Positions 1-59,469 of a stretch of 59,469 nt of DNA are shown here, piece after piece. Each line of letters opens with the position of its first letter. Position 1 is the first letter of the stretch. Both the position numbers and the translations under genes were made by a program. The DNA is taken from positions 1 to 59,469 of the forward strand of contig NZ_VTAW01000022.1 in assembly GCF_008245225.1 (NCBI RefSeq), written 5' to 3'. This DNA is from Natrialba swarupiae. GTDB lineage: Archaea > Halobacteriota > Halobacteria > Halobacteriales > Natrialbaceae. The notes under the pieces were generated by a model that was not told the DNA's origin, did not search any database, and was given only the letters and a program-made list of their open reading frames with translations.

Positions 1-234
1 ACTTCGGGGTAGGTACCAGAGGTGACCCTGTTTCCACAGGAGTCAGTTACGACTCTAGACGAGCTTGGGACACGACCGTTATACTGTTCGGTGTCTGACC
101 ACGACGGCAGGCGAAACAGAGTCACTCCGTCGATGTCGACGCCCGCGAAGACTCATTCGTCGACGAATACGTTCGCTCGAACGACGAGTCGATTCGAGTA
201 CGTGTCTGTTTACCAACCGTATAAAATATATAAC
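1..234. other. Intergenic edge, no gene seen
   Basis: No reading frame here looks like a haloarchaeal protein: those that are open have poor composition and no plausible start. The only notable feature is an AT-rich patch at about 219-234 that reads like stacked TATA boxes, and a second TATA-like hexamer near 79-85. These could serve the sugar transporter downstream or an unseen divergent gene off the left edge. Confidence 0.5.
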
Positions 235-250
235 TACTCGTAGCAGAGTA
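235..250 (+). promoter_or_regulatory. TrmB-like operator
   Basis: The sequence reads TACT, seven bases, then GAGTA. This exactly fits the published haloarchaeal TrmB site TACT-N7/8-GAGTA. It ends 12 bases before the TATA box at 263-268, so it sits just upstream of the core promoter of a sugar importer. In Halobacterium, TrmB responds to glucose and controls sugar uptake and central carbon genes, and sites upstream of the TATA box are linked with activation. The match is direct; control by TrmB is inference. Confidence 0.6.
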
Positions 251-262
251 AATACAACAATC

Positions 263-268
263 TTATAT
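263..268 (+). promoter_or_regulatory. TATA box of the sugar ABC operon
   Basis: TTATAT lies about 24 bases upstream of the ATG at 289, close to the usual archaeal spacing for a leaderless transcript. If initiation is a few bases later, the ATG at 304 would carry a very short leader. Confidence 0.55.
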
Positions 269-288
269 GAGTCTCCAACCAACGTGAA

Positions 289-1635
289 ATGGAAGCAATA
301 CCCATGGGGAAGGACAACCGACTTTCACGACGACGATACCTTCAGGGCACCGCGGCGGCTGGTGCGGTTGCCTTCGCAGGATGTGCAGAGGACGAGGAGA
401 TCGACGACGGAAACGGAGACGGGAACGGCGATGTCGATACTGACGATACCGGAAACGGGGACGCCAGCGAAGGCGAACTCGAGATCGTCCACTGGTGGAC
501 CGCCGGCGGCGAGGAGCAAGCGTTAAACGCGTTGCTGGACGGCTACCAGGAGGAGTATCCCGACTACGAGATCGAGGACAATCCCGCACCCGGCGGTGCG
601 GGTGCGGCGATCGACGCCGCGATCCAGACCCGCGTCATCGACGAGGATCCGCCGAGTACGTTCCAGATCTGGCCCGGCGAGGCGCTCCGTCCGTACACCG
701 ACGCCGATGCGCTCGAGCCTGTCGGCGACCTCTGGGAGGACGAGGCCCACGACGCTTACCTCGATGGCGTCGTCGACGCGGCCAGTCCCGAAGGCGATAT
801 CGTCTCGGTCCCGATCAACATCCACCGGCTGAACAACGTCTTCTACAACGTCGACGTCGTCGAGGATGCCGGAATCGACGTCGACGCGATCGATACGCCC
901 GAGGATCTCGTCGACGCCTTCGCAGCCGCCGACGACGCCGGCTACGTCGGTCTCGCACAACAGACCCAGGAGCCGTGGGGTATCCTCCAGTTCTGGGAAG
1001 TGATGTTCACCGGCCAGCACGGCGCCGATACGTACCAGGAGTTCCTCGACGGCAACGCCGCCGATCTCGAGGAGGAGATCTACGACTCGCTCGCCCTCGT
1101 CGCCGACTCAGAGGAGTACTTCAACGAGGACGCTGGGACGGTCGCCTGGGACGAAGCCAACGCCGACGTCGTCACCGGCGACGCCGCGTTCCACCACAAC
1201 GGCGACTGGGCCGCCGGCGAGTATCAGGCGGCGGACGACTTCGAGTACGGCGAGGACTGGGAGTACATGGCAGTTCCCGGTACCGAGGACGTCTACACGC
1301 TGGTGATGGACTCGTTCGTCATGCCGACGAATAACCCCTCGCCGGCGGCGACGGAGGCGTTTATCAACTACTGTTCGACGATCGACGCCCAGGAGCGATT
1401 CAACCCCCACAAGGGGTCGATCCCACCGCGAACCGACGTCCCGACCGACGAGTTCCCGCCGTTCCTGCAGGACCAGATGGCCGACTTCGAGGCGTCCGAC
1501 GCCCAGATCACGTCGATCTCGCATGGAAGCGGCTTAGAGCCCGCCCTCGCGAGCGAGGTCGAAGAGGAGTTCGCGGTCTTTACGGACAACTGGGACCCCG
1601 ACGAGACGACGGAAAACCTCGTCGCCATCTTCTAG
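289..1635 (+). CDS. Sugar (glucose-type) ABC transporter substrate-binding lipoprotein
   Basis: Extracellular solute-binding protein of a carbohydrate ABC importer, 448 residues. The N-terminus has a twin-arginine motif (RRRYLQG) followed by a lipobox with Cys32, so it is probably exported by Tat and lipid-anchored outside the membrane. After an Asp/Asn-rich linker, the mature part begins with a WWTAGGEEQALNAL stretch typical of the glucose/mannose-binding family known from Thermus and Sulfolobus relatives. Two permeases and an ATPase follow on the same strand, making a full importer. The start at 289 fits a leaderless transcript from the TATA box at 263-268; ATG 304 is an equally good signal-peptide start. 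Glucose as substrate is inferred from family resemblance and the TrmB-like site. Confidence 0.9.
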   Translation: MEAIPMGKDNRLSRRRYLQGTAAAGAVAFAGCAEDEEIDDGNGDGNGDVDTDDTGNGDASEGELEIVHWWTAGGEEQALNALLDGYQEEYPDYEIEDNPAPGGAGAAIDAAIQTRVIDEDPPSTFQIWPGEALRPYTDADALEPVGDLWEDEAHDAYLDGVVDAASPEGDIVSVPINIHRLNNVFYNVDVVEDAGIDVDAIDTPEDLVDAFAAADDAGYVGLAQQTQEPWGILQFWEVMFTGQHGADTYQEFLDGNAADLEEEIYDSLALVADSEEYFNEDAGTVAWDEANADVVTGDAAFHHNGDWAAGEYQAADDFEYGEDWEYMAVPGTEDVYTLVMDSFVMPTNNPSPAATEAFINYCSTIDAQERFNPHKGSIPPRTDVPTDEFPPFLQDQMADFEASDAQITSISHGSGLEPALASEVEEEFAVFTDNWDPDETTENLVAIF

Positions 1636-1656
1636 GCGACGCCTCCCGAATTCGTC

Positions 1657-2679
1657 ATGGTATTCGATATGGATCGGTTACTCGCGCGTGTCCGGCGGCG
1701 TGAGAAACAACTATCGAGAAACGACGACTCGAGCGACGGCGACAGCGTGGTGACCGACGGCGGGACGGCGAAGCCGGAGCGACGAGGGTGGCTCGCCCGA
1801 CTGAGACACAGCGACGCGATCCAGGCGATCCCGTTCTGGCTGCCGCCGGCGCTGTTGATGGGCTGGTTCGTTTACGGCGCGGTCGGCTGGAATCTCCTCA
1901 TCTCGCTGACCGACTGGAGCGGCCTGGGCCAGCCCAACTACACGAATCTCACGCTCGAGATGTACACCCAGATGCCGGACGACCCGTCGTTCTGGGCGGC
2001 GTTTCGCAACACGATCGTCTTGTTGATCGCCTTCACCGTGGTCTCGCTGGTGATCGGGCTCGTCCTCGCAATTCTGGTCGATCAGAACATCCGCTTCGAG
2101 AACACGTTCCGGACGATCTACCTGTTGCCGATGGCGCTGTCGTTCGTCGTGACGGCGATTTTCTGGTCGTGGATGTACAATCCGAGTACGGGGACGATCA
2201 ACGTCGTCCTGAGTGCGATCGGGCTGGACGTTCTCGCGCTGAACTGGATCGGCGATCCGCGGACGAGGCTGGCGGCGATCATCTTCGCGCTCACGTGGCA
2301 GTTTAGCGGCTACGCGATGGTCGTCTATCTCGCCGGCTTGCGGGCGATTCCGGACGAACACTACGAGGCGGCGAAAGTCGACGGCGCGGGTTCGCTGCGG
2401 ATGTACTGGCGCGTGATCGTCCCGCAGTTGAGCGCGTCGACGACCTCCGCGGCGGTCGTGTTGATGGTGTTCGCGCTGAAGGCGTTCGACTTCATCTTCG
2501 TCATGTTCGGGGACAACCCCGGTCGCTCTGCGGACATCCTCGCGGTGATGATGTTCCGCGTCGCCTTCTCGCGAACCCAGTGGGCCTACGGAGCTGCCAT
2601 CGCGACCGTCCTCTTCCTGATGGCACTCGCAGTCGTCGCCCCCTACCTGTACATGCAGTACAAACGAGGTGATCTCTGA
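1657..2679 (+). CDS. Sugar ABC transporter permease (first subunit)
   Basis: Membrane subunit of the importer, 340 residues, MalF/UgpA-like. About 55 polar N-terminal residues come before the first membrane helix (around residues 66-90), then about five more helices. The conserved binding-protein-dependent transport signature (EAAKVDGAGSLRMYWRVIVPQL) lies near residues 239-260 and docks the ATPase. The gene starts 21 bases after the binding protein and its TGA shares a base with the ATG of the next permease, so the two permeases are translationally coupled. Confidence 0.92.
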   Translation: MVFDMDRLLARVRRREKQLSRNDDSSDGDSVVTDGGTAKPERRGWLARLRHSDAIQAIPFWLPPALLMGWFVYGAVGWNLLISLTDWSGLGQPNYTNLTLEMYTQMPDDPSFWAAFRNTIVLLIAFTVVSLVIGLVLAILVDQNIRFENTFRTIYLLPMALSFVVTAIFWSWMYNPSTGTINVVLSAIGLDVLALNWIGDPRTRLAAIIFALTWQFSGYAMVVYLAGLRAIPDEHYEAAKVDGAGSLRMYWRVIVPQLSASTTSAAVVLMVFALKAFDFIFVMFGDNPGRSADILAVMMFRVAFSRTQWAYGAAIATVLFLMALAVVAPYLYMQYKRGDL

Positions 2680-3593
2680 TGACGACCGCCGAACCGACCG
2701 ACGCCGGCACAGGCGAGGGCCGTCTCTCGGAGACGATCGAGACCGTCGATACCCAACGGGTCGCGTTGTACGTCGTCCTCGCCGGCCTCATCGGCTTTTA
2801 TCTCTCGCCGCTGTGGGCCGGGCTGACGACCGCCTTCAAGACGCAAACCGGATTCGTCGAGACCACGCCGGTGACCCCACCAACGCCCGCCTGGTTCACC
2901 CTCGAGCCGTGGGAACTCGCGTTCGCCGCGATGCAGGGTGGGCTGATCAACAGCGCGATGTTCGTCGTTCCGGCGACGATCCTCTCGGCGACGCTCGGCA
3001 GTCTCGCGGCTTACGGGCTGACGAAGCTGTCCTGGCGCGGCCAGGTCGGTATTCTCGTGATCTTTCTGGCGGGTGTATTCCTGCCGTACCAGTCGGTGCT
3101 GGTTCCGCTTCGGCAGTTCTGGTCCGCGGTCGATCTCGCCGGCCTCCTCTCGTTTGCACCGTTTCTCGCGAACCGTGCGGACCTGCTCGAGTTGACGATC
3201 ACCCACACCGCCTACGGGATCCCGATCTGTACGATCCTCTTTCGGTCGTACTACAAGACGTTAGACGACGAGATGATCGAGGCGGCGAAGATAGACGGTG
3301 CCAACGCGTTCGGCATCTACAAACGGATCGTACTCCCGTTATCGTTGCCGATGTTCGCGGTGACGCTGATCTACCAGTTCACGCAGGTCTGGAACGACCT
3401 GCTGTTCGCGCTGGTGTTGGTCACGTCCCGATCGAACTACGTCGTCACCCAGTCGCTAAACGAGTTACAGGGATCGATGGCACAGGAGTACAACATCCAG
3501 ATGGCCGGCGCGTTCATCGCCGCCTTGCCGACGATCATCATCTACGTCATCTTCGGTCGACAGTTCGCGAAAGGAATCACAGGCGCATCATGA
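2679..3593 (+). CDS. Sugar ABC transporter permease (second subunit)
   Basis: Second membrane subunit, 304 residues, MalG/UgpE-like with about six helices. The EAA-type loop is visible as EAAKIDGANAFGIYKRIVLP near residues 204-223. Its ATG overlaps the TGA of the preceding permease by one base. The C-terminus ends in a short charged tail (FAKGITGAS) usual for this subunit. It pairs with the 1657-2679 product to form the channel. Confidence 0.92.
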   Translation: MTTAEPTDAGTGEGRLSETIETVDTQRVALYVVLAGLIGFYLSPLWAGLTTAFKTQTGFVETTPVTPPTPAWFTLEPWELAFAAMQGGLINSAMFVVPATILSATLGSLAAYGLTKLSWRGQVGILVIFLAGVFLPYQSVLVPLRQFWSAVDLAGLLSFAPFLANRADLLELTITHTAYGIPICTILFRSYYKTLDDEMIEAAKIDGANAFGIYKRIVLPLSLPMFAVTLIYQFTQVWNDLLFALVLVTSRSNYVVTQSLNELQGSMAQEYNIQMAGAFIAALPTIIIYVIFGRQFAKGITGAS

Positions 3594-3656
3594 TCCGACA
3601 CCAGACGATTTGGCACTCGAGAACGAACGGACAGGCAAACGAACCCGAAGACATCC

Positions 3657-4802
3657 ATGGCTAAACTCACACTCGACGGAGTGACGAAGCGCTTCGACGA
3701 CGGTGGCGACGTCATCGTCGCGGTCGACGACGTCTCGATCGAGATCGACGACGGCGAGTTTCTCGTCCTCGTCGGACCCTCGGGGTGTGGCAAGTCGACC
3801 ACGCTCCGGATGATCGCCGGCCTCGAGACGATCTCGGACGGACGGATCGCGATCGACGGCGACGTCGTCAACGACGTGCCGGCCCAACAGCGGGAGATCG
3901 CCATGGTGTTCCAGAGCTACGCGTTGTACCCGCATATGACCGTCCGCGAGAACATGCGCTTCGGTCTCGAGGAGTCGACGACCCTCGACACCGACACGAT
4001 GAACGAACGGGTCGAGGAAACCGCGACGATGCTCGAGATCGACGATCTCCTCGAGCGCAAGCCGAGCGAACTCTCCGGTGGCCAGCAACAGCGCGTCGCG
4101 CTGGGACGGGCGATCGTCCGCGATCCGGCCGTCTTCCTGATGGACGAGCCACTCAGCAATCTCGACGCCAAACTCCGCTCGGGTATGCGAATGGAGCTTC
4201 AACGCCTCCAGCACGATCTCGGCGTGACGACCGTCTACGTCACCCACGACCAGACCGAAGCGATGACGATGGGCGATCGGATCGCCATCCTCGACGACGG
4301 CGAACTCCAGCAGGTCGCAACTCCCCTCGAGTGTTATCACCGGCCGAAAAATCTCTTTGTCGCTGGCTTCATCGGCGAGCCGTCGATGAACTTCTTCGAC
4401 GTCAGCCTCGAGGACGACCGGCTCGTCGGTTCCGGCTTCGAGTATCCGCTTTCCTCGCCGATCCGGTCGGAACTGGCTGGAGACGAAAAGCTCGTCCTCG
4501 GCATTCGACCGGAGGATATCGAGGTCCTCGACGCACGCGAGACGGCACACGACTTCCCCGTTCGCGTCGACGTCGTCGAACCGATGGGCAACGAGAACAA
4601 CCTTCTGGCGGGCTTTCGAACCGACGAGAACGACTCACAGTTCAACGTGACGACCGACGGGATGCGACGGATCGAGGAAGGAACCCACTACATCGCTCGG
4701 TTTCCCGAATCGGCGATTCACGTCTTCGACCGGGAGTCCGGAGTCGCGTTACACAGCCGGGAGATCGACGACGAGGCGACGTTGCTCGAGTCGCGGATCT
4801 GA
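3657..4802 (+). CDS. Sugar ABC transporter ATP-binding protein (MalK/UgpC family)
   Basis: Energy-coupling ATPase, 381 residues. Walker A (GPSGCGKST) is at residues 40-48, the signature LSGGQQQR at about 139-146, and Walker B (FLMDEP) at 160-165 with the D-loop just after. The C-terminal 140 residues form a MalK-type regulatory domain with TOBE-like strands, as in carbohydrate importers of the CUT1 class. It lies 63 bases after the second permease, most likely as the last gene of the operon. Confidence 0.93.
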   Translation: MAKLTLDGVTKRFDDGGDVIVAVDDVSIEIDDGEFLVLVGPSGCGKSTTLRMIAGLETISDGRIAIDGDVVNDVPAQQREIAMVFQSYALYPHMTVRENMRFGLEESTTLDTDTMNERVEETATMLEIDDLLERKPSELSGGQQQRVALGRAIVRDPAVFLMDEPLSNLDAKLRSGMRMELQRLQHDLGVTTVYVTHDQTEAMTMGDRIAILDDGELQQVATPLECYHRPKNLFVAGFIGEPSMNFFDVSLEDDRLVGSGFEYPLSSPIRSELAGDEKLVLGIRPEDIEVLDARETAHDFPVRVDVVEPMGNENNLLAGFRTDENDSQFNVTTDGMRRIEEGTHYIARFPESAIHVFDRESGVALHSREIDDEATLLESRI

Positions 4803-4863
4803 GCGGGTCGAACGGTCGCGGGACGGTTTCGAAGAAGATCCGTTCTGAGATCGTCAGACGGTG

Positions 4864-5616
4864 TTACTCTTCGGACGGTCGAACGAGGTCGGCGAGTGCG
4901 ATCGGAATGCCGAGGAACCAGCCGACGGGAAACGAGATGCCGACCCACATCGCGGCGTAGGCTGCGCCCTCGAGCGTGAAGTTGGCCCGTAGCCACTCGT
5001 TGAGGCCGGCGACGAACAACACGTTGTCGAGGATCCAGATCGCGAACTCGTAGCTGGGATCGAGTACGTACGGCTGAAGTGCTGGCGTGACGAGCGCGGC
5101 GACGACGGGCGGGAGAAACAGCGCCGTCATCGCGAACGGGTAGGCGAGCAGGACCGACGTTCCGCGGCCGCCGACCTTCGAGAACGTGGCCGCGAGTGCG
5201 GTCGAGACGACCGCGGCACCACTCGCCGCGGCGATGGCGAGAAACTCGTCCCACGGGAGTTGAAAGTGGGCGACGACGGTCAACGTCCCCCAGGCGAGTA
5301 CCGCGATTCCGGTGACGCCGACGATGCCGAGTCGCGCCTGTGTCGAGTCGAGTTTCACCGCATAAAAGCGGGTTGCGAATCCGAGAACCGTCAGCGGATA
5401 CAGAAAGAGCAAGCCCAGCGTCCCGAACGTACTCCAGGCGTAGTAGCCGATCTTCTGTGGGAGCGTTTCGGGCTTCCACTTGCCCATGACGGAGTGGCCA
5501 CGGCCACGCTGGCGTGGAAAGACGAGTTCCATCCACGCGCCATGTAACCGGGCGAGGTCGGCTTTGATCGCGCCGACGATCCCACCTCCGCCACCTCTCC
5601 GAGAGTGGGTTGACAT
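4864..5616 (-). CDS. Conserved haloarchaeal membrane protein
   Basis: A 250-residue protein I do not recognise by function. It begins with a basic, Gly-rich stretch (MSTHSRRGGGGG) and a soluble segment of about 60 residues, then has about five to six hydrophobic helices and a short acidic C-terminus. I chose the start at 5616 because a TATA-like GTTTAC lies about 27 bases upstream, fitting a leaderless message, whereas the longer frame reads through that promoter. It faces the sugar operon convergently and is not part of it. Confidence 0.75.
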   Translation of the reverse strand: MSTHSRRGGGGGIVGAIKADLARLHGAWMELVFPRQRGRGHSVMGKWKPETLPQKIGYYAWSTFGTLGLLFLYPLTVLGFATRFYAVKLDSTQARLGIVGVTGIAVLAWGTLTVVAHFQLPWDEFLAIAAASGAAVVSTALAATFSKVGGRGTSVLLAYPFAMTALFLPPVVAALVTPALQPYVLDPSYEFAIWILDNVLFVAGLNEWLRANFTLEGAAYAAMWVGISFPVGWFLGIPIALADLVRPSEE

Positions 5617-5806
5617 ACGCAAGCCAAACTGCCGGTGTACCGTAAACTTTCCTTCTCTTTGTTCACTAACGACAGGTCGGTAACTCGAGAGGGAAACCGG
5701 AAGACAGGTCGTGACTGTGCCGGCTATCCGGATACTATGTGAAGCCGATCGTTCTGCTGGGATCGTCACCGTGGCGGCGACCTCGAATTCACGATCGGCT
5801 TCGCAC

Positions 5807-6649
5807 TCAGTTCCAGGGAGCGAACCCAGGATCGACTTGTCGGTCGTTCGTCTCGATGGCGTCGATGGCGTCGATCTCGTCGGCCGACAGCTCGAGCGAG
5901 AGCGATCCCCAGTTATCGCGGATGTGCGCTTCGGACGTCGCTTTCGGAATCGCGATGACGCCTTTCTCGCGGAGCCACGCCAGGCTCACCCGGGCCTCGC
6001 TAACGCCGTGATCGGCGGCGATCTCCTGGAGCACTGGCTCGTCGAAGACCGCGCCGCGGGCGAGCGGGGAGTAGGCGACGACTTCGATGTCGTGGGCCGC
6101 ACACGCCTCCCGAACGTCGTCCTGTGGGAGCAGCGGATGGAGTTCCACCTGATTGGCGAGGATCGGAACGTCGCTGACCGCGGTGGCCTCCGCTACCTGT
6201 TCGGGGAGGAAGTTGCTCACGCCGACGTTCTCGATTTGCCCCTCCTCGTGGAGTTCCGTGAACGCTTCCAGCGTCTCCTCGGGATCGTACGTCCGCGCGG
6301 GCCAGTGGACGTACAGCACGTCGACGTACTCCACGCCGAGGCGGTCGAGGCTCTCGCGAGCCGTCTTGAGGACGTCCTCGCGGGCCAGATTCGAGATCCA
6401 GATCTTCGTCGCGAGGAAGACGTCCTCGCGATCGACGTCGGCCCGTTCGATCCCCTCGCCGACGGCCGCTTCGTTGTCGTAAATTTGTGCGGTGTCGATG
6501 TGACGGTACCCCGTCTCGAGGGCCGTTCGGACGGTCTCGGCACACTGATCGGGGTCTTCGTTCTGCCAGGTTCCGAGTCCGAGCATCGGTATGTCGCTTG
6601 CGGTCGGGGACGATTCCGGTTCGTTCCCGTCGGTGTCGTCGGTTACCAT
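5807..6649 (-). CDS. Aldo/keto reductase
   Basis: NAD(P)H-dependent oxidoreductase, 280 residues, with a TIM-barrel AKR fold. The catalytic tetrad is readable: Asp in HIDTAQ, Tyr in IYDNEAAVG, Lys in ATKIW and His in VLYVHWP. The N-terminus has an acidic extension of about 20 residues before the first strand (PMLGLGTWQ). The C-terminal part carries the coenzyme-binding segment (AIPKATSEAHIRDN). It belongs to the 2,5-diketo-gluconate-reductase-like group; the substrate cannot be told from sequence. Confidence 0.9.
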   Translation of the reverse strand: MVTDDTDGNEPESSPTASDIPMLGLGTWQNEDPDQCAETVRTALETGYRHIDTAQIYDNEAAVGEGIERADVDREDVFLATKIWISNLAREDVLKTARESLDRLGVEYVDVLYVHWPARTYDPEETLEAFTELHEEGQIENVGVSNFLPEQVAEATAVSDVPILANQVELHPLLPQDDVREACAAHDIEVVAYSPLARGAVFDEPVLQEIAADHGVSEARVSLAWLREKGVIAIPKATSEAHIRDNWGSLSLELSADEIDAIDAIETNDRQVDPGFAPWN

Positions 6650-6759
6650 GTGGAAGTGAAAGGCGAGGTCGGGAAAATTGGTTTGGGTTGCAAGGACGGA
6701 GGCGGGTTTTCGGATTCGCCATCGACAAACGGACGGAGTGGTCGGCGGTTCGACGGCGT

Positions 6760-8136
6760 TCAGTACTTCGGCTCGGCACCGGTGACCTCGTACACCTGCT
6801 CGAGGACACCGTCACGCTCGCTTTGCCATGCGCTGAAGTGGTCGGGCGAGGCGGGATAGCTGTCGTAGACGTCCTTGATCGAGCCGGCGGCGTTTTGAAC
6901 CTTGTAGAGCTCATAGAGGACGTCCCAATGACCGAACGTCTTGGCGAGGGTCTTGAGTTTGAGCCCGAGTCCCATGTCGGCCGTTCCTTTCTTTCCGATC
7001 GCGTCGACGAGTTGCTGGCCGGGTAACGCGGTGATGATCGAGACGAGTTCGTCGAGTTCGTGAGCGGTGCCGAAGATGTTGTAGAGATCCATCGCGGCGA
7101 AGCGCTTGCCGAAGTCGGTCTGGACCCGCTGATTGTACTCCCACAGCGCCGCCTCGCTCACGTCGCCGTCCGAAATCGCGTCGATCGCGACCTGTGCCGC
7201 CCAGTGGCCGGCTTTCGCCGCACCGGGGATTCCCCCGCCGGTACAGGGGTTGACGTGTCCGGCGGCGTCGCCGACGGCCACGTACCCGGCGTGGACGGCC
7301 GAATCATACGGCCGGCGAGTTGGAAGCGCCGCGCCGAGTTTGTTCTTGACCGTCGCGCCCGCGAACTCCGACCGGTTCGCGATGTCGTCTTTGAGCACGT
7401 CGACGAGTTCGACCGGTTCCTGGGTCATCTGAAAGCCGAGGCCGGCGTTGATCTCCGTCGACGAGCGTGGGAAATACCAGAGGTAGCCGAGCTCTTTCGT
7501 CGGCTTGAACACGAGTGCGTCGTCCCACTCGACTGGATCGGGGACCTCGAGCACCTCACGGTAGGCCGAACAGAACTGGGAGTAGTTGACGTTCGTATCG
7601 AACGTCGACGAGGAGAAGTCGGCTTTGTCCTGCAGAACGGAGAGTGACCCAGCGGCGTCGACGACGACGTCGGCCTCGTACTCGAGGGGATCGCCGCCGC
7701 GAACAGCGGTGACGCCGGTTACCGTCCCGTTGGGCTGGACGACGTCGTTGACGACCGTCTCGTAGTGAATTTCTGCGCCCGCCCGGTCCGTCTCGTCGAG
7801 CAACACCTGTCCGTACGCGAGCCGATCGACGACCGCGCCGGTCTGACCGAAGGGGATCTCGAGGGATTCGCCACTTTTGGGGTTCTCGAAGATTCCGCGG
7901 CGAATGCTCCGGTTCGTGAAGGACTCGTCTTTGATCCGCTCTCTGTCGACGACGTCGGGGAACGAACTTTTTCCCTTGATTCCGTCGCCACAGGCGATCT
8001 TCCCGGCTTCCGCCGCTGTCTTTCGCTCGAGGAGGGCAACGTCGAGGCCGGCTCGGGCGGCGGTCGCCGCGGCGAAACAGCCGCCGGTGCCGCCGCCGAC
8101 GACGACCATATCGTACGACGCAGTGGACGCAGGCAT
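6760..8136 (-). CDS. Geranylgeranyl reductase family FAD-dependent oxidoreductase
   Basis: Flavoprotein of 458 residues that likely saturates geranylgeranyl chains, either of archaeal membrane lipids or of the menaquinone tail. An N-terminal Rossmann motif (VVVGGGTGGCFAA) binds FAD. A CGDGIKG motif near residue 48 matches the family's CG(D/E)GI active-site segment. The second FAD motif (GDAAGHVNPCTGGGI) lies near residues 290-305. Length is normal for the family. Haloarchaea carry several paralogues, so the exact substrate is uncertain. It stands alone on the minus strand. Confidence 0.85.
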   Translation of the reverse strand: MPASTASYDMVVVGGGTGGCFAAATAARAGLDVALLERKTAAEAGKIACGDGIKGKSSFPDVVDRERIKDESFTNRSIRRGIFENPKSGESLEIPFGQTGAVVDRLAYGQVLLDETDRAGAEIHYETVVNDVVQPNGTVTGVTAVRGGDPLEYEADVVVDAAGSLSVLQDKADFSSSTFDTNVNYSQFCSAYREVLEVPDPVEWDDALVFKPTKELGYLWYFPRSSTEINAGLGFQMTQEPVELVDVLKDDIANRSEFAGATVKNKLGAALPTRRPYDSAVHAGYVAVGDAAGHVNPCTGGGIPGAAKAGHWAAQVAIDAISDGDVSEAALWEYNQRVQTDFGKRFAAMDLYNIFGTAHELDELVSIITALPGQQLVDAIGKKGTADMGLGLKLKTLAKTFGHWDVLYELYKVQNAAGSIKDVYDSYPASPDHFSAWQSERDGVLEQVYEVTGAEPKY

Positions 8137-8257
8137 CTCTGTTCATCGTGGACGGTTCGGAGAATAAAAAACACGTGGAAGTTGTTCTGATGCCGATACG
8201 ACGACGGATTTCGTTCGGGACGGCGAATCTCGTCCTCGTCGGGAAGCGGTTTGTGCG

Positions 8258-9001
8258 TTACTGATACATCCGGAGCGGCTGGGCCTGCGTGCTCTCGTCC
8301 TGGCCGATCGCCTGCATCTGCTGGGCGAGCTGTTCGCGTTTCTGTCGGATCTCCTCGGCGCGGTCGACGAGATCCCGGACGTCGATCGAGAGGTCGGCGA
8401 TCGGTGCGATGGCGTCCTCGAGCAGAACGCTTGCTGCCTCGGGGTCGGGAAACTGCGGGCTGCACTCGACGACGAGGCCGAGACTGTCGGCGTCTCGTTG
8501 GGCCGCCCGGTTGATGAGCGCACCCGTCGGACCCGTGATGACGCCGTCTTCGGACGGGACCGGGATTTCGTGGCGCTCGAGCGTCTCCCCGGTTTCGCCG
8601 GTCGCGACGCCGTAGATCTCGGGTCGGTCCTCGTCACGTTCGGCCGGCAGGCCGCTCAGATAGATCGGCGTCGCCCCCTGGTCTCCGATCCAGGCGCTTA
8701 CGCACTCGGCGACGCTTTCGACCGCCTGTGAGGCGATCGGGGCGTCGCTCTGGAGCGCGAGGAGGTTGTGTTCCTCGCTGACGTAGATTCGGACTGGCGG
8801 CCGCACGGTTCGATTGCCGCTCCGGTAGACGCCGATTCGGGGAAGTCCCTCACAGTGGACGCTCGCGTGATACGCCATCTCGAGTTCGTCGATCAGGTGG
8901 TCGGTCGCGATCTTGCCGACGAGGCCGACACCCGGGAACCCCTCGACCAACATCGGGTCCTCGAGGTCGACGTCCGGTCCCTGTATGCAGATCCGTGCCA
9001 T
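8258..9001 (-). CDS. PAC2 / proteasome assembly chaperone family protein
   Basis: A 247-residue protein of the PAC2 family. The conserved motif EGFPGVGLVGKIATDHLI is near the N-terminus, and a charged helical tail rich in Gln, Glu and Arg forms the last 40 residues. In eukaryotes relatives help assemble the 20S proteasome; the archaeal role is not settled. The start at 9001 is the ATG giving MARICIQG, the usual family beginning; the longer frame adds unrelated residues. It is divergent from the RNA methyltransferase at 9160. Confidence 0.85.
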   Translation of the reverse strand: MARICIQGPDVDLEDPMLVEGFPGVGLVGKIATDHLIDELEMAYHASVHCEGLPRIGVYRSGNRTVRPPVRIYVSEEHNLLALQSDAPIASQAVESVAECVSAWIGDQGATPIYLSGLPAERDEDRPEIYGVATGETGETLERHEIPVPSEDGVITGPTGALINRAAQRDADSLGLVVECSPQFPDPEAASVLLEDAIAPIADLSIDVRDLVDRAEEIRQKREQLAQQMQAIGQDESTQAQPLRMYQ

Positions 9002-9159
9002 ACTCGAGGAAAGCGTGGGAACCAGTATAAAGGCGAGGGCGGAACGCGACGGATTCGACACGGCGTCGAGTGCCGTCGACTCGGAGCGCATCGGTACGGC
9101 GCTCGTCACGCTGGAGTGGTTCGAAACTCACAAACGCAGGGTGGCCGAATCACGAGTCG

Positions 9160-10068
9160 ATGGAGCCACTCGAGCGGTATCGGCCGATCGTCGACGAGTT
9201 CGAGGCGTTTCTCGCGGCCTGCAAGCGCCCCATCGGAAACGTGGTCCGCGTAAACACGATCAAAGCGTCCGTCGATCGGGCGACCACCGCACTCGAGGAG
9301 GACGGCGTCGAATTCGAGCAGGCGTCGTGGAACCCCCGCGTGTTGGGCCTCGAGACCGACTCGCCCGGCTCGACGTGGGCGTCCTTCCACGGCTTTACGC
9401 ACGGACAGGAGGAGGTATCGGCCGTCCCGTCGGTCGTCCTCGACCCCGAGCCAGGCGAACGCGTCTGGGACTGCTGTGCTGCCCCGGGCGGGAAGGCGAC
9501 CCAGATCGCCGCACTGATGGACGACCGAGGAACCGTCGTCGCCAACGACAACAACCTCGGGCGGATCTCCGCGCTGCGGTTCAACGCTGAGCGACTGGGG
9601 GCGACGAGTCTCGCGGTGACGAACGACGACGCCCGCAACTACTCGCTGAAGCGCTTTTCGTTCGACTCGTTCGACCGAGCGCTCGTCGATGCTCCCTGTT
9701 CCTGTGAGGGAACGATTCGGAAGAACCCCGACGCGCTGGACAACTGGTCCGAAGACCACATTCACTCAGTTGCGGGAATCCAGAAGGGGATCCTCCGGCG
9801 GGCGATCCAGACCACCCGCGAAGGTGGGACCGTCGTCTACTCGACCTGTACGTTCGCCCCCGAAGAGAACGAGGCGGTCGTCCAACACGCTCTCGAGAAC
9901 GAACCCTGTCGCGTCGTCGACTTCGACCTCGACCTCGAGTACTCGCCTGGAGTGACCGCGTGGAACGGCGACGAGTTCGATCCGGCGCTCGAGCGAACTG
10001 CCCGAATCTACCCACACCAGAACGACACCGGCGGCTTCTTCGTCGCGAAACTGGAGGTGACCGGCTGA
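9160..10068 (+). CDS. RNA m5C methyltransferase (NOL1/NOP2/Sun family)
   Basis: S-adenosylmethionine-dependent cytosine-C5 methyltransferase acting on rRNA or tRNA, 302 residues. The SAM-binding motif APGGKATQIA, motif IV with catalytic-cycle Cys (DAPCSCEGT) and motif VI with the second Cys (YSTCTFAPEENE) are all present. The protein stops right after the catalytic domain and lacks the C-terminal PUA-like part found in RsmF-type enzymes. That part appears to be encoded by the next gene, whose ATG overlaps this TGA. The start at 9160 (MEPLERYRP) was chosen because upstream residues are not family-like. Confidence 0.9.
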   Translation: MEPLERYRPIVDEFEAFLAACKRPIGNVVRVNTIKASVDRATTALEEDGVEFEQASWNPRVLGLETDSPGSTWASFHGFTHGQEEVSAVPSVVLDPEPGERVWDCCAAPGGKATQIAALMDDRGTVVANDNNLGRISALRFNAERLGATSLAVTNDDARNYSLKRFSFDSFDRALVDAPCSCEGTIRKNPDALDNWSEDHIHSVAGIQKGILRRAIQTTREGGTVVYSTCTFAPEENEAVVQHALENEPCRVVDFDLDLEYSPGVTAWNGDEFDPALERTARIYPHQNDTGGFFVAKLEVTG

Positions 10069-10631
10069 TGGTCGACGACACCGACGCCGACGGAGCGTCC
10101 GAAGACGGGAGCGGGGGCCTCGAGTCGAACGACGGCCAGCGCTTCGACCGCCTGCCCGCAACCGACGCGGAGCGGACCGTCGAGGGACGAGTCAGCCGAG
10201 CGGCGGTCCTCGAGTACTTCGAGGATCGGTTCGCAATCCCGCCAGAAACCTTCGAGGACTACACGTTCTGGGAGAAGGGAGCCGGAAAGATCTGGATCTA
10301 CGCCGGGGAGTCCCCGACGCCGCTCGAGATCGAGGCGATCGGGATGACCTGCCTGCGAACCCGCCAGGAACACTGGAAACCGACCACCGACTTCGCCCAG
10401 CGCTTCGGACGCCACGCGAGCGCGTGCGTGATCGATCTCGAGCGCGAGGCGGCACAGCGGTTCGCCGCCGGCGAGGACCAGGAACTCGCGTGGGAGGGCG
10501 ACTGGGGATACCTGATCGCCGCCCACGAGATCGGGGGTTCGCGCGAGCCCCTCGGGATCGGCCTCTACGTCCACGGGGAACTGCGCTCGATGGTACCGAA
10601 GGGGCGCCAGCGAGACATCTCTCGCGACTGA
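10068..10631 (+). CDS. RsmF C-terminal/PUA-like RNA-binding partner of the methyltransferase
   Basis: A 187-residue protein translationally coupled to the m5C methyltransferase by a TGATG overlap. The first 45 residues are acidic and probably disordered. The rest looks like the RNA-binding tail of RsmF/NOP2-type enzymes: a block near residues 85-110 (LEIEAIGMTCLRT) and an end block PLGIGLYVHGELRSMVPKG that resembles the LGWGK...LKNHYPKG ending of bacterial relatives. I infer that a normally fused domain is a separate subunit here. Haloarchaeal databases carry it as a domain of unknown function, I believe DUF7122. Confidence 0.75.
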   Translation: MVDDTDADGASEDGSGGLESNDGQRFDRLPATDAERTVEGRVSRAAVLEYFEDRFAIPPETFEDYTFWEKGAGKIWIYAGESPTPLEIEAIGMTCLRTRQEHWKPTTDFAQRFGRHASACVIDLEREAAQRFAAGEDQELAWEGDWGYLIAAHEIGGSREPLGIGLYVHGELRSMVPKGRQRDISRD

Positions 10632-10797
10632 CAGGGGTTAACGGAGACGTGTTCGTGTTTCTGCGTCGGATCGAGACACAGCCACGATAGACGGTGGCGA
10701 TACCGTCGGTTGACGACGATACTCCCGATGAGCGTATCGACACGGGCGAAACGGCGACGGCACAGACATATGTGTTCATCGTCCCTAGGAAGTTGCG

Positions 10798-11550
10798 ATG
10801 ACACCTGGGTCCTCGACCACTCTCTACAAATCCCCGCGCACGGACGTCTCACAGAATCAGGGCTCGTTCAGGATACATTTCAACTTTCCTGGACGGAATC
10901 ATCCTGATCACGACGATCACGGATACGGCCCGCTCGCGGCCGTCGTCGAGTCGTTTATGGACCCTGACACACTGATCTCGATGCACCCACATCGGAACGA
11001 CGAGATCGTCTCCTGGGTGCCCGCAGGCGTAATGCGCCACGACGACCGGCAGGGAAACGCGGTGATTACGGATTCGGACCACCTGTTGGTGATGAACTCG
11101 GGCCGCGGATTCTGGCACGAAGAACGGACGCTCGCCGACGATCCGCCGTTGCGAATGCTACAGATTTTCGTTCGACCACACAGCCTCGATCTCGAGCCTA
11201 CCATCCAACACGGTCCCATCCCGGAGCCGACCACAAACGAGTGGCGCTCCCTCTTCGGGCCCGAGGGATCGGACGCACCGTTTTCGGTTCGAAATGAGGT
11301 GGAGTTCTACGATATCCGCCTCGAGGACGGAGCGAGCGCCAGGCTTCCCGACATCACAGGCTGGGACGGCTACTTCTACGTCTTCGAGGGGGCACTCGAG
11401 GCCGGGGACGTTCGGTTCGATGAAGCGGAAAGCGGGCTAGTCGTCGGAGAAACGGACGTGACGTTCACGGCACTGGAAGAGACGGTGGCGGTCGCGTTCC
11501 TCGTCGACCGCGACGCGACGATCACGCGTCAGGGGACCATCGGTAGGTGA
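10798..11550 (+). CDS. Pirin-like bicupin protein
   Basis: A 250-residue cupin of the pirin/YhhW family. The N-terminal cupin has the metal-binding pattern MHPHRNDEI, then a third His (MRHDD) and HEE in GFWHEER, corresponding to the His/His/His/Glu ligands of pirins. The C-terminal half is a degenerate second cupin (GYFYVFEGALEAGD). Bacterial relatives include a quercetinase; the substrate here is unknown. It has its own 166-base upstream region and no close co-directional partner. Confidence 0.85.
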   Translation: MTPGSSTTLYKSPRTDVSQNQGSFRIHFNFPGRNHPDHDDHGYGPLAAVVESFMDPDTLISMHPHRNDEIVSWVPAGVMRHDDRQGNAVITDSDHLLVMNSGRGFWHEERTLADDPPLRMLQIFVRPHSLDLEPTIQHGPIPEPTTNEWRSLFGPEGSDAPFSVRNEVEFYDIRLEDGASARLPDITGWDGYFYVFEGALEAGDVRFDEAESGLVVGETDVTFTALEETVAVAFLVDRDATITRQGTIGR

Positions 11551-11602
11551 CCTGTATCGATTGCGATCTCGACTCCAAAAGCCGATCGCTGCCGATCCGG
11601 GA

Positions 11603-12451
11603 TCACCGCGGGTGCTGACGAACCTGCGTTTCCTCCCCCTCGAGGAACCGCTTCGTCCAGTTGTCGAACGCGGACTTTCGCTCGAGGAAGACGCCGTGTT
11701 TGGCCCCTCGAAACATCGCGAGCTGGGCATCGGGGAGACCGGCGTGGGTTTCACGAAGGATCTCCTCGGGGAAGAACGGGTCGTCGTCGGCGCCGATGAC
11801 CAGGGTACGGGGATCGATCTCCGCGAGTCGGTCGGAGCCGTCGTACGCGAGGACCGCGTCGATGGAGACGACGACGTCACTGGGGGTAGCGGGTTCGGGC
11901 GACCGGAGGCGGCCAAGCGTTCGTGAGTACGCAGGGTAAAGTCGGCGACGTGCACCCGTGAACATCGCCTCGTGGAGCTGACACTGGATATCGATCCACT
12001 CGCCGTCGAGTGCGTGCCCGCGCATCTCCCGGCCCATCGGCCGACTGCTCGCCGAGAGACGACAGCCCGAAACCGCGACGACGAGACGCTCGAGTAAGTC
12101 GGGACGGATTCGGGCGAGTTCCTGGGCGATCAGTCCGCCCATCGAGATACCCAACACCGACGCGGAGCCGACGTGGGTCTCGAGAACGCGCGCGTAGTCA
12201 CGGGCCATCGTCTCGATGGTCTGGTCGTCCGACAGTCCGCGGGGTCGGCTCACGACGTACACCGTGTACTCGTCCATGAAGTGGCCAAATCCTCGCCAGG
12301 CGAGCACCGCGCCGGTCGAGCCGTACTCGCCGTCGAACATCGCGTCGCCGAGACCCGGAATCACGAGCAGGGTTTTCGGCCCGTTGCCGATTCGGACGTA
12401 CGGGTACGTCTGATCTAACCACCCGGTTTCGGGAGTGATCGAAGAGAACAT
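11603..12451 (-). CDS. Alpha/beta hydrolase
   Basis: A 282-residue soluble hydrolase. The nucleophile elbow is GISMGG (Ser in a G-x-S-x-G context), the acid is likely Asp in IGADDDPFF, and the catalytic His is in GAKHGVF near the C-terminus. The oxyanion-hole region follows LVIPGLGD. I took the ATG at 12451 (MFSSITPE) as the start because the longer frame runs back into the palindromic element at 12518-12598. The substrate is unknown. Confidence 0.85.
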   Translation of the reverse strand: MFSSITPETGWLDQTYPYVRIGNGPKTLLVIPGLGDAMFDGEYGSTGAVLAWRGFGHFMDEYTVYVVSRPRGLSDDQTIETMARDYARVLETHVGSASVLGISMGGLIAQELARIRPDLLERLVVAVSGCRLSASSRPMGREMRGHALDGEWIDIQCQLHEAMFTGARRRLYPAYSRTLGRLRSPEPATPSDVVVSIDAVLAYDGSDRLAEIDPRTLVIGADDDPFFPEEILRETHAGLPDAQLAMFRGAKHGVFLERKSAFDNWTKRFLEGEETQVRQHPR

Positions 12452-12517
12452 CGCTCTCTCGAGACTTTCTACGTGCTGGGACAAAACGATTGCACGTGCC
12501 GGTCGCACAGACGATTC

Positions 12518-12598
12518 ATACGGTCTGCTGTAACGATTTACCGCCGAAACCGCAGACGGGTCGCGGTTTCGGCGGTAACGACTTACAGTAAACCGTAT
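12518..12598. repeat. Palindromic element, copy 1 of 4
   Basis: An 81-base imperfect palindrome: two 36-base arms around the 9-base loop AGACGGGTC, with 6 mismatches. Four of these are consecutive (arm positions 17-20) and form a symmetric unpaired patch. Ends are ATACGG and CCGTAT. It lies between the stop of bax1 and the start of the hydrolase gene, both on the minus strand. The inner stem begins CCGCCGAAACCGC. Three relatives are at 18925, 21201 and 34520. No clear target-site duplication is visible. Confidence 0.85.
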
Positions 12599-12632
12599 CA
12601 CGCGGCGGTGCCCTCTGAGCCGACGGCAGCGG

Positions 12633-14180
12633 TTATCGCTCGACGACAGTTCCTCCCGCGAGTCCCTCCCACTCCACGCGATAGCCGAGTTCGGAGAGGA
12701 TCGCACTCGAGTCGCTCGCGCCGTAGCTCTCGAGGACGGCTTCGGCGTCCGAGAGCGCCACGCCGGCGTCGATCTCCTCGCCGACGGCCTCGAGCGTCGC
12801 CGGTCGGAGCAACGTCCGTCCGACCCGCTCGTGTTCCGGAAACGCGACCGCCTCGAGGGCGTCCTCGCTGACGCCGTGTTCGTCGGCGACCGTCTCGAGC
12901 GTGACGACGTCCGCGTCGGGACGAATCTCGTCGGGAAGGTCGGCGGCGCTCTCGGCGACGAGTTGCCGTTCGTACTCTCGGAGGACGTCCGCGACGTCTT
13001 TTACCCTGACCGTTCCCGAGTAAGGAATCGCCCGGAAGTCCCGCGCGGCGATCTCCTCGCCGACGCCGAGCGATTCGTCGACGGCGACGACCAGCTCGAC
13101 GTCCTCGAGCCCCTCGAGCTGGGTGAGTTTCTTCTCGACGTACTCGGGCGTCCAAAAGCCCATGATCTCGAGGAAGACCCGGAACCCGCCGTGGCAGTAC
13201 TCGAACGCGAAGTCCGGGATCATCACCCGCGTTCCCGTCGCGAGGGGTTCGGGTTCGCGAACGAGGTTCCACTCGAGGTCGAGCGCCGAGACGCGGGCGG
13301 CGAACTCCGACTCGACGCTGCTATCGAACTCGACGTCGGCGACGGGATCGGCGTCGGGGACCTCGATCGGATCCTCGTGAGAGAGCGAGAGGCGTCTGTC
13401 GGTGCCGCGGTCGTCGATCGTCGCCTCGAGGAACCACTCGTCGGCGTTCGCGATCGACCGCAAGAGCCGGGCGAACCGGGTTCCGTACCGCCGTGTGGCC
13501 CGAAAGAGGTGTGTGGGTCCAGTGACGACGACCTCGCGGTCGCTCGCCCGGTCGGCGGCCCCACCGTGGAGTGTGTCGGTCGTCTCGCCGTCCGGTACGT
13601 GAATGTCGTACATCAGCCGCAACCGTTTGACCGCCGACACCAGCGCCTTCGGATCGCTCGAGCGAACCCGGAGTTCGGTCGCGTCGAACAGCGCGGTCTG
13701 TGCGAGCGAGAGATTGTACTGGGCGATCAGGTCGTCGGGATCCCAGCGAGCGTCGACCGCCGTCAGGACCTGCCGTTCCTCGAGGTCTGCGTACAGCGAC
13801 CGCTCGAGGTCGGCGGCCGAACACGCGAGCGAGTCGGCGGCGTCCGCGAGCGCGGCCGACCTGTCGTCGTCGGTTACGACGCCGACGGCCTCTGCGGCCT
13901 CGAACGCGGCCCGGCGCGCTCGCTCCGGCCCGATCGGCGCTTCGGTCTCGAACGTCGCGTCGCGCTCGAGCAGCGCCGCGAACCCGCGAACGAGTTTGAA
14001 GTCGGGGGCGTCGGCTTCCAGATCGGCGAGGGCGTCCCCGAGGTCGCCGCGCGTCTCGCCGGCGTGGCCCTGATAGGTCCCGACGACGCGGGCGGCCAGC
14101 GGGCGGTGTTCCCGCTTGGCGAACTGGGGGTGGTACCCCCCGCCGGCCCTCGAGACGCGCAACAGGTCCTTGGTCAGCAT
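12633..14180 (-). CDS. bax1: Bax1 nuclease (DUF790 family)
   Basis: A 515-residue DUF790 protein. In other archaea Bax1 binds the XPB helicase, and the pair acts as an unwinding-and-cutting machine in DNA repair. A central nuclease-like core is visible near residues 320-355: IPDF (Asp323), EIMGFW (Glu338) and the Lys pair at 350-351 in TPEYVEKKL, the pattern of a restriction-endonuclease fold. The N-terminus (MLTKDLLRVSR) is typical of the family. Its expected partner XPB is at 22464-23921 on the same strand, upstream in transcription order but about 8.3 kb away, so the usual operon is split. Confidence 0.88.
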   Translation of the reverse strand: MLTKDLLRVSRAGGGYHPQFAKREHRPLAARVVGTYQGHAGETRGDLGDALADLEADAPDFKLVRGFAALLERDATFETEAPIGPERARRAAFEAAEAVGVVTDDDRSAALADAADSLACSAADLERSLYADLEERQVLTAVDARWDPDDLIAQYNLSLAQTALFDATELRVRSSDPKALVSAVKRLRLMYDIHVPDGETTDTLHGGAADRASDREVVVTGPTHLFRATRRYGTRFARLLRSIANADEWFLEATIDDRGTDRRLSLSHEDPIEVPDADPVADVEFDSSVESEFAARVSALDLEWNLVREPEPLATGTRVMIPDFAFEYCHGGFRVFLEIMGFWTPEYVEKKLTQLEGLEDVELVVAVDESLGVGEEIAARDFRAIPYSGTVRVKDVADVLREYERQLVAESAADLPDEIRPDADVVTLETVADEHGVSEDALEAVAFPEHERVGRTLLRPATLEAVGEEIDAGVALSDAEAVLESYGASDSSAILSELGYRVEWEGLAGGTVVER

Positions 14181-14409
14181 CCGTCCCGAGTTCGGGACCG
14201 GGGCGGCAAAAACGGTCCGTTCCGGTACGAACGAGACCGCCGTCCAGAATCGGGGTACCCGTCGTTCGAACCGTGTATGCCGGCCGAACGCAGTTAAGAC
14301 TCTTCGTCGTACGTCCCTGCAGGGCCGTTTCGTGAACTAACCGCGACGTGAACCAATCGCGGATCGACTACGCGGCGCGAACGAACCGCGAATCGACTCG
14401 TTTCGACAC

Positions 14410-16128
14410 ATGTCACTCGGCGGAATCGCTCTCGCGACGGACTTTGCGTTACTGATCGTCGCCGCGACGATTCTGAGCTACGTGGCGAGGCTGCTGAACC
14501 AGCCGACGATCGTCGCGTACGTCCTCACCGGCGTGGTCGTCGGCCCGATCGGCCTCGGGATCGTCGCCGAGGACCAACTGATCGAGATCGTCGCCGAACT
14601 CGGCCTCGGATTCCTCTTGTTCCTGCTCGGCATCGAGATGCGATTCGAGGACATTCGGGAGATCGTCCGACCCGTCGGTGCGATCGCGGTCGGACAGGCG
14701 GTACTCCAGGCGATCGCCTCGACGGCCGTCGCCCTCGTCCTCGGGTTCACGCTCTTTCAGTCGCTGATGATCGCGCTGGCGACGACGTTCGGCGCGACGC
14801 CGATCATCGTCAAGGTCCTCGGCGACAAAGACGATCTGAAAACGCTGTACGGCAAGGTCGACGTCGGCATCCTCATCTTTCAGGACATCTACCTCGTGAT
14901 GGCGCTTGCGATACTGGCAGTCGGGACCGTCGACGGCGTAAGCGAGATCGCCGTCAGCATCGGCCGCGTCTTCTTCCTGATGGGCGTCATCGGCGTCGTC
15001 GCGTACCTCGCCAGCCGGTACTTTCTCCCCGCGCTGTTGCGAGCGAGCGCCGCGAACAAGGGCACGCTCTTTACCGTCGGTATCGCCTGGGCGTTCCTCT
15101 TTATCTTCGCGGCCGAATCGCTCGAGTTGTCGGTCGAGATCGGCGCGTTTCTGGCGGGACTCGCACTCGCCCAGCTTCCGTACAGCACCGAACTGAAAGA
15201 GCGGATGCGCCCGGCGACGAACTTCTTCATCGCCGTCTTCTTCGCGTCGATCGCCCTCCAGATGGAGGTGGACCAATTACTCGCCTACTGGTGGCAAGCG
15301 ATCGTCGCTGCCGTCTTGCTCATCGTGATCAACTTCTTCATCGTCTTCGGGCTCTTCTACAGCCAGCGATTCGACGTCGAGACGTCGTTTCTCGGCACGG
15401 TCTCGATGCTCCAGGTCAGCGAGTTCTCGCTGGTGCTGGGTGCGCTCGCGGTCGATCAGGGGTTCATCGAGGAGGGTATCCTCGGCTTTCTCAGCCTGAT
15501 GGCGCTGATCACGATGCCGATTTCGACGTACTACGTGCTCTACAACCGGCGGATCTTCCGGTACGTCCGCCCGTGCCTCGAGCGACTGGAACGCGAGGAC
15601 ACCCTCGAGGCCCAGCCGGTCGAGTACGAGAACCACGCGGTGATCGTCGGCTACAGCCGACTAACCGGAGAACTCGCGGACGTCCTCAGAGCCTCCGTCG
15701 ACGAGGTCGTCTTCGTCGAGGACCGCGCCGAGTACGTCGACGAACTCGCCGAGGCCGACGACGGGTTCATCTTCGGTAACGCCAGACACGGCGACGTCCG
15801 ACAGGAGGCGAACGTCTCCGGCGCGGACGTGGTCGTGAGCGCGGCCGAACGCGTCGACGTCAACCGCAGGCTAGTCGAAGACGCCCCGGAAGCGGTGTCG
15901 GTCGTCGCGGCGAGAACGGAAGACGACGCTGCGCTACTGGCCGACAGCGGCGCGGACTACGTCGTCGTGGGACGCGGACTCGTGGGGGCGGAACTGCTGG
16001 CCCTGCTCGAGACGCTCGACGACCCCCAGGTGTTCGATCGTCGAATCGAGGAACTGAACGATCGCGCACGGGACGGCGTACCGCGTCGGACCGACTCCGC
16101 TTCACGCGACGGTGAGACCGATGTATGA
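14410..16128 (+). CDS. Kef-type cation:proton antiporter with TrkA-N domain
   Basis: A 572-residue monovalent cation:proton antiporter (CPA2 family). About twelve hydrophobic helices fill residues 8-390, beginning with DFALLIVAATILSYVARLLN. A cytosolic TrkA-N/RCK-type nucleotide-binding domain follows from about residue 410 (HAVIVGYSRLTGELADVL). Family members exchange K+ or Na+ for H+ under NAD(H) or ligand control, which fits ion homeostasis in a halophile. The stop overlaps the start of a second antiporter by 8 bases. Which ion it moves is not evident. Confidence 0.88.
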   Translation: MSLGGIALATDFALLIVAATILSYVARLLNQPTIVAYVLTGVVVGPIGLGIVAEDQLIEIVAELGLGFLLFLLGIEMRFEDIREIVRPVGAIAVGQAVLQAIASTAVALVLGFTLFQSLMIALATTFGATPIIVKVLGDKDDLKTLYGKVDVGILIFQDIYLVMALAILAVGTVDGVSEIAVSIGRVFFLMGVIGVVAYLASRYFLPALLRASAANKGTLFTVGIAWAFLFIFAAESLELSVEIGAFLAGLALAQLPYSTELKERMRPATNFFIAVFFASIALQMEVDQLLAYWWQAIVAAVLLIVINFFIVFGLFYSQRFDVETSFLGTVSMLQVSEFSLVLGALAVDQGFIEEGILGFLSLMALITMPISTYYVLYNRRIFRYVRPCLERLEREDTLEAQPVEYENHAVIVGYSRLTGELADVLRASVDEVVFVEDRAEYVDELAEADDGFIFGNARHGDVRQEANVSGADVVVSAAERVDVNRRLVEDAPEAVSVVAARTEDDAALLADSGADYVVVGRGLVGAELLALLETLDDPQVFDRRIEELNDRARDGVPRRTDSASRDGETDV

Positions 16129-17767
16129 GATCCTATTCACACTGACGCTGATCTTCGTGCTCGCGGCGGTCTTGTTGCTCGTCGCGGCTCAGAAAGGGCT
16201 GCCGGTGATCCCGTTCTACCTGTTCGCCGGGATACTGGCGGGGGCGTTCGTCGACGAGACCGCGTTGCTCGACCTCGCACAGTGGGGGATCGCCTTCCTC
16301 GTCTTCCTCTTCGGAATCCACGTCGATCTCGAGGGGGTCCGATCGCAGGGACGAATCGGCGTCGCGGTCGGGACGATTCAGGCGACGCTCGTCGGTGCGA
16401 TCGGCGTCGGCGCCGGACTCGCGTTCGGACTCGGTCGGCTCGACGCGGTGTACTTCGGGGTCGCCGCCGCGTTGAGTTCCTCGCTCGTCGCGACCAGCTA
16501 CCTCGACGAGACGGGTCCGTTTCGACCGACCCACGAACGTCTCGCCGAGTCGATCCACTTCACCGAGGACGTCCTCGGAGTCCTCGTCGTTCTCTCGCTG
16601 AGCGCGTTCGTCTACGCGGCGACGCCAGCACCCGAGCAGTTCGCGGTTGCAGGGGGGATACTCGCGCTCGCACTCGGGATTCGTCACCTCCTCTTTCACC
16701 GGCTGACCGCCAGGCTCCGCGGCGACTCCGAGGTCATGATGCTCGTCGGCGTCTCGTTCGTGATCGGATTCATCGCACTCGCCGAAGCCGCCGGACTCTC
16801 GATCGTCGTGGGCGCGTTCGCGGCCGGTATCGCCGTCGCCGACGACTACCCGCACTCGCTCGAGTTGGTCGACACCGTCGACGACCTGGAGGACTTTTTC
16901 ACGCCGATCTTCTTCGTCACCGTCGGCGCGTTGCTCACGATGCCGGGACTCGAGGCGATCGGCTACACGGTCGCACTCGTAGCGGCGGTCCTCGTCTTGA
17001 ATCCGCTCATCGTCGCGTTCGTCCTGATCAGAGGAGGGTTCGACGGACGGACGGCGGTCCTCACCGGACTCACGCTCGACCAGGTGAGTGCGTTCACGCT
17101 CTTCATCGCGATCGATGCACTCGCCGCTGGGACGATCGCGGAGCCGCTGTTCGATGCGATCGTCCTGTCGGCTGCGATCACGATGCTCGTCGCGACCTAC
17201 ACCACTCGCCACGCAGGCGAGATCAACCGGTGGCTGCGAGCACGCGGCTTCGTCAGCCTCCTCGGCGATCCGGTTGACGACCGAACGCGCGTCTCCGACG
17301 ACCTCGAGGCGCACGTCATACTCCTCGATTACCAGCACGGTGGTCAGTCCGTTCTCGAGGCCTGCGCCGAGCTCGACCGGCCGGTGCTCGTCGTAGAGGA
17401 CAACCCCGTGGTGTTCGAGGAAATACGCGGCGAGTGCGACGAGTACGTCTACGGCGACATCTCGAGCGAACGCGTCTGGGAGCAGGCGCGACTCGAGGAG
17501 GCGGCCGTAGTCGTCTCGCTCACGCCGGAGCGCGACCGCGCCGAGACGGTCCTCGACCTCGATACCGACGTACCACGGATCGTTCGCGTGAACGAAACCG
17601 ACGCGGCCGACGCCTTCCTCGAGCGGGGCGCGAGTGGCGTCATCTACCCCGACGCCATCGCGGCCGAACGCGTCGGCGACGACCTCGACGCGCTACTCGC
17701 CGGCGAGAGTTCTCTCGAGGAGTTCAGAGCGCGCGGTCGATCACAGTTCGAAGATCCGTCGTCGTGA
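16121..17767 (+). CDS. Second Kef-type cation:proton antiporter with TrkA-N domain
   Basis: A 548-residue relative of the preceding antiporter, with about twelve helices (residues 5-370) and a C-terminal TrkA-N-like domain (HVILLDYQHGGQSVL, then VVSLTPERDRAETVL). The ATG at 16121 lies inside the last codons of the upstream gene; a GTG nine bases earlier is an alternative. The overlap suggests coupled translation and possibly a heteromeric or paired transporter. The two proteins are clearly diverged, not a recent duplication. Confidence 0.87.
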   Translation: MYEILFTLTLIFVLAAVLLLVAAQKGLPVIPFYLFAGILAGAFVDETALLDLAQWGIAFLVFLFGIHVDLEGVRSQGRIGVAVGTIQATLVGAIGVGAGLAFGLGRLDAVYFGVAAALSSSLVATSYLDETGPFRPTHERLAESIHFTEDVLGVLVVLSLSAFVYAATPAPEQFAVAGGILALALGIRHLLFHRLTARLRGDSEVMMLVGVSFVIGFIALAEAAGLSIVVGAFAAGIAVADDYPHSLELVDTVDDLEDFFTPIFFVTVGALLTMPGLEAIGYTVALVAAVLVLNPLIVAFVLIRGGFDGRTAVLTGLTLDQVSAFTLFIAIDALAAGTIAEPLFDAIVLSAAITMLVATYTTRHAGEINRWLRARGFVSLLGDPVDDRTRVSDDLEAHVILLDYQHGGQSVLEACAELDRPVLVVEDNPVVFEEIRGECDEYVYGDISSERVWEQARLEEAAVVVSLTPERDRAETVLDLDTDVPRIVRVNETDAADAFLERGASGVIYPDAIAAERVGDDLDALLAGESSLEEFRARGRSQFEDPSS

Positions 17768-17911
17768 CGCGCATCACAATCGTCGACCGTCTCGCACACC
17801 TGCCCGCGAATCAGCGGCCAGCACGACCAGTGTGACCACCCGAGGACGAGCGGTGGGGAACTCGTTTCACCGATTGCTCCGGTTCGCCGTCCGGCGCGTC
17901 GGCCGAGATCG

Positions 17912-18348
17912 TCAGGTCAGTCTCGCATCCGGACGAACGACGAACACGTCCGCGGGAGCTTCGTTGACGACGTACTTCGCCACCGTCCCGTGCAGCTTCT
18001 CCGCCACGTCCGACGCGCCGGTCGATCCGATGACGATCACGTCGATGTCGTGGTCGGCGGCGTAGGCCTCGATCGTCGTTCGCGGAACGCCGGACTCGAC
18101 GCCTGTGACACTCTCGAGTTCCTGCTCGGTTGCCCGCTGTTCGACGTCTTCGATCACGTCTCGCCCCTGGTTCAGTTCCTCGGCGACTTTCTCCTCGAGT
18201 CCCTTCTGGGTCGGTTCCGACCGCGTTCGCTCCGCGACGTAGAGTGCGTGCAACTGCGCGTCGTAGCGATCCGCCATATCGACGGCGCGTCGACGGCCAG
18301 CGTCGCGGTGTCGCTTCCGTCGGCCGACACGAGGATTCTGTCGTACAT
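17912..18348 (-). pseudogene. Universal stress protein UspA, frameshifted
   Basis: The start (MYDRILVSADGSDTATLAVD) and the rest (MADRYDAQLHALYVAERT through VIGSTGASDVAEKLHGTVAKYVV to the stop) are both excellent UspA sequence but lie in different frames. Total length is 437 bases, one short of a whole number of codons. Restoring one base near 18286-18288 would read DAAVDMADRYDAQ, the normal family sequence. The ATP-binding GSTG motif near the end is intact. It is either a recently broken gene or a sequencing error in a GC-rich stretch. Confidence 0.85.
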
Positions 18349-18418
18349 GACTGGCCCCCGGAGTGGATACGGGTCGGTATCCGCCGGGTATGAGAATTGT
18401 GCCGGAGTATCGAGACAG

Positions 18419-18742
18419 CTATTCGAGCCGGTGCCACAGCGGAGTCGATTCGAGTTCCTGGAGAGCCGAGTCGAGTTCCGATCGGATCGCGCCGTAAAAC
18501 CGTTCTCGCCCGACGGGCGTCCGAACGCGGATGAGGGCGGTTTCACTCGTCACCGCGAACAGGGATACTCGCCACTTCCGGCCCTCGTGGGTCCACGTAC
18601 CGAGAAGCGTCGCTTCCTCGTCCTGTACGGAACGTGACCCCAACTCCCAGCTCAATCGGGTCGAGTACTCCAGGGAAAATGGCACGACACCAGGGAGCGT
18701 GCCGACACGATCGCCCTCCTCCCGGCTGTTATGGACTGCCAT
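18419..18742 (-). CDS. Small hypothetical protein
   Basis: A 107-residue soluble protein of unknown function, with a middle block (LLGTWTHEGRKWRVSLFAV) that looks like a folded beta-rich domain and a helical C-terminus. I chose the ATG at 18742 because an AT-rich box (complement of AGTAAAAAT, 18764-18772) is centred about 26 bases upstream, as expected for a leaderless transcript. A longer open frame continues upstream but crosses that promoter. No motif assigns a role. Confidence 0.5.
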   Translation of the reverse strand: MAVHNSREEGDRVGTLPGVVPFSLEYSTRLSWELGSRSVQDEEATLLGTWTHEGRKWRVSLFAVTSETALIRVRTPVGRERFYGAIRSELDSALQELESTPLWHRLE

Positions 18743-19203
18743 ACCAGGAAATTGCGGTCGGTCAGTAAAAATGCACTCATTCTCGAGAGGACGACCACTT
18801 CCCATCCAGTTCACGGAGAAGTGAGTTCCCGTCCAGTGGCGACGGTGACGACGGCGCTGTGAAACGGTGAGTCCTCGGTCACTATCTGGGAAACGCGCCG
18901 GAAAGTGTTCGACACCCCCGGCTAATACGGGCTGCTGTCCGTCAGTACCGCCGCATCCGGAGAACGGGTTCCGGGTGCGGCGCCACACAGGTACAGCAAT
19001 CCGTATGAAACTCGCCACTCTCGGCCGATCGAACGGAAATCTCGGAGCATCGCAACTCGAGGAATCGACCAGCCGTGAGCCCCGGCTACGAAACGGGGCG
19101 GCTATCGCACAGTCTACGTTTTTCTTGGTCCGCGTCGAACGTAGTTTACTGCCACTCGACCGGTCCACTGCAGTACTCTCACACCCACGCAGGAACCCGA
19201 TTC
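18743..19203. other. Divergent intergenic region
   Basis: About 460 bases between the small minus-strand protein and the GH15 gene. It holds the promoter box of the small gene (18764-18772) and palindromic element copy 2 (18925-19006). I see no convincing TATA box at leaderless distance from the GH15 start and no credible coding sequence. Confidence 0.5.
18925..19006. repeat. Palindromic element, copy 2 of 4
   Basis: An 82-base imperfect palindrome with ATACGG/CCGTAT ends, 37-base arms with 9 mismatches, and a loop GAACGGGT. The inner stem (CGCCGCATCCGGA against its near complement) differs from the other copies yet still pairs. This copy lies between two divergently transcribed genes, so it cannot simply be a transcription terminator. 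Confidence 0.8.
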
Positions 19204-21201
19204 ATGGACGACGAATTCCTCCCAATAGACGCGTACGGCATCGTTGGCAACGACGACCGTTGTGCCCTCGTCGGTCGTGACGGATCGATCGACTGGTGTT
19301 GTTTCCCCCACCTCGAGTCACCGAGCGTGTTCGCGGCGATCCTCGATCCCGAAGACGGTGGTCGATTCGCCGTCCGTCCCACCGGCCAGTACGACGCGAG
19401 CCACGAGTACGTCGATCGAACGAACGTACTCGAGACGACGTTCGAGACGGACGACGGCACGGCGACGGTGACCGATTTCATGCCAGTTACCGGGGCCGAG
19501 GCGCTTCGTGATTCGAACGACGACGAACTCGAGCGCGATGGCGACTCCGCCGACGAGCAGGCACAGCAAGCGATCTACCGCAACGTCACCGGCGTCTCCG
19601 GCTCCCTCGATCTGGACGTCGTGTTCGAGCCACGGTTTGACTACGCACGGTCTCCGATCGCTCTCGAGTACGACGAGAACGGCGACGTCGTCGCGCTCGA
19701 GGAGCGGGACGGGTCGGAAAGCAACCACGGGGAAGTCGTCCCCGGGAACGACCGAACCCACGACCACGAACCGGGGTCGCTCTACCTCCACACCGACGTC
19801 GACCTCGAGATCGACGCGGACGAGGACATCGCGTCGACGACGCTGACGATCCACGAGGGCGAATCACGCTGGCTCTGCCTCCAGTACGGCGGGGTGAACC
19901 GTCGCTCTGACGACGAGTGTGCCGACATCCTCGACGAGACCGTCGACTACTGGCGAGCGTGGCTCGAAAGCTGTGAGCAAGCGGCGACTGACATCTTCGA
20001 CTTCGAGGAGGAGTGGCGGGACGCCCTCGTCAGATCGGCGCTCGTGCTCAAGGTGTTGATCCACGACGAGACCGGGTCGATCCCCGCCGCGCCGACGACG
20101 TCGCTTCCCGAGGAGATCGGCGGCGAACTCAACTGGGATTACCGGTACAACTGGATTCGCGACGCGAAGTTCACCATTCAGGCGCTTCACAGCGTCGGCC
20201 AGTCGACGGAAGCCCGCCGCTACTTCGAGTGGTTCCGGGAGATCGGCCACGAAACGCCCGCGGATATCCAGCCGCTGTACGACCTCCACGGGGGAACGGA
20301 TCTCGAGGAGGAGTACCTCGAGCATCTCTCCGGCTACCGCGAGTCGACGCCGGTCCGAATCGGTAACGCAGCCGCGGGCCAGGAACAACTCGACATCTAC
20401 GGAACGATCGTTCAGGGTATCTACGAAACCGTTCGGTACGAGGACGGCCTCTCCGAGTACGACTGGGAGTCGATCCGCGCGCTCGCGAACTACGTCTGTG
20501 ACCACTGGGACGAGCAAGGCAAGGGGATCTGGGAGTTTCGCGACCTCCACGAACACTTCGTTCACTCGAAGCTGCTGTGCTGGGTGGCACTCGACCGCGC
20601 GCTCCGGTTGGCCGACGAGTACGATCGCGAGGGGCCGTCCGACCGGTGGAAACGCGAACGCGAGAACGTCCGGAACGCGATCGAAGAACGCGGATACAAC
20701 GAGGAACGCGAGAGCTTCGTCCAGTACTTCGACGCCGACGGCGCTCTCGACGCGACCGCCCTCCTGATCCCGCTGTACGACTTCTTGCCGCCAGAGGACG
20801 AGCGCGTCCAGAACACGATCGATACGATCCTCGAGGAGTTGACGACCGACGGCGGCCTCGTCTTTCGGTTCGCGGACAGCCCGGCCCGTCCGCGTGAACC
20901 CGGCGGGTTCATCATCTGTTCGTGCTGGCTCGTCGACGCGCTGGCGCTCTCCGGCCGCCTCGAGGAGGCGACCGAGATCTTCGAGTCGCTTCTCGAGCAC
21001 ACCTCGTCGCTCGGATTGCTCTCGGAGATGATCCACGAATCGGACGGAACGTTCCTCGGGAACTTCCCGCAGGCGTTCAGCCACATCGGGTTGCTCAACA
21101 GCGCGATCTACCTCGCCAGCGCGAGCGACACCGAGAAGTTGCCACCCGAGGAGCTCTCGACCGGTGCCGCGGCGCCGCTGTTTCGGCGACACGGCTCCTG
21201 A
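19204..21201 (+). CDS. Glycoside hydrolase family 15 protein (glucoamylase/trehalase-like)
   Basis: A 665-residue cytosolic enzyme with no signal peptide. The N-terminal beta-domain (residues 1-250; GIVGNDDRCALVGRDGSIDW) precedes an alpha/alpha-barrel catalytic domain. The substrate-site block NWDYRYNWIRDA is at residues 310-321, and the general-acid Glu is Glu444 in GIWEFRD. Family members release glucose from alpha-glucans or cleave trehalose; which applies cannot be decided here. The ATG at 19204 gives the family's usual beginning. Its stop codon's last base is the first base of palindromic element copy 3. Confidence 0.9.
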   Translation: MDDEFLPIDAYGIVGNDDRCALVGRDGSIDWCCFPHLESPSVFAAILDPEDGGRFAVRPTGQYDASHEYVDRTNVLETTFETDDGTATVTDFMPVTGAEALRDSNDDELERDGDSADEQAQQAIYRNVTGVSGSLDLDVVFEPRFDYARSPIALEYDENGDVVALEERDGSESNHGEVVPGNDRTHDHEPGSLYLHTDVDLEIDADEDIASTTLTIHEGESRWLCLQYGGVNRRSDDECADILDETVDYWRAWLESCEQAATDIFDFEEEWRDALVRSALVLKVLIHDETGSIPAAPTTSLPEEIGGELNWDYRYNWIRDAKFTIQALHSVGQSTEARRYFEWFREIGHETPADIQPLYDLHGGTDLEEEYLEHLSGYRESTPVRIGNAAAGQEQLDIYGTIVQGIYETVRYEDGLSEYDWESIRALANYVCDHWDEQGKGIWEFRDLHEHFVHSKLLCWVALDRALRLADEYDREGPSDRWKRERENVRNAIEERGYNEERESFVQYFDADGALDATALLIPLYDFLPPEDERVQNTIDTILEELTTDGGLVFRFADSPARPREPGGFIICSCWLVDALALSGRLEEATEIFESLLEHTSSLGLLSEMIHESDGTFLGNFPQAFSHIGLLNSAIYLASASDTEKLPPEELSTGAAAPLFRRHGS

Positions 21202-21282
21202 TACGGTTTACTGTAAGTCATTTCCGGCGCAACCGCCGGACGGGTCGCGGTTGCGCCGGTAAATCGTTACAGTAATCCGTAT
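21201..21282. repeat. Palindromic element, copy 3 of 4
   Basis: An 82-base palindrome: 36-base arms with 6 mismatches around CGGACGGGTC. Arm positions 17-20 are unpaired, as in copy 1. The inner stem CCGGCGCAACCGC pairs perfectly with its partner. It fills most of the gap between the convergent GH15 and AEC transporter genes and overlaps the GH15 stop codon by one base. Here it could end transcription from both sides. Confidence 0.85.
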
Positions 21283-21324
21283 GAGTGGTTTGGCAAGCCT
21301 GCACTGCTGGGCGAAACGAGGCCC

Positions 21325-22251
21325 TCACGTCAACAGCGTGATGACGACGAACAGCGTCACGATCGAGACGAGCGTGGTGGTGAACACGTTCAGGGAGGCG
21401 AACTCCTCGTCGCCCTCGAGTTTCGCGGCGAAGACGTACGTCGAGACGGCGGTCGGGGTCGCGAGCATCACGACCGACGCAACGAACGTCGGCGTGTCGA
21501 CGGCCAACGTCGAGAAGACGATCCACGCGAGCACCGGCATGCAGACGATTTTCAGCCCGACCACGGTGCCGGTCGCGCCGACGTCGACCGCCGGGACGTC
21601 GAACTCGAGGGACGCACCGACACAGAGCAGCGCCAGCGGTAACGCCAGCGAGCCGACGGCGTCGAGACCGGTCGCCGCGGCGGTCGGGAGCGCGACGCCG
21701 ATAGAGCCGACGCCCAGCCCGACGATCAGCGACAGGAGGACGGGGTTCGTCGCAAGCCCTCGGAGTTCGTCGACGAGATTTGCGTCGGCACTGCTGAACG
21801 TCGAGAGGACGACGATCGTCATCGGGACCTGAACGAGCGTCACGACGCCGAGGACGACGCTCGCGACCGCGGTCACCTGCGCGTCGAACGTCGCAGCGAC
21901 CAGGGGCAAGCCGAGATACCCCAGGTTCGAGTGGTACGACTGGACGATCGCGACGCTCCGGCGACCGTTCGTCTCCTGTCCGCGATGGACGAGCCACGCC
22001 AGGCTGGCGGTCGTAAACAGGACGAATAACAATCCGCCGACCAGCGTAACCGACAGTAACTCGCCGATCGCCTGATCGTACGTCGAGACGAAGATGAGCG
22101 CCGGGAGCGCTACGTAGTAGGCGACGGCGTTGAGCCGCGCAGTCCGTTTCGCATCGAGGACTCCCGACGATCGTAACCCCGCACCGATCAGGAGGACGAC
22201 CAGCAAAGCGAGCAGCCGAGCGAGAACGCCAACGTCAAATCCGAGGTCCAT
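21325..22251 (-). CDS. AEC family transporter (auxin efflux carrier-like)
   Basis: A 308-residue integral membrane protein with about ten helices in two repeated halves. It is a member of the auxin efflux carrier/malate permease family. Conserved features include an N-terminal LIGAGLRSSG segment and a discontinuous helix region near LPALIFVSTYDQ. Such proteins export organic anions; the substrate is unknown. It is convergent with the GH15 gene and lies 212 bases from the XPB stop. Confidence 0.85.
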   Translation of the reverse strand: MDLGFDVGVLARLLALLVVLLIGAGLRSSGVLDAKRTARLNAVAYYVALPALIFVSTYDQAIGELLSVTLVGGLLFVLFTTASLAWLVHRGQETNGRRSVAIVQSYHSNLGYLGLPLVAATFDAQVTAVASVVLGVVTLVQVPMTIVVLSTFSSADANLVDELRGLATNPVLLSLIVGLGVGSIGVALPTAAATGLDAVGSLALPLALLCVGASLEFDVPAVDVGATGTVVGLKIVCMPVLAWIVFSTLAVDTPTFVASVVMLATPTAVSTYVFAAKLEGDEEFASLNVFTTTLVSIVTLFVVITLLT

Positions 22252-22463
22252 GCTCGATCTGAATCGGTACGAACGTTTCCGCCACGCGGCTGCCTATGAC
22301 GGCGTGGGGTCTCTCTCCCGGTTTGGAACCGGCAACGCGGGAACCGCCGCCTCGAAGACCGCCGCCTCGAGAACCGCTCGTTCTCCCCGAGCGCTCTCGA
22401 GCCACCGCTGATGATCCCCGGAGATCGTCGACGCACCGCTGATCTGTCCCGAACATGCGATAC

Positions 22464-23921
22464 TCACCGGCGACGGGCCGCGATGCTCACCTCCGACGTA
22501 TCCGCGGTGACGACCTCGTACAACAACGCTCGATCCGTCTCCGCGCTCGGCCGGAGGATTCGACCGAGACGCTGGGTGAACTCCCGTTCGCTCCCGCTGC
22601 CCGAGAGGACGACGGCGACCGAGGCGTCTGGAACGTCGACGCCCTCGTCGAGGACGTTCGAGGTGGCGATCCTGGTGTAGGTCCCGTCACGAAAGCGCTC
22701 GAGGATCTCGCGTCGCTCCGCGGCGGCAGTCTGGTGGGTGATCGTCGGAATCAGAAACCGCTCGCTGACGTCGTACGCGAGGTCGTTGTGGGCGGTGAAG
22801 ACGATCGTCCGCTCGCCGCGGTGGTCGGCGAGGATCCCCTCGAGGGCCTCGAGTTTGGCCGCGCTCCCGAACACGATCTCTCGGGCGCGCTGGCGCGCGA
22901 GCAGGGCCTCGCGGGCCGCCGGATCGTTGCCGGATCGCTTGACGAGTTCCTGGTAGTCCGAGCCACTTTGCATCCGGATGTTCGATTTCGCGAGGTAGTT
23001 CGTAAACGTCTCCTGATTTCGCTCGTATGCCTCGCGCTCGTCGGCCGTCAGGTCGACCTCGAGGCGTTTGACGTCGTAGGCGGCCAGGTGGTCGCCCGCG
23101 AGTTCGTCGGTGCCGACGCGGTGGACCAGCGGGCCGACGATATCCTCGATCACCTCGTGGGCGCCGTCCGGCCGCTCGAACGTCGCGGTGAGACCCAGTC
23201 GCGCGGGTGCGGCGAGCAGCCGTCCGATCTCGCGGTACCCTTCCCCGCCGAGGTGATGAACCTCGTCGAAGACGACGAGGCCGAACCGGTCTCCGATCGA
23301 ATCGGCTTTCAGGTACGCCGAGTCGTACGTCGAGACCGTGATCGCCTCCCGGCGTTGCTCGCCGCCGCCGAAGCGGCCGATCGGCACCCGAAACTCCGTC
23401 TCGAGTTCGCGTTCCCACTGCTCGAGGAGGTCGATCGTCGGGACGACGACCAGCGTCGGCACGGAGAGACGCTCGATCGCCGAGAGCGCGATGACGGTCT
23501 TTCCGCTCCCCGTCGGCAGTTCGAGGACGCCGGCAGGAGCGCGGCCGACCCCGTCTTCGCTGCCGTCGGAACGATCTGCCCATCGATCCGTCTCGAGCCA
23601 CGCCGACAGCGCCTCACGCTGGTACGAACGCAGTTCGTACGCCGACTCGAGGGGAGGGACCGACTCGAGTGCGAGCACGCGATCCTCGACTGAAACGGCT
23701 CGCTCGGCGAGTGCGTTCCGAAGATCGGCGTAGCGAACCGCTGGAACGCGCCAGCCACCGGATCGGCGATCGCTCGAGAGCGCGGCAACTGTCTCCTCGA
23801 GGGACCGAACGAGGGCGGCGTCGCCGCCGATCCGGATCGTTCCGTCTTCGTACCGGAGGTCGATCCCGTCACCGGCGTCGGACGACTGCGACACGGCCGG
23901 TACTGAGAACCCGTCGGTCAT
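22464..23921 (-). CDS. xpb: XPB-family DNA helicase
   Basis: SF2 DNA helicase, 485 residues, related to eukaryotic XPB/Rad25. Residues 1-95 form the N-terminal damage-recognition-like domain. Motif I (LPTGSGKT) is at residues 135-142, motif II (DEVHH) at about 219-223, and motif III as LGLTATF. The second RecA domain has TIVFTAHND and the Arg-finger motif FTQRLGRILRP. Archaeal XPB works with the nuclease Bax1, present here at 12633-14180 but separated. I chose the ATG at 23921 (MTDGFSVPA). It is divergent from grpE. Confidence 0.9.
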   Translation of the reverse strand: MTDGFSVPAVSQSSDAGDGIDLRYEDGTIRIGGDAALVRSLEETVAALSSDRRSGGWRVPAVRYADLRNALAERAVSVEDRVLALESVPPLESAYELRSYQREALSAWLETDRWADRSDGSEDGVGRAPAGVLELPTGSGKTVIALSAIERLSVPTLVVVPTIDLLEQWERELETEFRVPIGRFGGGEQRREAITVSTYDSAYLKADSIGDRFGLVVFDEVHHLGGEGYREIGRLLAAPARLGLTATFERPDGAHEVIEDIVGPLVHRVGTDELAGDHLAAYDVKRLEVDLTADEREAYERNQETFTNYLAKSNIRMQSGSDYQELVKRSGNDPAAREALLARQRAREIVFGSAAKLEALEGILADHRGERTIVFTAHNDLAYDVSERFLIPTITHQTAAAERREILERFRDGTYTRIATSNVLDEGVDVPDASVAVVLSGSGSEREFTQRLGRILRPSAETDRALLYEVVTADTSEVSIAARRR

Positions 23922-23949
23922 ATACTGTCGGGATTCCCCACCACCCACG

Positions 23950-23980
23950 ACCGGTCGGTTCGGAGCGGACCGAAACCGGT
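23950..23980. promoter_or_regulatory. Inverted repeat between xpb and grpE
   Basis: A 31-base imperfect palindrome starting and ending in ACCGGT, with CGGTTCGG opposed to CCGAAACCG (one-base bulge). It lies about 44 bases upstream of the grpE TATA box and 29 bases upstream of the xpb start. It could be an operator for either gene; that is inference. Confidence 0.4.
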
Positions 23981-24023
23981 CGTCGGGATCGGGACAGGCC
24001 GAATCTCGGCGGGACCTCAACCC

Positions 24024-24030
24024 TTTTATT
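24024..24030 (+). promoter_or_regulatory. TATA box of grpE
   Basis: TTTTATT is centred 26 bases before the ATG at 24053, the spacing expected for a leaderless haloarchaeal transcript. This supports the chosen start. Confidence 0.6.
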
Positions 24031-24052
24031 TACGCTGTTCGTTGATCCGAAC

Positions 24053-25180
24053 ATGAGCGAAGACGAGGGCACGAACTCCGCCCAGGGAGCCCCGTCCGAG
24101 GAAGAATCGGACGAGGGCGAGTCGACGGTTACCGAAACCGAGGAGACGTCCGAGGGAGACGAGCACGACTCCGAACCGGCATCGGACGCGGCAGAATCGA
24201 TTGAAGACGAGCCGTCCAATCCGGTGGAAACGACGGAATCGAGCGCCTCCGACGGAACGCGCGCGCCCGACGAGGACCTACAGGAACTCCTCGACCGCGT
24301 CACCGAGTACGACGACGAACTCGCCGAGCGGATCACGTCGGTCCTCGAGGATGTCCAGGAACTCTCCTCGACGGTCGACCACCAACGCGAGGAACTCGAG
24401 GATCTCTCCGAGCGCGTCGACGCCCAGGCCGACACGATCGGCGACCTCCAGGACGACCTCGAGAGCCGCGAGCAGGCCCTCGCCGAACGCGAGGACCAAC
24501 TCGAGGAGTACGAGGCGGAGATCGACGATCTGAAGAGTCGACTCAAGCGCAAGCAGGCCGACTTCCAGAACTACAAGAAGCGGGCGAAAAAGCGCCAACA
24601 GCAGATCAAAGACCGGGCGACGGAGGATCTCGTCGAACGCCTCATCGGCGTTCGCGACAACTTAAAACGTGCGCTCGCTGAGGAAAGCGACGACGCCGAG
24701 GGGCTTCGCGAGGGCGTCGAGATGACCCTGCGGGAGTTCGATCGGGTGCTCGCCGACGAGAACGTCTCCGAGATCGATCCCGAGCCCGGAACCGAGACCG
24801 ATCCCCAGCGCCACGAGGTCATGATGACCGTCGACAGCGACCAGCCCGAGGGAACGATCGCGGACGTCTACACGCCGGGGTACGAGATGGGCGAGAAGGT
24901 AATCCAGAACGCGCAGGTGACCGTCTCCAACGGAGAGCTCGCCGACGAATCCGCCGGATCGAACCCGGACGCGGCCGAGGCGGATACGGACGCGGCGGAT
25001 GCGGGGGAGACCGCGGACGCCGAGTCGGCGGACTCGAGCGACGACGCGGGTGAGGCGGCCGAGGACGACTCGAGTGAGACGGCCGACAACGACGGTGAGG
25101 ACACGATCGAGCTCGGTGGTGAGGTCGATACCGGCGAGGAGGGAAGCGACGACTCGCCCGAGCGGACGGGCGACGCCTGA
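24053..25180 (+). CDS. grpE: Nucleotide exchange factor GrpE, long acidic form
   Basis: Cochaperone that releases ADP from DnaK, 375 residues, about twice the usual length. The core spans roughly residues 80-290: a long coiled coil (residues 85-205, heptad-rich Glu/Leu/Arg) for dimerisation, then the beta-domain with the GrpE signature (PEGTIADVYTPGYEMGEKVIQNAQVTVS). The extra length comes from Asp/Glu/Ser-rich tails at both ends (about residues 1-75 and 295-375), presumably disordered. No dnaK or classical dnaJ is adjacent, although a J-domain protein lies 4 kb downstream. Confidence 0.9.
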   Translation: MSEDEGTNSAQGAPSEEESDEGESTVTETEETSEGDEHDSEPASDAAESIEDEPSNPVETTESSASDGTRAPDEDLQELLDRVTEYDDELAERITSVLEDVQELSSTVDHQREELEDLSERVDAQADTIGDLQDDLESREQALAEREDQLEEYEAEIDDLKSRLKRKQADFQNYKKRAKKRQQQIKDRATEDLVERLIGVRDNLKRALAEESDDAEGLREGVEMTLREFDRVLADENVSEIDPEPGTETDPQRHEVMMTVDSDQPEGTIADVYTPGYEMGEKVIQNAQVTVSNGELADESAGSNPDAAEADTDAADAGETADAESADSSDDAGEAAEDDSSETADNDGEDTIELGGEVDTGEEGSDDSPERTGDA

Positions 25181-25403
25181 CCTGCCGGCTCGTCCGAGTG
25201 GAAACGGGAACGGACACCCCTCCGAACGGGTCGGGGTAGATGAGACCGGTCCCGCCACGATGTCTCGAACGTAACTGTCAGGGGCGCATCCTGTTCCGGA
25301 GCTGTGTCGAACTCTGAACGAAACGATGGGTGTTTTACAGCAGCGGCTATACCGACGTTTGGATCGCTTCTGTAACTGGAACTGGTTACGGACACGGCCA
25401 CAG

Positions 25404-25410
25404 CTATTTG
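25404..25410 (+). promoter_or_regulatory. Promoter of the tup operon
   Basis: CTATTTG is centred 28 bases before the ATG at 25435. A partly symmetric GTAAC-N8-GTTAC lies at 25371-25388, about 16 bases upstream of the box, and is a candidate operator. The box spacing is direct; the operator role is inference. Confidence 0.45.
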
Positions 25411-25434
25411 TACGACGGCTCCCTCGTGGTATCC

Positions 25435-26361
25435 ATGGCGATACAACGACGGGCGTTCGTCGGAGGAATCGGGGCCACGGTCGCAGTCGGTCTTGCCGGG
25501 TGCACCGCACTCGGCGGTGACGAGAGCGGTGATCAACCAACGATCAGCGACGAGACGCTGACGCTCACGACGACGACGAGTACCTACGATACTGGTCTGC
25601 TCGACGAGGTCAACGGCTCGTTCCAGGATCGCTACGGCGTCACAGTCGACACCGTCTCACAGGGGACGGGCGCCGCGATCGAAACCGGTCGAAGCGGCGA
25701 CGCCGACGTCGTGATGGTCCACGCCCGTTCCCAGGAAGACGAGTTCATGAACGACGGTTACGCGATCAACCGACGAGATCTTATGTTCAACGACTTCGTC
25801 GTCGTCGGGGAACCGGACGATCCTGCCGGGATCGCCGACGGGGACGACGCCGTCGAGGCGTTTACCCAGATTGCCGACTCGGAATCAACGTTCGTCTCGC
25901 GCGGGGACAACTCGGGGACCCACACCAAAGAACGCGAGATCTGGGCCGAAGCGGGATTCGACGACGACTTCGGCGAGTGGTACCTCGAGGCGGGGCAAGG
26001 GATGGGCGAAGTGCTCGTCCAGACCGCCCAACAGGGCGGATACACGCTCGCAGATCGCGGCACGTACCTCTCGATGATCGACGAAATCGACCTCGAGATC
26101 CACGTCGACGGACCGGTAGAAGACGGGCCGGAGATTCTCGCGAACCCCTACGGCATCTTCGCGATCAACCCTGCCGTTCACGAGAACGCGAACTACGACC
26201 TCGCGATGGCGTACATCGGGTTCCTCACGAGCGTCGAGGGGCAGGATATCATCGACGAATACACCGTGGAAGGAGAACAACTCTTCTTCCCGAGAGCGCT
26301 CGCCGAGGAACCGAACTACCACCAGTACGTTCCCGAAGATTGGGACGGTTCGGACCAGTAA
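25435..26361 (+). CDS. tupA: Tungstate-type ABC transporter substrate-binding lipoprotein (TupA-like)
   Basis: Oxyanion-binding protein, 308 residues. The N-terminus has RR and a lipobox ending at Cys23 (GLAGC), so it is a probable Tat lipoprotein. The mature sequence carries TupA hallmarks: [13 protein letters not shown] near the start, [23 protein letters not shown], and [11 protein letters not shown], which contributes oxyanion ligands. Permease, ATPase and a ModE-like regulator follow. I used the ATG at 25435 because upstream residues are unlike a signal peptide. Tungstate is favoured over molybdate by family resemblance. Confidence 0.92.
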
Positions 26362-26372
26362 CCCGACGACCG

Positions 26373-27092
26373 ATGTCACTCGAGCCAGCGACAGTTGCGC
26401 CACTGCTCGCCGAGTTCCCCTTCGAGTGGAACTACATCCGAAGTATCGTCCGGGTGTCGCTCTACGTGAGCATCACGGCCGTCGCGTTGAGTACGGCGTT
26501 CAGCTTGCCGGTCGCACTCCTCGTCGGCTTTCGAGAGTTTCCCGGCAAGACGCTGCTCGCGTCGATCATCAACACGGGAATGGGGTTTCCGAGCGTCGTC
26601 GTCGGACTCGTCGTGCTGTTTACGGTCTCGAACGAAGGGCCACTCGGCTCGTGGGATCTCGTGTTCACGCCCGAAGCGATGATCCTCTCACAGTTCGTTC
26701 TCGCCGCGCCGGTCATCACGGGCGTCAGCCTGGCCGCGGTGAGTAGCGTCGAACAGAACGTCCGCGATGCGGCCTACGCGATGGGCGGGACGAGATTCGA
26801 CGTCGCCCTCGTGACGATCAAGGAAGCCAGATACGGTATCGCGACGGCGGTGCTCGCGGGATTCGGCCGAGCGATTAGCGAAGTCGGCTCCGTTCTCATC
26901 GTCGGCGGGAATATCGCGAACGCGGATGGGACGTCGGTTACCCGCACCCTGACGACGGCGATCCAACTCGAGGCGCGACAGGGCCGGTTCAGGACGGCGA
27001 TGATACTCGGTGCGATCCTCGTCGCGCTCGTACTGCTCGTCAACGCGCTCGTCGTTCGTCTCGGGAACGGAGGGGGTGGACGCTACGGATGA
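26373..27092 (+). CDS. tupB: Tungstate ABC transporter permease (TupB-like)
   Basis: Membrane subunit, 239 residues, with about five to six helices. The ATPase-docking loop is visible as [20 protein letters not shown], followed by [19 protein letters not shown], the conserved permease end of the Tup family. It starts 11 bases after tupA and its stop overlaps the tupC start (ATGA), so the three are one translational unit. Confidence 0.92.
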
Positions 27093-27856
27093 CGCTCGAC
27101 ACGATCGACGTTCACCACGGCTACGGAACCGAGACGGTGTTCGACGGCGTCTCCCTCTCTGTTCGTCGAGGGGAAGTCCTCGCGATCATCGGACCGTCGG
27201 GCGTCGGAAAGTCGACGCTGCTTCGCTTGCTCGCGCTGTTCGACGCCCCGGACCAGGGCACAGTCAGATACGGGGGCGAACCCGTCTGGCAGATCCCCGA
27301 GTGGCAGCGACTCGAGTACCGCCGGCGAATCGGGATGGTGTTTCAGGAGGCGAGTCTCTTCGACGCGAGCGTTCGGCGCAACGCCGAGTACGGGCTTCGA
27401 GTCCGTCAGTCGTGGCCAGACCGGATTCGCCACGAACTCGCGACGCTCGTCGGACGGACGAACGGAACCGGTGATGCGATCGACGCCCTCGACACCGTCG
27501 GGCTACGGGAGAAAGCCGATCAGGACGCGTCGTCACTCTCCGGGGGCGAGGCCCAGCGGGTCGCGTTCGCCCGGGCGCTGGCCTACGAACCGGACGTGCT
27601 GTTGCTCGACGAGCCGACGTCGGACCTCGATCCGCGAAATACAGCGGTCATCGAAGATGCCGTCCTCGAGGCGAAAAACCGCGGAATCGGCGTCGGAATC
27701 GCGACCCACGATATGCACCAGGCCGAGCGCATCGCAGACAGGGTAGCGGTGCTTCTCGAGAACGACGTCATCGAGATCGGGTCGCCCGAAACCGTCTTCG
27801 AGAATCCGGCAGACGAACGCACCCGGAAGTTTATCGACGGCGAACTGGTATACTGA
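27089..27856 (+). CDS. tupC: Tungstate ABC transporter ATP-binding protein (TupC-like)
   Basis: ABC ATPase, 255 residues. Walker A (GPSGVGKST) at about 35-43, signature [15 protein letters not shown], Walker [12 protein letters not shown], and a switch His in [11 protein letters not shown]. It overlaps the permease by four bases. Unlike the Wtp-type ATPase at 54481-55599 it has no C-terminal TOBE extension. Regulation by oxyanion may instead come from the next gene's product. Confidence 0.92.
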
Positions 27857-27902
27857 GACCGGTAAACCGGTCTGTCGTCACCTCCGTGAGAGAGAACAAC
27901 CG

Positions 27903-28592
27903 ATGACGATCGAAAAGGAATACAGTACGAAACTGACCGCCGACGGCGTCACGATCGATCGACGCGACGTTGACATGCTCGAGGCGATCGACCAACACGG
28001 ATCGATGCACAAAGCAGCCGAAGCGCTTGGACGATCCTACGCCCGATTGCAAAACCGGGTCGTCGAGATCGAAGACGCGGTCGGACCGATTACGGAACGA
28101 CAGCGGGGCGGAAGCGACGGCGGCGGGACAGAACTGACACGGACTGCCCGCGAGTTACTCAATCAGTACGATCGACACGACGCAGAACTCGACGGCGTCG
28201 CACGGGTTACGGAGTCCGTGTTCACGGGAACCGTCGCGGATCGAACCGGGGAACTGGCGACCGTCGCGACGGAGGTCGGGCCGATACTCGCACGGACTCC
28301 CGAAGCTGCCACCACCGTACAGATTACTGTCCGCTCCGATGCAGTCGTCCTCACAGATCCGGCGGAAACCCCCAGAACGGATCAGACGAGTCTTCGAAAT
28401 CGATTTACGGGCGAGATTAGCCGGCTGGACACGGGTGAGGCGGTCTCGAGAGTGACGATAACTCTCGCCGACGACGTCACGTTGCAAGCGCTCGTCACGA
28501 ACGCCAGTTCGGACCGGTTGGGAATCGCTCGAGGGGAACCGATTACCGCCTCGTTCAAGGCGACCGCTGCGAGAGCGATCAGTATCGATTGA
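27903..28592 (+). CDS. ModE-like molybdate/tungstate-responsive regulator with TOBE domain
   Basis: A 229-residue predicted DNA-binding regulator. Residues about 15-110 form a ModE/LysR-type winged helix (LEAIDQHGSMHKAAEALGRSYARLQNRVVEIE, with the GS-M-AA-LG-S pattern). The C-terminal half (about 150-225) resembles a TOBE/Mop oxyanion-binding fold (SRVTITLADDVTLQALVTN then LGIARGEPITASFKAT). It sits 46 bases after tupC, so it probably senses molybdate or tungstate and controls its own operon and perhaps the Wtp-like operon. Targets are inferred. Confidence 0.85.
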   Translation: MTIEKEYSTKLTADGVTIDRRDVDMLEAIDQHGSMHKAAEALGRSYARLQNRVVEIEDAVGPITERQRGGSDGGGTELTRTARELLNQYDRHDAELDGVARVTESVFTGTVADRTGELATVATEVGPILARTPEAATTVQITVRSDAVVLTDPAETPRTDQTSLRNRFTGEISRLDTGEAVSRVTITLADDVTLQALVTNASSDRLGIARGEPITASFKATAARAISID

Positions 28593-28998
28593 TCCCATCC
28601 GAGAATACGGGTCACAGCAATATCGACCACGACTGGACCACCGCTCGTCACGGCGGAGAACGCGTCTGTTTTTCCCGGCGAGCGTGTGCGAGTTACGGGC
28701 CGGTTGACGAACGTGACGGAGGCGAAGATGCGTCCCCTCGACGGAGTGGAAAATCGAACACGAACGTCTCCGCTTTCCTTCCATACTGCAAACCGCCGTT
28801 CGAACCGACCGCAGCCTCGAGATGACGGAACGACACTCCGAAACTGTCTGCCACAGCCATCTATTCTATATAGCGATATAGGGTTTGTCTGTCTCGTTTT
28901 CTCGCGGAGAACAGCCGCCACGAAGACGCCTCCACGAAGCTGACAGTTCACTAACCCGAATGGTTTTTCACGACGGGCAGCAGAATCGAGGTCGGCGG
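28593..28998. other. Intergenic region before the J-domain gene
   Basis: About 400 bases without a convincing gene; short frames lack haloarchaeal protein composition. A palindromic AT-rich box, CTATAT-AGCG-ATATAG, lies at 28866-28881, some 118 bases before the J-domain start, and may be a promoter or operator. Confidence 0.4.
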
Positions 28999-30039
28999 AT
29001 GGGTAAAACGTACTACGACGTACTCGAGGTCGACCCGGATGCGACCGAAGACCAGATCCAGGACGCATACCGCGAACGTGTTCTCGAGACCCATCCTGAT
29101 CACAACGACGCTCCCGACGCCACCGAGCAGTTCCAGCGCGTGTCGACGGCCGAGTCGATTCTCACTGACGAGACGGAACGCGCCCGGTACGACCGACTCG
29201 GACACGACGCCTACGTTCGACTCGCCGAACACGCGGGTCAGACGACCGCGGACTCGAGCCATGATCCGGACGACGACAGTGGCCCGTCGGAGACTCGGGG
29301 CGGGAAAACGGGACGAACCGGCGCCGAATCGGACTCGAGGGGCCGACACAGTAGCAGGGCTTCGGGCAGCCGCGACACGAGAGATTCCTCGAGCAACCGA
29401 TACGCTACCAGCGGGACGAGCGGACGACACGCCAGCGGGACGTCGGCTGGTGGACGCGACTCGAGCCACCACGCTCGCAAGCGGCGACGGCGTCAGCACG
29501 AGAAAGCACGCCAGACGTCGGCCGACCGGTTTACAACCGGTACGAGCGCGGATACCGGTCGAAAGCGAACGGTGCGAACGAACACCGATCGGGTGGGTTC
29601 GACGCGAGCGACCACAGACAAACCGGGTGAGACGGCGGCCGAAAGCGACGGATCGTCCAGCTTTCGGTACACCGTCAAAGACTGGGACGGCGACATCGAC
29701 CTCGAGTGGGACGGCCGATCGATCGAACACTCGACCGCGGTGACGCTCGTCTGTATCTGGCTGCTGTATCCGGTGCTCGTCTACACGAGCGTGACGCCAC
29801 TGGTTTCGCCGGTGTTCAATGGAATCCTGGTTCTGTGTACGCTCGGAATCGTCGCCTACCTCCTCACCATGCCACGAATCGCGACCGCGCTGTTTGGATC
29901 CTGGGCCGTCGTACTCCCGGTCGGACTCGCCGGATTCTCGCTCGTCGATCCACTCTCACTTCGCGGACTGCTCGCGATCGGATTCGTCTGGATCCCCCTC
30001 GGCTACGCGATGGCGCTGTGGTGGGCCCTGCGGCCGTAA
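28999..30039 (+). CDS. Membrane-anchored J-domain protein
   Basis: A DnaJ-type cochaperone of 346 residues. The J domain fills residues 1-65 and has the essential HPD tripeptide at 32-34 (LETHPDHND). It is followed by a long Ser/Thr/Arg-rich, presumably disordered linker (about 75-215). The C-terminus has three or four hydrophobic helices (about 240-346). The G/F and zinc-finger regions of classical DnaJ are missing, so it is a type III J-protein that may recruit DnaK to the membrane. An in-frame ATG at 28960 is an alternative start, but MGKTYYDVL is the usual J-domain beginning. Confidence 0.87.
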   Translation: MGKTYYDVLEVDPDATEDQIQDAYRERVLETHPDHNDAPDATEQFQRVSTAESILTDETERARYDRLGHDAYVRLAEHAGQTTADSSHDPDDDSGPSETRGGKTGRTGAESDSRGRHSSRASGSRDTRDSSSNRYATSGTSGRHASGTSAGGRDSSHHARKRRRRQHEKARQTSADRFTTGTSADTGRKRTVRTNTDRVGSTRATTDKPGETAAESDGSSSFRYTVKDWDGDIDLEWDGRSIEHSTAVTLVCIWLLYPVLVYTSVTPLVSPVFNGILVLCTLGIVAYLLTMPRIATALFGSWAVVLPVGLAGFSLVDPLSLRGLLAIGFVWIPLGYAMALWWALRP

Positions 30040-30067
30040 CCGGTCCGACGAAAATGCCCGCGCTCGA

Positions 30068-31876
30068 TCACTCGGTGTCGAGTTCCTCCCGGACCCGTTC
30101 CTCGAGTGCGTCCCGTCGACGGTGGCTCCGTTCGGAGTCGAACGCGACGGAGAGCACCTGTGTTCCGTCGCGCTCGAGCGAGCGGCGGTACGCGTCCGCG
30201 AAATCGACGGGGTCGACGTGGTCGAACTCGAGGTCGTAGAGCGCTGTGAGGTCCTCGAACTCGAGGCCGTGGGGCGTCTTGAACTGCTCCGTAAACGGCG
30301 GATCGAACGCCTCGATCGGCAGATTGTGGAAAATGCCGCCGCCGTCGTTGTCGAGGAGGACGATCGTGGCGTCGACGCCACAGCGATCGACCGCGAGCAG
30401 ACCGTTCGCGTCGTGATAGAACGCGAGGTCGCCGGTCACGAGAACGAGCGGTTCGTCGGTCGCGCTTCCGGCGCCCAGAGCAGTGCTCGTGATGCCGTCG
30501 ATACCGCTTACACCCCGGTTCCCGATGACGGACAACTTCGAATCGTTCGGACGGCCGAACCGGTCTGCGTCCCGGATCGGCATACTGTTCGAGACGAACA
30601 CGGTCGCCGGCTCCGGTGCGTGCTCGAGAACGGATGCGAGGATCGCTCCCTCGAAGGGATCTTCCGCGAGCGCTTCGTCCGTCGTCGCATCGTCGCGGAC
30701 CGCCCAGTGTCGACGCTCCGCCTCGGAAACCGTCTCGATCCAGCCGTCTCGATCGGGATCAGCGCTTCCGTCGGGAGAGTCGGCGAGCTCCGCGAGCAAT
30801 CGCTCGAAGACCGCATCGGGCGAGGCGACGAGGAGATCTGTCGCGGTAAACGTCGCCTCGCGCCACGCGCCTGCGGGATCGATCAGCGTCTGCGCTGCGT
30901 CCGCGTCGCGAAGCGCGTGGCGCAGTGACTTCGACGTCGGAGACGCACCGAACCGAACGACGAGGTCGGGTTCGGGAAGCTCCGAGACGTACGCGTCGTA
31001 GCCGCCGACGACCGTGGCCGCTCCCGTCGAATCGCCCGAATCAGCCACGTGTGGACCGAACCGAAGGCCCGACAGCGGATCCGCGAGAACCGGTGCACCG
31101 ACCCGCTCGGCGACGGCGACGATCCGGTCGGGATCGAGGGCGCACAGGTCGGCGGGGTCGGCCGGTCCGGCGACGATCAGCGGTCGGTTAGCTCCCTCGA
31201 GCGCCGTCGCGAGCGATCGGATCGCCTCGTCGCTCGGAACCACTCGCCCCTTTTCGGTCTCGACGAACGCCTTCTCGCGTCCCGATCCGGCGAGCGTCTC
31301 CGAGAACGCCTCCGGAACCGAACCAGGGACGTCGATCGGCTCGAGTGGCTTCCGAAACGGGCAGTTGAGGTGAACCGGACCCGGGGGGACGCCGACCGTC
31401 TGGGCGAGTGCCCGCGCGGCCGTCGTTCTGAGGCTGCGACCCTTCCGCTCGTCCGCTTCGGGTTCGGGCAGGTCGGCGTACCACCGAACGGCGTCGCCGT
31501 AGAGTTTGACCTGGTCGGCCGTCTGGTTCGCGCCGCTGTCTCGAAGCTCCGGGGGGCGATCGGCGGTGAGCGCGAGCAACGGCACCCTCGCGCGGTCGGC
31601 CTCGAGAATAGCGGGGTGAAAGTTTGCCGCCGCAGTGCCGGACGTACAGACGAGGGCCGTCGGTTCGCCGGTTCGTCGAGCCCGTCCGAGCGCGAAGTAC
31701 GCCGCCGACCGTTCGTCGAGGTGCGAGTAGACCTCGACGTCGGGATGTTCGGCGAACGCGACGGTCAACGGCGTAGATCGACTCCCGGGCGCGATACAGA
31801 CCGCCTCGAGGCCGCCGCTGGCCAGTTCGTCGACGAGAATCCGGCCCCAGAGAGTCGATCGGTTCGGTGCGGTCAT
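30068..31876 (-). CDS. menD: 2-succinyl-5-enolpyruvyl-6-hydroxy-3-cyclohexene-1-carboxylate synthase (MenD)
   Basis: ThDP-dependent enzyme, 602 residues, that joins isochorismate and 2-oxoglutarate in menaquinone synthesis. The N-terminal domain has APGSRSTPLTVAFAEHP and the catalytic-Glu region HLDERSAAYFALG. The ThDP/Mg-binding segment near residues 435-475 includes GDLAFYHDANGL and DNDGGGIFHNLP. The start at 31876 (MTAPNRSTLW) overlaps the menF stop as ATGA, so both enzymes are made from one message and act in consecutive steps. No other men genes are in the window. Confidence 0.95.
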   Translation of the reverse strand: MTAPNRSTLWGRILVDELASGGLEAVCIAPGSRSTPLTVAFAEHPDVEVYSHLDERSAAYFALGRARRTGEPTALVCTSGTAAANFHPAILEADRARVPLLALTADRPPELRDSGANQTADQVKLYGDAVRWYADLPEPEADERKGRSLRTTAARALAQTVGVPPGPVHLNCPFRKPLEPIDVPGSVPEAFSETLAGSGREKAFVETEKGRVVPSDEAIRSLATALEGANRPLIVAGPADPADLCALDPDRIVAVAERVGAPVLADPLSGLRFGPHVADSGDSTGAATVVGGYDAYVSELPEPDLVVRFGASPTSKSLRHALRDADAAQTLIDPAGAWREATFTATDLLVASPDAVFERLLAELADSPDGSADPDRDGWIETVSEAERRHWAVRDDATTDEALAEDPFEGAILASVLEHAPEPATVFVSNSMPIRDADRFGRPNDSKLSVIGNRGVSGIDGITSTALGAGSATDEPLVLVTGDLAFYHDANGLLAVDRCGVDATIVLLDNDGGGIFHNLPIEAFDPPFTEQFKTPHGLEFEDLTALYDLEFDHVDPVDFADAYRRSLERDGTQVLSVAFDSERSHRRRDALEERVREELDTE

Positions 31877-33237
31877 CGGTCCCGAAGCTCGTCGAGAATC
31901 GGTCGGAACTTTAGCTCCACTTCCTCCCACTCCTCGTCGGGGTCGCTGTCGGCGACGATGCCGTTGCCGGCGAACAGCGTAGCGGTGTCGCCGCTCGCAA
32001 CCGCTGATCGAAGGCCGACCGCGAACTCGCCGTCGCCGTCGCCGTCGAACCAGCCGATCGGTGCGGCGTACCAGCCGCGGTCGAACGTTTCCGTCTCTCG
32101 AATCGTCTCCCAGGCCCGGTCGGGCGGGACGCCGCCGACGGCCGGCGTCGGGTGAAGCGCTTCGACGAGTTCGAGGACGTGGCGGTCGCGCTCGAGCGTC
32201 GCCGTGATCGGGGTCTGCAGGTGTTGTATCGTCGCCAGCTTTCGAATGCGACGGTCGTCGATCGTCAACTCGCGTGCGAGGGAGTCGAGTTGTTCGCGGA
32301 TCGCCCGAACAACGAGGTCGTGTTCGTGCTGGAGTTTCTCGTCGTCGAACATTCGATCCGCGTACTCGTCGTCGGATTCGGGTGTCTCGCCCCGGGGTGC
32401 CGACCCCGCGAGCGCCTCGGTTTCGACGTCTGCGCCGTGTTTCGAGACCAGCCGTTCCGGAGGTGCCCCAAAGAACGTTCCGCCATCACGCTGACCGACC
32501 AGAAACCGATAACAGTTGGGATACCGCCGACGGAGGCGCTCGAGCGTCTCCGGAACGTCGACGGGTGCCTCGAGGTCGACCGATAGCGCTTGTGCGAGCA
32601 CGACTTTGACCAGCCGGTCGTTTTCGATCCGGTCGAGGGCGTGTTCGATCTGTGAGGCCCACGCCGAGGGTGAGGTCGTTCTGTGCGTCGAGACGACGCC
32701 GGGACCGGTGCCGCTCGAACACATCGTCGGTCCCTCGGTCAACCGGTCGTCCCACCGCTCGAGGCGGTCGTCGGCCTCGTCCACCGAGTCCGAGACGACC
32801 GTCAACCACACGCCGTCGCGTTCGGTCCGCGTGACGAACGCGCGAGGAACGACGAACGAGGCGGCGGCGAACCCCGTCCACGGTGGCGTCGGTTCGTGGC
32901 CGTCGTGGAACGAAAACCCGCCGAACGCTCGTGGACGGGCGACCGTCGATCCGTGGTACTCGAGTGTGTCGAACACCTGCTTCGCCTGCGCCTGGAGCCG
33001 GTCGAATCGATCCGGGCCCGTCGCAGTAATGTGGGCCGCAATTCCCTGTCCGGCGATCTCGAGACCGTCGGGTGCGGCCCACAGGATCCGTGGGAGTTCC
33101 GCGTCGTCGACGACGGCGGCGAACGAGACGTCACCGACGGCTCGGCTGCGGGCGACCAGGTCGTTCGCCTGCTCGTCCGGATTCGAATCCGCTGGCGATT
33201 CGGCCGTCAGTTGCCCCTCCCCCGACGTACGATCCAT
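31873..33237 (-). CDS. menF: Isochorismate synthase (MenF/EntC family)
   Basis: Chorismate-utilising enzyme, 454 residues, giving isochorismate for menaquinone synthesis. The C-terminal catalytic domain carries the conserved blocks ALAGSAPRGET, EKLQHEHDLVV, HPTPAVGGVP and a GWFDGDGDGEFAVGLRSA end motif. The N-terminal 200 residues are more variable, as usual. It starts 32 bases after the sulfite-oxidase-like gene and overlaps menD, suggesting a three-gene transcript. Confidence 0.94.
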   Translation of the reverse strand: MDRTSGEGQLTAESPADSNPDEQANDLVARSRAVGDVSFAAVVDDAELPRILWAAPDGLEIAGQGIAAHITATGPDRFDRLQAQAKQVFDTLEYHGSTVARPRAFGGFSFHDGHEPTPPWTGFAAASFVVPRAFVTRTERDGVWLTVVSDSVDEADDRLERWDDRLTEGPTMCSSGTGPGVVSTHRTTSPSAWASQIEHALDRIENDRLVKVVLAQALSVDLEAPVDVPETLERLRRRYPNCYRFLVGQRDGGTFFGAPPERLVSKHGADVETEALAGSAPRGETPESDDEYADRMFDDEKLQHEHDLVVRAIREQLDSLARELTIDDRRIRKLATIQHLQTPITATLERDRHVLELVEALHPTPAVGGVPPDRAWETIRETETFDRGWYAAPIGWFDGDGDGEFAVGLRSAVASGDTATLFAGNGIVADSDPDEEWEEVELKFRPILDELRDR

Positions 33238-33269
33238 CGACCGAGACTCAGGACCGGTCCGTCTTCAGC

Positions 33270-33911
33270 CTAACTATATCGCTCCTCTCGCCACGGGTTC
33301 GCCGTCCGGGAGTAGCCCCGTTTCTCCCAGTAGCCAGGTTCGGCCTCCGTCAGGAACTCGATCCCGTCGACCCACTTGGCACCCTTGTACGCGTACTTGT
33401 GGGGGGTGACGACCCGGAGTGGACCCCCGTGTCCCGGCGGTAACTTATCGCCGTCGTACGCCCACGCGAACAACACTTCCTCCCGGAGACAGTCCTCGAG
33501 TGGGAGATCGGTCGTGTAGCCGTCGAGCGCCGAGAACACGACGTGGGTGGCCCGGCCTGATTCGGTTCGGTTCCCCGTGGAATCGCGATCGTTCGGATCG
33601 TCGATCACGCCGGCGCGACTCGCGAGTTCGGGAAACGGAACTCCCGTGAACGCACAGTCGAGTTTGCTCCAGCCGGTGACACAGTGAAAATCCTGCGTCT
33701 GCGTTTCGGCTGCCAACTCCCGAAACTCCTCCCACGTAAACGATAACTCCTCCTCGACGGCACCGGTCACGGTAAACTCCCAGCTGTCGGGGTCCCAGGA
33801 GGGCGTCTCTCCCATCGAGAGCACCGGAAACGTCGACGTCTCGTGTTGTCCCGGCGGAAGACGCTCCTCGCCGAACTCCTGGTAGAGATCGGTTACGTCG
33901 GTTTCGCGCAT
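33270..33911 (-). CDS. Sulfite oxidase-like molybdopterin oxidoreductase
   Basis: A 213-residue protein of the SUOX/YedY-type molybdopterin fold. The Mo-ligand Cys is Cys77 in FHCVTGWS; downstream VVFSALDGYTTDLPLEDCL and LPPGHGGPLRVVTPHKYAYKGAKWV are the cofactor-binding blocks. There is no signal peptide, heme domain or dimerisation domain, so it is the minimal cytosolic form. The substrate is unknown; YedY relatives reduce methionine sulfoxide. It fits the two Mo/W importers in this window. Confidence 0.9.
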   Translation of the reverse strand: MRETDVTDLYQEFGEERLPPGQHETSTFPVLSMGETPSWDPDSWEFTVTGAVEEELSFTWEEFRELAAETQTQDFHCVTGWSKLDCAFTGVPFPELASRAGVIDDPNDRDSTGNRTESGRATHVVFSALDGYTTDLPLEDCLREEVLFAWAYDGDKLPPGHGGPLRVVTPHKYAYKGAKWVDGIEFLTEAEPGYWEKRGYSRTANPWREERYS

Positions 33912-34165
33912 ACTCCCTCATCGTAGCCGAACGGACGTAGGTGTGGCGTTCCCCCGATTCCGAGCCGTCACGACTGGCGTCGGAGACGGCGTCGTGCCGA
34001 TCGCGAACCGAACGTTCCTGTCCGTCTCTTGGTGGTAATTCGATATTTGGGTGACGGCGTAGCGGTCGAAACGGTTCGAACGGGCCGATCGATCGAACCC
34101 AGTCGCGGCCTTTCTCGTGAAACCCTCGCCACCCCTTAGTAGCGTCTCGCCGACTCGAGTAGCGT

Positions 34166-34465
34166 ATGGCGAGTAGACAACAGATGACAGAACGGGACGT
34201 ATCCGCACAGGCAGCCGAAGAGGTTGGCGAACAAGCGATGGGGCCGGCGTTTCTCGCATCAGTGGCCTCCGTCGGACTCTCGTGGTATTATTTCTTCGTC
34301 CGCGGGGACCGCCAACGAGGACTGTTCGTCGGGCTCTGGCCGCCGACTATCCTCGCGTTCGCGAGTTACTTCAATCAGCAAAAGATGAGCCAACAGCTCG
34401 AGACGATCACCAAACCGGGGACGTCGATCAAAAACGCGATCGACTCGATGATGGGGAACTCGTAA
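34166..34465 (+). CDS. Small membrane protein, haloarchaeal
   Basis: A 99-residue protein of unknown function. A polar N-terminus of about 25 residues precedes two hydrophobic segments (about 27-45 and 54-68) and an amphipathic C-terminal helix (QQKMSQQLETI). A TATA-like CTTAG is about 29 bases before the ATG, consistent with a leaderless message. Palindromic element copy 4 begins 55 bases after its stop. Confidence 0.7.
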   Translation: MASRQQMTERDVSAQAAEEVGEQAMGPAFLASVASVGLSWYYFFVRGDRQRGLFVGLWPPTILAFASYFNQQKMSQQLETITKPGTSIKNAIDSMMGNS

Positions 34466-34519
34466 CCGTCGGTCCCAACGTCGACCGGAGCCCTGAACCG
34501 CCGGATTTTGCGGGGACTC

Positions 34520-34600
34520 ATACGGACCGTGGTCGTTCGGTACCGGTGATCGATGACCCCGTCCGAGCGATCACCGGTACAACGCGACAACAAGCCGTAT
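34520..34600. repeat. Palindromic element, copy 4 of 4
   Basis: An 81-base palindrome with ATACGG/CCGTAT ends, 33-base arms (8 mismatches, four at positions 17-20) and a 15-base loop. The inner 13-base stem is perfect. The loop carries GACCCCGTCC, the reverse complement of the GGACGGG(G)TC seen in the other copies, so this copy is inserted the other way round. It lies between two plus-strand genes. Confidence 0.8.
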
Positions 34601-34732
34601 CACGTTCACCGTCCGTCTCGATTTTCCGACAGGGGTCCCAATAGCCGTTCTTCTCGGCGGAAACCACCTGAGAGGCACACCCGAGGAAATCCCCGTCAAA
34701 CCTAAATACCCCCTCGCCGAAAGCCGAATCAG

Positions 34733-34957
34733 ATGCCGAAAGTAGAGATCACTATCCCGGAACACCTCGAGATGCAGATCGCCCAGATGGTCGAGCGCGG
34801 CGAGTTCGTCAACCGCGAGGAAGCCATCGAGGATCTGCTCTCGACGGGTATCAAAGCCTACAAGACCAGCGGACCGATGGACGAAGAGGAAGGAACCGGC
34901 GGCCCCGGACTCGAGGACGACGGCATGATGGGCCACGACGACGAGTACGTCTTCTGA
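34733..34957 (+). CDS. Ribbon-helix-helix DNA-binding protein
   Basis: A 74-residue CopG/MetJ-type RHH protein. The strand PKVEITIPEHL and two helices (MQIAQMVERGEFVNREEAIEDLL) occupy residues 2-45, followed by a Gly/Asp/Glu-rich tail. A TATA-like CTAAATA lies about 30 bases upstream. It is probably a small regulator, possibly chromosomal and abundant; targets are unknown. Related haloarchaeal proteins are, I believe, catalogued as DUF7120. Confidence 0.85.
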   Translation: MPKVEITIPEHLEMQIAQMVERGEFVNREEAIEDLLSTGIKAYKTSGPMDEEEGTGGPGLEDDGMMGHDDEYVF

Positions 34958-34962
34958 TCTCC

Positions 34963-35148
34963 TTATAAGCCAAGCGACAGGAGAGGTATCCCGAACGCGA
35001 TCACCGTACCGACCAGAAAGATAGCGATGCCGACGCCGACGTCCCGCGCGGTGTACTCGCTCATCGGTGCGGTCGTCCGTTCGGCCTCCAGGTCGTGACC
35101 GACGTCTGCGGCCGTATCGTCGTCCGTGTGTTCGGTATCGTCTGCCAT
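34963..35148 (-). CDS. Small single-helix membrane protein
   Basis: A 61-residue protein with an acidic N-terminal half and one C-terminal membrane helix (about residues 37-58) ending at the stop. Function unknown. It is convergent with the RHH gene, only 5 bases apart. The composition and clean helix make it credible; I recall haloarchaeal relatives carried as DUF7550. Confidence 0.65.
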   Translation of the reverse strand: MADDTEHTDDDTAADVGHDLEAERTTAPMSEYTARDVGVGIAIFLVGTVIAFGIPLLSLGL

Positions 35149-35287
35149 ATTCGGCCCTTGCCGACTCGAGACCTTATACTGTTCGCTGCGCAGTCGGCCC
35201 CCCGGGTCTCCATTCGTGCCAGCGACGATCCGAAAACCAGTCGTCGATCCAGAGAGTATTTACTGGCGGACCAACAATTCGCTGTGA

Positions 35288-35977
35288 ATGCCCTCCAGCG
35301 AATGCACCCGCCGCCGGCTGATAGCCTGCGGAGTCGGATCCCTCACGGCGCTGGTCGCCGGCTGTACGGGAACCGACGTCGGTGAAACCACGACTGCCGA
35401 GCACAACGCGACCGAGGGTGTGGGGACGGATCCGACACCCTCGGACGAGTACGACCTGCTCACGCTTCGGTCGGACGACGCCGAGGCGATCGTCTATCCG
35501 AGCGACGATCCGCCGGACGACGACGATCGTCACGCGAAACTCTCGCGACGCGGCCCACAGTTTCTCCTCGACGGCGACGACGCCGCCGACCTCGTGATCA
35601 ATTCGCCAGACGAACCGGAGGCGCGGGCGTTCATCGAGGAGACTGACTTCGAGACCGAGTCCGTCGTCGTCGTACAGCGGACGATCGAGGACTGTTACGA
35701 ACGCCGCGTGCTGAGCGTGCAGGCGAGAGACGACAATTTCCGAACGGAGTACTGTCGGACGCTGAAGAGCCCGACGACGCGCTGCAAAGCGGATCGCGAG
35801 GTGATGGAGGCGTTGTTCTTCCGGGTCCAGCGTGCGTACGAGGATTCCCCCTCGAGTCGCTCGAGCAGCGAGAGCATGTCGTGTCCACCGACGGTCCGCG
35901 ACTCGCTGGACGGAGCGTCCGAGACGAACGGATCGGCGGACGAAACCACCGACGGAGCGACCGGAGGCGAGCCATGA
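35288..35977 (+). CDS. Putative lipoprotein of unknown function
   Basis: A 229-residue exported protein: three Arg (TRRRLIACG) and a lipobox ending at a Cys near residue 26 (LVAGC), so a probable Tat lipoprotein. The mature part has a folded-looking core with four Cys (DCYERRVLSV, EYCRTL, TRCKADRE and SMSCPP) and a Thr/Gly/Glu-rich tail. No recognised domain. Its TGA overlaps the ATG of the next lipoprotein gene, so the pair is coupled and probably acts together at the cell surface. Confidence 0.75.
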   Translation: MPSSECTRRRLIACGVGSLTALVAGCTGTDVGETTTAEHNATEGVGTDPTPSDEYDLLTLRSDDAEAIVYPSDDPPDDDDRHAKLSRRGPQFLLDGDDAADLVINSPDEPEARAFIEETDFETESVVVVQRTIEDCYERRVLSVQARDDNFRTEYCRTLKSPTTRCKADREVMEALFFRVQRAYEDSPSSRSSSESMSCPPTVRDSLDGASETNGSADETTDGATGGEP

Positions 35978-37317
35978 CGGACCGACCGGTCGCGAGCCGG
36001 CGGCGATTCCTCGCCGGAGTCGCCGCCACGTCGATGGCCGCCGTCGCCGGTTGTAACGAGACTTCGATCGGTGGGGACGACGGCCCGACCCGCTTCTCTC
36101 CGTCGGAAATCGATCCAATCCTCGAGCAATCCCGGCCGGAAGCCGATCGACCGGTGCCGATCGAACCCGACGACGACGTCATCGGGCGCGGGATCGAGCG
36201 CGTCGACGACCTGCTCGCCGACGTTCCCGATCCGGTCCCCGTCGAGACGGTCCCCAACGGCGTCGTTCGCGAGTCGATCGATCGGCGACGGGAGAGCGCG
36301 ACGGACGACCGTTCGGACGCACTCGAGCCCCCGGAGTCGAGCTACCGTGCGCTCCGGGTCGCCGTCCCCAGGGCACGCGAGTCCGCTCGAGGGGCAGCCG
36401 TAACGCTCTCGGCCGTCGACGCGGACCCCGACCTCGACGACCTTGCCGCCGAGTGCGACGAGGCCCAATCGACCGTCGACGACCGCCTCGAGGGGCTCGA
36501 GTACCGCGGCGACGATACCGACGACGGACGGCTCCGTGGGGCGCTCGTCGCCGCCGACCGCGAGGACGACCTGGCTTCCGCTCGGCGAACCGTCGATCGC
36601 TGGCGGGTGACCGAACACACGAACGTCGTCGACCTCGGTGAGAGTGCGGGCGACGTCGAGTTCGTCGAGGCGACGGTCCACGCCTGGGATCACCTGGCCG
36701 ACCGATACGACGCGGACGTCGACGGCGTCGACCTCGAGCCAGTCTTTTCGGACGCACTCGCGGTCTCGATCGACGCCGCGGACGGGGTCGATCTCCCCGA
36801 TCAGGGCGAGCAGGACTGGCTCGACGAACTCGTCGACGGCGAACTCGAGATGGGATTCCCGCAGACGTTGATCTGGGACGCCGTTCGCCCGGTGTACGAC
36901 GCGCGGGATCGGATGATCGACGCCCGCGAGGACGGCCGCCTGGGGACGGGTCTCGCGGCCGCGATCCGATTCGAACAGGAGTACCGCACCTTCCGAACCG
37001 TCCGCGATCGGTTCGAGGACGGCGACCTCGAGACGCCGGAGTCGATCGACGAGGTGCGGGCCGAACGGGAAGCCGCCATCGCCGCGGCGGAGTCCGCAAT
37101 GGCGGAGTTCACGACGCCCTCGCTCGCCTCGGCCCGACTCGCCGAGACGCTCCAGACATTCGAGTGGACCGACGACCGGATTCAGCGAGACGCCGATCGC
37201 GATCCCGACCGGCAGGTGTCGGTAAGCGACGAGTACAGCGAGTACGCCTGCCTGCGGGCCCGGTTCGACGCGCTTTCTGACGCCGCCGCGGCGGTCCGCG
37301 AACGGCTGCTCGAGTGA
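35974..37317 (+). CDS. Second putative lipoprotein, helical
   Basis: A 447-residue exported protein with RRR (SRRRFLAGVAATS) and lipobox Cys near residue 27 (AVAGC). The remainder is acidic and strongly alpha-helical, with no transmembrane segment and no recognised motif. The start at 35974 overlaps the upstream stop as ATGA. The pairing of a Cys-containing lipoprotein with a helical one has no annotated function that I know of. Confidence 0.75.
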   Translation: MTDRPVASRRRFLAGVAATSMAAVAGCNETSIGGDDGPTRFSPSEIDPILEQSRPEADRPVPIEPDDDVIGRGIERVDDLLADVPDPVPVETVPNGVVRESIDRRRESATDDRSDALEPPESSYRALRVAVPRARESARGAAVTLSAVDADPDLDDLAAECDEAQSTVDDRLEGLEYRGDDTDDGRLRGALVAADREDDLASARRTVDRWRVTEHTNVVDLGESAGDVEFVEATVHAWDHLADRYDADVDGVDLEPVFSDALAVSIDAADGVDLPDQGEQDWLDELVDGELEMGFPQTLIWDAVRPVYDARDRMIDAREDGRLGTGLAAAIRFEQEYRTFRTVRDRFEDGDLETPESIDEVRAEREAAIAAAESAMAEFTTPSLASARLAETLQTFEWTDDRIQRDADRDPDRQVSVSDEYSEYACLRARFDALSDAAAAVRERLLE

Positions 37318-37372
37318 CGAAGGCGTCTCACCGATTCGAGTAATAGTCACCGCGTACCGACTCGAGTCATCG

Positions 37373-37432
37373 TCTTCCGTTTCGCCGTCTGACGGTGTCG
37401 ACTCTTCCGTTTCGCCGTCTGGCGGTGTCGGT
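37373..37432. repeat. Two-copy 30-base tandem repeat
   Basis: TCTTCCGTTTCGCCGTCTGA-type 30-base units occur twice in direct tandem (37373-37402 and 37403-37432) with three differences. They lie in the non-coding gap between the lipoprotein pair and hisF. No function is evident. Confidence 0.7.
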
Positions 37433-37574
37433 GTCGCCGACTCGAGCCGTCGTTCGCCCCGAGGCGGTCGTCCGCCGCGGCCATGTCTGGGACGGGCCCG
37501 CTGATCGATCCGCCGACGATCGTTGCACGATCCACTCGCCTTTACTATCCCCGGTGCGAACGGACGCGTAGGAA

Positions 37575-38390
37575 ATGGTGCTGACCAAACGAATCATCCC
37601 GTGTATCGACGTCGATCTCGACGACGACGGGAATCCGGCGGTCTATACGGGCGTTCACTTCGAGGACCTCAAATACACCGGCGACCCGGTCGAGATGGCC
37701 AAAGCGTACAACGAGTCCGGGGCCGACGAGTTCGTCTTCCTCGACATCACCGCCTCGGCGGAGGGGCGAGAGACGATGCTCGACGTCGTCCGCGACGTCG
37801 CCGACGAGGTGTTCATCCCGCTGACCGTCGGCGGCGGCATCCGCACGACCGACGACATCAAAGAGACTCTCCGGGCCGGCGCGGACAAGGTCTCGATCAC
37901 GACCGGGGCGCTCGAGCGGCCCGAACTCGTCAACCAGGGAGCTCGCGCGTTCGGTAGCCAGTGTATCGTCATCAGCGTCGACGCCCGACGCCGGTACGAC
38001 GAGGGCGGCGAACACTACGTCGAGATCGACGGTGAATCCTGCTGGTTCGAGTGCACCAAGAAAGGCGGCCGCGAGGGGACCGGCATCGACGTCCTCGAGT
38101 GGGCGGCCGAGGCCGAGTCCCGCGGTGCGGGCGAACTGTTCGTCAACTCCATCGACAAGGACGGGACCAAAGACGGCTACGACCTGCCACTGACGAGTGC
38201 GGTCTGTGACGTCGTCGACACGCCGGTCATTGCCTCCTCGGGCTGTGGCAGCCCCGAAGACATGTACGACGTCTTCACCGAAGCGAACGCCGACGCCGGA
38301 CTCGCGGCTTCGATCTTCCACTTCGACGAGTACTCGATCGAGGAGACGAAGGAGTACTTGGACGAGCGCGGCGTGCCGGTTCGGCTGTAG
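37575..38390 (+). CDS. hisF: Imidazole glycerol phosphate synthase cyclase subunit HisF
   Basis: TIM-barrel cyclase of histidine synthesis, 271 residues. With HisH it converts PRFAR to imidazole glycerol phosphate and AICAR. The catalytic Asp pair is visible: Asp near residue 11 (CIDVDLDD) and Asp near 190 region ([15 protein letters not shown]). Phosphate-binding loops are [10 protein letters not shown] and [15 protein letters not shown]. Relative to most HisF it carries a slightly longer middle ([16 protein letters not shown]). No other classical his gene is adjacent, though a HisG-like gene lies at 53489. Confidence 0.96.
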
Positions 38391-38651
38391 TACCGCGAGC
38401 GAAGAACGAGCGAGCCTCTTTTTGGTCCCTTTGCGAACGTAGTGAGCGAAGATCAGCGAGAGCGGAGCTCTCGCCGGACAGATTTTTGCGCGATGGTGAG
38501 CGATGTGCGGTTCGGAGCGAACGGAGTGAGTGAGAACCGCGGATGCGAACGGCGAAGCCGTGAGAAAAGCGAACCCGAGCAGAAAAAGGTGGGAACGGAG
38601 TTCGCTCCGATATTCAATACGCTTATACCGTCACGGTCGACCCATTACTCT
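38391..38651. repeat. Purine-rich GCGAACG/GAGTGAGC low-complexity intergenic region
   Basis: About 260 bases made of repeated GAGCGAACG, GTAGTGAGCGAAG and GCGAACGGAGTGAG-like words with several small hairpins (for example CGGTTC opposed to GAACCG). A T-run at 38419-38423 just after hisF may terminate its transcript. An open frame runs through but has the composition of repeat, not protein. A TTATA-type box near 38620 precedes the next gene. Confidence 0.6.
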
Positions 38652-39497
38652 GTGAAGTGGCGGTGTTCGTGGTGTGGGAAACCACACGAGGAGAACGACC
38701 CACCATGCGATAGCTGCGGGCACAACTCCTTCGAGAAGGCGGTCGTCCGAGCGGACGAGAAGCCTGCGAGCTCGTCGGGCAAAACCGTCGACACCGGCAC
38801 GACCTACGTCTGGCGGTGTACCGACTGTGGCCGCGATCACGTGCGAAACAACCCGCCCTGTTCGCGGTGTCACAACCACGACCTCGAGAAGATCGAACAG
38901 ACTTACGACGACGTCGACGACGAACTCGAGACGCCGAGCTGGCTCGAGGTCGCAAAGCCGTACATTCCGGCGTTCGCGGTCATCGGCGTCGTCGCGCTCC
39001 TGTTCGCGACGGGGATTATTCCGGCGTCGATCCTGCCGGGAATCGGCGCGCCGTCTCCACCAGACGCCCCCGGCGAGGGAGCCGACGCCGCTGGCATTGA
39101 CCTCGAGGCGACCGAAGGCGAGATCCACGAGCGACTCGAGGCCGAACGGGCGGCGATCGACGCGGACTCGCGAGCGTACGACGACGGACTGGCGGGCTAC
39201 GCAGAGTACATGAACCGTGCGTTCGTGATGATCGACTACGAGGACGAACGTCCCGACGGCGTCCAGCCCGACGACTTCGGGGCGGAGTGTGCGACGAGAC
39301 CGACCGGCGGGCAGCTACCGCTCGCCGACGGACCAATTTCGGCGTTCGACGACGAGGGCGCTCTGGCCGAGGCGGTCGCGGACGGACTACTCGAGTCGGA
39401 GATCGGCGACGCGGTGAGAACTGGATCCGACTCCGAGGGGGTCGACCTCCACGTCGGGCCGGACGGCGACGTCTACGTCTACTACGTGGCCTGTTAG
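38652..39497 (+). CDS. Double zinc-ribbon membrane protein
   Basis: A 281-residue protein of unknown function, starting at GTG. Two zinc-ribbon motifs lie in the first 85 residues: CSWC...PPCDSCG and CTDC...PPCSRCH. One membrane helix follows at about residues 105-127, then a soluble acidic domain of about 150 residues. I chose GTG 38652 because it starts exactly at the first ribbon (VKWRCSWCG) and a TATA box is about 30 bases upstream; the longer frame would translate the repeat region. Its stop overlaps that of rpo11 on the other strand. Confidence 0.75.
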
Positions 39498-39778
39498 GCC
39501 GCGGCTTCGAACGCGTTGCGGAACGCGACAGCCTTCTCGCCGACGTCGACTGCGGCCTCCTCGAGGGCGTTGAGCGGGTCGACGCCGCCTTCGGTCTTAA
39601 TCGTCAGAATCGGTTCCGTCTGCCCACCCGACTGTTCCGGGTTCACGTCGTAGGTCGCTGCACTCACGTCGTCGTGCTCGAGGAGCGTCCCTTTGAGGAC
39701 GTTCATGAACGTGTGATCCTCGCCGGCGATCTCGATCGAGAGTTCGTTCTCGCTGCTCTCGGTGACCCGGAGTTCCAT
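39494..39778 (-). CDS. rpo11: DNA-directed RNA polymerase subunit Rpo11 (L)
   Basis: A 94-residue small core subunit that dimerises with Rpo3 in archaeal RNA polymerase assembly. Diagnostic segments are [25 protein letters not shown] and a C-terminal amphipathic helix ([20 protein letters not shown]). The start at 39778 gives MELRVTESS, the normal beginning. The gene is convergent with the zinc-ribbon protein; their stop codons overlap by four bases on opposite strands. Confidence 0.94.
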
Positions 39779-39865
39779 GTTAGACGTTCCGTTCGTCGAC
39801 CGCTTGTACCTTTCGAAGGCGTCTCTGTGCGGGTTCGGGGCCGGTTCCGTGATCGAAAGCAATCA

Positions 39866-39871
39866 CTATAC
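39866..39871 (+). promoter_or_regulatory. TATA box of the rhomboid gene
   Basis: CTATAC is centred about 27 bases before the ATG at 39895, consistent with a leaderless transcript and supporting that start. Confidence 0.55.
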
Positions 39872-39894
39872 GACTTCGCTCGACAGTACCGGGT

Positions 39895-41730
39895 ATGCTC
39901 TCGGCCGTCCTCACGGTGTTCGTCCTGGCGGTCTTGCTGGGTTCCGTCGCAGTCGTCGCTCGCCTCGAGAGCACGGACCGGCGGTTTTGGGACGTCGCTC
40001 GAGCGAGACTCCATTACGGCGTGCCGTGGGGGACACTCGTCGTCCTCGCGGGGGTCGTCTGCGTGTATCTGTTCGTTCAGGACGGGGTTACCGATCTCTA
40101 CGACCCCGTTACGATCCCCTACCGGGCCTGGTCGTACTTCTATCCGCTCGGGATCGTCACCTCGTCGTTCTCCCACGCCAGTTTCGGCCACCTGCTTGGG
40201 AATCTGATCGCGGCGGCCGTCGTCGCCCCCATCGCCGAGTACGCGTGGGGACACTACCCCGACGGCGACGTTCCTTCCTGGCGGGCGAACCCGTGGATTC
40301 GCGCAGTGGTGATCTTTCCGCTCGCCGTCGCCGCTATCGGAATCCTCACGAGCCTGTTCGCTCTCGGTCCCGTGATCGGCTTCTCCGGACTCGTCTACGC
40401 GTTCGCCGGCTTCGCGATCGCTCGGTACCCGATCCCGACGCTCGTCGCGACGATCGGCCTCCAGGGCGCGCTGGTGACCATCTACAACTCGATCCGGGAC
40501 CCGATTCTGGTCTACGTCGCCCAGCCGAGTCCCCCCTCGTCGCCCTCGTGGGCCGACGTCGCGATCCAGGGCCACGCCCTCGGCTTTTTCATCGGACTCG
40601 TGCTCGCACTCGCCTTGCTCGAGCGCCGTGGCGGTCGTCCCACCGCGTTTCGCGTCTGGATCGCCGTCCTCCTCTATGCGTTCTCGAAGGGGCTCTGGCA
40701 GATCTACTGGTTCGGAGAAGGGAACACGTACCTCCTCTTTCGGGGACCGGGCGTGGTGATCGTCGCGACGCTCGCGATCGTGATCACGCTGGCCGTCTCC
40801 AACACCGATCGGACCGTCGTTCCGGAACGGCTCGAACGCACGCTCCCAGACGTTCTCTCCTCGAGTGAGCATTCCCACGGTCACGGCTCGACCGACGGTC
40901 GAGGCCTTGCCACGCCGCTCGACCGACTTCGAGGGCTCGAGTCGGAGTCGGAGGGAGAGCACGGTTCGACGGTCGATCGCCTCGCTCGAGTGTGCGACAT
41001 CGCGACCGGCGGCCGCCGTAGCGAGGTCGGTCGGCAGACGGGACCGGGGAGTCGGCAGGTCGGTTTCGTCGCCGTCTTCCTCGTCCTCGCGGTGCTTGCA
41101 GGGGTGGCGATCCCGTTTAACGTTCTCGTCCTCGAAGACGATGCCGACGCCGACCGGGCGACCGTCGAGGTCGAAGATTACACCGTCGAGTACGTCGAGG
41201 AGGCCGACCACGAACTCGTCTCGGGGATCGGCATCGAGGCGGTCGAAGACGACGCCGGACTCACGGCGAGTGGCGTCGTCGTCTCGAGTACGGAACGACA
41301 CGCCTGGATCGAGGCGGTGACGAGCCAACGGCTCGCGTTCTCCGGATCGGAGACGATCACGGTCGGCGGCCCTGGGTGGCGGGAAACGGTCCACGTCGAA
41401 CGGGAGGGGTGGGAACCGGTCGGTAACGACACCGTCTACCAGGTCTGGCTGTGGCAAGACGGCGACCAGCCACGACACGTCTACGAATCGGAGAGCTCCC
41501 AGGCCGACGTGTTGATCGACGACAGAACCGTGTCGATCGTTCCCGACGACGGCGCGTTCCGTCTGTCGGTGGAGTCCCTCGAGACGGGCGACGTCTCGAC
41601 GGCACAGGTTCCGGACGAAAACGAGTCGGTCGACGCGGGGGGACTGACGTTCGACCGCCACAACGAGACGGTGTACGCGGTCTCGAACGGGACGGAAGTC
41701 GCGGTCGCGAGCGCGGAAACCTACGAGTGA
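39895..41730 (+). CDS. Rhomboid family intramembrane serine protease with extra C-terminal domain
   Basis: A 611-residue membrane protein. The rhomboid core occupies about residues 40-300: HLLGN at 99-103, the nucleophile Ser164 in GFSGLVYAF, and catalytic His227 in QGHALGF. After a His/Ser/Gly-rich loop (about 320-395) a further membrane helix (about 400-420) leads to a soluble beta-rich domain (430-611) with VSSTERHAWIEAV and ETITVGGPGWRETV, probably outside the cell. Rhomboids cleave membrane proteins within the bilayer; the substrate is unknown. The large extracytoplasmic domain is unusual and may select substrates. Confidence 0.88.
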   Translation: MLSAVLTVFVLAVLLGSVAVVARLESTDRRFWDVARARLHYGVPWGTLVVLAGVVCVYLFVQDGVTDLYDPVTIPYRAWSYFYPLGIVTSSFSHASFGHLLGNLIAAAVVAPIAEYAWGHYPDGDVPSWRANPWIRAVVIFPLAVAAIGILTSLFALGPVIGFSGLVYAFAGFAIARYPIPTLVATIGLQGALVTIYNSIRDPILVYVAQPSPPSSPSWADVAIQGHALGFFIGLVLALALLERRGGRPTAFRVWIAVLLYAFSKGLWQIYWFGEGNTYLLFRGPGVVIVATLAIVITLAVSNTDRTVVPERLERTLPDVLSSSEHSHGHGSTDGRGLATPLDRLRGLESESEGEHGSTVDRLARVCDIATGGRRSEVGRQTGPGSRQVGFVAVFLVLAVLAGVAIPFNVLVLEDDADADRATVEVEDYTVEYVEEADHELVSGIGIEAVEDDAGLTASGVVVSSTERHAWIEAVTSQRLAFSGSETITVGGPGWRETVHVEREGWEPVGNDTVYQVWLWQDGDQPRHVYESESSQADVLIDDRTVSIVPDDGAFRLSVESLETGDVSTAQVPDENESVDAGGLTFDRHNETVYAVSNGTEVAVASAETYE

Positions 41731-42082
41731 TCGGACAGAACGCGGTCGTTTCTTCTCCTCGTGGTGGAACCGACGGGAAGCGTCTCGAGCCGAGAGTGAA
41801 GAAACGCTTCGATCAGGCGGTCGTCGCCGACCCTTACGCCCAGCCCTTTCCTCGCTGGACCGGCACGTCCAACGGACGTACAGCCGGTCGGACCGGTGTG
41901 TGACGAACACGGCTTCCGAACGGTCGGTGTACGTGGACGTTTCGGTGAACCGGGGCGAGCGCCGGTGGTAGCGCCAGCACAACGAACCGATCCGGCAACG
42001 GTTAACGTTCCGACTACGGTCGGAAGCCGGCCTGAAACAATGGCTCGTCCCCTCGAGGTACCGGCCAGGTCGAGACTGGACG
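41731..42082. other. Intergenic region before the ABC exporter
   Basis: About 350 bases with no convincing gene on either strand. I see no clear TATA box at a leaderless distance from the ATPase start, so initiation may be further upstream or use a leader. Confidence 0.4.
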
Positions 42083-42847
42083 ATGATCCAACGAGTACTA
42101 CGGCGGTCGTCCGCGAGGGATTCGCAGACGGGCGGGGATAGTGATGCGAACACCGCCGTCCGTCTCGACGGGGTCACCCACAGCTACGGGTCGGCCGGCG
42201 GGCGTCTGGACGCGGATCGAGATCCGACGGTGATCGCACTCCGGGACGTGGCGCTTACGTGTGACTCGGGTGAGACCGTCGGTCTCGAGGGGCCAAGCGG
42301 GAGCGGAAAGTCGACGATCCTTCACGCGATTGCGGGCCTGCTCGTGCCGACGGCGGGGAGCGTCGAGATACTCGGAACCGACATCACTCGGCTGTCGGAC
42401 CACGAACGAACCCGACTCCGGCGTCGACACGTGGGGATCGTCTTCCAGCGATTTCACCTCCTGCCGTCGCTTTCCGCTCGTGCGAACGTCGCACTTCCGC
42501 TCGTCCAGGCCGGCGTTCCGAGATCGACACGGCGTGAACGCGCAACGACGCTGCTCTCTGACGTCGGCCTCTCTGGACGAGCAACCCACTTGCCAAGCGA
42601 GTTGAGCGGTGGCGAGTGCCAGCGCGTCGCCATCGCGAGAGCGCTCGCGACTGATCCCGACGTAATCGTCGCCGACGAGCCGACTGGCGAACTGGACACC
42701 GAAACCGGCTCGACCGTCCTCGAGTTGTTGACCGACGTCGGCAGCGACCGGGCGGTGGTGGTCGCCTCCCACGACGACGACACGCTCGCGATCACCGATC
42801 GCGTGGTGACGCTTCGCGACGGGTCGGTGATGTCGGATGGAGGCTGA
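42083..42847 (+). CDS. ABC transporter ATP-binding protein (MacB/LolD type)
   Basis: A 254-residue ATPase. Walker A (GPSGSGKST) is at residues 70-78, the Q-loop lies in IVFQRFHLLPSLSARANV, signature LSGGECQRVAIARAL, Walker B VIVADEPTGELD. It has a leading extension of about 25 residues and a short insertion (GSAGGRLDADRDPT) before the first strand pair. It overlaps the next gene by 11 bases. Together with the two FtsX-type permeases it forms a MacB/LolCDE-like extruder or lipoprotein-handling complex. Confidence 0.9.
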   Translation: MIQRVLRRSSARDSQTGGDSDANTAVRLDGVTHSYGSAGGRLDADRDPTVIALRDVALTCDSGETVGLEGPSGSGKSTILHAIAGLLVPTAGSVEILGTDITRLSDHERTRLRRRHVGIVFQRFHLLPSLSARANVALPLVQAGVPRSTRRERATTLLSDVGLSGRATHLPSELSGGECQRVAIARALATDPDVIVADEPTGELDTETGSTVLELLTDVGSDRAVVVASHDDDTLAITDRVVTLRDGSVMSDGG

Positions 42848-44084
42848 TCGGGGAGGGAGTCGCCGCGAGCGGTGGCGCGGACTCACCGAACTCTCGCTCG
42901 TCCGGCTTCGGAATCGCGCGACGCGAACCGGTCCGCGTCGGACGATCGCGACGGTCACTGCGGTAGCGCTGACGATCGCGCTGCTGGTCGTCCTCACCGG
43001 GGTTGCACTCGCACTCGCCGGCGGCGTCGCGGAGGATACCGACGCCGACGTCCGGATCGCGCCCGAAGACGGCGGGACCTTCTCGAGCATCGACGGCGTC
43101 GAGGAGCCGCGACTCGGGGAGACCAGCCAGCGATCAGCTACGATCAGAGAGCAAGACGGCGTCGACCACGCCTCGCCCGTCCTCGTCGAGACGGGACGGC
43201 TCGAGACGGGCGATGGGAGCGATCACGGACCCGTTCTCCTCGTCGGCGTCGTCCCCGATGGAGAGTCACGGACGGTTGCGGGCGTCCCGACCGACGGCCT
43301 CGAGCCAGGAGATCCCCACTACGCCGACGGATCGTACGACGGGGTGCCGACGGGCGACGTCGTCCTCTCCGAGCCAGCGGCGGACCGACTCGACGCCGAG
43401 GAGGGCGACGAACTCGGCGTTCCTGGGGCACACCTCGAGGGGGAATCGACGCACCCCCCGCTGACCGTTACCTCCGTCGAGGGCGAGGATGGCGACTCCG
43501 AATCCGACGTTCCGGTCGCACTCGTCCACCTGAGCGAGTTGCAGACGTTCGCCGGGAGCGGAGATGACGAACTCGCGGATACGATCCTCGTGTGGGGTGA
43601 GCCCGACGCCGCAGCGTCCGCTGCAGCCGACGCCTATCCGAACGCAGCCGTCGGGCCGGTCGGCAACGGCGGCCCGTCCGCGCTGTTCGACGACGGCCTC
43701 GCGCTTGCGACCGGGCTGCTCGCGCTCGTCGTCGGCATCGCGATCTGTGCCTCGTTCGTCGCGACTACCGCCGGCATGAACGTCGATCACGATCGTACGG
43801 CTCTCGCCGTCCTCGAGTCGGTCGGCGTCCCCGCGAGTGGTCGACTCGGGATCGTCGCGCTCTCGACGGTGACGACCGCGATGTGTGGTGCACTCCTCGG
43901 CGCCGCGCTGGGGTTCGTCGGCATCCGCGTGGTGAACGTCGTCGCTGGTAGCGCGGTCGCCACCACTCACCCACTTTTCGTGCCGTACGCCGTCGGAGTT
44001 GCACTTCTCGCCACGCTAATCGCCGTTCCGTACCCCCTCGCCGTCGCGAGTCGGACGTCCGTCCTAGAGGAGGTGAGTCGGTGA
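42837..44084 (+). CDS. FtsX/MacB-like ABC permease (first)
   Basis: A 415-residue permease with one N-terminal helix (about 43-63), a large outer domain (65-280) and three C-terminal helices (about 285-410; LALATGLLALVVGIAICASF first). This is the MacB/FtsX topology. Its ATG lies within the ATPase gene and its TGA overlaps the next start (GTGA), indicating tight coupling. The substrate is unknown; such systems move lipoproteins, peptides or drive cell-wall enzymes. Confidence 0.87.
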   Translation: MEADRGGSRRERWRGLTELSLVRLRNRATRTGPRRTIATVTAVALTIALLVVLTGVALALAGGVAEDTDADVRIAPEDGGTFSSIDGVEEPRLGETSQRSATIREQDGVDHASPVLVETGRLETGDGSDHGPVLLVGVVPDGESRTVAGVPTDGLEPGDPHYADGSYDGVPTGDVVLSEPAADRLDAEEGDELGVPGAHLEGESTHPPLTVTSVEGEDGDSESDVPVALVHLSELQTFAGSGDDELADTILVWGEPDAAASAAADAYPNAAVGPVGNGGPSALFDDGLALATGLLALVVGIAICASFVATTAGMNVDHDRTALAVLESVGVPASGRLGIVALSTVTTAMCGALLGAALGFVGIRVVNVVAGSAVATTHPLFVPYAVGVALLATLIAVPYPLAVASRTSVLEEVSR

Positions 44085-45313
44085 TCCGCGCCAGACCGCT
44101 GGTCAGGGCGCGAGCGGTCGCTGGGATCGCACTGGCGCAGTTACGGCGATCTCCGGGACGGACGCTGCTCGCAATTCTCGCGGTCGGGATCGCGGTGTTG
44201 TCCGTCACGCTGCTGGGGAGTCTCGGTGCTGGCGTGGTCGGCGCCGGTGAAGAGGGACTCGACACGGCCGGGCGGGACATCTGGATCAGCGGTGATCCCG
44301 TCGACGCCTCGACCGGTCCCGCGGAAAACTCGATCGTGGGGTCACACGAGATCGCCAACGAGGTTTCCGAACGCGGCGACGTCACCGGCGCGTCGCCCAT
44401 CGGGATGCACGAGGTGTATCTCGGCACCGATCCCGACGAACTCGAGCGGACTCCCGCGGTCGGTGTACAACGAACGCACGAGGGGTTCGACTTTCAGGAA
44501 GGGGGCGGGTTCCGGACGCCTGAGGAGGCCTTCGAGGGCGGCCGATCCACCGATCCGACGACCGAGGAGATCGTCCTCGATCCGGCGGTCGCGTCGGAAC
44601 TCGGCGTCTCCCCCGGCGACACGATCTACGTCGGGGCCAGCCAGGAGACGGCACCGGGAGAGGAGTTCACCGTCGTCGGAACGTCGTCGTACTACTCACA
44701 GTTTCTCGGCTCCGAGACGGCGGCGCTCCCGCTCGTCGACCTTCAGGCGCTGGCCGGGACGACCGGAACCGACAGGGCGACGTTCATCACGGCGAACGTC
44801 ACCGCCGACGCCGATCGAGACGCCGTTCGCGACGACATCGCAACGGAGTACCCCGAGTACGACGTTCGCACGAGCGACGAACAGATCGGAGCGATGGCGG
44901 CGGAGCGGCCGATCGTGATGGCGAGCGGTGCGACGCTCGTCGGCCTCGCGATCGTCGGCGGCACCGTCCTGACGGTCAACCTCTTCGCGCTCGTCACCTA
45001 CCACCAGCGGACCGAACTCGCGGCGCTTCGGGCGCTCGGCCTCTCCCGATGGGTGCTCGCGGGGACGATCGGCGCGCAGGGGCTCGCGATCGGCGTGCTG
45101 GGCGGCCTCCTGGGACTCGCTGCGACGCCGCCGATCGTCGCGGGGCTCAACCACCTCTCGGCGTCGGTCGTCGGCTTCGAGAACCTGCTGCATACGCCGC
45201 CAGCAGTGTACGCCGCCGGGCTCGTCCTCGCGATCGGGCTCGGAACGGTCGTCGCGGTCGTTACCGGCTGGCGGGCCGGCCGATACACGCGGATCGAACA
45301 CCTCGATGATTAG
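44081..45313 (+). CDS. FtsX/MacB-like ABC permease (second)
   Basis: A 410-residue permease with the same layout: helix at about 28-48, an outer domain (50-280) and three final helices (about 285-400), with the FtsX-domain sequence TYHQRTELAALRALGLSR. It begins at GTG overlapping the previous stop. Having two different permeases suggests a heterodimer like LolC/LolE. It is convergent with the decayed DUF5680-like gene. Confidence 0.87.
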   Translation: MIRARPLVRARAVAGIALAQLRRSPGRTLLAILAVGIAVLSVTLLGSLGAGVVGAGEEGLDTAGRDIWISGDPVDASTGPAENSIVGSHEIANEVSERGDVTGASPIGMHEVYLGTDPDELERTPAVGVQRTHEGFDFQEGGGFRTPEEAFEGGRSTDPTTEEIVLDPAVASELGVSPGDTIYVGASQETAPGEEFTVVGTSSYYSQFLGSETAALPLVDLQALAGTTGTDRATFITANVTADADRDAVRDDIATEYPEYDVRTSDEQIGAMAAERPIVMASGATLVGLAIVGGTVLTVNLFALVTYHQRTELAALRALGLSRWVLAGTIGAQGLAIGVLGGLLGLAATPPIVAGLNHLSASVVGFENLLHTPPAVYAAGLVLAIGLGTVVAVVTGWRAGRYTRIEHLDD

Positions 45314-45369
45314 GCGAGAGTTCGTCTCTGGCTCGTGTCTGTGCGCCGGTAGGTCGGTACAACGGACCG

Positions 45370-45680
45370 GTCGGTCGACGCGGCCGCCGACGAACGTTCC
45401 GACGTAGATGGTCGTCCGTTCGTCCGAATTCGTCCCTCGCCCTCGAATCGCTCGAGGTCGCCAGGTCCCCGTAGAAGCTCATCCCGCATACGGGTTCGTC
45501 GTCGAAGAAGACGACTTCGGGGCCGACGAATGCCTCGGATCCGTGGTAGGTATCCCGGTACTGCCAGTTGCCTCGCCCGTCGGTAATGACCTTCCCCTGT
45601 CGCTCCTCACCGGCATCCGGATCGGTGGTTGCGTAGCCGTTCTCGTGTGCATCGGCGATGAATTCCGAGAGTTCTCCCAT
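45370..45680 (-). pseudogene. DUF5680-like protein, decayed
   Basis: The N-terminal half is convincing (MGELSEFIADAHENGYATTD to GSEAFVGPEVVFFDDEPVCGMSFYGDL). After that, fragments of the family's C-terminus appear in other frames: DLERFEGEGRI and TTIYVGTFVGGRVD. The middle, normally about 50 residues, is missing. The junction contains GACCT twice within a few bases, suggesting deletion between short repeats. The open frame past the junction reads Arg-rich nonsense running into the neighbouring permease gene. Function of the intact family is unknown. Confidence 0.65.
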
Positions 45681-45765
45681 ATCTTATCGATCCTCAGATA
45701 GTTACAAAAAGGCGATCCGAGCGGGGCGAAAGTGGACTGTGAGTCGTCGAACGAGCGATAGTGGA

Positions 45766-46404
45766 CTACCCGTCCCACTCGATCCGAAAGACCTCCGCCT
45801 CGAGCGTCTCTCGATCTGCGGTGTGGAACTCGAACCGGCGGTCGATCGAAAACGACGCCCGGAACGCGTGGGTCACGTCACCACCCTTGTCGGCCGCGAA
45901 CGACTCGACGAACTCTTGACTTCCCTCGTTGTGAATCGTATAGGAGACGTCCGCGACCGCTCGAGCGGTCTCGAGGAACGCCCGATCTGCGTGGCGGTTC
46001 CCCCGCTGTGCGCCGAACGGAGGATTCGAGACCACCGTCGCGTCGGCGATCGAAAACGGGTGTCGTGTAACGTCTCCCCGAAGCCAGTCGATGCCCCGAG
46101 CCGAGCGACCTCCGATATCGATGGCTGTGGCATTTCGCCTGGCTAGTGCGAGCGCATCGGCGTCGACGTCGATTCCGATCACGCGTCCGGCGCTCGCAAG
46201 CGACGCCGCGATCGCGAGCATCCCCGTCCCGGTGCCGAGATCGATCACCGGCCGCTCGAGGTCACCCTGCAGGCTCGCCAGGTGGGTGAGGTGGGCAGCG
46301 AGTTCGGGTGGTGTGAGGTACTGTTCGAGTTCGACCGAAGGATCGGCAAAATCGTCGACCGACTCGAGCGTGCGAGCCAGCTGTCGCCGCGAGAGTCCCG
46401 CCAT
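45766..46404 (-). CDS. METTL5-type rRNA adenine methyltransferase
   Basis: A 212-residue SAM-dependent methyltransferase. SAM motif I is DLGTGTGMLAIAA, motif II ends VIGIDVDADAL, and the catalytic motif IV is SNPPFGAQ, typical of N6-adenine enzymes. The NRHADRAFL segment after NPPF matches METTL5, which in eukaryotes methylates an adenine of 18S rRNA. The N-terminus (SRRQLARTLESVDDF...LEQYLTPPELAAHL) is also as expected. It probably modifies 16S rRNA here. It is 9 bases downstream of the next gene, in the same transcript. Confidence 0.9.
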   Translation of the reverse strand: MAGLSRRQLARTLESVDDFADPSVELEQYLTPPELAAHLTHLASLQGDLERPVIDLGTGTGMLAIAASLASAGRVIGIDVDADALALARRNATAIDIGGRSARGIDWLRGDVTRHPFSIADATVVSNPPFGAQRGNRHADRAFLETARAVADVSYTIHNEGSQEFVESFAADKGGDVTHAFRASFSIDRRFEFHTADRETLEAEVFRIEWDG

Positions 46405-46413
46405 TCCGTTCGC

Positions 46414-46815
46414 TCAGTTCTCGAGTGAAACCGGTGTTTCTAGGTCCAGCACGACGCCTTCGCGTTCCGCCCGTTCGGCACAGGCGGCGAGCGCCGGCCG
46501 GACCTTCTCCGGATTTGTGACGTCGGCGACGGTGACAGAGACCGATCCGACGCCGAGGAACGCTCCCGCGCGAACGTAGCTTCGAATCCGGTCGATCTCC
46601 TCTTGAGTGGCGAGCGAACAGTCATCGTCGAAACACGCCTCGACCGACAGGTCCGCGGGAACGAGTCCCTCCGTCGCGAACTCGCGTTTGAGATCACGGA
46701 GGTATTCGGGTGCCGTCGACTCGAGGGCCGTCGCCTCGAGTGAGACCGGCGTCGCATCGGCCGGTTGACAGCGGTCGATCGTCGGTGCGAACTCGGAAGA
46801 CGGGGTCGTACTCAT
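46414..46815 (-). CDS. Conserved hypothetical protein upstream of the METTL5-type gene
   Basis: A 133-residue soluble protein I do not recognise. It has two Cys in ACFDDDCSLATQEEIDRI and a helix-strand pattern ending in VSVTVADVTNPEKVRPALAAC. I chose the ATG at 46815 because a T-rich box (complement of ATACAAAAAC) is about 27 bases upstream. Position suggests co-expression with the methyltransferase. Confidence 0.7.
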   Translation of the reverse strand: MSTTPSSEFAPTIDRCQPADATPVSLEATALESTAPEYLRDLKREFATEGLVPADLSVEACFDDDCSLATQEEIDRIRSYVRAGAFLGVGSVSVTVADVTNPEKVRPALAACAERAEREGVVLDLETPVSLEN

Positions 46816-46966
46816 CACCACCACATACATGAGTTGCATACAAAAACCTTTGTAAATGCACAGTGGTAATCACCCAGAAATGTTCGTTGCACTCCGATAG
46901 GGCGTGAATAGTATCTTTCACGACACGTTCGAATAGAGTTAAGGGCCGTCCGTGAGACGTTTCGGT

Positions 46967-47137
46967 ATGGACGAGTGTCCTCGGTGCCAGGCACCACTCG
47001 AGCGCCTCGCCCTCGGAGACGTGACCACGATCTCCTGTCCGCGCTGTGCGTACGCCGACATTCCAGTCGAACACGAGAGCGCACCGGACGAGCGCGAATC
47101 CTGGCAGGACGCGTTCAACCGATTCTACGAGACGTAG
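46967..47137 (+). CDS. Small zinc-ribbon protein
   Basis: A 56-residue protein with two CPRC knuckles (MDECPRCQAPLERL and ISCPRCAYADIPVE) that form one zinc ribbon, followed by an acidic tail. A TTAAG box is about 29 bases before the ATG. Such mini zinc proteins are common in haloarchaea; the role is unknown. Confidence 0.75.
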   Translation: MDECPRCQAPLERLALGDVTTISCPRCAYADIPVEHESAPDERESWQDAFNRFYET

Positions 47138-47177
47138 TCGGCTCTACCCGTCCAAAGAAACGGAAAGAAGTGACGCG

Positions 47178-48203
47178 TTACTCGCTCGCAGCGGCCGCTT
47201 CCGCCTCGTCTTCGTCCTGGTCGACGTCCTCGTCGGACCGTGCGGCAACGAGTCCACCGCGTGCGACGCTGTACAGCGGTTCGCTCGCGTGAGAGACGCC
47301 GCTGATCGAGAACGGGATGTTCGCGTCCTCAAGATGGTCGCGGAACAGCGCCTCGAACCCGTCCGGACTCGAGGTACCGCCGGTGACGACGACCGGAACG
47401 TCGAGACCTTCTTCGACGTCCTCCTCGTCGACTTCGGAGACGATGTTCTCGATGACGTAATCGAGCAGGTTCTCGTAGTAGATCGACACTGCGCCTTCGA
47501 CGCCGCCAACGTCGGTGGTGAAGTCGAGTTCGAAATCGTCCTCTTTGATCGACGTGACTTTGTCGACGGGCGTCCCGGTCGCGCGAGCGGCCTGCTCGTC
47601 GACCCAGTCGCCACCGCGGGCGACGGAGAACTTCATGACGGGGACCGCGTAGTAGGCGAGACAAACGTTCGTCATCCCCGCACCGAAGGAGATGCCGAGA
47701 CCGGTGAAGTTGTTGTCCGCGAGTTCGCTGTAGATGACGGACATCCCCTCGTTGATCGGCTCGGCGTCGTAGCCCATGTCGTTCAGGAAGGACTCGATCG
47801 TCTTCTGGTGGTAGAGCGTCGAAAGGTCGGAGTCGATCGGATCAGCGGGCGTCGAGAAGTACAGTTTCTCGTCCGGATAGCCGGGCTCGCCGACGACCTG
47901 TTCGATGATGAGTTTCATCATCGGGATCGCGCTCTTCTCGTCGTTCGAGAGGATCCCGTGTTTCATCGGACGCCGCGTCTCCTTGTTGAAGATGTTCGCG
48001 AAGTTGAGGGCGTCGTCGCCGACGACGTACACCTTGTCGTCTTTGCGGATGTGAAGGACTTCGCTTCGCGAGAGCATCTGCTCGGCCATATCCGAGTACT
48101 CGATCTCTACGAAGGAGTTACGCTGTTGCACGAAAACCGTATCGTTCCCATCCTGCTGTGCTGACAGGATGTTCATCGTTCCAACGTCTAGGCCTTTGGC
48201 CAT
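47178..48203 (-). CDS. Salactin-type actin homologue
   Basis: A 341-residue actin/MreB/ParM-fold ATPase that closely resembles salactin, the dynamically unstable filament-forming protein of Halobacterium salinarum. Phosphate-1 is [12 protein letters not shown] at the N-terminus, phosphate-2 is [16 protein letters not shown] near residues 170-185, and the adenosine motif is [12 protein letters not shown] near 275. The last 25 residues are acidic and Ala-rich. Salactin forms filaments from the poles and aids chromosome partition at low phosphate. It has its own promoter (TATA at 48228-48233), so it is expressed apart from the upstream membrane gene. Confidence 0.9.
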
Positions 48204-48205
48204 AG

Positions 48206-48233
48206 TTGGCCAAGGTGGCCGACGGATTATAAA
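48206..48233 (-). promoter_or_regulatory. Salactin promoter with phased GGCC repeats
   Basis: The complement of TATAAA at 48228-48233 is centred 27 bases upstream of the ATG at 48203: a leaderless promoter. Between box and start, GGCC occurs at 48217 and 48208 (the latter inside the palindrome TTGGCCAA, 48206-48213), and continues into the gene at 48198 and 48191. Spacing of 7-10 bases suggests protein binding on one face, a repressor position. Repression is inference. Confidence 0.5.
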
Positions 48234-48300
48234 TCTATGTGCCTTAATTCTATTTGAAAAGATCCGAGAACAATATAATATTTACCAAGATAATACCGTC

Positions 48301-49209
48301 TTAATTTCTGGTGAGAAGGGTCCGGATACGATCGAGCAGACTCGAGACGGCGGATTCGGATTCGGTTGCCGACGACGATGCTTCGTTAGCCTGTTGCTCC
48401 TCACGGAGCTCTCGCAGCTTTGCGGTCTGGTCGTCGACGGTCGAACTCGAGGTAGTCGTCTTCGTCTCCCCGCCTTTGAGCCCCTTGAGACCGGCGACCT
48501 GCGAGTCGACTCCGCTCGAGCGCGTCGTCTTGGCCTGGACGTCCACGTCGATGTCGTCGAACTCGTCTTCGGAGAACGTCAGGCGACTGTGTTCGGTCTT
48601 CTCGACGCCACCCCACGAGAGTTCGACGCCGTCCATCGCCTGGTCGATGTCACGGCGGATCTCCTCGTCGGAGTACGACTCATCGTCGGACTCGTCGGAT
48701 TCGTCGTCCTCGGCGTCGACGCGGTCGGCCGCACGGGCCATATCGAGATAGTGAGCGATCAGCGCCGCGCCGGTCGAGGCGGTGAGCCCGGCCATGCCGA
48801 CGGCGTAGACGGCGACGACTTCGGCGGTGTAATCGTTTCCGACGCCGTACCAGTCGTAAGGGTACGCGATCAGGAAGCCGACGATGGCGGCGAACGTCAC
48901 TGCGACAGCACCGACGGACGCATAGCGGACCCGACGCTCGCTGGGAAGCAAGACGACGATACCGAGCATCGTTATCGGGAGAGCAGCCATCACGATCGCG
49001 TACGCCGGCTGTGCCCACCTGACGTGCTCCGTGGTGCGCGGCTCTAACGTATTACTCCAGAGGAACAACACCAGTGCGACCGCTGCCAGTGCGATTCCAC
49101 CGATGAACAGACCGAAGCCGAGGTAGACGTCGGTCCGGTCTTCCGGTTCGCCGATGTATCGACGGTAGAGGTCGAATAGATAACCGTTTTCGGGCGATTC
49201 CGCTGCCAT
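48301..49209 (-). CDS. Four-helix membrane protein with acidic cytosolic tail, salactin neighbour
   Basis: A 302-residue protein. Four membrane helices lie at about 28-50, 67-89, 97-117 and 130-152; then a long acidic Ser-rich cytosolic tail with charged helices (VDDQTAKLRELREEQQANE) extends to residue 302. I recall haloarchaeal relatives labelled as permeases with DUF7139, without known function. A strong Shine-Dalgarno-like GGAGG lies 6 bases before the ATG, unlike the leaderless genes around. It is 97 bases upstream of salactin on the same strand, so a membrane anchor for the filament is a reasonable guess only. Confidence 0.8.
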   Translation of the reverse strand: MAAESPENGYLFDLYRRYIGEPEDRTDVYLGFGLFIGGIALAAVALVLFLWSNTLEPRTTEHVRWAQPAYAIVMAALPITMLGIVVLLPSERRVRYASVGAVAVTFAAIVGFLIAYPYDWYGVGNDYTAEVVAVYAVGMAGLTASTGAALIAHYLDMARAADRVDAEDDESDESDDESYSDEEIRRDIDQAMDGVELSWGGVEKTEHSRLTFSEDEFDDIDVDVQAKTTRSSGVDSQVAGLKGLKGGETKTTTSSSTVDDQTAKLRELREEQQANEASSSATESESAVSSLLDRIRTLLTRN

Positions 49210-49340
49210 TAATCCTCCGTTTACACTCCAGTACTATCACTGTTGGGTTGAAATTATCCCTCGCCAGCCGCTCGAAAACAGTCGATCCCTGCCCCGTCAG
49301 ATCGATGGACCAACCCCGATATGTCGGTAAAACGCCGCCG

Positions 49341-49346
49341 TTATAC
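49341..49346 (+). promoter_or_regulatory. TATA box of dph2
   Basis: TTATAC is centred about 27 bases before the ATG at 49370, consistent with a leaderless transcript. Confidence 0.55.
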
Positions 49347-49369
49347 GTCCGTGGCGGTTAGCACGCTCA

Positions 49370-50419
49370 ATGAGCCAGGAGTCTGGGTACACTGAGGGAG
49401 ACCTCCGCAACACCGGGATGCAGTTGAAACACGACCGCGAGTGGAACTACGAACTCGAGCGGATCGTCGACGCGATCGAAGAACGCGACGCGTCCAAGGT
49501 CGGCCTGCAGTTTCCCGAGGGACTCAAGCGTCGCGGCCCGTCGGTCGCCGACGATCTTCGCTCGCTCGTCGGCGAGGACGTGACGTTCATGCTCTCGGGA
49601 CAACCCTGCTACGGTGCGTGTGACCTCGACACCTACCTGATGAAACGCACCGACGTGTTCGTCCACTTCGGCCACTCGCCGATGAAGAACACGGACAAGG
49701 TGATCTACGTGCCGCTGTTCTCGAACGTCGAGGTCCTCCCGATCATGGAAGAGGCACTCGAGACCTTAGAGCCGCCGGAGGAAACCGAGGGCGTCGGCCT
49801 CGTGACGACGGCCCAGCACATGAACCGTTACGAGGAGATGACCGAGTTCTTAGAGGAGCGTGGCTACGAGGTTCACAGCCGCCGTGGCGACGACCGACTC
49901 ACTCACGAAGGGCAAGTACTGGGCTGTAATTACGCGAGCGCGGACGTACCTGCCGACCAGGTCCTCTACGTCGGTGGCGGGAAGTTTCACCCACTCGGGC
50001 TGGCGATGGAACACCCCGAGAAACACGTCGTCATCGCCGATCCGGTCAACAACGTCGTCACCGTCGCCGACACGGAGAAGTTCATGAAACAGCGATTCGG
50101 CGCGGTCCACCGGGCGATGGACGCCGAGAAGTGGGGCGTCATCTTCTGTACCAAGATCGGACAGGGCCGGTGGGATCAGGCCCAGGAGATCCTCGAGGAG
50201 AACGACGACGCCTACCTCATTACGATGGACGAAGTGACGCCCGATCGTCTGCGCAACTTCGATATGGACGCGTTCGTCAACACCGGCTGTCCACGGATCA
50301 CGACCGACGACGGACCACAGTTCCACAAACCCATGCTCACCCCCGGCGAGTACGAAATCGCCGTCGGAAACGAACCGCTCGAGAACCTCTCGTTTGACAC
50401 GTTCCACGGCACCTGGTGA
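49370..50419 (+). CDS. dph2: Diphthamide synthesis enzyme Dph2
   Basis: Radical-SAM-like 4Fe-4S enzyme, 349 residues, that transfers a 3-amino-3-carboxypropyl group from SAM to a His of translation elongation factor aEF2, the first diphthamide step. The three cluster Cys are visible in GQPCYGACD, VLGCNYA and NTGCPRITTDD. Other family blocks are VGLQFPEGLKRR and VHFGHSPM. Archaeal Dph2 acts as a homodimer. Length is typical. Confidence 0.95.
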   Translation: MSQESGYTEGDLRNTGMQLKHDREWNYELERIVDAIEERDASKVGLQFPEGLKRRGPSVADDLRSLVGEDVTFMLSGQPCYGACDLDTYLMKRTDVFVHFGHSPMKNTDKVIYVPLFSNVEVLPIMEEALETLEPPEETEGVGLVTTAQHMNRYEEMTEFLEERGYEVHSRRGDDRLTHEGQVLGCNYASADVPADQVLYVGGGKFHPLGLAMEHPEKHVVIADPVNNVVTVADTEKFMKQRFGAVHRAMDAEKWGVIFCTKIGQGRWDQAQEILEENDDAYLITMDEVTPDRLRNFDMDAFVNTGCPRITTDDGPQFHKPMLTPGEYEIAVGNEPLENLSFDTFHGTW

Positions 50420-50575
50420 CGTCGTCACGACGGATCATCCGATCGTCGAAACCAGGATGATCGAAGCCGTCGTCGACGACCTCGAAGACGGGTAAGCCGG
50501 AGAAGTCACAACGGTTTCGACCGTGATGGACTCGAAGACAACAACATTTACCCTGGCGGTCCGCGCACCTCCTGT

Positions 50576-51418
50576 ATGCCCAAAATAACAAGCGATTGGG
50601 GCGATTGGCTCGTTCGCGACGTTGAAGAGGCCTCCCCGGAAGGGGTGGCGGTCTGGTATCTCGGCTGTAACGGGTTCGTTCTCAAGGGGCGTGAGGGAAC
50701 CACGATCTACGTCGACCCGTACGTCGGTCTCGGCGACCCACCCCGAACCGTTCGAATGATTCCCGTTCCGTTCGACCCAGAAGACGTCGAGGAGGCCGAG
50801 GCCGTTTTCGCGACCCACGAACACACCGATCACGTCCACGGACCGAGTCAGGCACCGATCCTCGAGAACACGGGTGCGACGTTCTACGGTGCCGACGACA
50901 GCCTCGCAGTCGCCCGAGAAGACGAACAGTGGCTCGAGGAGTGGGACCTCGACGCCGACCAGTTCGTCGAACTCACAGAGGGAGACTCCCTCGAGGTCGG
51001 CGAGTTCACCGTCCACGTCGAGGACGCGTACGATCCGGACGCGACTCACCCCCTCAGCTACGTCTTCGAACACGACGCCGGAACCGTCTTCCACGGCGGC
51101 GATACGAAGCCCAGCGAGGAGTTCGAACGTATCGGTGGCGAGTACGACATCGACGTCGGCATCCTCGCGTTCGGAACCGTCGGTCGGATTCCGGACAAGG
51201 AGACGGGCGAGCCGAAACGAACCCGCTGGTACAGCGACGAAAACCAGATCGTCGAGGCCGCAAGCGACCTGCAACTGAATCGACTCGTACCGAGTCACTG
51301 GGACATGTGGCGTGGGCTCACGTCCGATCCGAAAGTCCTCCACCACCACGCAAAGAGTTTCGAGCACCCGGGTCGAGTCGATGTCGTCGAGATCGGTGAT
51401 CGGATCGACCTCGAGTAA
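50576..51418 (+). CDS. MBL-fold metallo-hydrolase (UlaG-like)
   Basis: A 280-residue metallo-beta-lactamase-fold enzyme. The metal motif HEHTDHVHG is at residues 81-89, with further ligands in ATHPLSYVFEH, FHGGDTKPS and the late His of VPSHWDMW. The layout matches UlaG-type lactonases/phosphodiesterases. A box CATTTACC is about 28 bases upstream of the ATG. The substrate is unknown. Confidence 0.88.
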   Translation: MPKITSDWGDWLVRDVEEASPEGVAVWYLGCNGFVLKGREGTTIYVDPYVGLGDPPRTVRMIPVPFDPEDVEEAEAVFATHEHTDHVHGPSQAPILENTGATFYGADDSLAVAREDEQWLEEWDLDADQFVELTEGDSLEVGEFTVHVEDAYDPDATHPLSYVFEHDAGTVFHGGDTKPSEEFERIGGEYDIDVGILAFGTVGRIPDKETGEPKRTRWYSDENQIVEAASDLQLNRLVPSHWDMWRGLTSDPKVLHHHAKSFEHPGRVDVVEIGDRIDLE

Positions 51419-51466
51419 TTCGATTCAACGAGCGGTACTGACTCATATGTGATACTGTCCGTACCA

Positions 51467-51472
51467 TTTATA
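51467..51472 (+). promoter_or_regulatory. TATA box of the acidic coiled-coil gene
   Basis: TTTATA is centred 28 bases before the ATG at 51498, which supports that ATG over the in-frame GTG at 51492. Confidence 0.6.
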
Positions 51473-51497
51473 GTAGTGGTGAGGTAACGTTGTGGCC

Positions 51498-53435
51498 ATG
51501 AGTAGCACCGCCGACACGGACGACGTGATCGAGGTCAGTTCGGACGGGTTGACCGTCCAGAAATCGTTCACGGCGGACGAGTTTCCCGTCCCGGCGATCC
51601 GCTTCGAGATCGAATCGGATCGCGACGAACAGGTGACGTTTCGACTCTCCGAGGACATTCCCGAATCGTTTCCGATGGACAAAGTCGGCTTTCACCCCGA
51701 CTACCACAGCGACGAGTGGACCGCGTTCCAGGACAACCACGTCGAGTTCAGTTGCTCGCTCGAGCCAGCGGAACAACTCGTAACCGTCTACGGCATTCGA
51801 GTCGACGACGACCAATCTGCGGCGCAGTTTCTGACCGAGCCGGCGATCGTCGAAGTGAGCTCCGAGGAAGACGGCGAGTCCGACGATCGCGAGGAGGTTG
51901 ACGACAGCGTCATCGACAGCATCGTCTCGGAAGACCGGAATCAGCCAGTAAAGGACATGCTCTCCGGTGACGCGGACTCCGTTCCGGGTCTCGAGAACGA
52001 GGAAACCGACGACGACGCCGACGACGAGGATCTCGATCTGGATCTCGACCTCGGCGATGTCGACACCGAACCCGTCGAGACTCCGGACGAGGAAGAAGAG
52101 CCCGACGACACGCCCGACATCGATCTCGACTTCGGCGAGGAAGAGATCCCGGAGCCCGAGGAATCGTCCGAACCGGCCGACTCCGAGGACGAACCGGAGA
52201 TTACGCTCGGTCTGGGCAGCGAGGACGACGAAGACGATGCGGGCGTCGAATCCGATACCGAACCAGACTCGGACGTCGAACTCGAACTCGAGGACGAGAC
52301 GTCCGACCTTGAGGAAAGCGACGACGAAGATGCGGAACCTGACGTTGGCGTCGAACCCGAAGACGCCGACGTCGAATCCGAAGACGACGGCGCGGACCCG
52401 ATCGAACTCGAGACCAAACCCGCTGATACCGACGACGAAGAAGCCGAAGACGACGCGGATGCCGAAACCGACGTGGACGCTGAATCAGTGGAAGTCGACA
52501 CGGATGTCGAACCAGAGGAGGCCGACGCGGATGTCGACGCCGAACCCGACGAGGTCGACGAGACCGAGCCGAGCGAATCCGACGCGGATCCCCTGGAAGA
52601 ATCGCCCACGGACCCCGGTGAAGCCGACGTTTCGGTCGACGTCCCGACCGCCGAATCGCTCAGCGCACAACTCGCGGCCGAGCTCCGTGACGGATCCGTC
52701 GACGACGACGATCTTTCGGTACTCCGGTCCGAACTCGAGATCGAACCGTCGAACCTCGAACAGGTGAAAATCGACCACCTCCAGTCACGGGTCGAGGAGG
52801 TCGCCGCCTACGCAGGCGCGCTCGAGGAGTTCATCGGCGAACACGGAACGGGAGCGGAGATCATCGAGAGCCTTCGAAACGAAGTCGCCGAGTTCGACGA
52901 GGAACTCCATACGATGGGGAACCGACTCGACCGAACCGAAAGCCAGGTCGGCGACGTCGAATCCGAACTCGAGACGCTCACCGAGTGGACGACCGACCTC
53001 GAAGGCGACGTCGAAACGCTCGACGAGCGTGCCGAATCAACCGAATCGGAACTCGAATCGCTCGGAGACGGGCTCGATTCGGTAGAGGCGGACGTACGCT
53101 CCGTCGAAGACGACCTCGAATCGGGTCTCGAAGACCTGGAAGGCGCCATCGCCGAACTCGACGCGACGGTCGACGACGTCAAACGCGACGTGACCGACGT
53201 CGAAACCGACGTCTCGAGCGTGTCGGGTGAGGTCGACGATCTGGAGGGGACCGTCGAAGCGGTCGAAGAGGACGTCGACGACCTCGAAACCGGGTTGGGA
53301 TCCGTCGAAGAGGACGTCGACGATCTCGGGGAAACGCTCGAAACCGTCGAAGACGACCTCGAAGACGTTCGCGCGGACGTGACGGCGATCCAGGACTGGC
53401 GCGACCAGCTCGGTTCGATGTTCTCGGAGAACTGA
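51498..53435 (+). CDS. Very acidic coiled-coil protein of unknown function
   Basis: A 645-residue soluble protein in three parts. Residues 1-115 are a compact beta-rich domain (DGLTVQKSFTADEFPVPAIRF, then FPMDKVGFHPDYHSDEWTAF) that looks conserved. Residues about 120-385 are an extreme Asp/Glu repeat region built of short EPD, DVE and DAE units. Residues about 430-640 form a long heptad-rich coiled coil (repeated VESELE, VEDDLE, VEEDVDDLE). It resembles a structural or scaffold protein; I do not recognise the family. It sits between genes with their own promoters, 3.3 kb from salactin. Confidence 0.75.
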   Translation: MSSTADTDDVIEVSSDGLTVQKSFTADEFPVPAIRFEIESDRDEQVTFRLSEDIPESFPMDKVGFHPDYHSDEWTAFQDNHVEFSCSLEPAEQLVTVYGIRVDDDQSAAQFLTEPAIVEVSSEEDGESDDREEVDDSVIDSIVSEDRNQPVKDMLSGDADSVPGLENEETDDDADDEDLDLDLDLGDVDTEPVETPDEEEEPDDTPDIDLDFGEEEIPEPEESSEPADSEDEPEITLGLGSEDDEDDAGVESDTEPDSDVELELEDETSDLEESDDEDAEPDVGVEPEDADVESEDDGADPIELETKPADTDDEEAEDDADAETDVDAESVEVDTDVEPEEADADVDAEPDEVDETEPSESDADPLEESPTDPGEADVSVDVPTAESLSAQLAAELRDGSVDDDDLSVLRSELEIEPSNLEQVKIDHLQSRVEEVAAYAGALEEFIGEHGTGAEIIESLRNEVAEFDEELHTMGNRLDRTESQVGDVESELETLTEWTTDLEGDVETLDERAESTESELESLGDGLDSVEADVRSVEDDLESGLEDLEGAIAELDATVDDVKRDVTDVETDVSSVSGEVDDLEGTVEAVEEDVDDLETGLGSVEEDVDDLGETLETVEDDLEDVRADVTAIQDWRDQLGSMFSEN

Positions 53436-53488
53436 CCGACGCGGTCGAAACACAACTCGTTTATCCGCCGCCGTCCGAAATTCCCCCG

Positions 53489-54415
53489 ATGGGCGAGACG
53501 ATTCCGATCGCCGTTCCTCGAAAAGGCCGTCCCCTCGAGTCGGTACTCAATCGGCTCTCTCGTCGACTCGACGTGGCGAAACTCGCCGACGAGATCTCTT
53601 CGACGCTCCGACACGAGAAGGCCCTCACGAAGGGGAATCTGACACCAGACGAGGAAGACGTCTACCAGCGTCTCGCCGAGTACAGTACCGTCTCGGATCC
53701 GACGGCACCCGAGTACACGCTCGTCCGTGACGACCGCGCGGGGAAACCCCGACGGATCGTCTTCGACAGCGTCACTCTCCCGGTCGACGGTATCGACGGC
53801 GTTCCGAACGGAACTGACGTTCAACTTGTCGGCCGCGAGGAACCGTTTCGCGCGCTTCGCACTCACGAGTTTGCACTCGGGTTCGACAGCGCCGACCTCG
53901 TTCTCGAGGAGGTCGTTGAACTTCGCCCGGAGCCACTCGATCGGATCGCCGACGTCAACGCCCGGATCGATCCTGCCGAGTCTGACGTTCGCGTCGTAAC
54001 GGGTCTCGGTGACACCGTCTATCACACGCTGATGGCGACGCCGGCGGTCGCGTCGTCCGGGTCAGCGCTCGATCGTGCGTTTGTCGAATCCTACGACGGT
54101 CCCCTGTGTATCGAACCGCGATACGAACGCCTCGTTCGGGCCGTCCTCGGCACGCAAACGCTCGAGGGTATCGACTTCCGATATCCCGAAAACGGCCGAG
54201 AGGAGGAGGCGGCGATCGCCGAAACTGGGGTTGGCATCTATCTGACGGTGACGGGTTCGACTGCCCGCGACCACGGACTGTTGCTGGGCGAACAGCTTTT
54301 CCCGAGCGAGACGGTGTTACTCGAGACGACACCGGAAGTCACCGAAACCGCCGAGGCAGTCCGTGCCGTCCTGAACGGACCCGATCTCGAGACGAAACTA
54401 GCAGTCGAACCGTAA
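53489..54415 (+). CDS. HisG-like protein (ATP phosphoribosyltransferase fold)
   Basis: A 308-residue protein with features of HisG, the first histidine enzyme. The N-terminus IPIAVPRKGRPLESVLNRL matches the HisG start pattern; RIVFDSV...GTDVQLVGRE resembles the middle block; the segment YLTVTGSTARDHGL at residues 251-264 lines up with the PRPP loop (TETGTTLRxNGL), followed by ETVLLETTPEV. Residues 120-205 do not match well. It may be a paralogue with another job, or a divergent true HisG. A TATA-like CGTTTATCC is about 28 bases upstream, so it has its own promoter. Confidence 0.65.
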   Translation: MGETIPIAVPRKGRPLESVLNRLSRRLDVAKLADEISSTLRHEKALTKGNLTPDEEDVYQRLAEYSTVSDPTAPEYTLVRDDRAGKPRRIVFDSVTLPVDGIDGVPNGTDVQLVGREEPFRALRTHEFALGFDSADLVLEEVVELRPEPLDRIADVNARIDPAESDVRVVTGLGDTVYHTLMATPAVASSGSALDRAFVESYDGPLCIEPRYERLVRAVLGTQTLEGIDFRYPENGREEEAAIAETGVGIYLTVTGSTARDHGLLLGEQLFPSETVLLETTPEVTETAEAVRAVLNGPDLETKLAVEP

Positions 54416-54480
54416 ACCCGTGTTCGCCGGTGTGGTCACGGAAACGAGTTCACGGGGTGTTTTCCCCTTCCGAGGTGGTC

Positions 54481-55599
54481 TCAGTCATCGTATTTTTCGG
54501 TGTCGGACCGGGGAGTCGATTCTCGACTGTCGTGAGTCGCGGACTCGAATATCGTTATTCGATCTCGTGGCAGCTCGACCGTGACCGCCTCACCGGATAC
54601 TGGTGGACGTTCCATCGTCTCCACTACGAACTGGGACCCAGTTTCGGCCTGGATCCTCACGTCGTATCGGCGGCCAACGTCCGCGATAGACACGACTTCG
54701 CCGGGGAGTGACAGGGCAGAACCGGTGTCAGTTGCATCGGGATCCGACACGGAGAGCCTGTCCGGACGGACGTGACACGTAACGGCCGTCCCTTCAGACG
54801 CGGTAATCGTCCCGCTGGGGAGGCTAAACGTCCGATCACCTACTCGAAGGACGGGTGGAAACTGAGAAACGACTGTCGCCGGGAACGTGTTCGATCGCCC
54901 GAGAAACGACGCTACGAACGGGGTCGGCGGTGATTCGTACAACACTCGAGGGGCTCCAGAACCGGAAACACGACCATCGTTCATGACGATGAGTCGATCG
55001 GCAAGCGCCATTGCCTCCTCCTGATCGTGGGTGACGAATAGGGTCGTCACGCCTGTTTCAGCCTGAATTCGGGCGATTTCGTCTCGCAGTCGCTCACGTA
55101 GCTGTCGATCGAGTGCCGATAGCGGCTCGTCGAGTAACAACACGTCTGGTTGTGGGGCCAGTGCTCGGGCTACTTCGACCCGGCGTCGTTGGCCGCCGCT
55201 CAGCTCCGAGGGATGGGCATCCCGTTTCTCGGAGAGAGCAACTAACTCGAGATATTCACGTACTCGTTTATCCCGCTGAGTCGGTTCGATACCACGAGCA
55301 GCGAGACCGTAGGCGACGTTCTCGTTGACGGTCATGTGGGGATAGAGCGTCGATTGCTGAAAGACGATCCCGACATGACGATCTTCGGGAGGTTCACCAG
55401 TCACGTCTCGGTCACGGAGTACAACCCGTCCCGCCGTCGGCTGGACGTGACCGGCGATTGCCTGGACGAGGGTCGTCTTTCCACAACCACTCGGACCGAG
55501 CACGGCGACGAGTTCGCCCTCGTCGAGTCCGAACGAGACGTCGTCGACTGCCAGTTCATCACCGTATCGGTGTGTCAACTGATCGAGTTCGAGGATCAT
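54481..55599 (-). CDS. wtpC: Molybdate/tungstate ABC transporter ATP-binding protein (WtpC/ModC-like)
   Basis: A 372-residue ATPase. Walker A (GPSGCGKTT) is at 35-43, signature LSGGQRRRVEVARAL, Walker B VLLLDEPLSALD. The last 130 residues form a regulatory region with a TOBE-like segment (PGEVVSIADVGRRYDVRIQAETG). The ATG overlaps the permease stop as ATGA. Its longer C-terminus distinguishes it from the Tup ATPase. Sulfate transporters share this architecture, so assignment rests on the binding protein. Confidence 0.88.
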   Translation of the reverse strand: MILELDQLTHRYGDELAVDDVSFGLDEGELVAVLGPSGCGKTTLVQAIAGHVQPTAGRVVLRDRDVTGEPPEDRHVGIVFQQSTLYPHMTVNENVAYGLAARGIEPTQRDKRVREYLELVALSEKRDAHPSELSGGQRRRVEVARALAPQPDVLLLDEPLSALDRQLRERLRDEIARIQAETGVTTLFVTHDQEEAMALADRLIVMNDGRVSGSGAPRVLYESPPTPFVASFLGRSNTFPATVVSQFPPVLRVGDRTFSLPSGTITASEGTAVTCHVRPDRLSVSDPDATDTGSALSLPGEVVSIADVGRRYDVRIQAETGSQFVVETMERPPVSGEAVTVELPRDRITIFESATHDSRESTPRSDTEKYDD

Positions 55600-56414
55600 T
55601 GATCGATCACCGTCGGTACGCGTCCGAACCGTTGAACTGCTGCAAGGACCGCGAGCGTAATTCCGAGTAATGCGAGTGCAAGCGGCACGATCGAATCGAT
55701 ACCACCTGCGATGAAGTCGACCCATATCCGGGTCGGCATCGTCCGTGGATTGTACGCGACCATCATCGTCGCGCCGAACTCGCCGATTGCTCGTGCGAAG
55801 GTGAGGATGATCCCCGCGACGATTGCCCCACGAGCGAGTGGCAGTGAGACGTTCCAGAACGTCGAAAGCGGGCCGTAACCGAGCGAGCGAGAGGCCTGCT
55901 CTAACCGTTCGTCGATCGCGCCAAACCCGGCACGGGCGGTGATAATCACGAACGGAGCGGCGACGAACGTCTGTGCGAGAACGACGCCGATCAAACTATC
56001 GGTGAGTGAGATGCCAAGGGTTGCCACAGCGGAACCGATCGGAGTAAAGCGTCCGACGGCAGTAAGAATCATTGCACCACCGACGACAGGCGGGACGACG
56101 AGCGGTAAGATCACGAGCGCCTCGACGAATCGCTTCCCGACGAACGACGTTCGAGCGAGGACGTAGGCGAGTGGGATGCCGAAAACGGCCGCGATCAGTG
56201 TCGAAATTGGGGCGGTTATCAGCGAGTTGTGAATCGCTCGTTGTGCTTCCGGTGAGGACAACCCCGCGACAACGTTTGCTGGCCCACTCCGAGCTAGAAA
56301 CGCGACGAACGGGATTGCAAAGTAGACGAGAAGGAGCGCGCCCAAGAGCGCGGGAACGAGTAGTTCCGGCAGTCGGTTGGACTTCTGGCTTGGAACAATT
56401 TTGGTGAGACTCAT
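55596..56414 (-). CDS. wtpB: Molybdate/tungstate ABC transporter permease (WtpB/ModB-like)
   Basis: A 272-residue permease with about six helices. The docking loop is ERLEQASRSLGYGPLSTFWNVSLP, followed by the conserved FARAIGEFGATMMVAYNP typical of molybdate, tungstate and sulfate permeases. It overlaps both neighbours by four bases (ATGA on each side), making a compact operon. Confidence 0.9.
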   Translation of the reverse strand: MSLTKIVPSQKSNRLPELLVPALLGALLLVYFAIPFVAFLARSGPANVVAGLSSPEAQRAIHNSLITAPISTLIAAVFGIPLAYVLARTSFVGKRFVEALVILPLVVPPVVGGAMILTAVGRFTPIGSAVATLGISLTDSLIGVVLAQTFVAAPFVIITARAGFGAIDERLEQASRSLGYGPLSTFWNVSLPLARGAIVAGIILTFARAIGEFGATMMVAYNPRTMPTRIWVDFIAGGIDSIVPLALALLGITLAVLAAVQRFGRVPTVIDQ

Positions 56415-57361
56415 ACGTCGATCTCCTCCGGAACGTCGCCTTCGGGGCGCGGTAAGCTGTCTCCGACCGCCAGCCCCGCATCAACGAGCAAGTCGGATTC
56501 GTCGATGAGAAACTGGACGAGTCTGTGGCCGGCGTCGGGTTCGTCGGCTCCGCCGTTCACCGTTGCGTTGTATATCACTGGACGTCCGTGGGCGGTGTAC
56601 CCTTCCTCTGCCGTGGTAAACTCGACGGTCGCGTAGTGGTCTGCCAACTCGGGGTTTGCAAAGTTGTACTCGTCGGGAAACTCGAAGAACGGCATGCCGT
56701 GATCGATCGCCATATTGCGATAGACGATGGCTCCTGCTCGAGAGCCGGCTTCCACCCCGGCCATCATCTGGGGCTCTTCGGGCTCCTCGTAAACGAGATC
56801 CATCATTGTCTCCCGGAACTCCTCGAGACCGTGTTCGGTTTCTGCCAGCTCGAACGCCTGAACGGCACGATATCCAAGCGGATCGAGATCAGGGTCACCG
56901 ATCGCAATATCACCTTCGTTCGTCTCCAAAGCTAACTGATACCACGGTTTACCGGCATCAAGTCTCTGCCCGAACTCCGTCTCCTCGTTGTATCCGATGC
57001 CGACACTGTTCGCTGCAAATTCGACGTCCCAGTCGATAAACTCGCCGTACAGTCGGTCTCGGAGAAGAGTTGCGTCGGCACTCACGATGACGTCGGGATG
57101 TTTCGTTCGATCTTCGACCATTCGCATTACCGCGTTAGCTCCATAATATTCTCCATGAACCTCGACACCGGTTTCTTCCTCGAACGCTGGTCCGACGTGA
57201 TCTTCGAACGTGCGTGCGAGGCTACCGGCTGACAAAACGCTTACTGAGCGAGAATTAGATCCCAAACAGCCCGCGACAGTCGTACCGCCGAGACTGCCTG
57301 CTGTGAGGAGGGCCTCGCGACGACTCACTGCACTTCGATTACGAGCGTCACTGAAGGGCAT
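56411..57361 (-). CDS. wtpA: Tungstate/molybdate-binding lipoprotein (WtpA-like)
   Basis: A 316-residue binding protein. A twin-Arg-like SRREALLTAG and lipobox Cys32 (TVAGC) mark an exported lipoprotein. WtpA features are GSLARTFEDHVGPAFEEETG, DVIVSADATLLRDRL, EFAANSVGIGYN and IAIGDPDLDPLGYRAVQAF. I took the ATG at 57361 because a TATA box (complement of ATATAA, 57384-57389) is centred about 25 bases upstream; the ATG at 57385 lies inside that box and cannot be used from this promoter. Confidence 0.92.
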   Translation of the reverse strand: MPFSDARNRSAVSRREALLTAGSLGGTTVAGCLGSNSRSVSVLSAGSLARTFEDHVGPAFEEETGVEVHGEYYGANAVMRMVEDRTKHPDVIVSADATLLRDRLYGEFIDWDVEFAANSVGIGYNEETEFGQRLDAGKPWYQLALETNEGDIAIGDPDLDPLGYRAVQAFELAETEHGLEEFRETMMDLVYEEPEEPQMMAGVEAGSRAGAIVYRNMAIDHGMPFFEFPDEYNFANPELADHYATVEFTTAEEGYTAHGRPVIYNATVNGGADEPDAGHRLVQFLIDESDLLVDAGLAVGDSLPRPEGDVPEEIDV

Positions 57362-57383
57362 ACGATCAGTCTGGCACCGACGC

Positions 57384-57418
57384 ATATAATCTTTACCAGT
57401 TATGTTTCGGCACTAGTG
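57384..57418 (-). promoter_or_regulatory. wtp promoter and palindrome CACTAGTG
   Basis: The TATA box (57384-57389) is followed upstream by TAACTGG, adjacent to the box, and by the 8-base palindrome CACTAGTG at 57411-57418, about 22 bases beyond the box. The palindrome is a candidate regulator site; the ModE-like protein at 27903 is a possible binder. Confidence 0.4.
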
Positions 57419-57605
57419 AAACCAAATATACTTACAAACACGAGCGGTCGTTGCCCCACTGCTCGACGCATACGCCGTCGGATGGATGGGAGAACAGTGG
57501 TCCAAAACGTTCACCCTGCCAGGTTAGTATAGCGAGATAAGATTTATTGGTTGGGTATCGGACGAATAATTTCGACCGGAATCGGGTTATGCGATCGGAT
57601 ATCTC

Positions 57606-58652
57606 TCACGATTGGCGGGTTCTCATCGAGTAAATACTCTCGAGATACGTCTCCCGCACGCGGTCTCCCCAGTCGTGGGTGTACGTGTCGATCACGTCGC
57701 TCGCGACGTCTCCACGAAGATACTGAACGACACCCCGATCACCCGTCCGATCCCGCAAGTGCGTCGTAAAGAAGTGGCGGAAGTAGTGTGGTGTTACGTT
57801 CTCGGTCGTGCCGCCACCAGTCCGGTACCAGCCGAACTCACGGGCGTGTTTCTCGACGATATAGCGGACGTCGGCGGTCGTGAGCCGGTGGCCCCACGAC
57901 GTCTGCGTATCGACGAACAACGGTCGGGCCGACGAGATCGAGTCGGGGCGGATCGCGAGCCACTCGACGAGCGCTCGATCGAGTTCGTTGTCAACGGGAA
58001 CGACCGTATCCCGTTTGCGTTTGTTCGATGCGGTTCGGTTCTCGCCGTTGACGGTGGTTCCGCGCGTTGGCTCCGAGGAAACGAAGATCGACGATGGCCG
58101 TCGATCGAGTTCGGTACGAGCGTCCCACTCGAACGTGAGTTCGTCGACCGCGAGATGGAGGTCCCGAAGATCTAGATTGCAAAGCTCACCGACTCGAATC
58201 CCGGTTTTCAAGAGCGTGAGTACCACCGCACGCTCGAGCGGGTGGCCGATCGCACCGACGAACGAGCGCATCTCGGTGATCGAGACGTCGCGTCTGGTCG
58301 GATTCGAGTCGATCGACTCGGACAGTTCCTCCATGACCAGCGCCATCGGATTGGACTCGAACACCCCGACCCGGTTCATGTAGTCGAAAAACCGGTTCAG
58401 ATACGAGGCGTAGGTCGCGATCGTGCTCGGCTCGTACTCGCCACGCAAGGAGTGGACCCACGCCATACACTCCCGGCGAGAACTGCCCTCGAGGGAATCG
58501 ACCGCGAACTCCTCGCGGGCGAAGGACTCGAACGCCCGGAGAACGCGCTCGTAGGCCTCGAGCGTTCGTTCGCTCTTGCCGTGGTATCGCTGGTCCTCGA
58601 GGAAGTACCCGATCGGATCGTCTACGTTCTGTGGGGTCGTCTCAGTCGCCAT
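57606..58652 (-). CDS. Tyrosine recombinase (phage/XerA-type integrase)
   Basis: A 348-residue site-specific recombinase. The N-terminal SAM-like DNA-binding domain (residues 8-110) includes SERTLEAYERVLRAF and YASYLNRFFDYM. Catalytic residues: Arg153 in TGIRVGEL, His289 and Arg292 in TPHYFRHFF, and the nucleophile Tyr324 in DTYTHDW. The LGH triad position reads LRG. The start overlaps the upstream RHH gene by 11 bases. Such pairs mark integrated elements in haloarchaea, though some act as host XerA. Confidence 0.9.
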   Translation of the reverse strand: MATETTPQNVDDPIGYFLEDQRYHGKSERTLEAYERVLRAFESFAREEFAVDSLEGSSRRECMAWVHSLRGEYEPSTIATYASYLNRFFDYMNRVGVFESNPMALVMEELSESIDSNPTRRDVSITEMRSFVGAIGHPLERAVVLTLLKTGIRVGELCNLDLRDLHLAVDELTFEWDARTELDRRPSSIFVSSEPTRGTTVNGENRTASNKRKRDTVVPVDNELDRALVEWLAIRPDSISSARPLFVDTQTSWGHRLTTADVRYIVEKHAREFGWYRTGGGTTENVTPHYFRHFFTTHLRDRTGDRGVVQYLRGDVASDVIDTYTHDWGDRVRETYLESIYSMRTRQS

Positions 58653-59034
58653 CGTTACCCTCGACGAGAACGTAGCCGTCGTGGCGTCCGCTGTATCGAA
58701 TCCGGTTGTCAGCCTGGAGCTCGCCGATGGCGTCGTCGAGTCTGGATTCGATGTCGTCGCTGACCGCGTCCAACAACTCGTCCCACGAATACGTGTCAGT
58801 CGACAGCAACTCGAGGACCCGTCTCTCGAGGGCGTTACCCCCAGGGTCTGACCCCTCAGAAGTAGGCTTCTCGCTCGCGGAGTCGAACCCCTTTCGCCCG
58901 GCTTGAACCATCGTTCTGACGAACTCGCTTTGACTCATTCCGAGTTCCTCGGCGTGTGATTCCCACTCGACCTTTTGGTACGCAGGCAGATAGGTACTGA
59001 CGGACGTGCGTTCGGTATCCGGTGATTCCGCCAT
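58642..59034 (-). CDS. RHH-type partner of the recombinase (DUF5805-like)
   Basis: A 130-residue protein. The N-terminus resembles a ribbon-helix-helix (SVSTYLPAYQKVEWESHAEEL then MSQSEFVRTMVQAG). The C-terminal half looks like a small winged helix (VLELLSTDTYSWDELLDAV to GYVLVEG). It is translated with the recombinase from an 11-base overlap and probably regulates or directs it. The gene pair is common in haloarchaeal genomes, in my recollection under DUF5805. Confidence 0.8.
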   Translation of the reverse strand: MAESPDTERTSVSTYLPAYQKVEWESHAEELGMSQSEFVRTMVQAGRKGFDSASEKPTSEGSDPGGNALERRVLELLSTDTYSWDELLDAVSDDIESRLDDAIGELQADNRIRYSGRHDGYVLVEGNDGD

Positions 59035-59393
59035 ACAAACCCATCACGCTCGAGGAGTATCAATGTATCCTACTGTTCCGTCTAAGGTATCTTATCCGAA
59101 TATGCACTTGTAAAATCATCGCCCTTTAGACCTCACCACTCAAGATATAAGATCAATATACGCTACAAGTCCAGATATAACTCTTCGATCTGTAACCTCA
59201 CTATTCAAGATCTGATTCAGTGTGGACGAGAGTAAAAACCGGTCACGGACGGTTACATCTCTCGTTGGAATGGTCTTTCGAATACTCGAGTTTCTTATAC
59301 GACCGGGGGAAAGTGACACGATACCGGCAAGTGGCGGATGGCTCGGTGCCGATCAGGCGTCGGTCGACGTGTCGTCCCGGGCTGGGCCAGGTC
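59035..59393. other. AT-rich region with direct repeats
   Basis: Base composition drops sharply in AT-rich 59040-59215 compared with the rest of the window. ACCTCACCACTCAAGAT (59130-59146) recurs as ACCTCACTATTCAAGAT (59195-59211), 15 of 17 matching, 65 bases apart, and AGATATAA occurs twice between them. A TTATAC box lies near 59293-59298. A 70-codon GTG frame (59222-59434) is not convincing. This could be a recombinase attachment or operator region. Confidence 0.5.
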
Positions 59394-59469
59394 TCAGTCG
59401 ATCACACCGACAGCCTCACTGTCTTGTCCAGTAGGCGCTGAATCTGGTTGAACTGTGCTCGGCCCGTCT
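59394..59469 (-). CDS. Possible C-terminal end of a protein entering from the right edge
   Basis: Reading the minus strand from the edge gives 24 residues (DGPSTVQPDSAPTGQDSEAV, then GVID) ending in TGA at 59394-59396. The acidic, Pro/Ser/Thr-rich composition resembles a haloarchaeal protein tail, while other frames here look random. Too short for any assignment. Confidence 0.25.
   Translation of the reverse strand, partial: DGPSTVQPDSAPTGQDSEAVGVID

Follow-up and report, generated by a model that had tools for sequence, protein, structure and literature searches.

The two genes at positions 47178-49209 of the 59,469-nucleotide stretch analysed here (the window) encode the archaeal actin volactin and what is probably its dedicated membrane receptor, whose cytosolic tail would hold or nucleate the filament ends at the membrane. 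That volactin and the membrane protein are functional partners dedicated to each other is nearly certain. Volactin, salactin and DUF7139, the family of the membrane protein, are already named families; the new element would be a membrane receptor, from a family new to this role, that serves an actin. The pairing of volactin with a DUF7139 protein was not found in the literature, the available text of PMC10869688, PMC10746226, PMC7617734, PMC12186497 and PMC13286277 included, with supplements and most subscription journals outside the scope of the search. The main text of the volactin paper (PMC10869688) mentions neither an operon nor a transmembrane partner. The literature searched yielded no title or abstract on the volactin partner or on the zinc-ribbon protein encoded beside volactin, no report of how an archaeal actin of the volactin kind is linked to the membrane, and no publication naming HVO_2014, HVO_2016 or DUF7139, both locus numbers being guessed Haloferax neighbours. 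The tail of the partner is a strong candidate, open to testing, for what connects archaeal actin filaments to the membrane, a link missing so far.

The volactin gene and its membrane partner

The two genes and the conserved parts of the partner are located as follows.

47178-48203 (−): volactin gene, intact, 341 aa, predicted actin fold and acidic C-terminal stretch
48301-49209 (−): volactin partner, intact, 302 aa, DUF7139 membrane protein with a cytosolic tail
48700-49137 (−): membrane domain of the partner, four helices, residues 25-170 (AlphaFold2)
48628-48669 (−): tail helix A, residues 181-194, with DIxxAM, followed by WGGVE at residues 199-203 (alignment A1)
48472-48507 (−): tail helix B, residues 235-246, VDxQVxGLxxLKGG, low confidence (block pLDDT 51-53)
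48310-48438 (−): tail helix C, residues 258-300, starting with VDDQTAxLxELR (AlphaFold2 helix)

The first-pass annotation placed a salactin homologue beside a membrane protein. An actin-fold gene does occupy that place, but its family is Volactin: the protein matches Pfam PF25216 with 460.9 bits, its residues 1-321 covering the whole profile 1-321 (cut-off 35 bits), and gives no match to the Pfam Salactin profile PF25229 at E up to 0.1 (cut-off 27.1 bits). The genome search found one volactin copy in the window's genome, and no salactin match there or elsewhere in its family, f1, of which 37 genomes were sampled. The Pfam family and the lack of a genome match rule out salactin as the identity of this actin. 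The AlphaFold2 model of volactin has an actin fold (mean pLDDT 89.1), the nearest solved folds in Foldseek being MamK (E 3.7e-16) and MreB (E 3.3e-15). The protein begins with MAKGLDVG; a long charged N-terminal tail of the salactin type is absent from it, and an acidic stretch is found at the C-terminus instead. Such an N-terminal tail is described for salactin in the available text of PMC10746226, which also reports filament growth from the cell poles and a poor synteny of salactin even inside Halobacterium; the poor synteny fits salactin being a different gene from volactin. Two actins of other haloarchaea scored 590 and 605 bits with PF25229 and just 27 bits with PF25216, below the cut-off of 35. 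Judged by these profiles, volactin and salactin are separate families.

The volactin of Haloferax volcanii (HVO_2015, VolA; PF25216) belongs to the same family as the window's actin, and four named Haloferax loci encode a volactin 83% identical to it with the partner kept upstream. The salactin of Halobacterium salinarum (PF25229) is also a haloarchaeal actin fold, but of a separate family with a charged N-terminal tail. The H. volcanii control genome matched the Volactin family; it was above the cut-off for Salactin as well, which, if that match is genuine, would be at odds with the available text of a 2025 paper, where volactin is called the only identified actin homologue in H. volcanii (PMC7617734).

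Volactin-type domains also occur in other arrangements. A second one lies inside a frame of 767-1344 aa in 25 of the 145 haloarchaeal genomes sampled (L114-L124; for example L114:5812-9363 on the + strand and L117:4176-6563 on the − strand). The three frames read by eye, one of them Pfam-scanned, have a long coiled-coil-like region after the actin, and a hydrophobic segment is located at the end of 11 of the 11 examined; these frames would apparently encode an actin with its own membrane anchor in one chain. Genome G106 (L183, L184, L193) carries three tail genes and three volactin places, with one volactin divided between two overlapping matches in different frames.

The partner gene is placed directly upstream of volactin on the same strand, with 97 nt between them. 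Its product matches DUF7139 (PF23600) with 160.3 bits over residues 10-158 (cut-off 30 bits), the only Pfam family above cut-off; linkers of the RodZ, MreC and FtsA types gave no Pfam match, and a profile search of the PDB gave no relative of solved structure, the best E being 0.43. The description of the partner as a four-helix membrane protein with an acidic helical tail was borne out by four hydrophobic segments (residues 32-50, 70-88, 97-115 and 131-149), by four AlphaFold2 membrane helices (25-53, 60-87, 92-115 and 128-170) and by the composition of the tail of about 125 residues, with 38 D/E against 16 K/R in residues 161-302. The model has a mean pLDDT of 78.6, the block means being 80-98 across residues 21-170 and as low as 43-53 in residues 201-260, helix B included. 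Since the 36 haloarchaeal and 15 other partner homologues compared have a basic loop 2-3 and a loop 3-4 that is not basic, the N- and C-termini are predicted to be cytosolic, and both ends of the partner should face the cytoplasm. The top Foldseek matches were MAPEG-type four-helix membrane enzymes such as LTC4 synthase. With the best match so weak (E 0.12, query TM-score about 0.28), an enzyme fold was not adopted for the membrane domain.

In the tail, AlphaFold2 places helices at residues 181-194, 235-246 and 258-300. Alignment A1 comprises 41 of 44 representative tails (alignment A2, 38 of 44 partners), and in its helix A region G200 and G201 are invariant while D187, A191 and W199 are each kept in 40 of the 41 tails. 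Across all 51 rows of alignment A4, which joins the 36 haloarchaeal and 15 other partners, L241 of helix B and L265 of helix C are invariant. The tail contains two copies of a similar motif, V-D-x-Q-x-x-x-L-x-x-L-K/R; a simple regular expression finds both copies in 24 of 41 haloarchaeal tails and in 2 of 18 other tails, so few that the two-site reading is weak.

Two further DUF7139 proteins are encoded in the window's genome, with tails different from that of the partner: a 973-aa open frame (L134:3145-6066, − strand) with several short-domain repeats after the membrane part, and a 340-aa protein (L135/L082) with a cysteine-containing end. Outside the order, what frames of 536-675 aa in family f12 (G198, G208, G265 and others) share with the partner profile is largely its membrane half; there too, a DUF7139-like domain seems to have been combined with other tails.

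Distribution of the pair

Among the named loci, the best 80 of 170 by volactin similarity, 76 have a DUF7139 gene no more than 900 nt upstream of volactin and on its strand, an arrangement that is not due to chance; the species of these loci overlap with those of the genome sample, and the two sets are not independent. The four exceptions among these best 80 of 170 are L004, L053, L074 and L075; when their genomes and that of L071 were searched, the tail was present in five of five. Near the pair, the window also encodes an acidic protein of 647 aa (51492-53435, + strand), whose C-terminal half is long and resembles a coiled coil; it is kept in 39 of 54 loci of close relatives and in none of 26 more distant ones (best 80 of 170).

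Full-length volactin is found in 86 of the 145 haloarchaeal genomes sampled. The tail profile, built from the 41 tails of alignment A1, also matched 86 of the 145; the genomes are the same, none of the other 59 has the tail, and there is no exception either way. Fragments were excluded from full-length volactin, namely those of G060 (a C-terminal piece) and, outside the order, of G246 (broken pieces only, on one contig), and the co-occurrence counts carry no species-tree correction. The DUF7139 domain alone occurs in 143 of the 145 genomes; hence it is the tail and not the domain that tracks volactin, and the domain itself was rejected as the volactin-specific part. Nine genera (g20, g22, g23, g31, g33, g34, g37, g39 and g40) include both states and all are concordant, which within-genus shuffling would produce by chance once in 7.0e7, without correction for relatedness. 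The tail gene is adjacent to volactin in 71 of the 86 volactin-bearing genomes. In the 15 where they are unlinked both genes are still present; 12 of these genomes belong to genus g20, which is Halorubrum (G108 and G015 correspond to the named loci L074 and L075 by the place of the tail), and the others are G049, G076, with volactin at a contig end, and G129.

Two of the genomes depart from the common arrangement in other ways. A single 146-aa frame of G060 (L133 6187-6627) starts with about the first 41 residues of the partner and continues as the C-terminus of volactin, and its genus-mate G134 has both genes; a single deletion would apparently have removed both genes from G060, with an assembly error as the alternative. 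In G129 (L189), a PQQ-type propeller encoded 1.6 kb from volactin, on the opposite strand, ends in a tail, and a second copy, of the DUF7139 type, is distant from volactin. The propeller-borne tail, the one near volactin, has no DUF7139 membrane domain and fits a simple anchor poorly.

The phylum sample comprised 294 genomes, 241 of them outside the order (294 minus 53 of the same order or closer), and 32 of the 241 contain full-length volactin. Searched at E up to 0.1, the haloarchaeal tail profile found no partners outside the order, the single match being one of 14 bits in G372 (E 0.05). In 18 of 18 outside loci examined, the gene directly upstream of volactin encodes a protein of 223-305 aa with three or four hydrophobic segments. 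These outside partners, 18 of the 32 being included in alignment A3, align with the haloarchaeal ones over 236 columns that take in the membrane domain as well as the tail (hhalign 99.3%, E 2.9e-20), and the three of them tested against PF23600 were all above its cut-off. The outside-partner profile found full-length relatives in exactly the 32 volactin genomes, and in 32 of 32 the gene is adjacent to volactin, on the same strand and upstream. By their alignment, haloarchaeal and outside partners are homologous, tail included, the homology of the tail across the order following from the whole-protein alignment and the two shared leucines (241 and 265) and not from the tail profile alone. The first-pass annotation named a lack of conservation of the neighbourhood as an argument against its proposal; the neighbourhood is conserved both in haloarchaea and outside the order, and the pairing of volactin and partner is far stronger than a single locus could reveal. 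Since the actin-receptor pair extends past the haloarchaea, the system is probably older than the salt-loving lifestyle. The three loci examined of family f15 (L225, L226 and L227) have a gene for an FtsZ-family protein before the partner, tubulin-type, membrane-partner and actin genes standing there side by side.

Alternative readings and the zinc-ribbon gene

The partner could act as a sensor of the membrane state that switches volactin assembly, by nucleation, capping or disassembly, instead of being a load-bearing anchor. A compact four-helix domain followed by a long flexible tail would suit such a role, DUF7139 also carries other tails in the manner of an input module, as the 973-aa frame and the 340-aa protein of the window's genome illustrate, and the published volactin dynamics suggest as-yet unknown binding factors, in the available text of PMC10869688. 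Sensing and anchoring are not separable by sequence alone, but the published filaments are attached by their tips and some tether is needed; we consider a pure sensor unlikely.

A second possibility concerns a small gene at the other side of volactin.

46967-47137 (+): zinc-ribbon protein, 56 aa, with CPRC...CxxC and an ESWxxAxxRF end, convergent with volactin

A single-sequence query of the 145 genomes detected this protein in 84, every one of them among the 86 with volactin, and none of the 59 others has it at full length; a profile search added only G099, with a partial match of 29.7 bits in a 365-aa frame (alignment A6 contains 16 zinc-ribbon proteins). The gene is within 3 kb of volactin in 70 of the 84 genomes: in 67 it is placed downstream in convergent orientation, and in 3 it precedes volactin on the same strand. 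In 12 others, all of them of genus g20, it is beside the unlinked partner, and in two (G002 and G021) it is far away. Neither G130 nor G132 of genus g15, both of which keep volactin and tail, yielded a match, and none turned up within 8-12 kb around volactin in the 18 outside-order loci with the pair. The zinc-ribbon protein belongs to the haloarchaeal module, perhaps as a regulator, and such a microprotein would be a small, easily missed part of it. As a third tracker that in 12 genomes accompanies the unlinked partner and not volactin, it would also be compatible with volactin and partner acting in one pathway without contact, the tail binding the zinc-ribbon protein, the chromosome or something else. 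However, the pair is kept in genus g15 and in the outside loci where the zinc-ribbon protein was not found, which makes it unlikely as the general target of the tail, and we regard a pathway without contact as improbable.

The earlier proposal of a polar membrane anchor for salactin has very little probability left. Salactin and volactin are both haloarchaeal actins, and the volactins of four genomes score weakly with the Salactin profile (19.7-25.8 bits, short of the cut-off), but the Pfam families are separate, salactin is missing from the window's genome and from the f1 genomes mentioned above, and its presence does not track the partner tail: the 145 haloarchaeal genomes divide into 36 with both, 34 with salactin only, 50 with the tail only and 25 with neither, so that the two are not associated (Fisher p 0.066).

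Chance, or a gene order inherited without any functional link, was rejected as next to impossible: close relatives do keep other neighbours, diphthamide synthase being near in 48 of the 54 named loci with volactin at least 92% identical, but of the 26 more distant loci (volactin below 92%; both groups from the best 80 of 170), 24 still have the partner nearby and 21 the zinc-ribbon gene, against 3 with diphthamide synthase and none with the next two genes, and the co-occurrence of volactin and tail survives in the unlinked genomes. A defence function was likewise rejected, with no PADLOC match.

Proposed mechanism and comparison with known systems

The reading that we prefer is that of volactin with a dedicated membrane receptor. 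In Haloferax, volactin filaments are reported to span the cytoplasm with their tips bound to the membrane, and their dynamics have been likened to those of ParM, according to the available text of PMC10869688. As the actin of the pair is volactin, the relevant question is this reported attachment of the filament tips and not salactin at the poles. A tail that is present if and only if volactin is, in the genomes sampled, and that is flexible and borne by a membrane protein, is the obvious candidate for it. The membrane protein had first been put forward as an anchor for salactin; as an actin anchor it is a candidate strongly supported by the conserved pair and by the coincidence of the 86 volactin and the 86 tail genomes, with volactin in the place of salactin.

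In the model, the receptor would be held by its four membrane helices with the tail reaching into the cytoplasm. There the tail would bind volactin, perhaps through its two similar motifs; that this binding is direct seems quite likely. As a result, filaments would become attached end-on to the membrane or would be started there. For such end-anchoring or end-nucleation by the partner, which we infer from the published Haloferax imaging, the chances appear even. The supply of actin subunits might be explained by an element located between the two genes.

48227-48233 (−): TATA-like box, some 30 nt upstream of the volactin start codon (ATG)

Of 167 haloarchaeal loci, 140 have TTTAT, TTATA or TTTAA starting 28-32 nt upstream of volactin; with each distinct upstream sequence counted once, the figure is 126 of 152. 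Eight further 5-nt bins have such a start in 0-8 loci each. This enrichment suggests that haloarchaeal volactin, despite following the partner, probably has a promoter of its own inside the pair; with the TATA-like box before volactin in most loci, a strict operon was rejected as the cause of the haloarchaeal pairing. From such a putative promoter, more volactin than receptor would be produced, which is what a polymer subunit requires.

A more elaborate version is possible and rather doubtful: the pair would be ancient, predating the split of the haloarchaea from other Halobacteriota, the two-helix tail would gather two subunits and start a filament end-on, and the zinc-ribbon protein would be a later regulator, lost together with the pair. 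The mutable targets are one gene, a tail of 125 residues and three conserved segments, in the tractable genus Haloferax.

Among bacterial actins, MreB lies along the membrane and has the membrane partners RodZ and MreC. In the plasmid system ParM-ParR, a short helical peptide of ParR binds the end of the actin ParM; ParR is a DNA-bound adaptor and not a membrane protein. The volactin pair resembles the MreB system in that the cytosolic part of a membrane protein would reach the actin, and the volactin fold is near that of MreB; it differs in that the partner matches DUF7139 only and that volactin filaments, in the available published text, are reported to touch the membrane by their tips only. 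From ParR the volactin partner differs in being a membrane protein, without sequence relation to ParR in the Pfam scan, whereas the binding of filament ends by a short helical segment, as in ParM-ParR, is the very mechanism proposed here for the tail.
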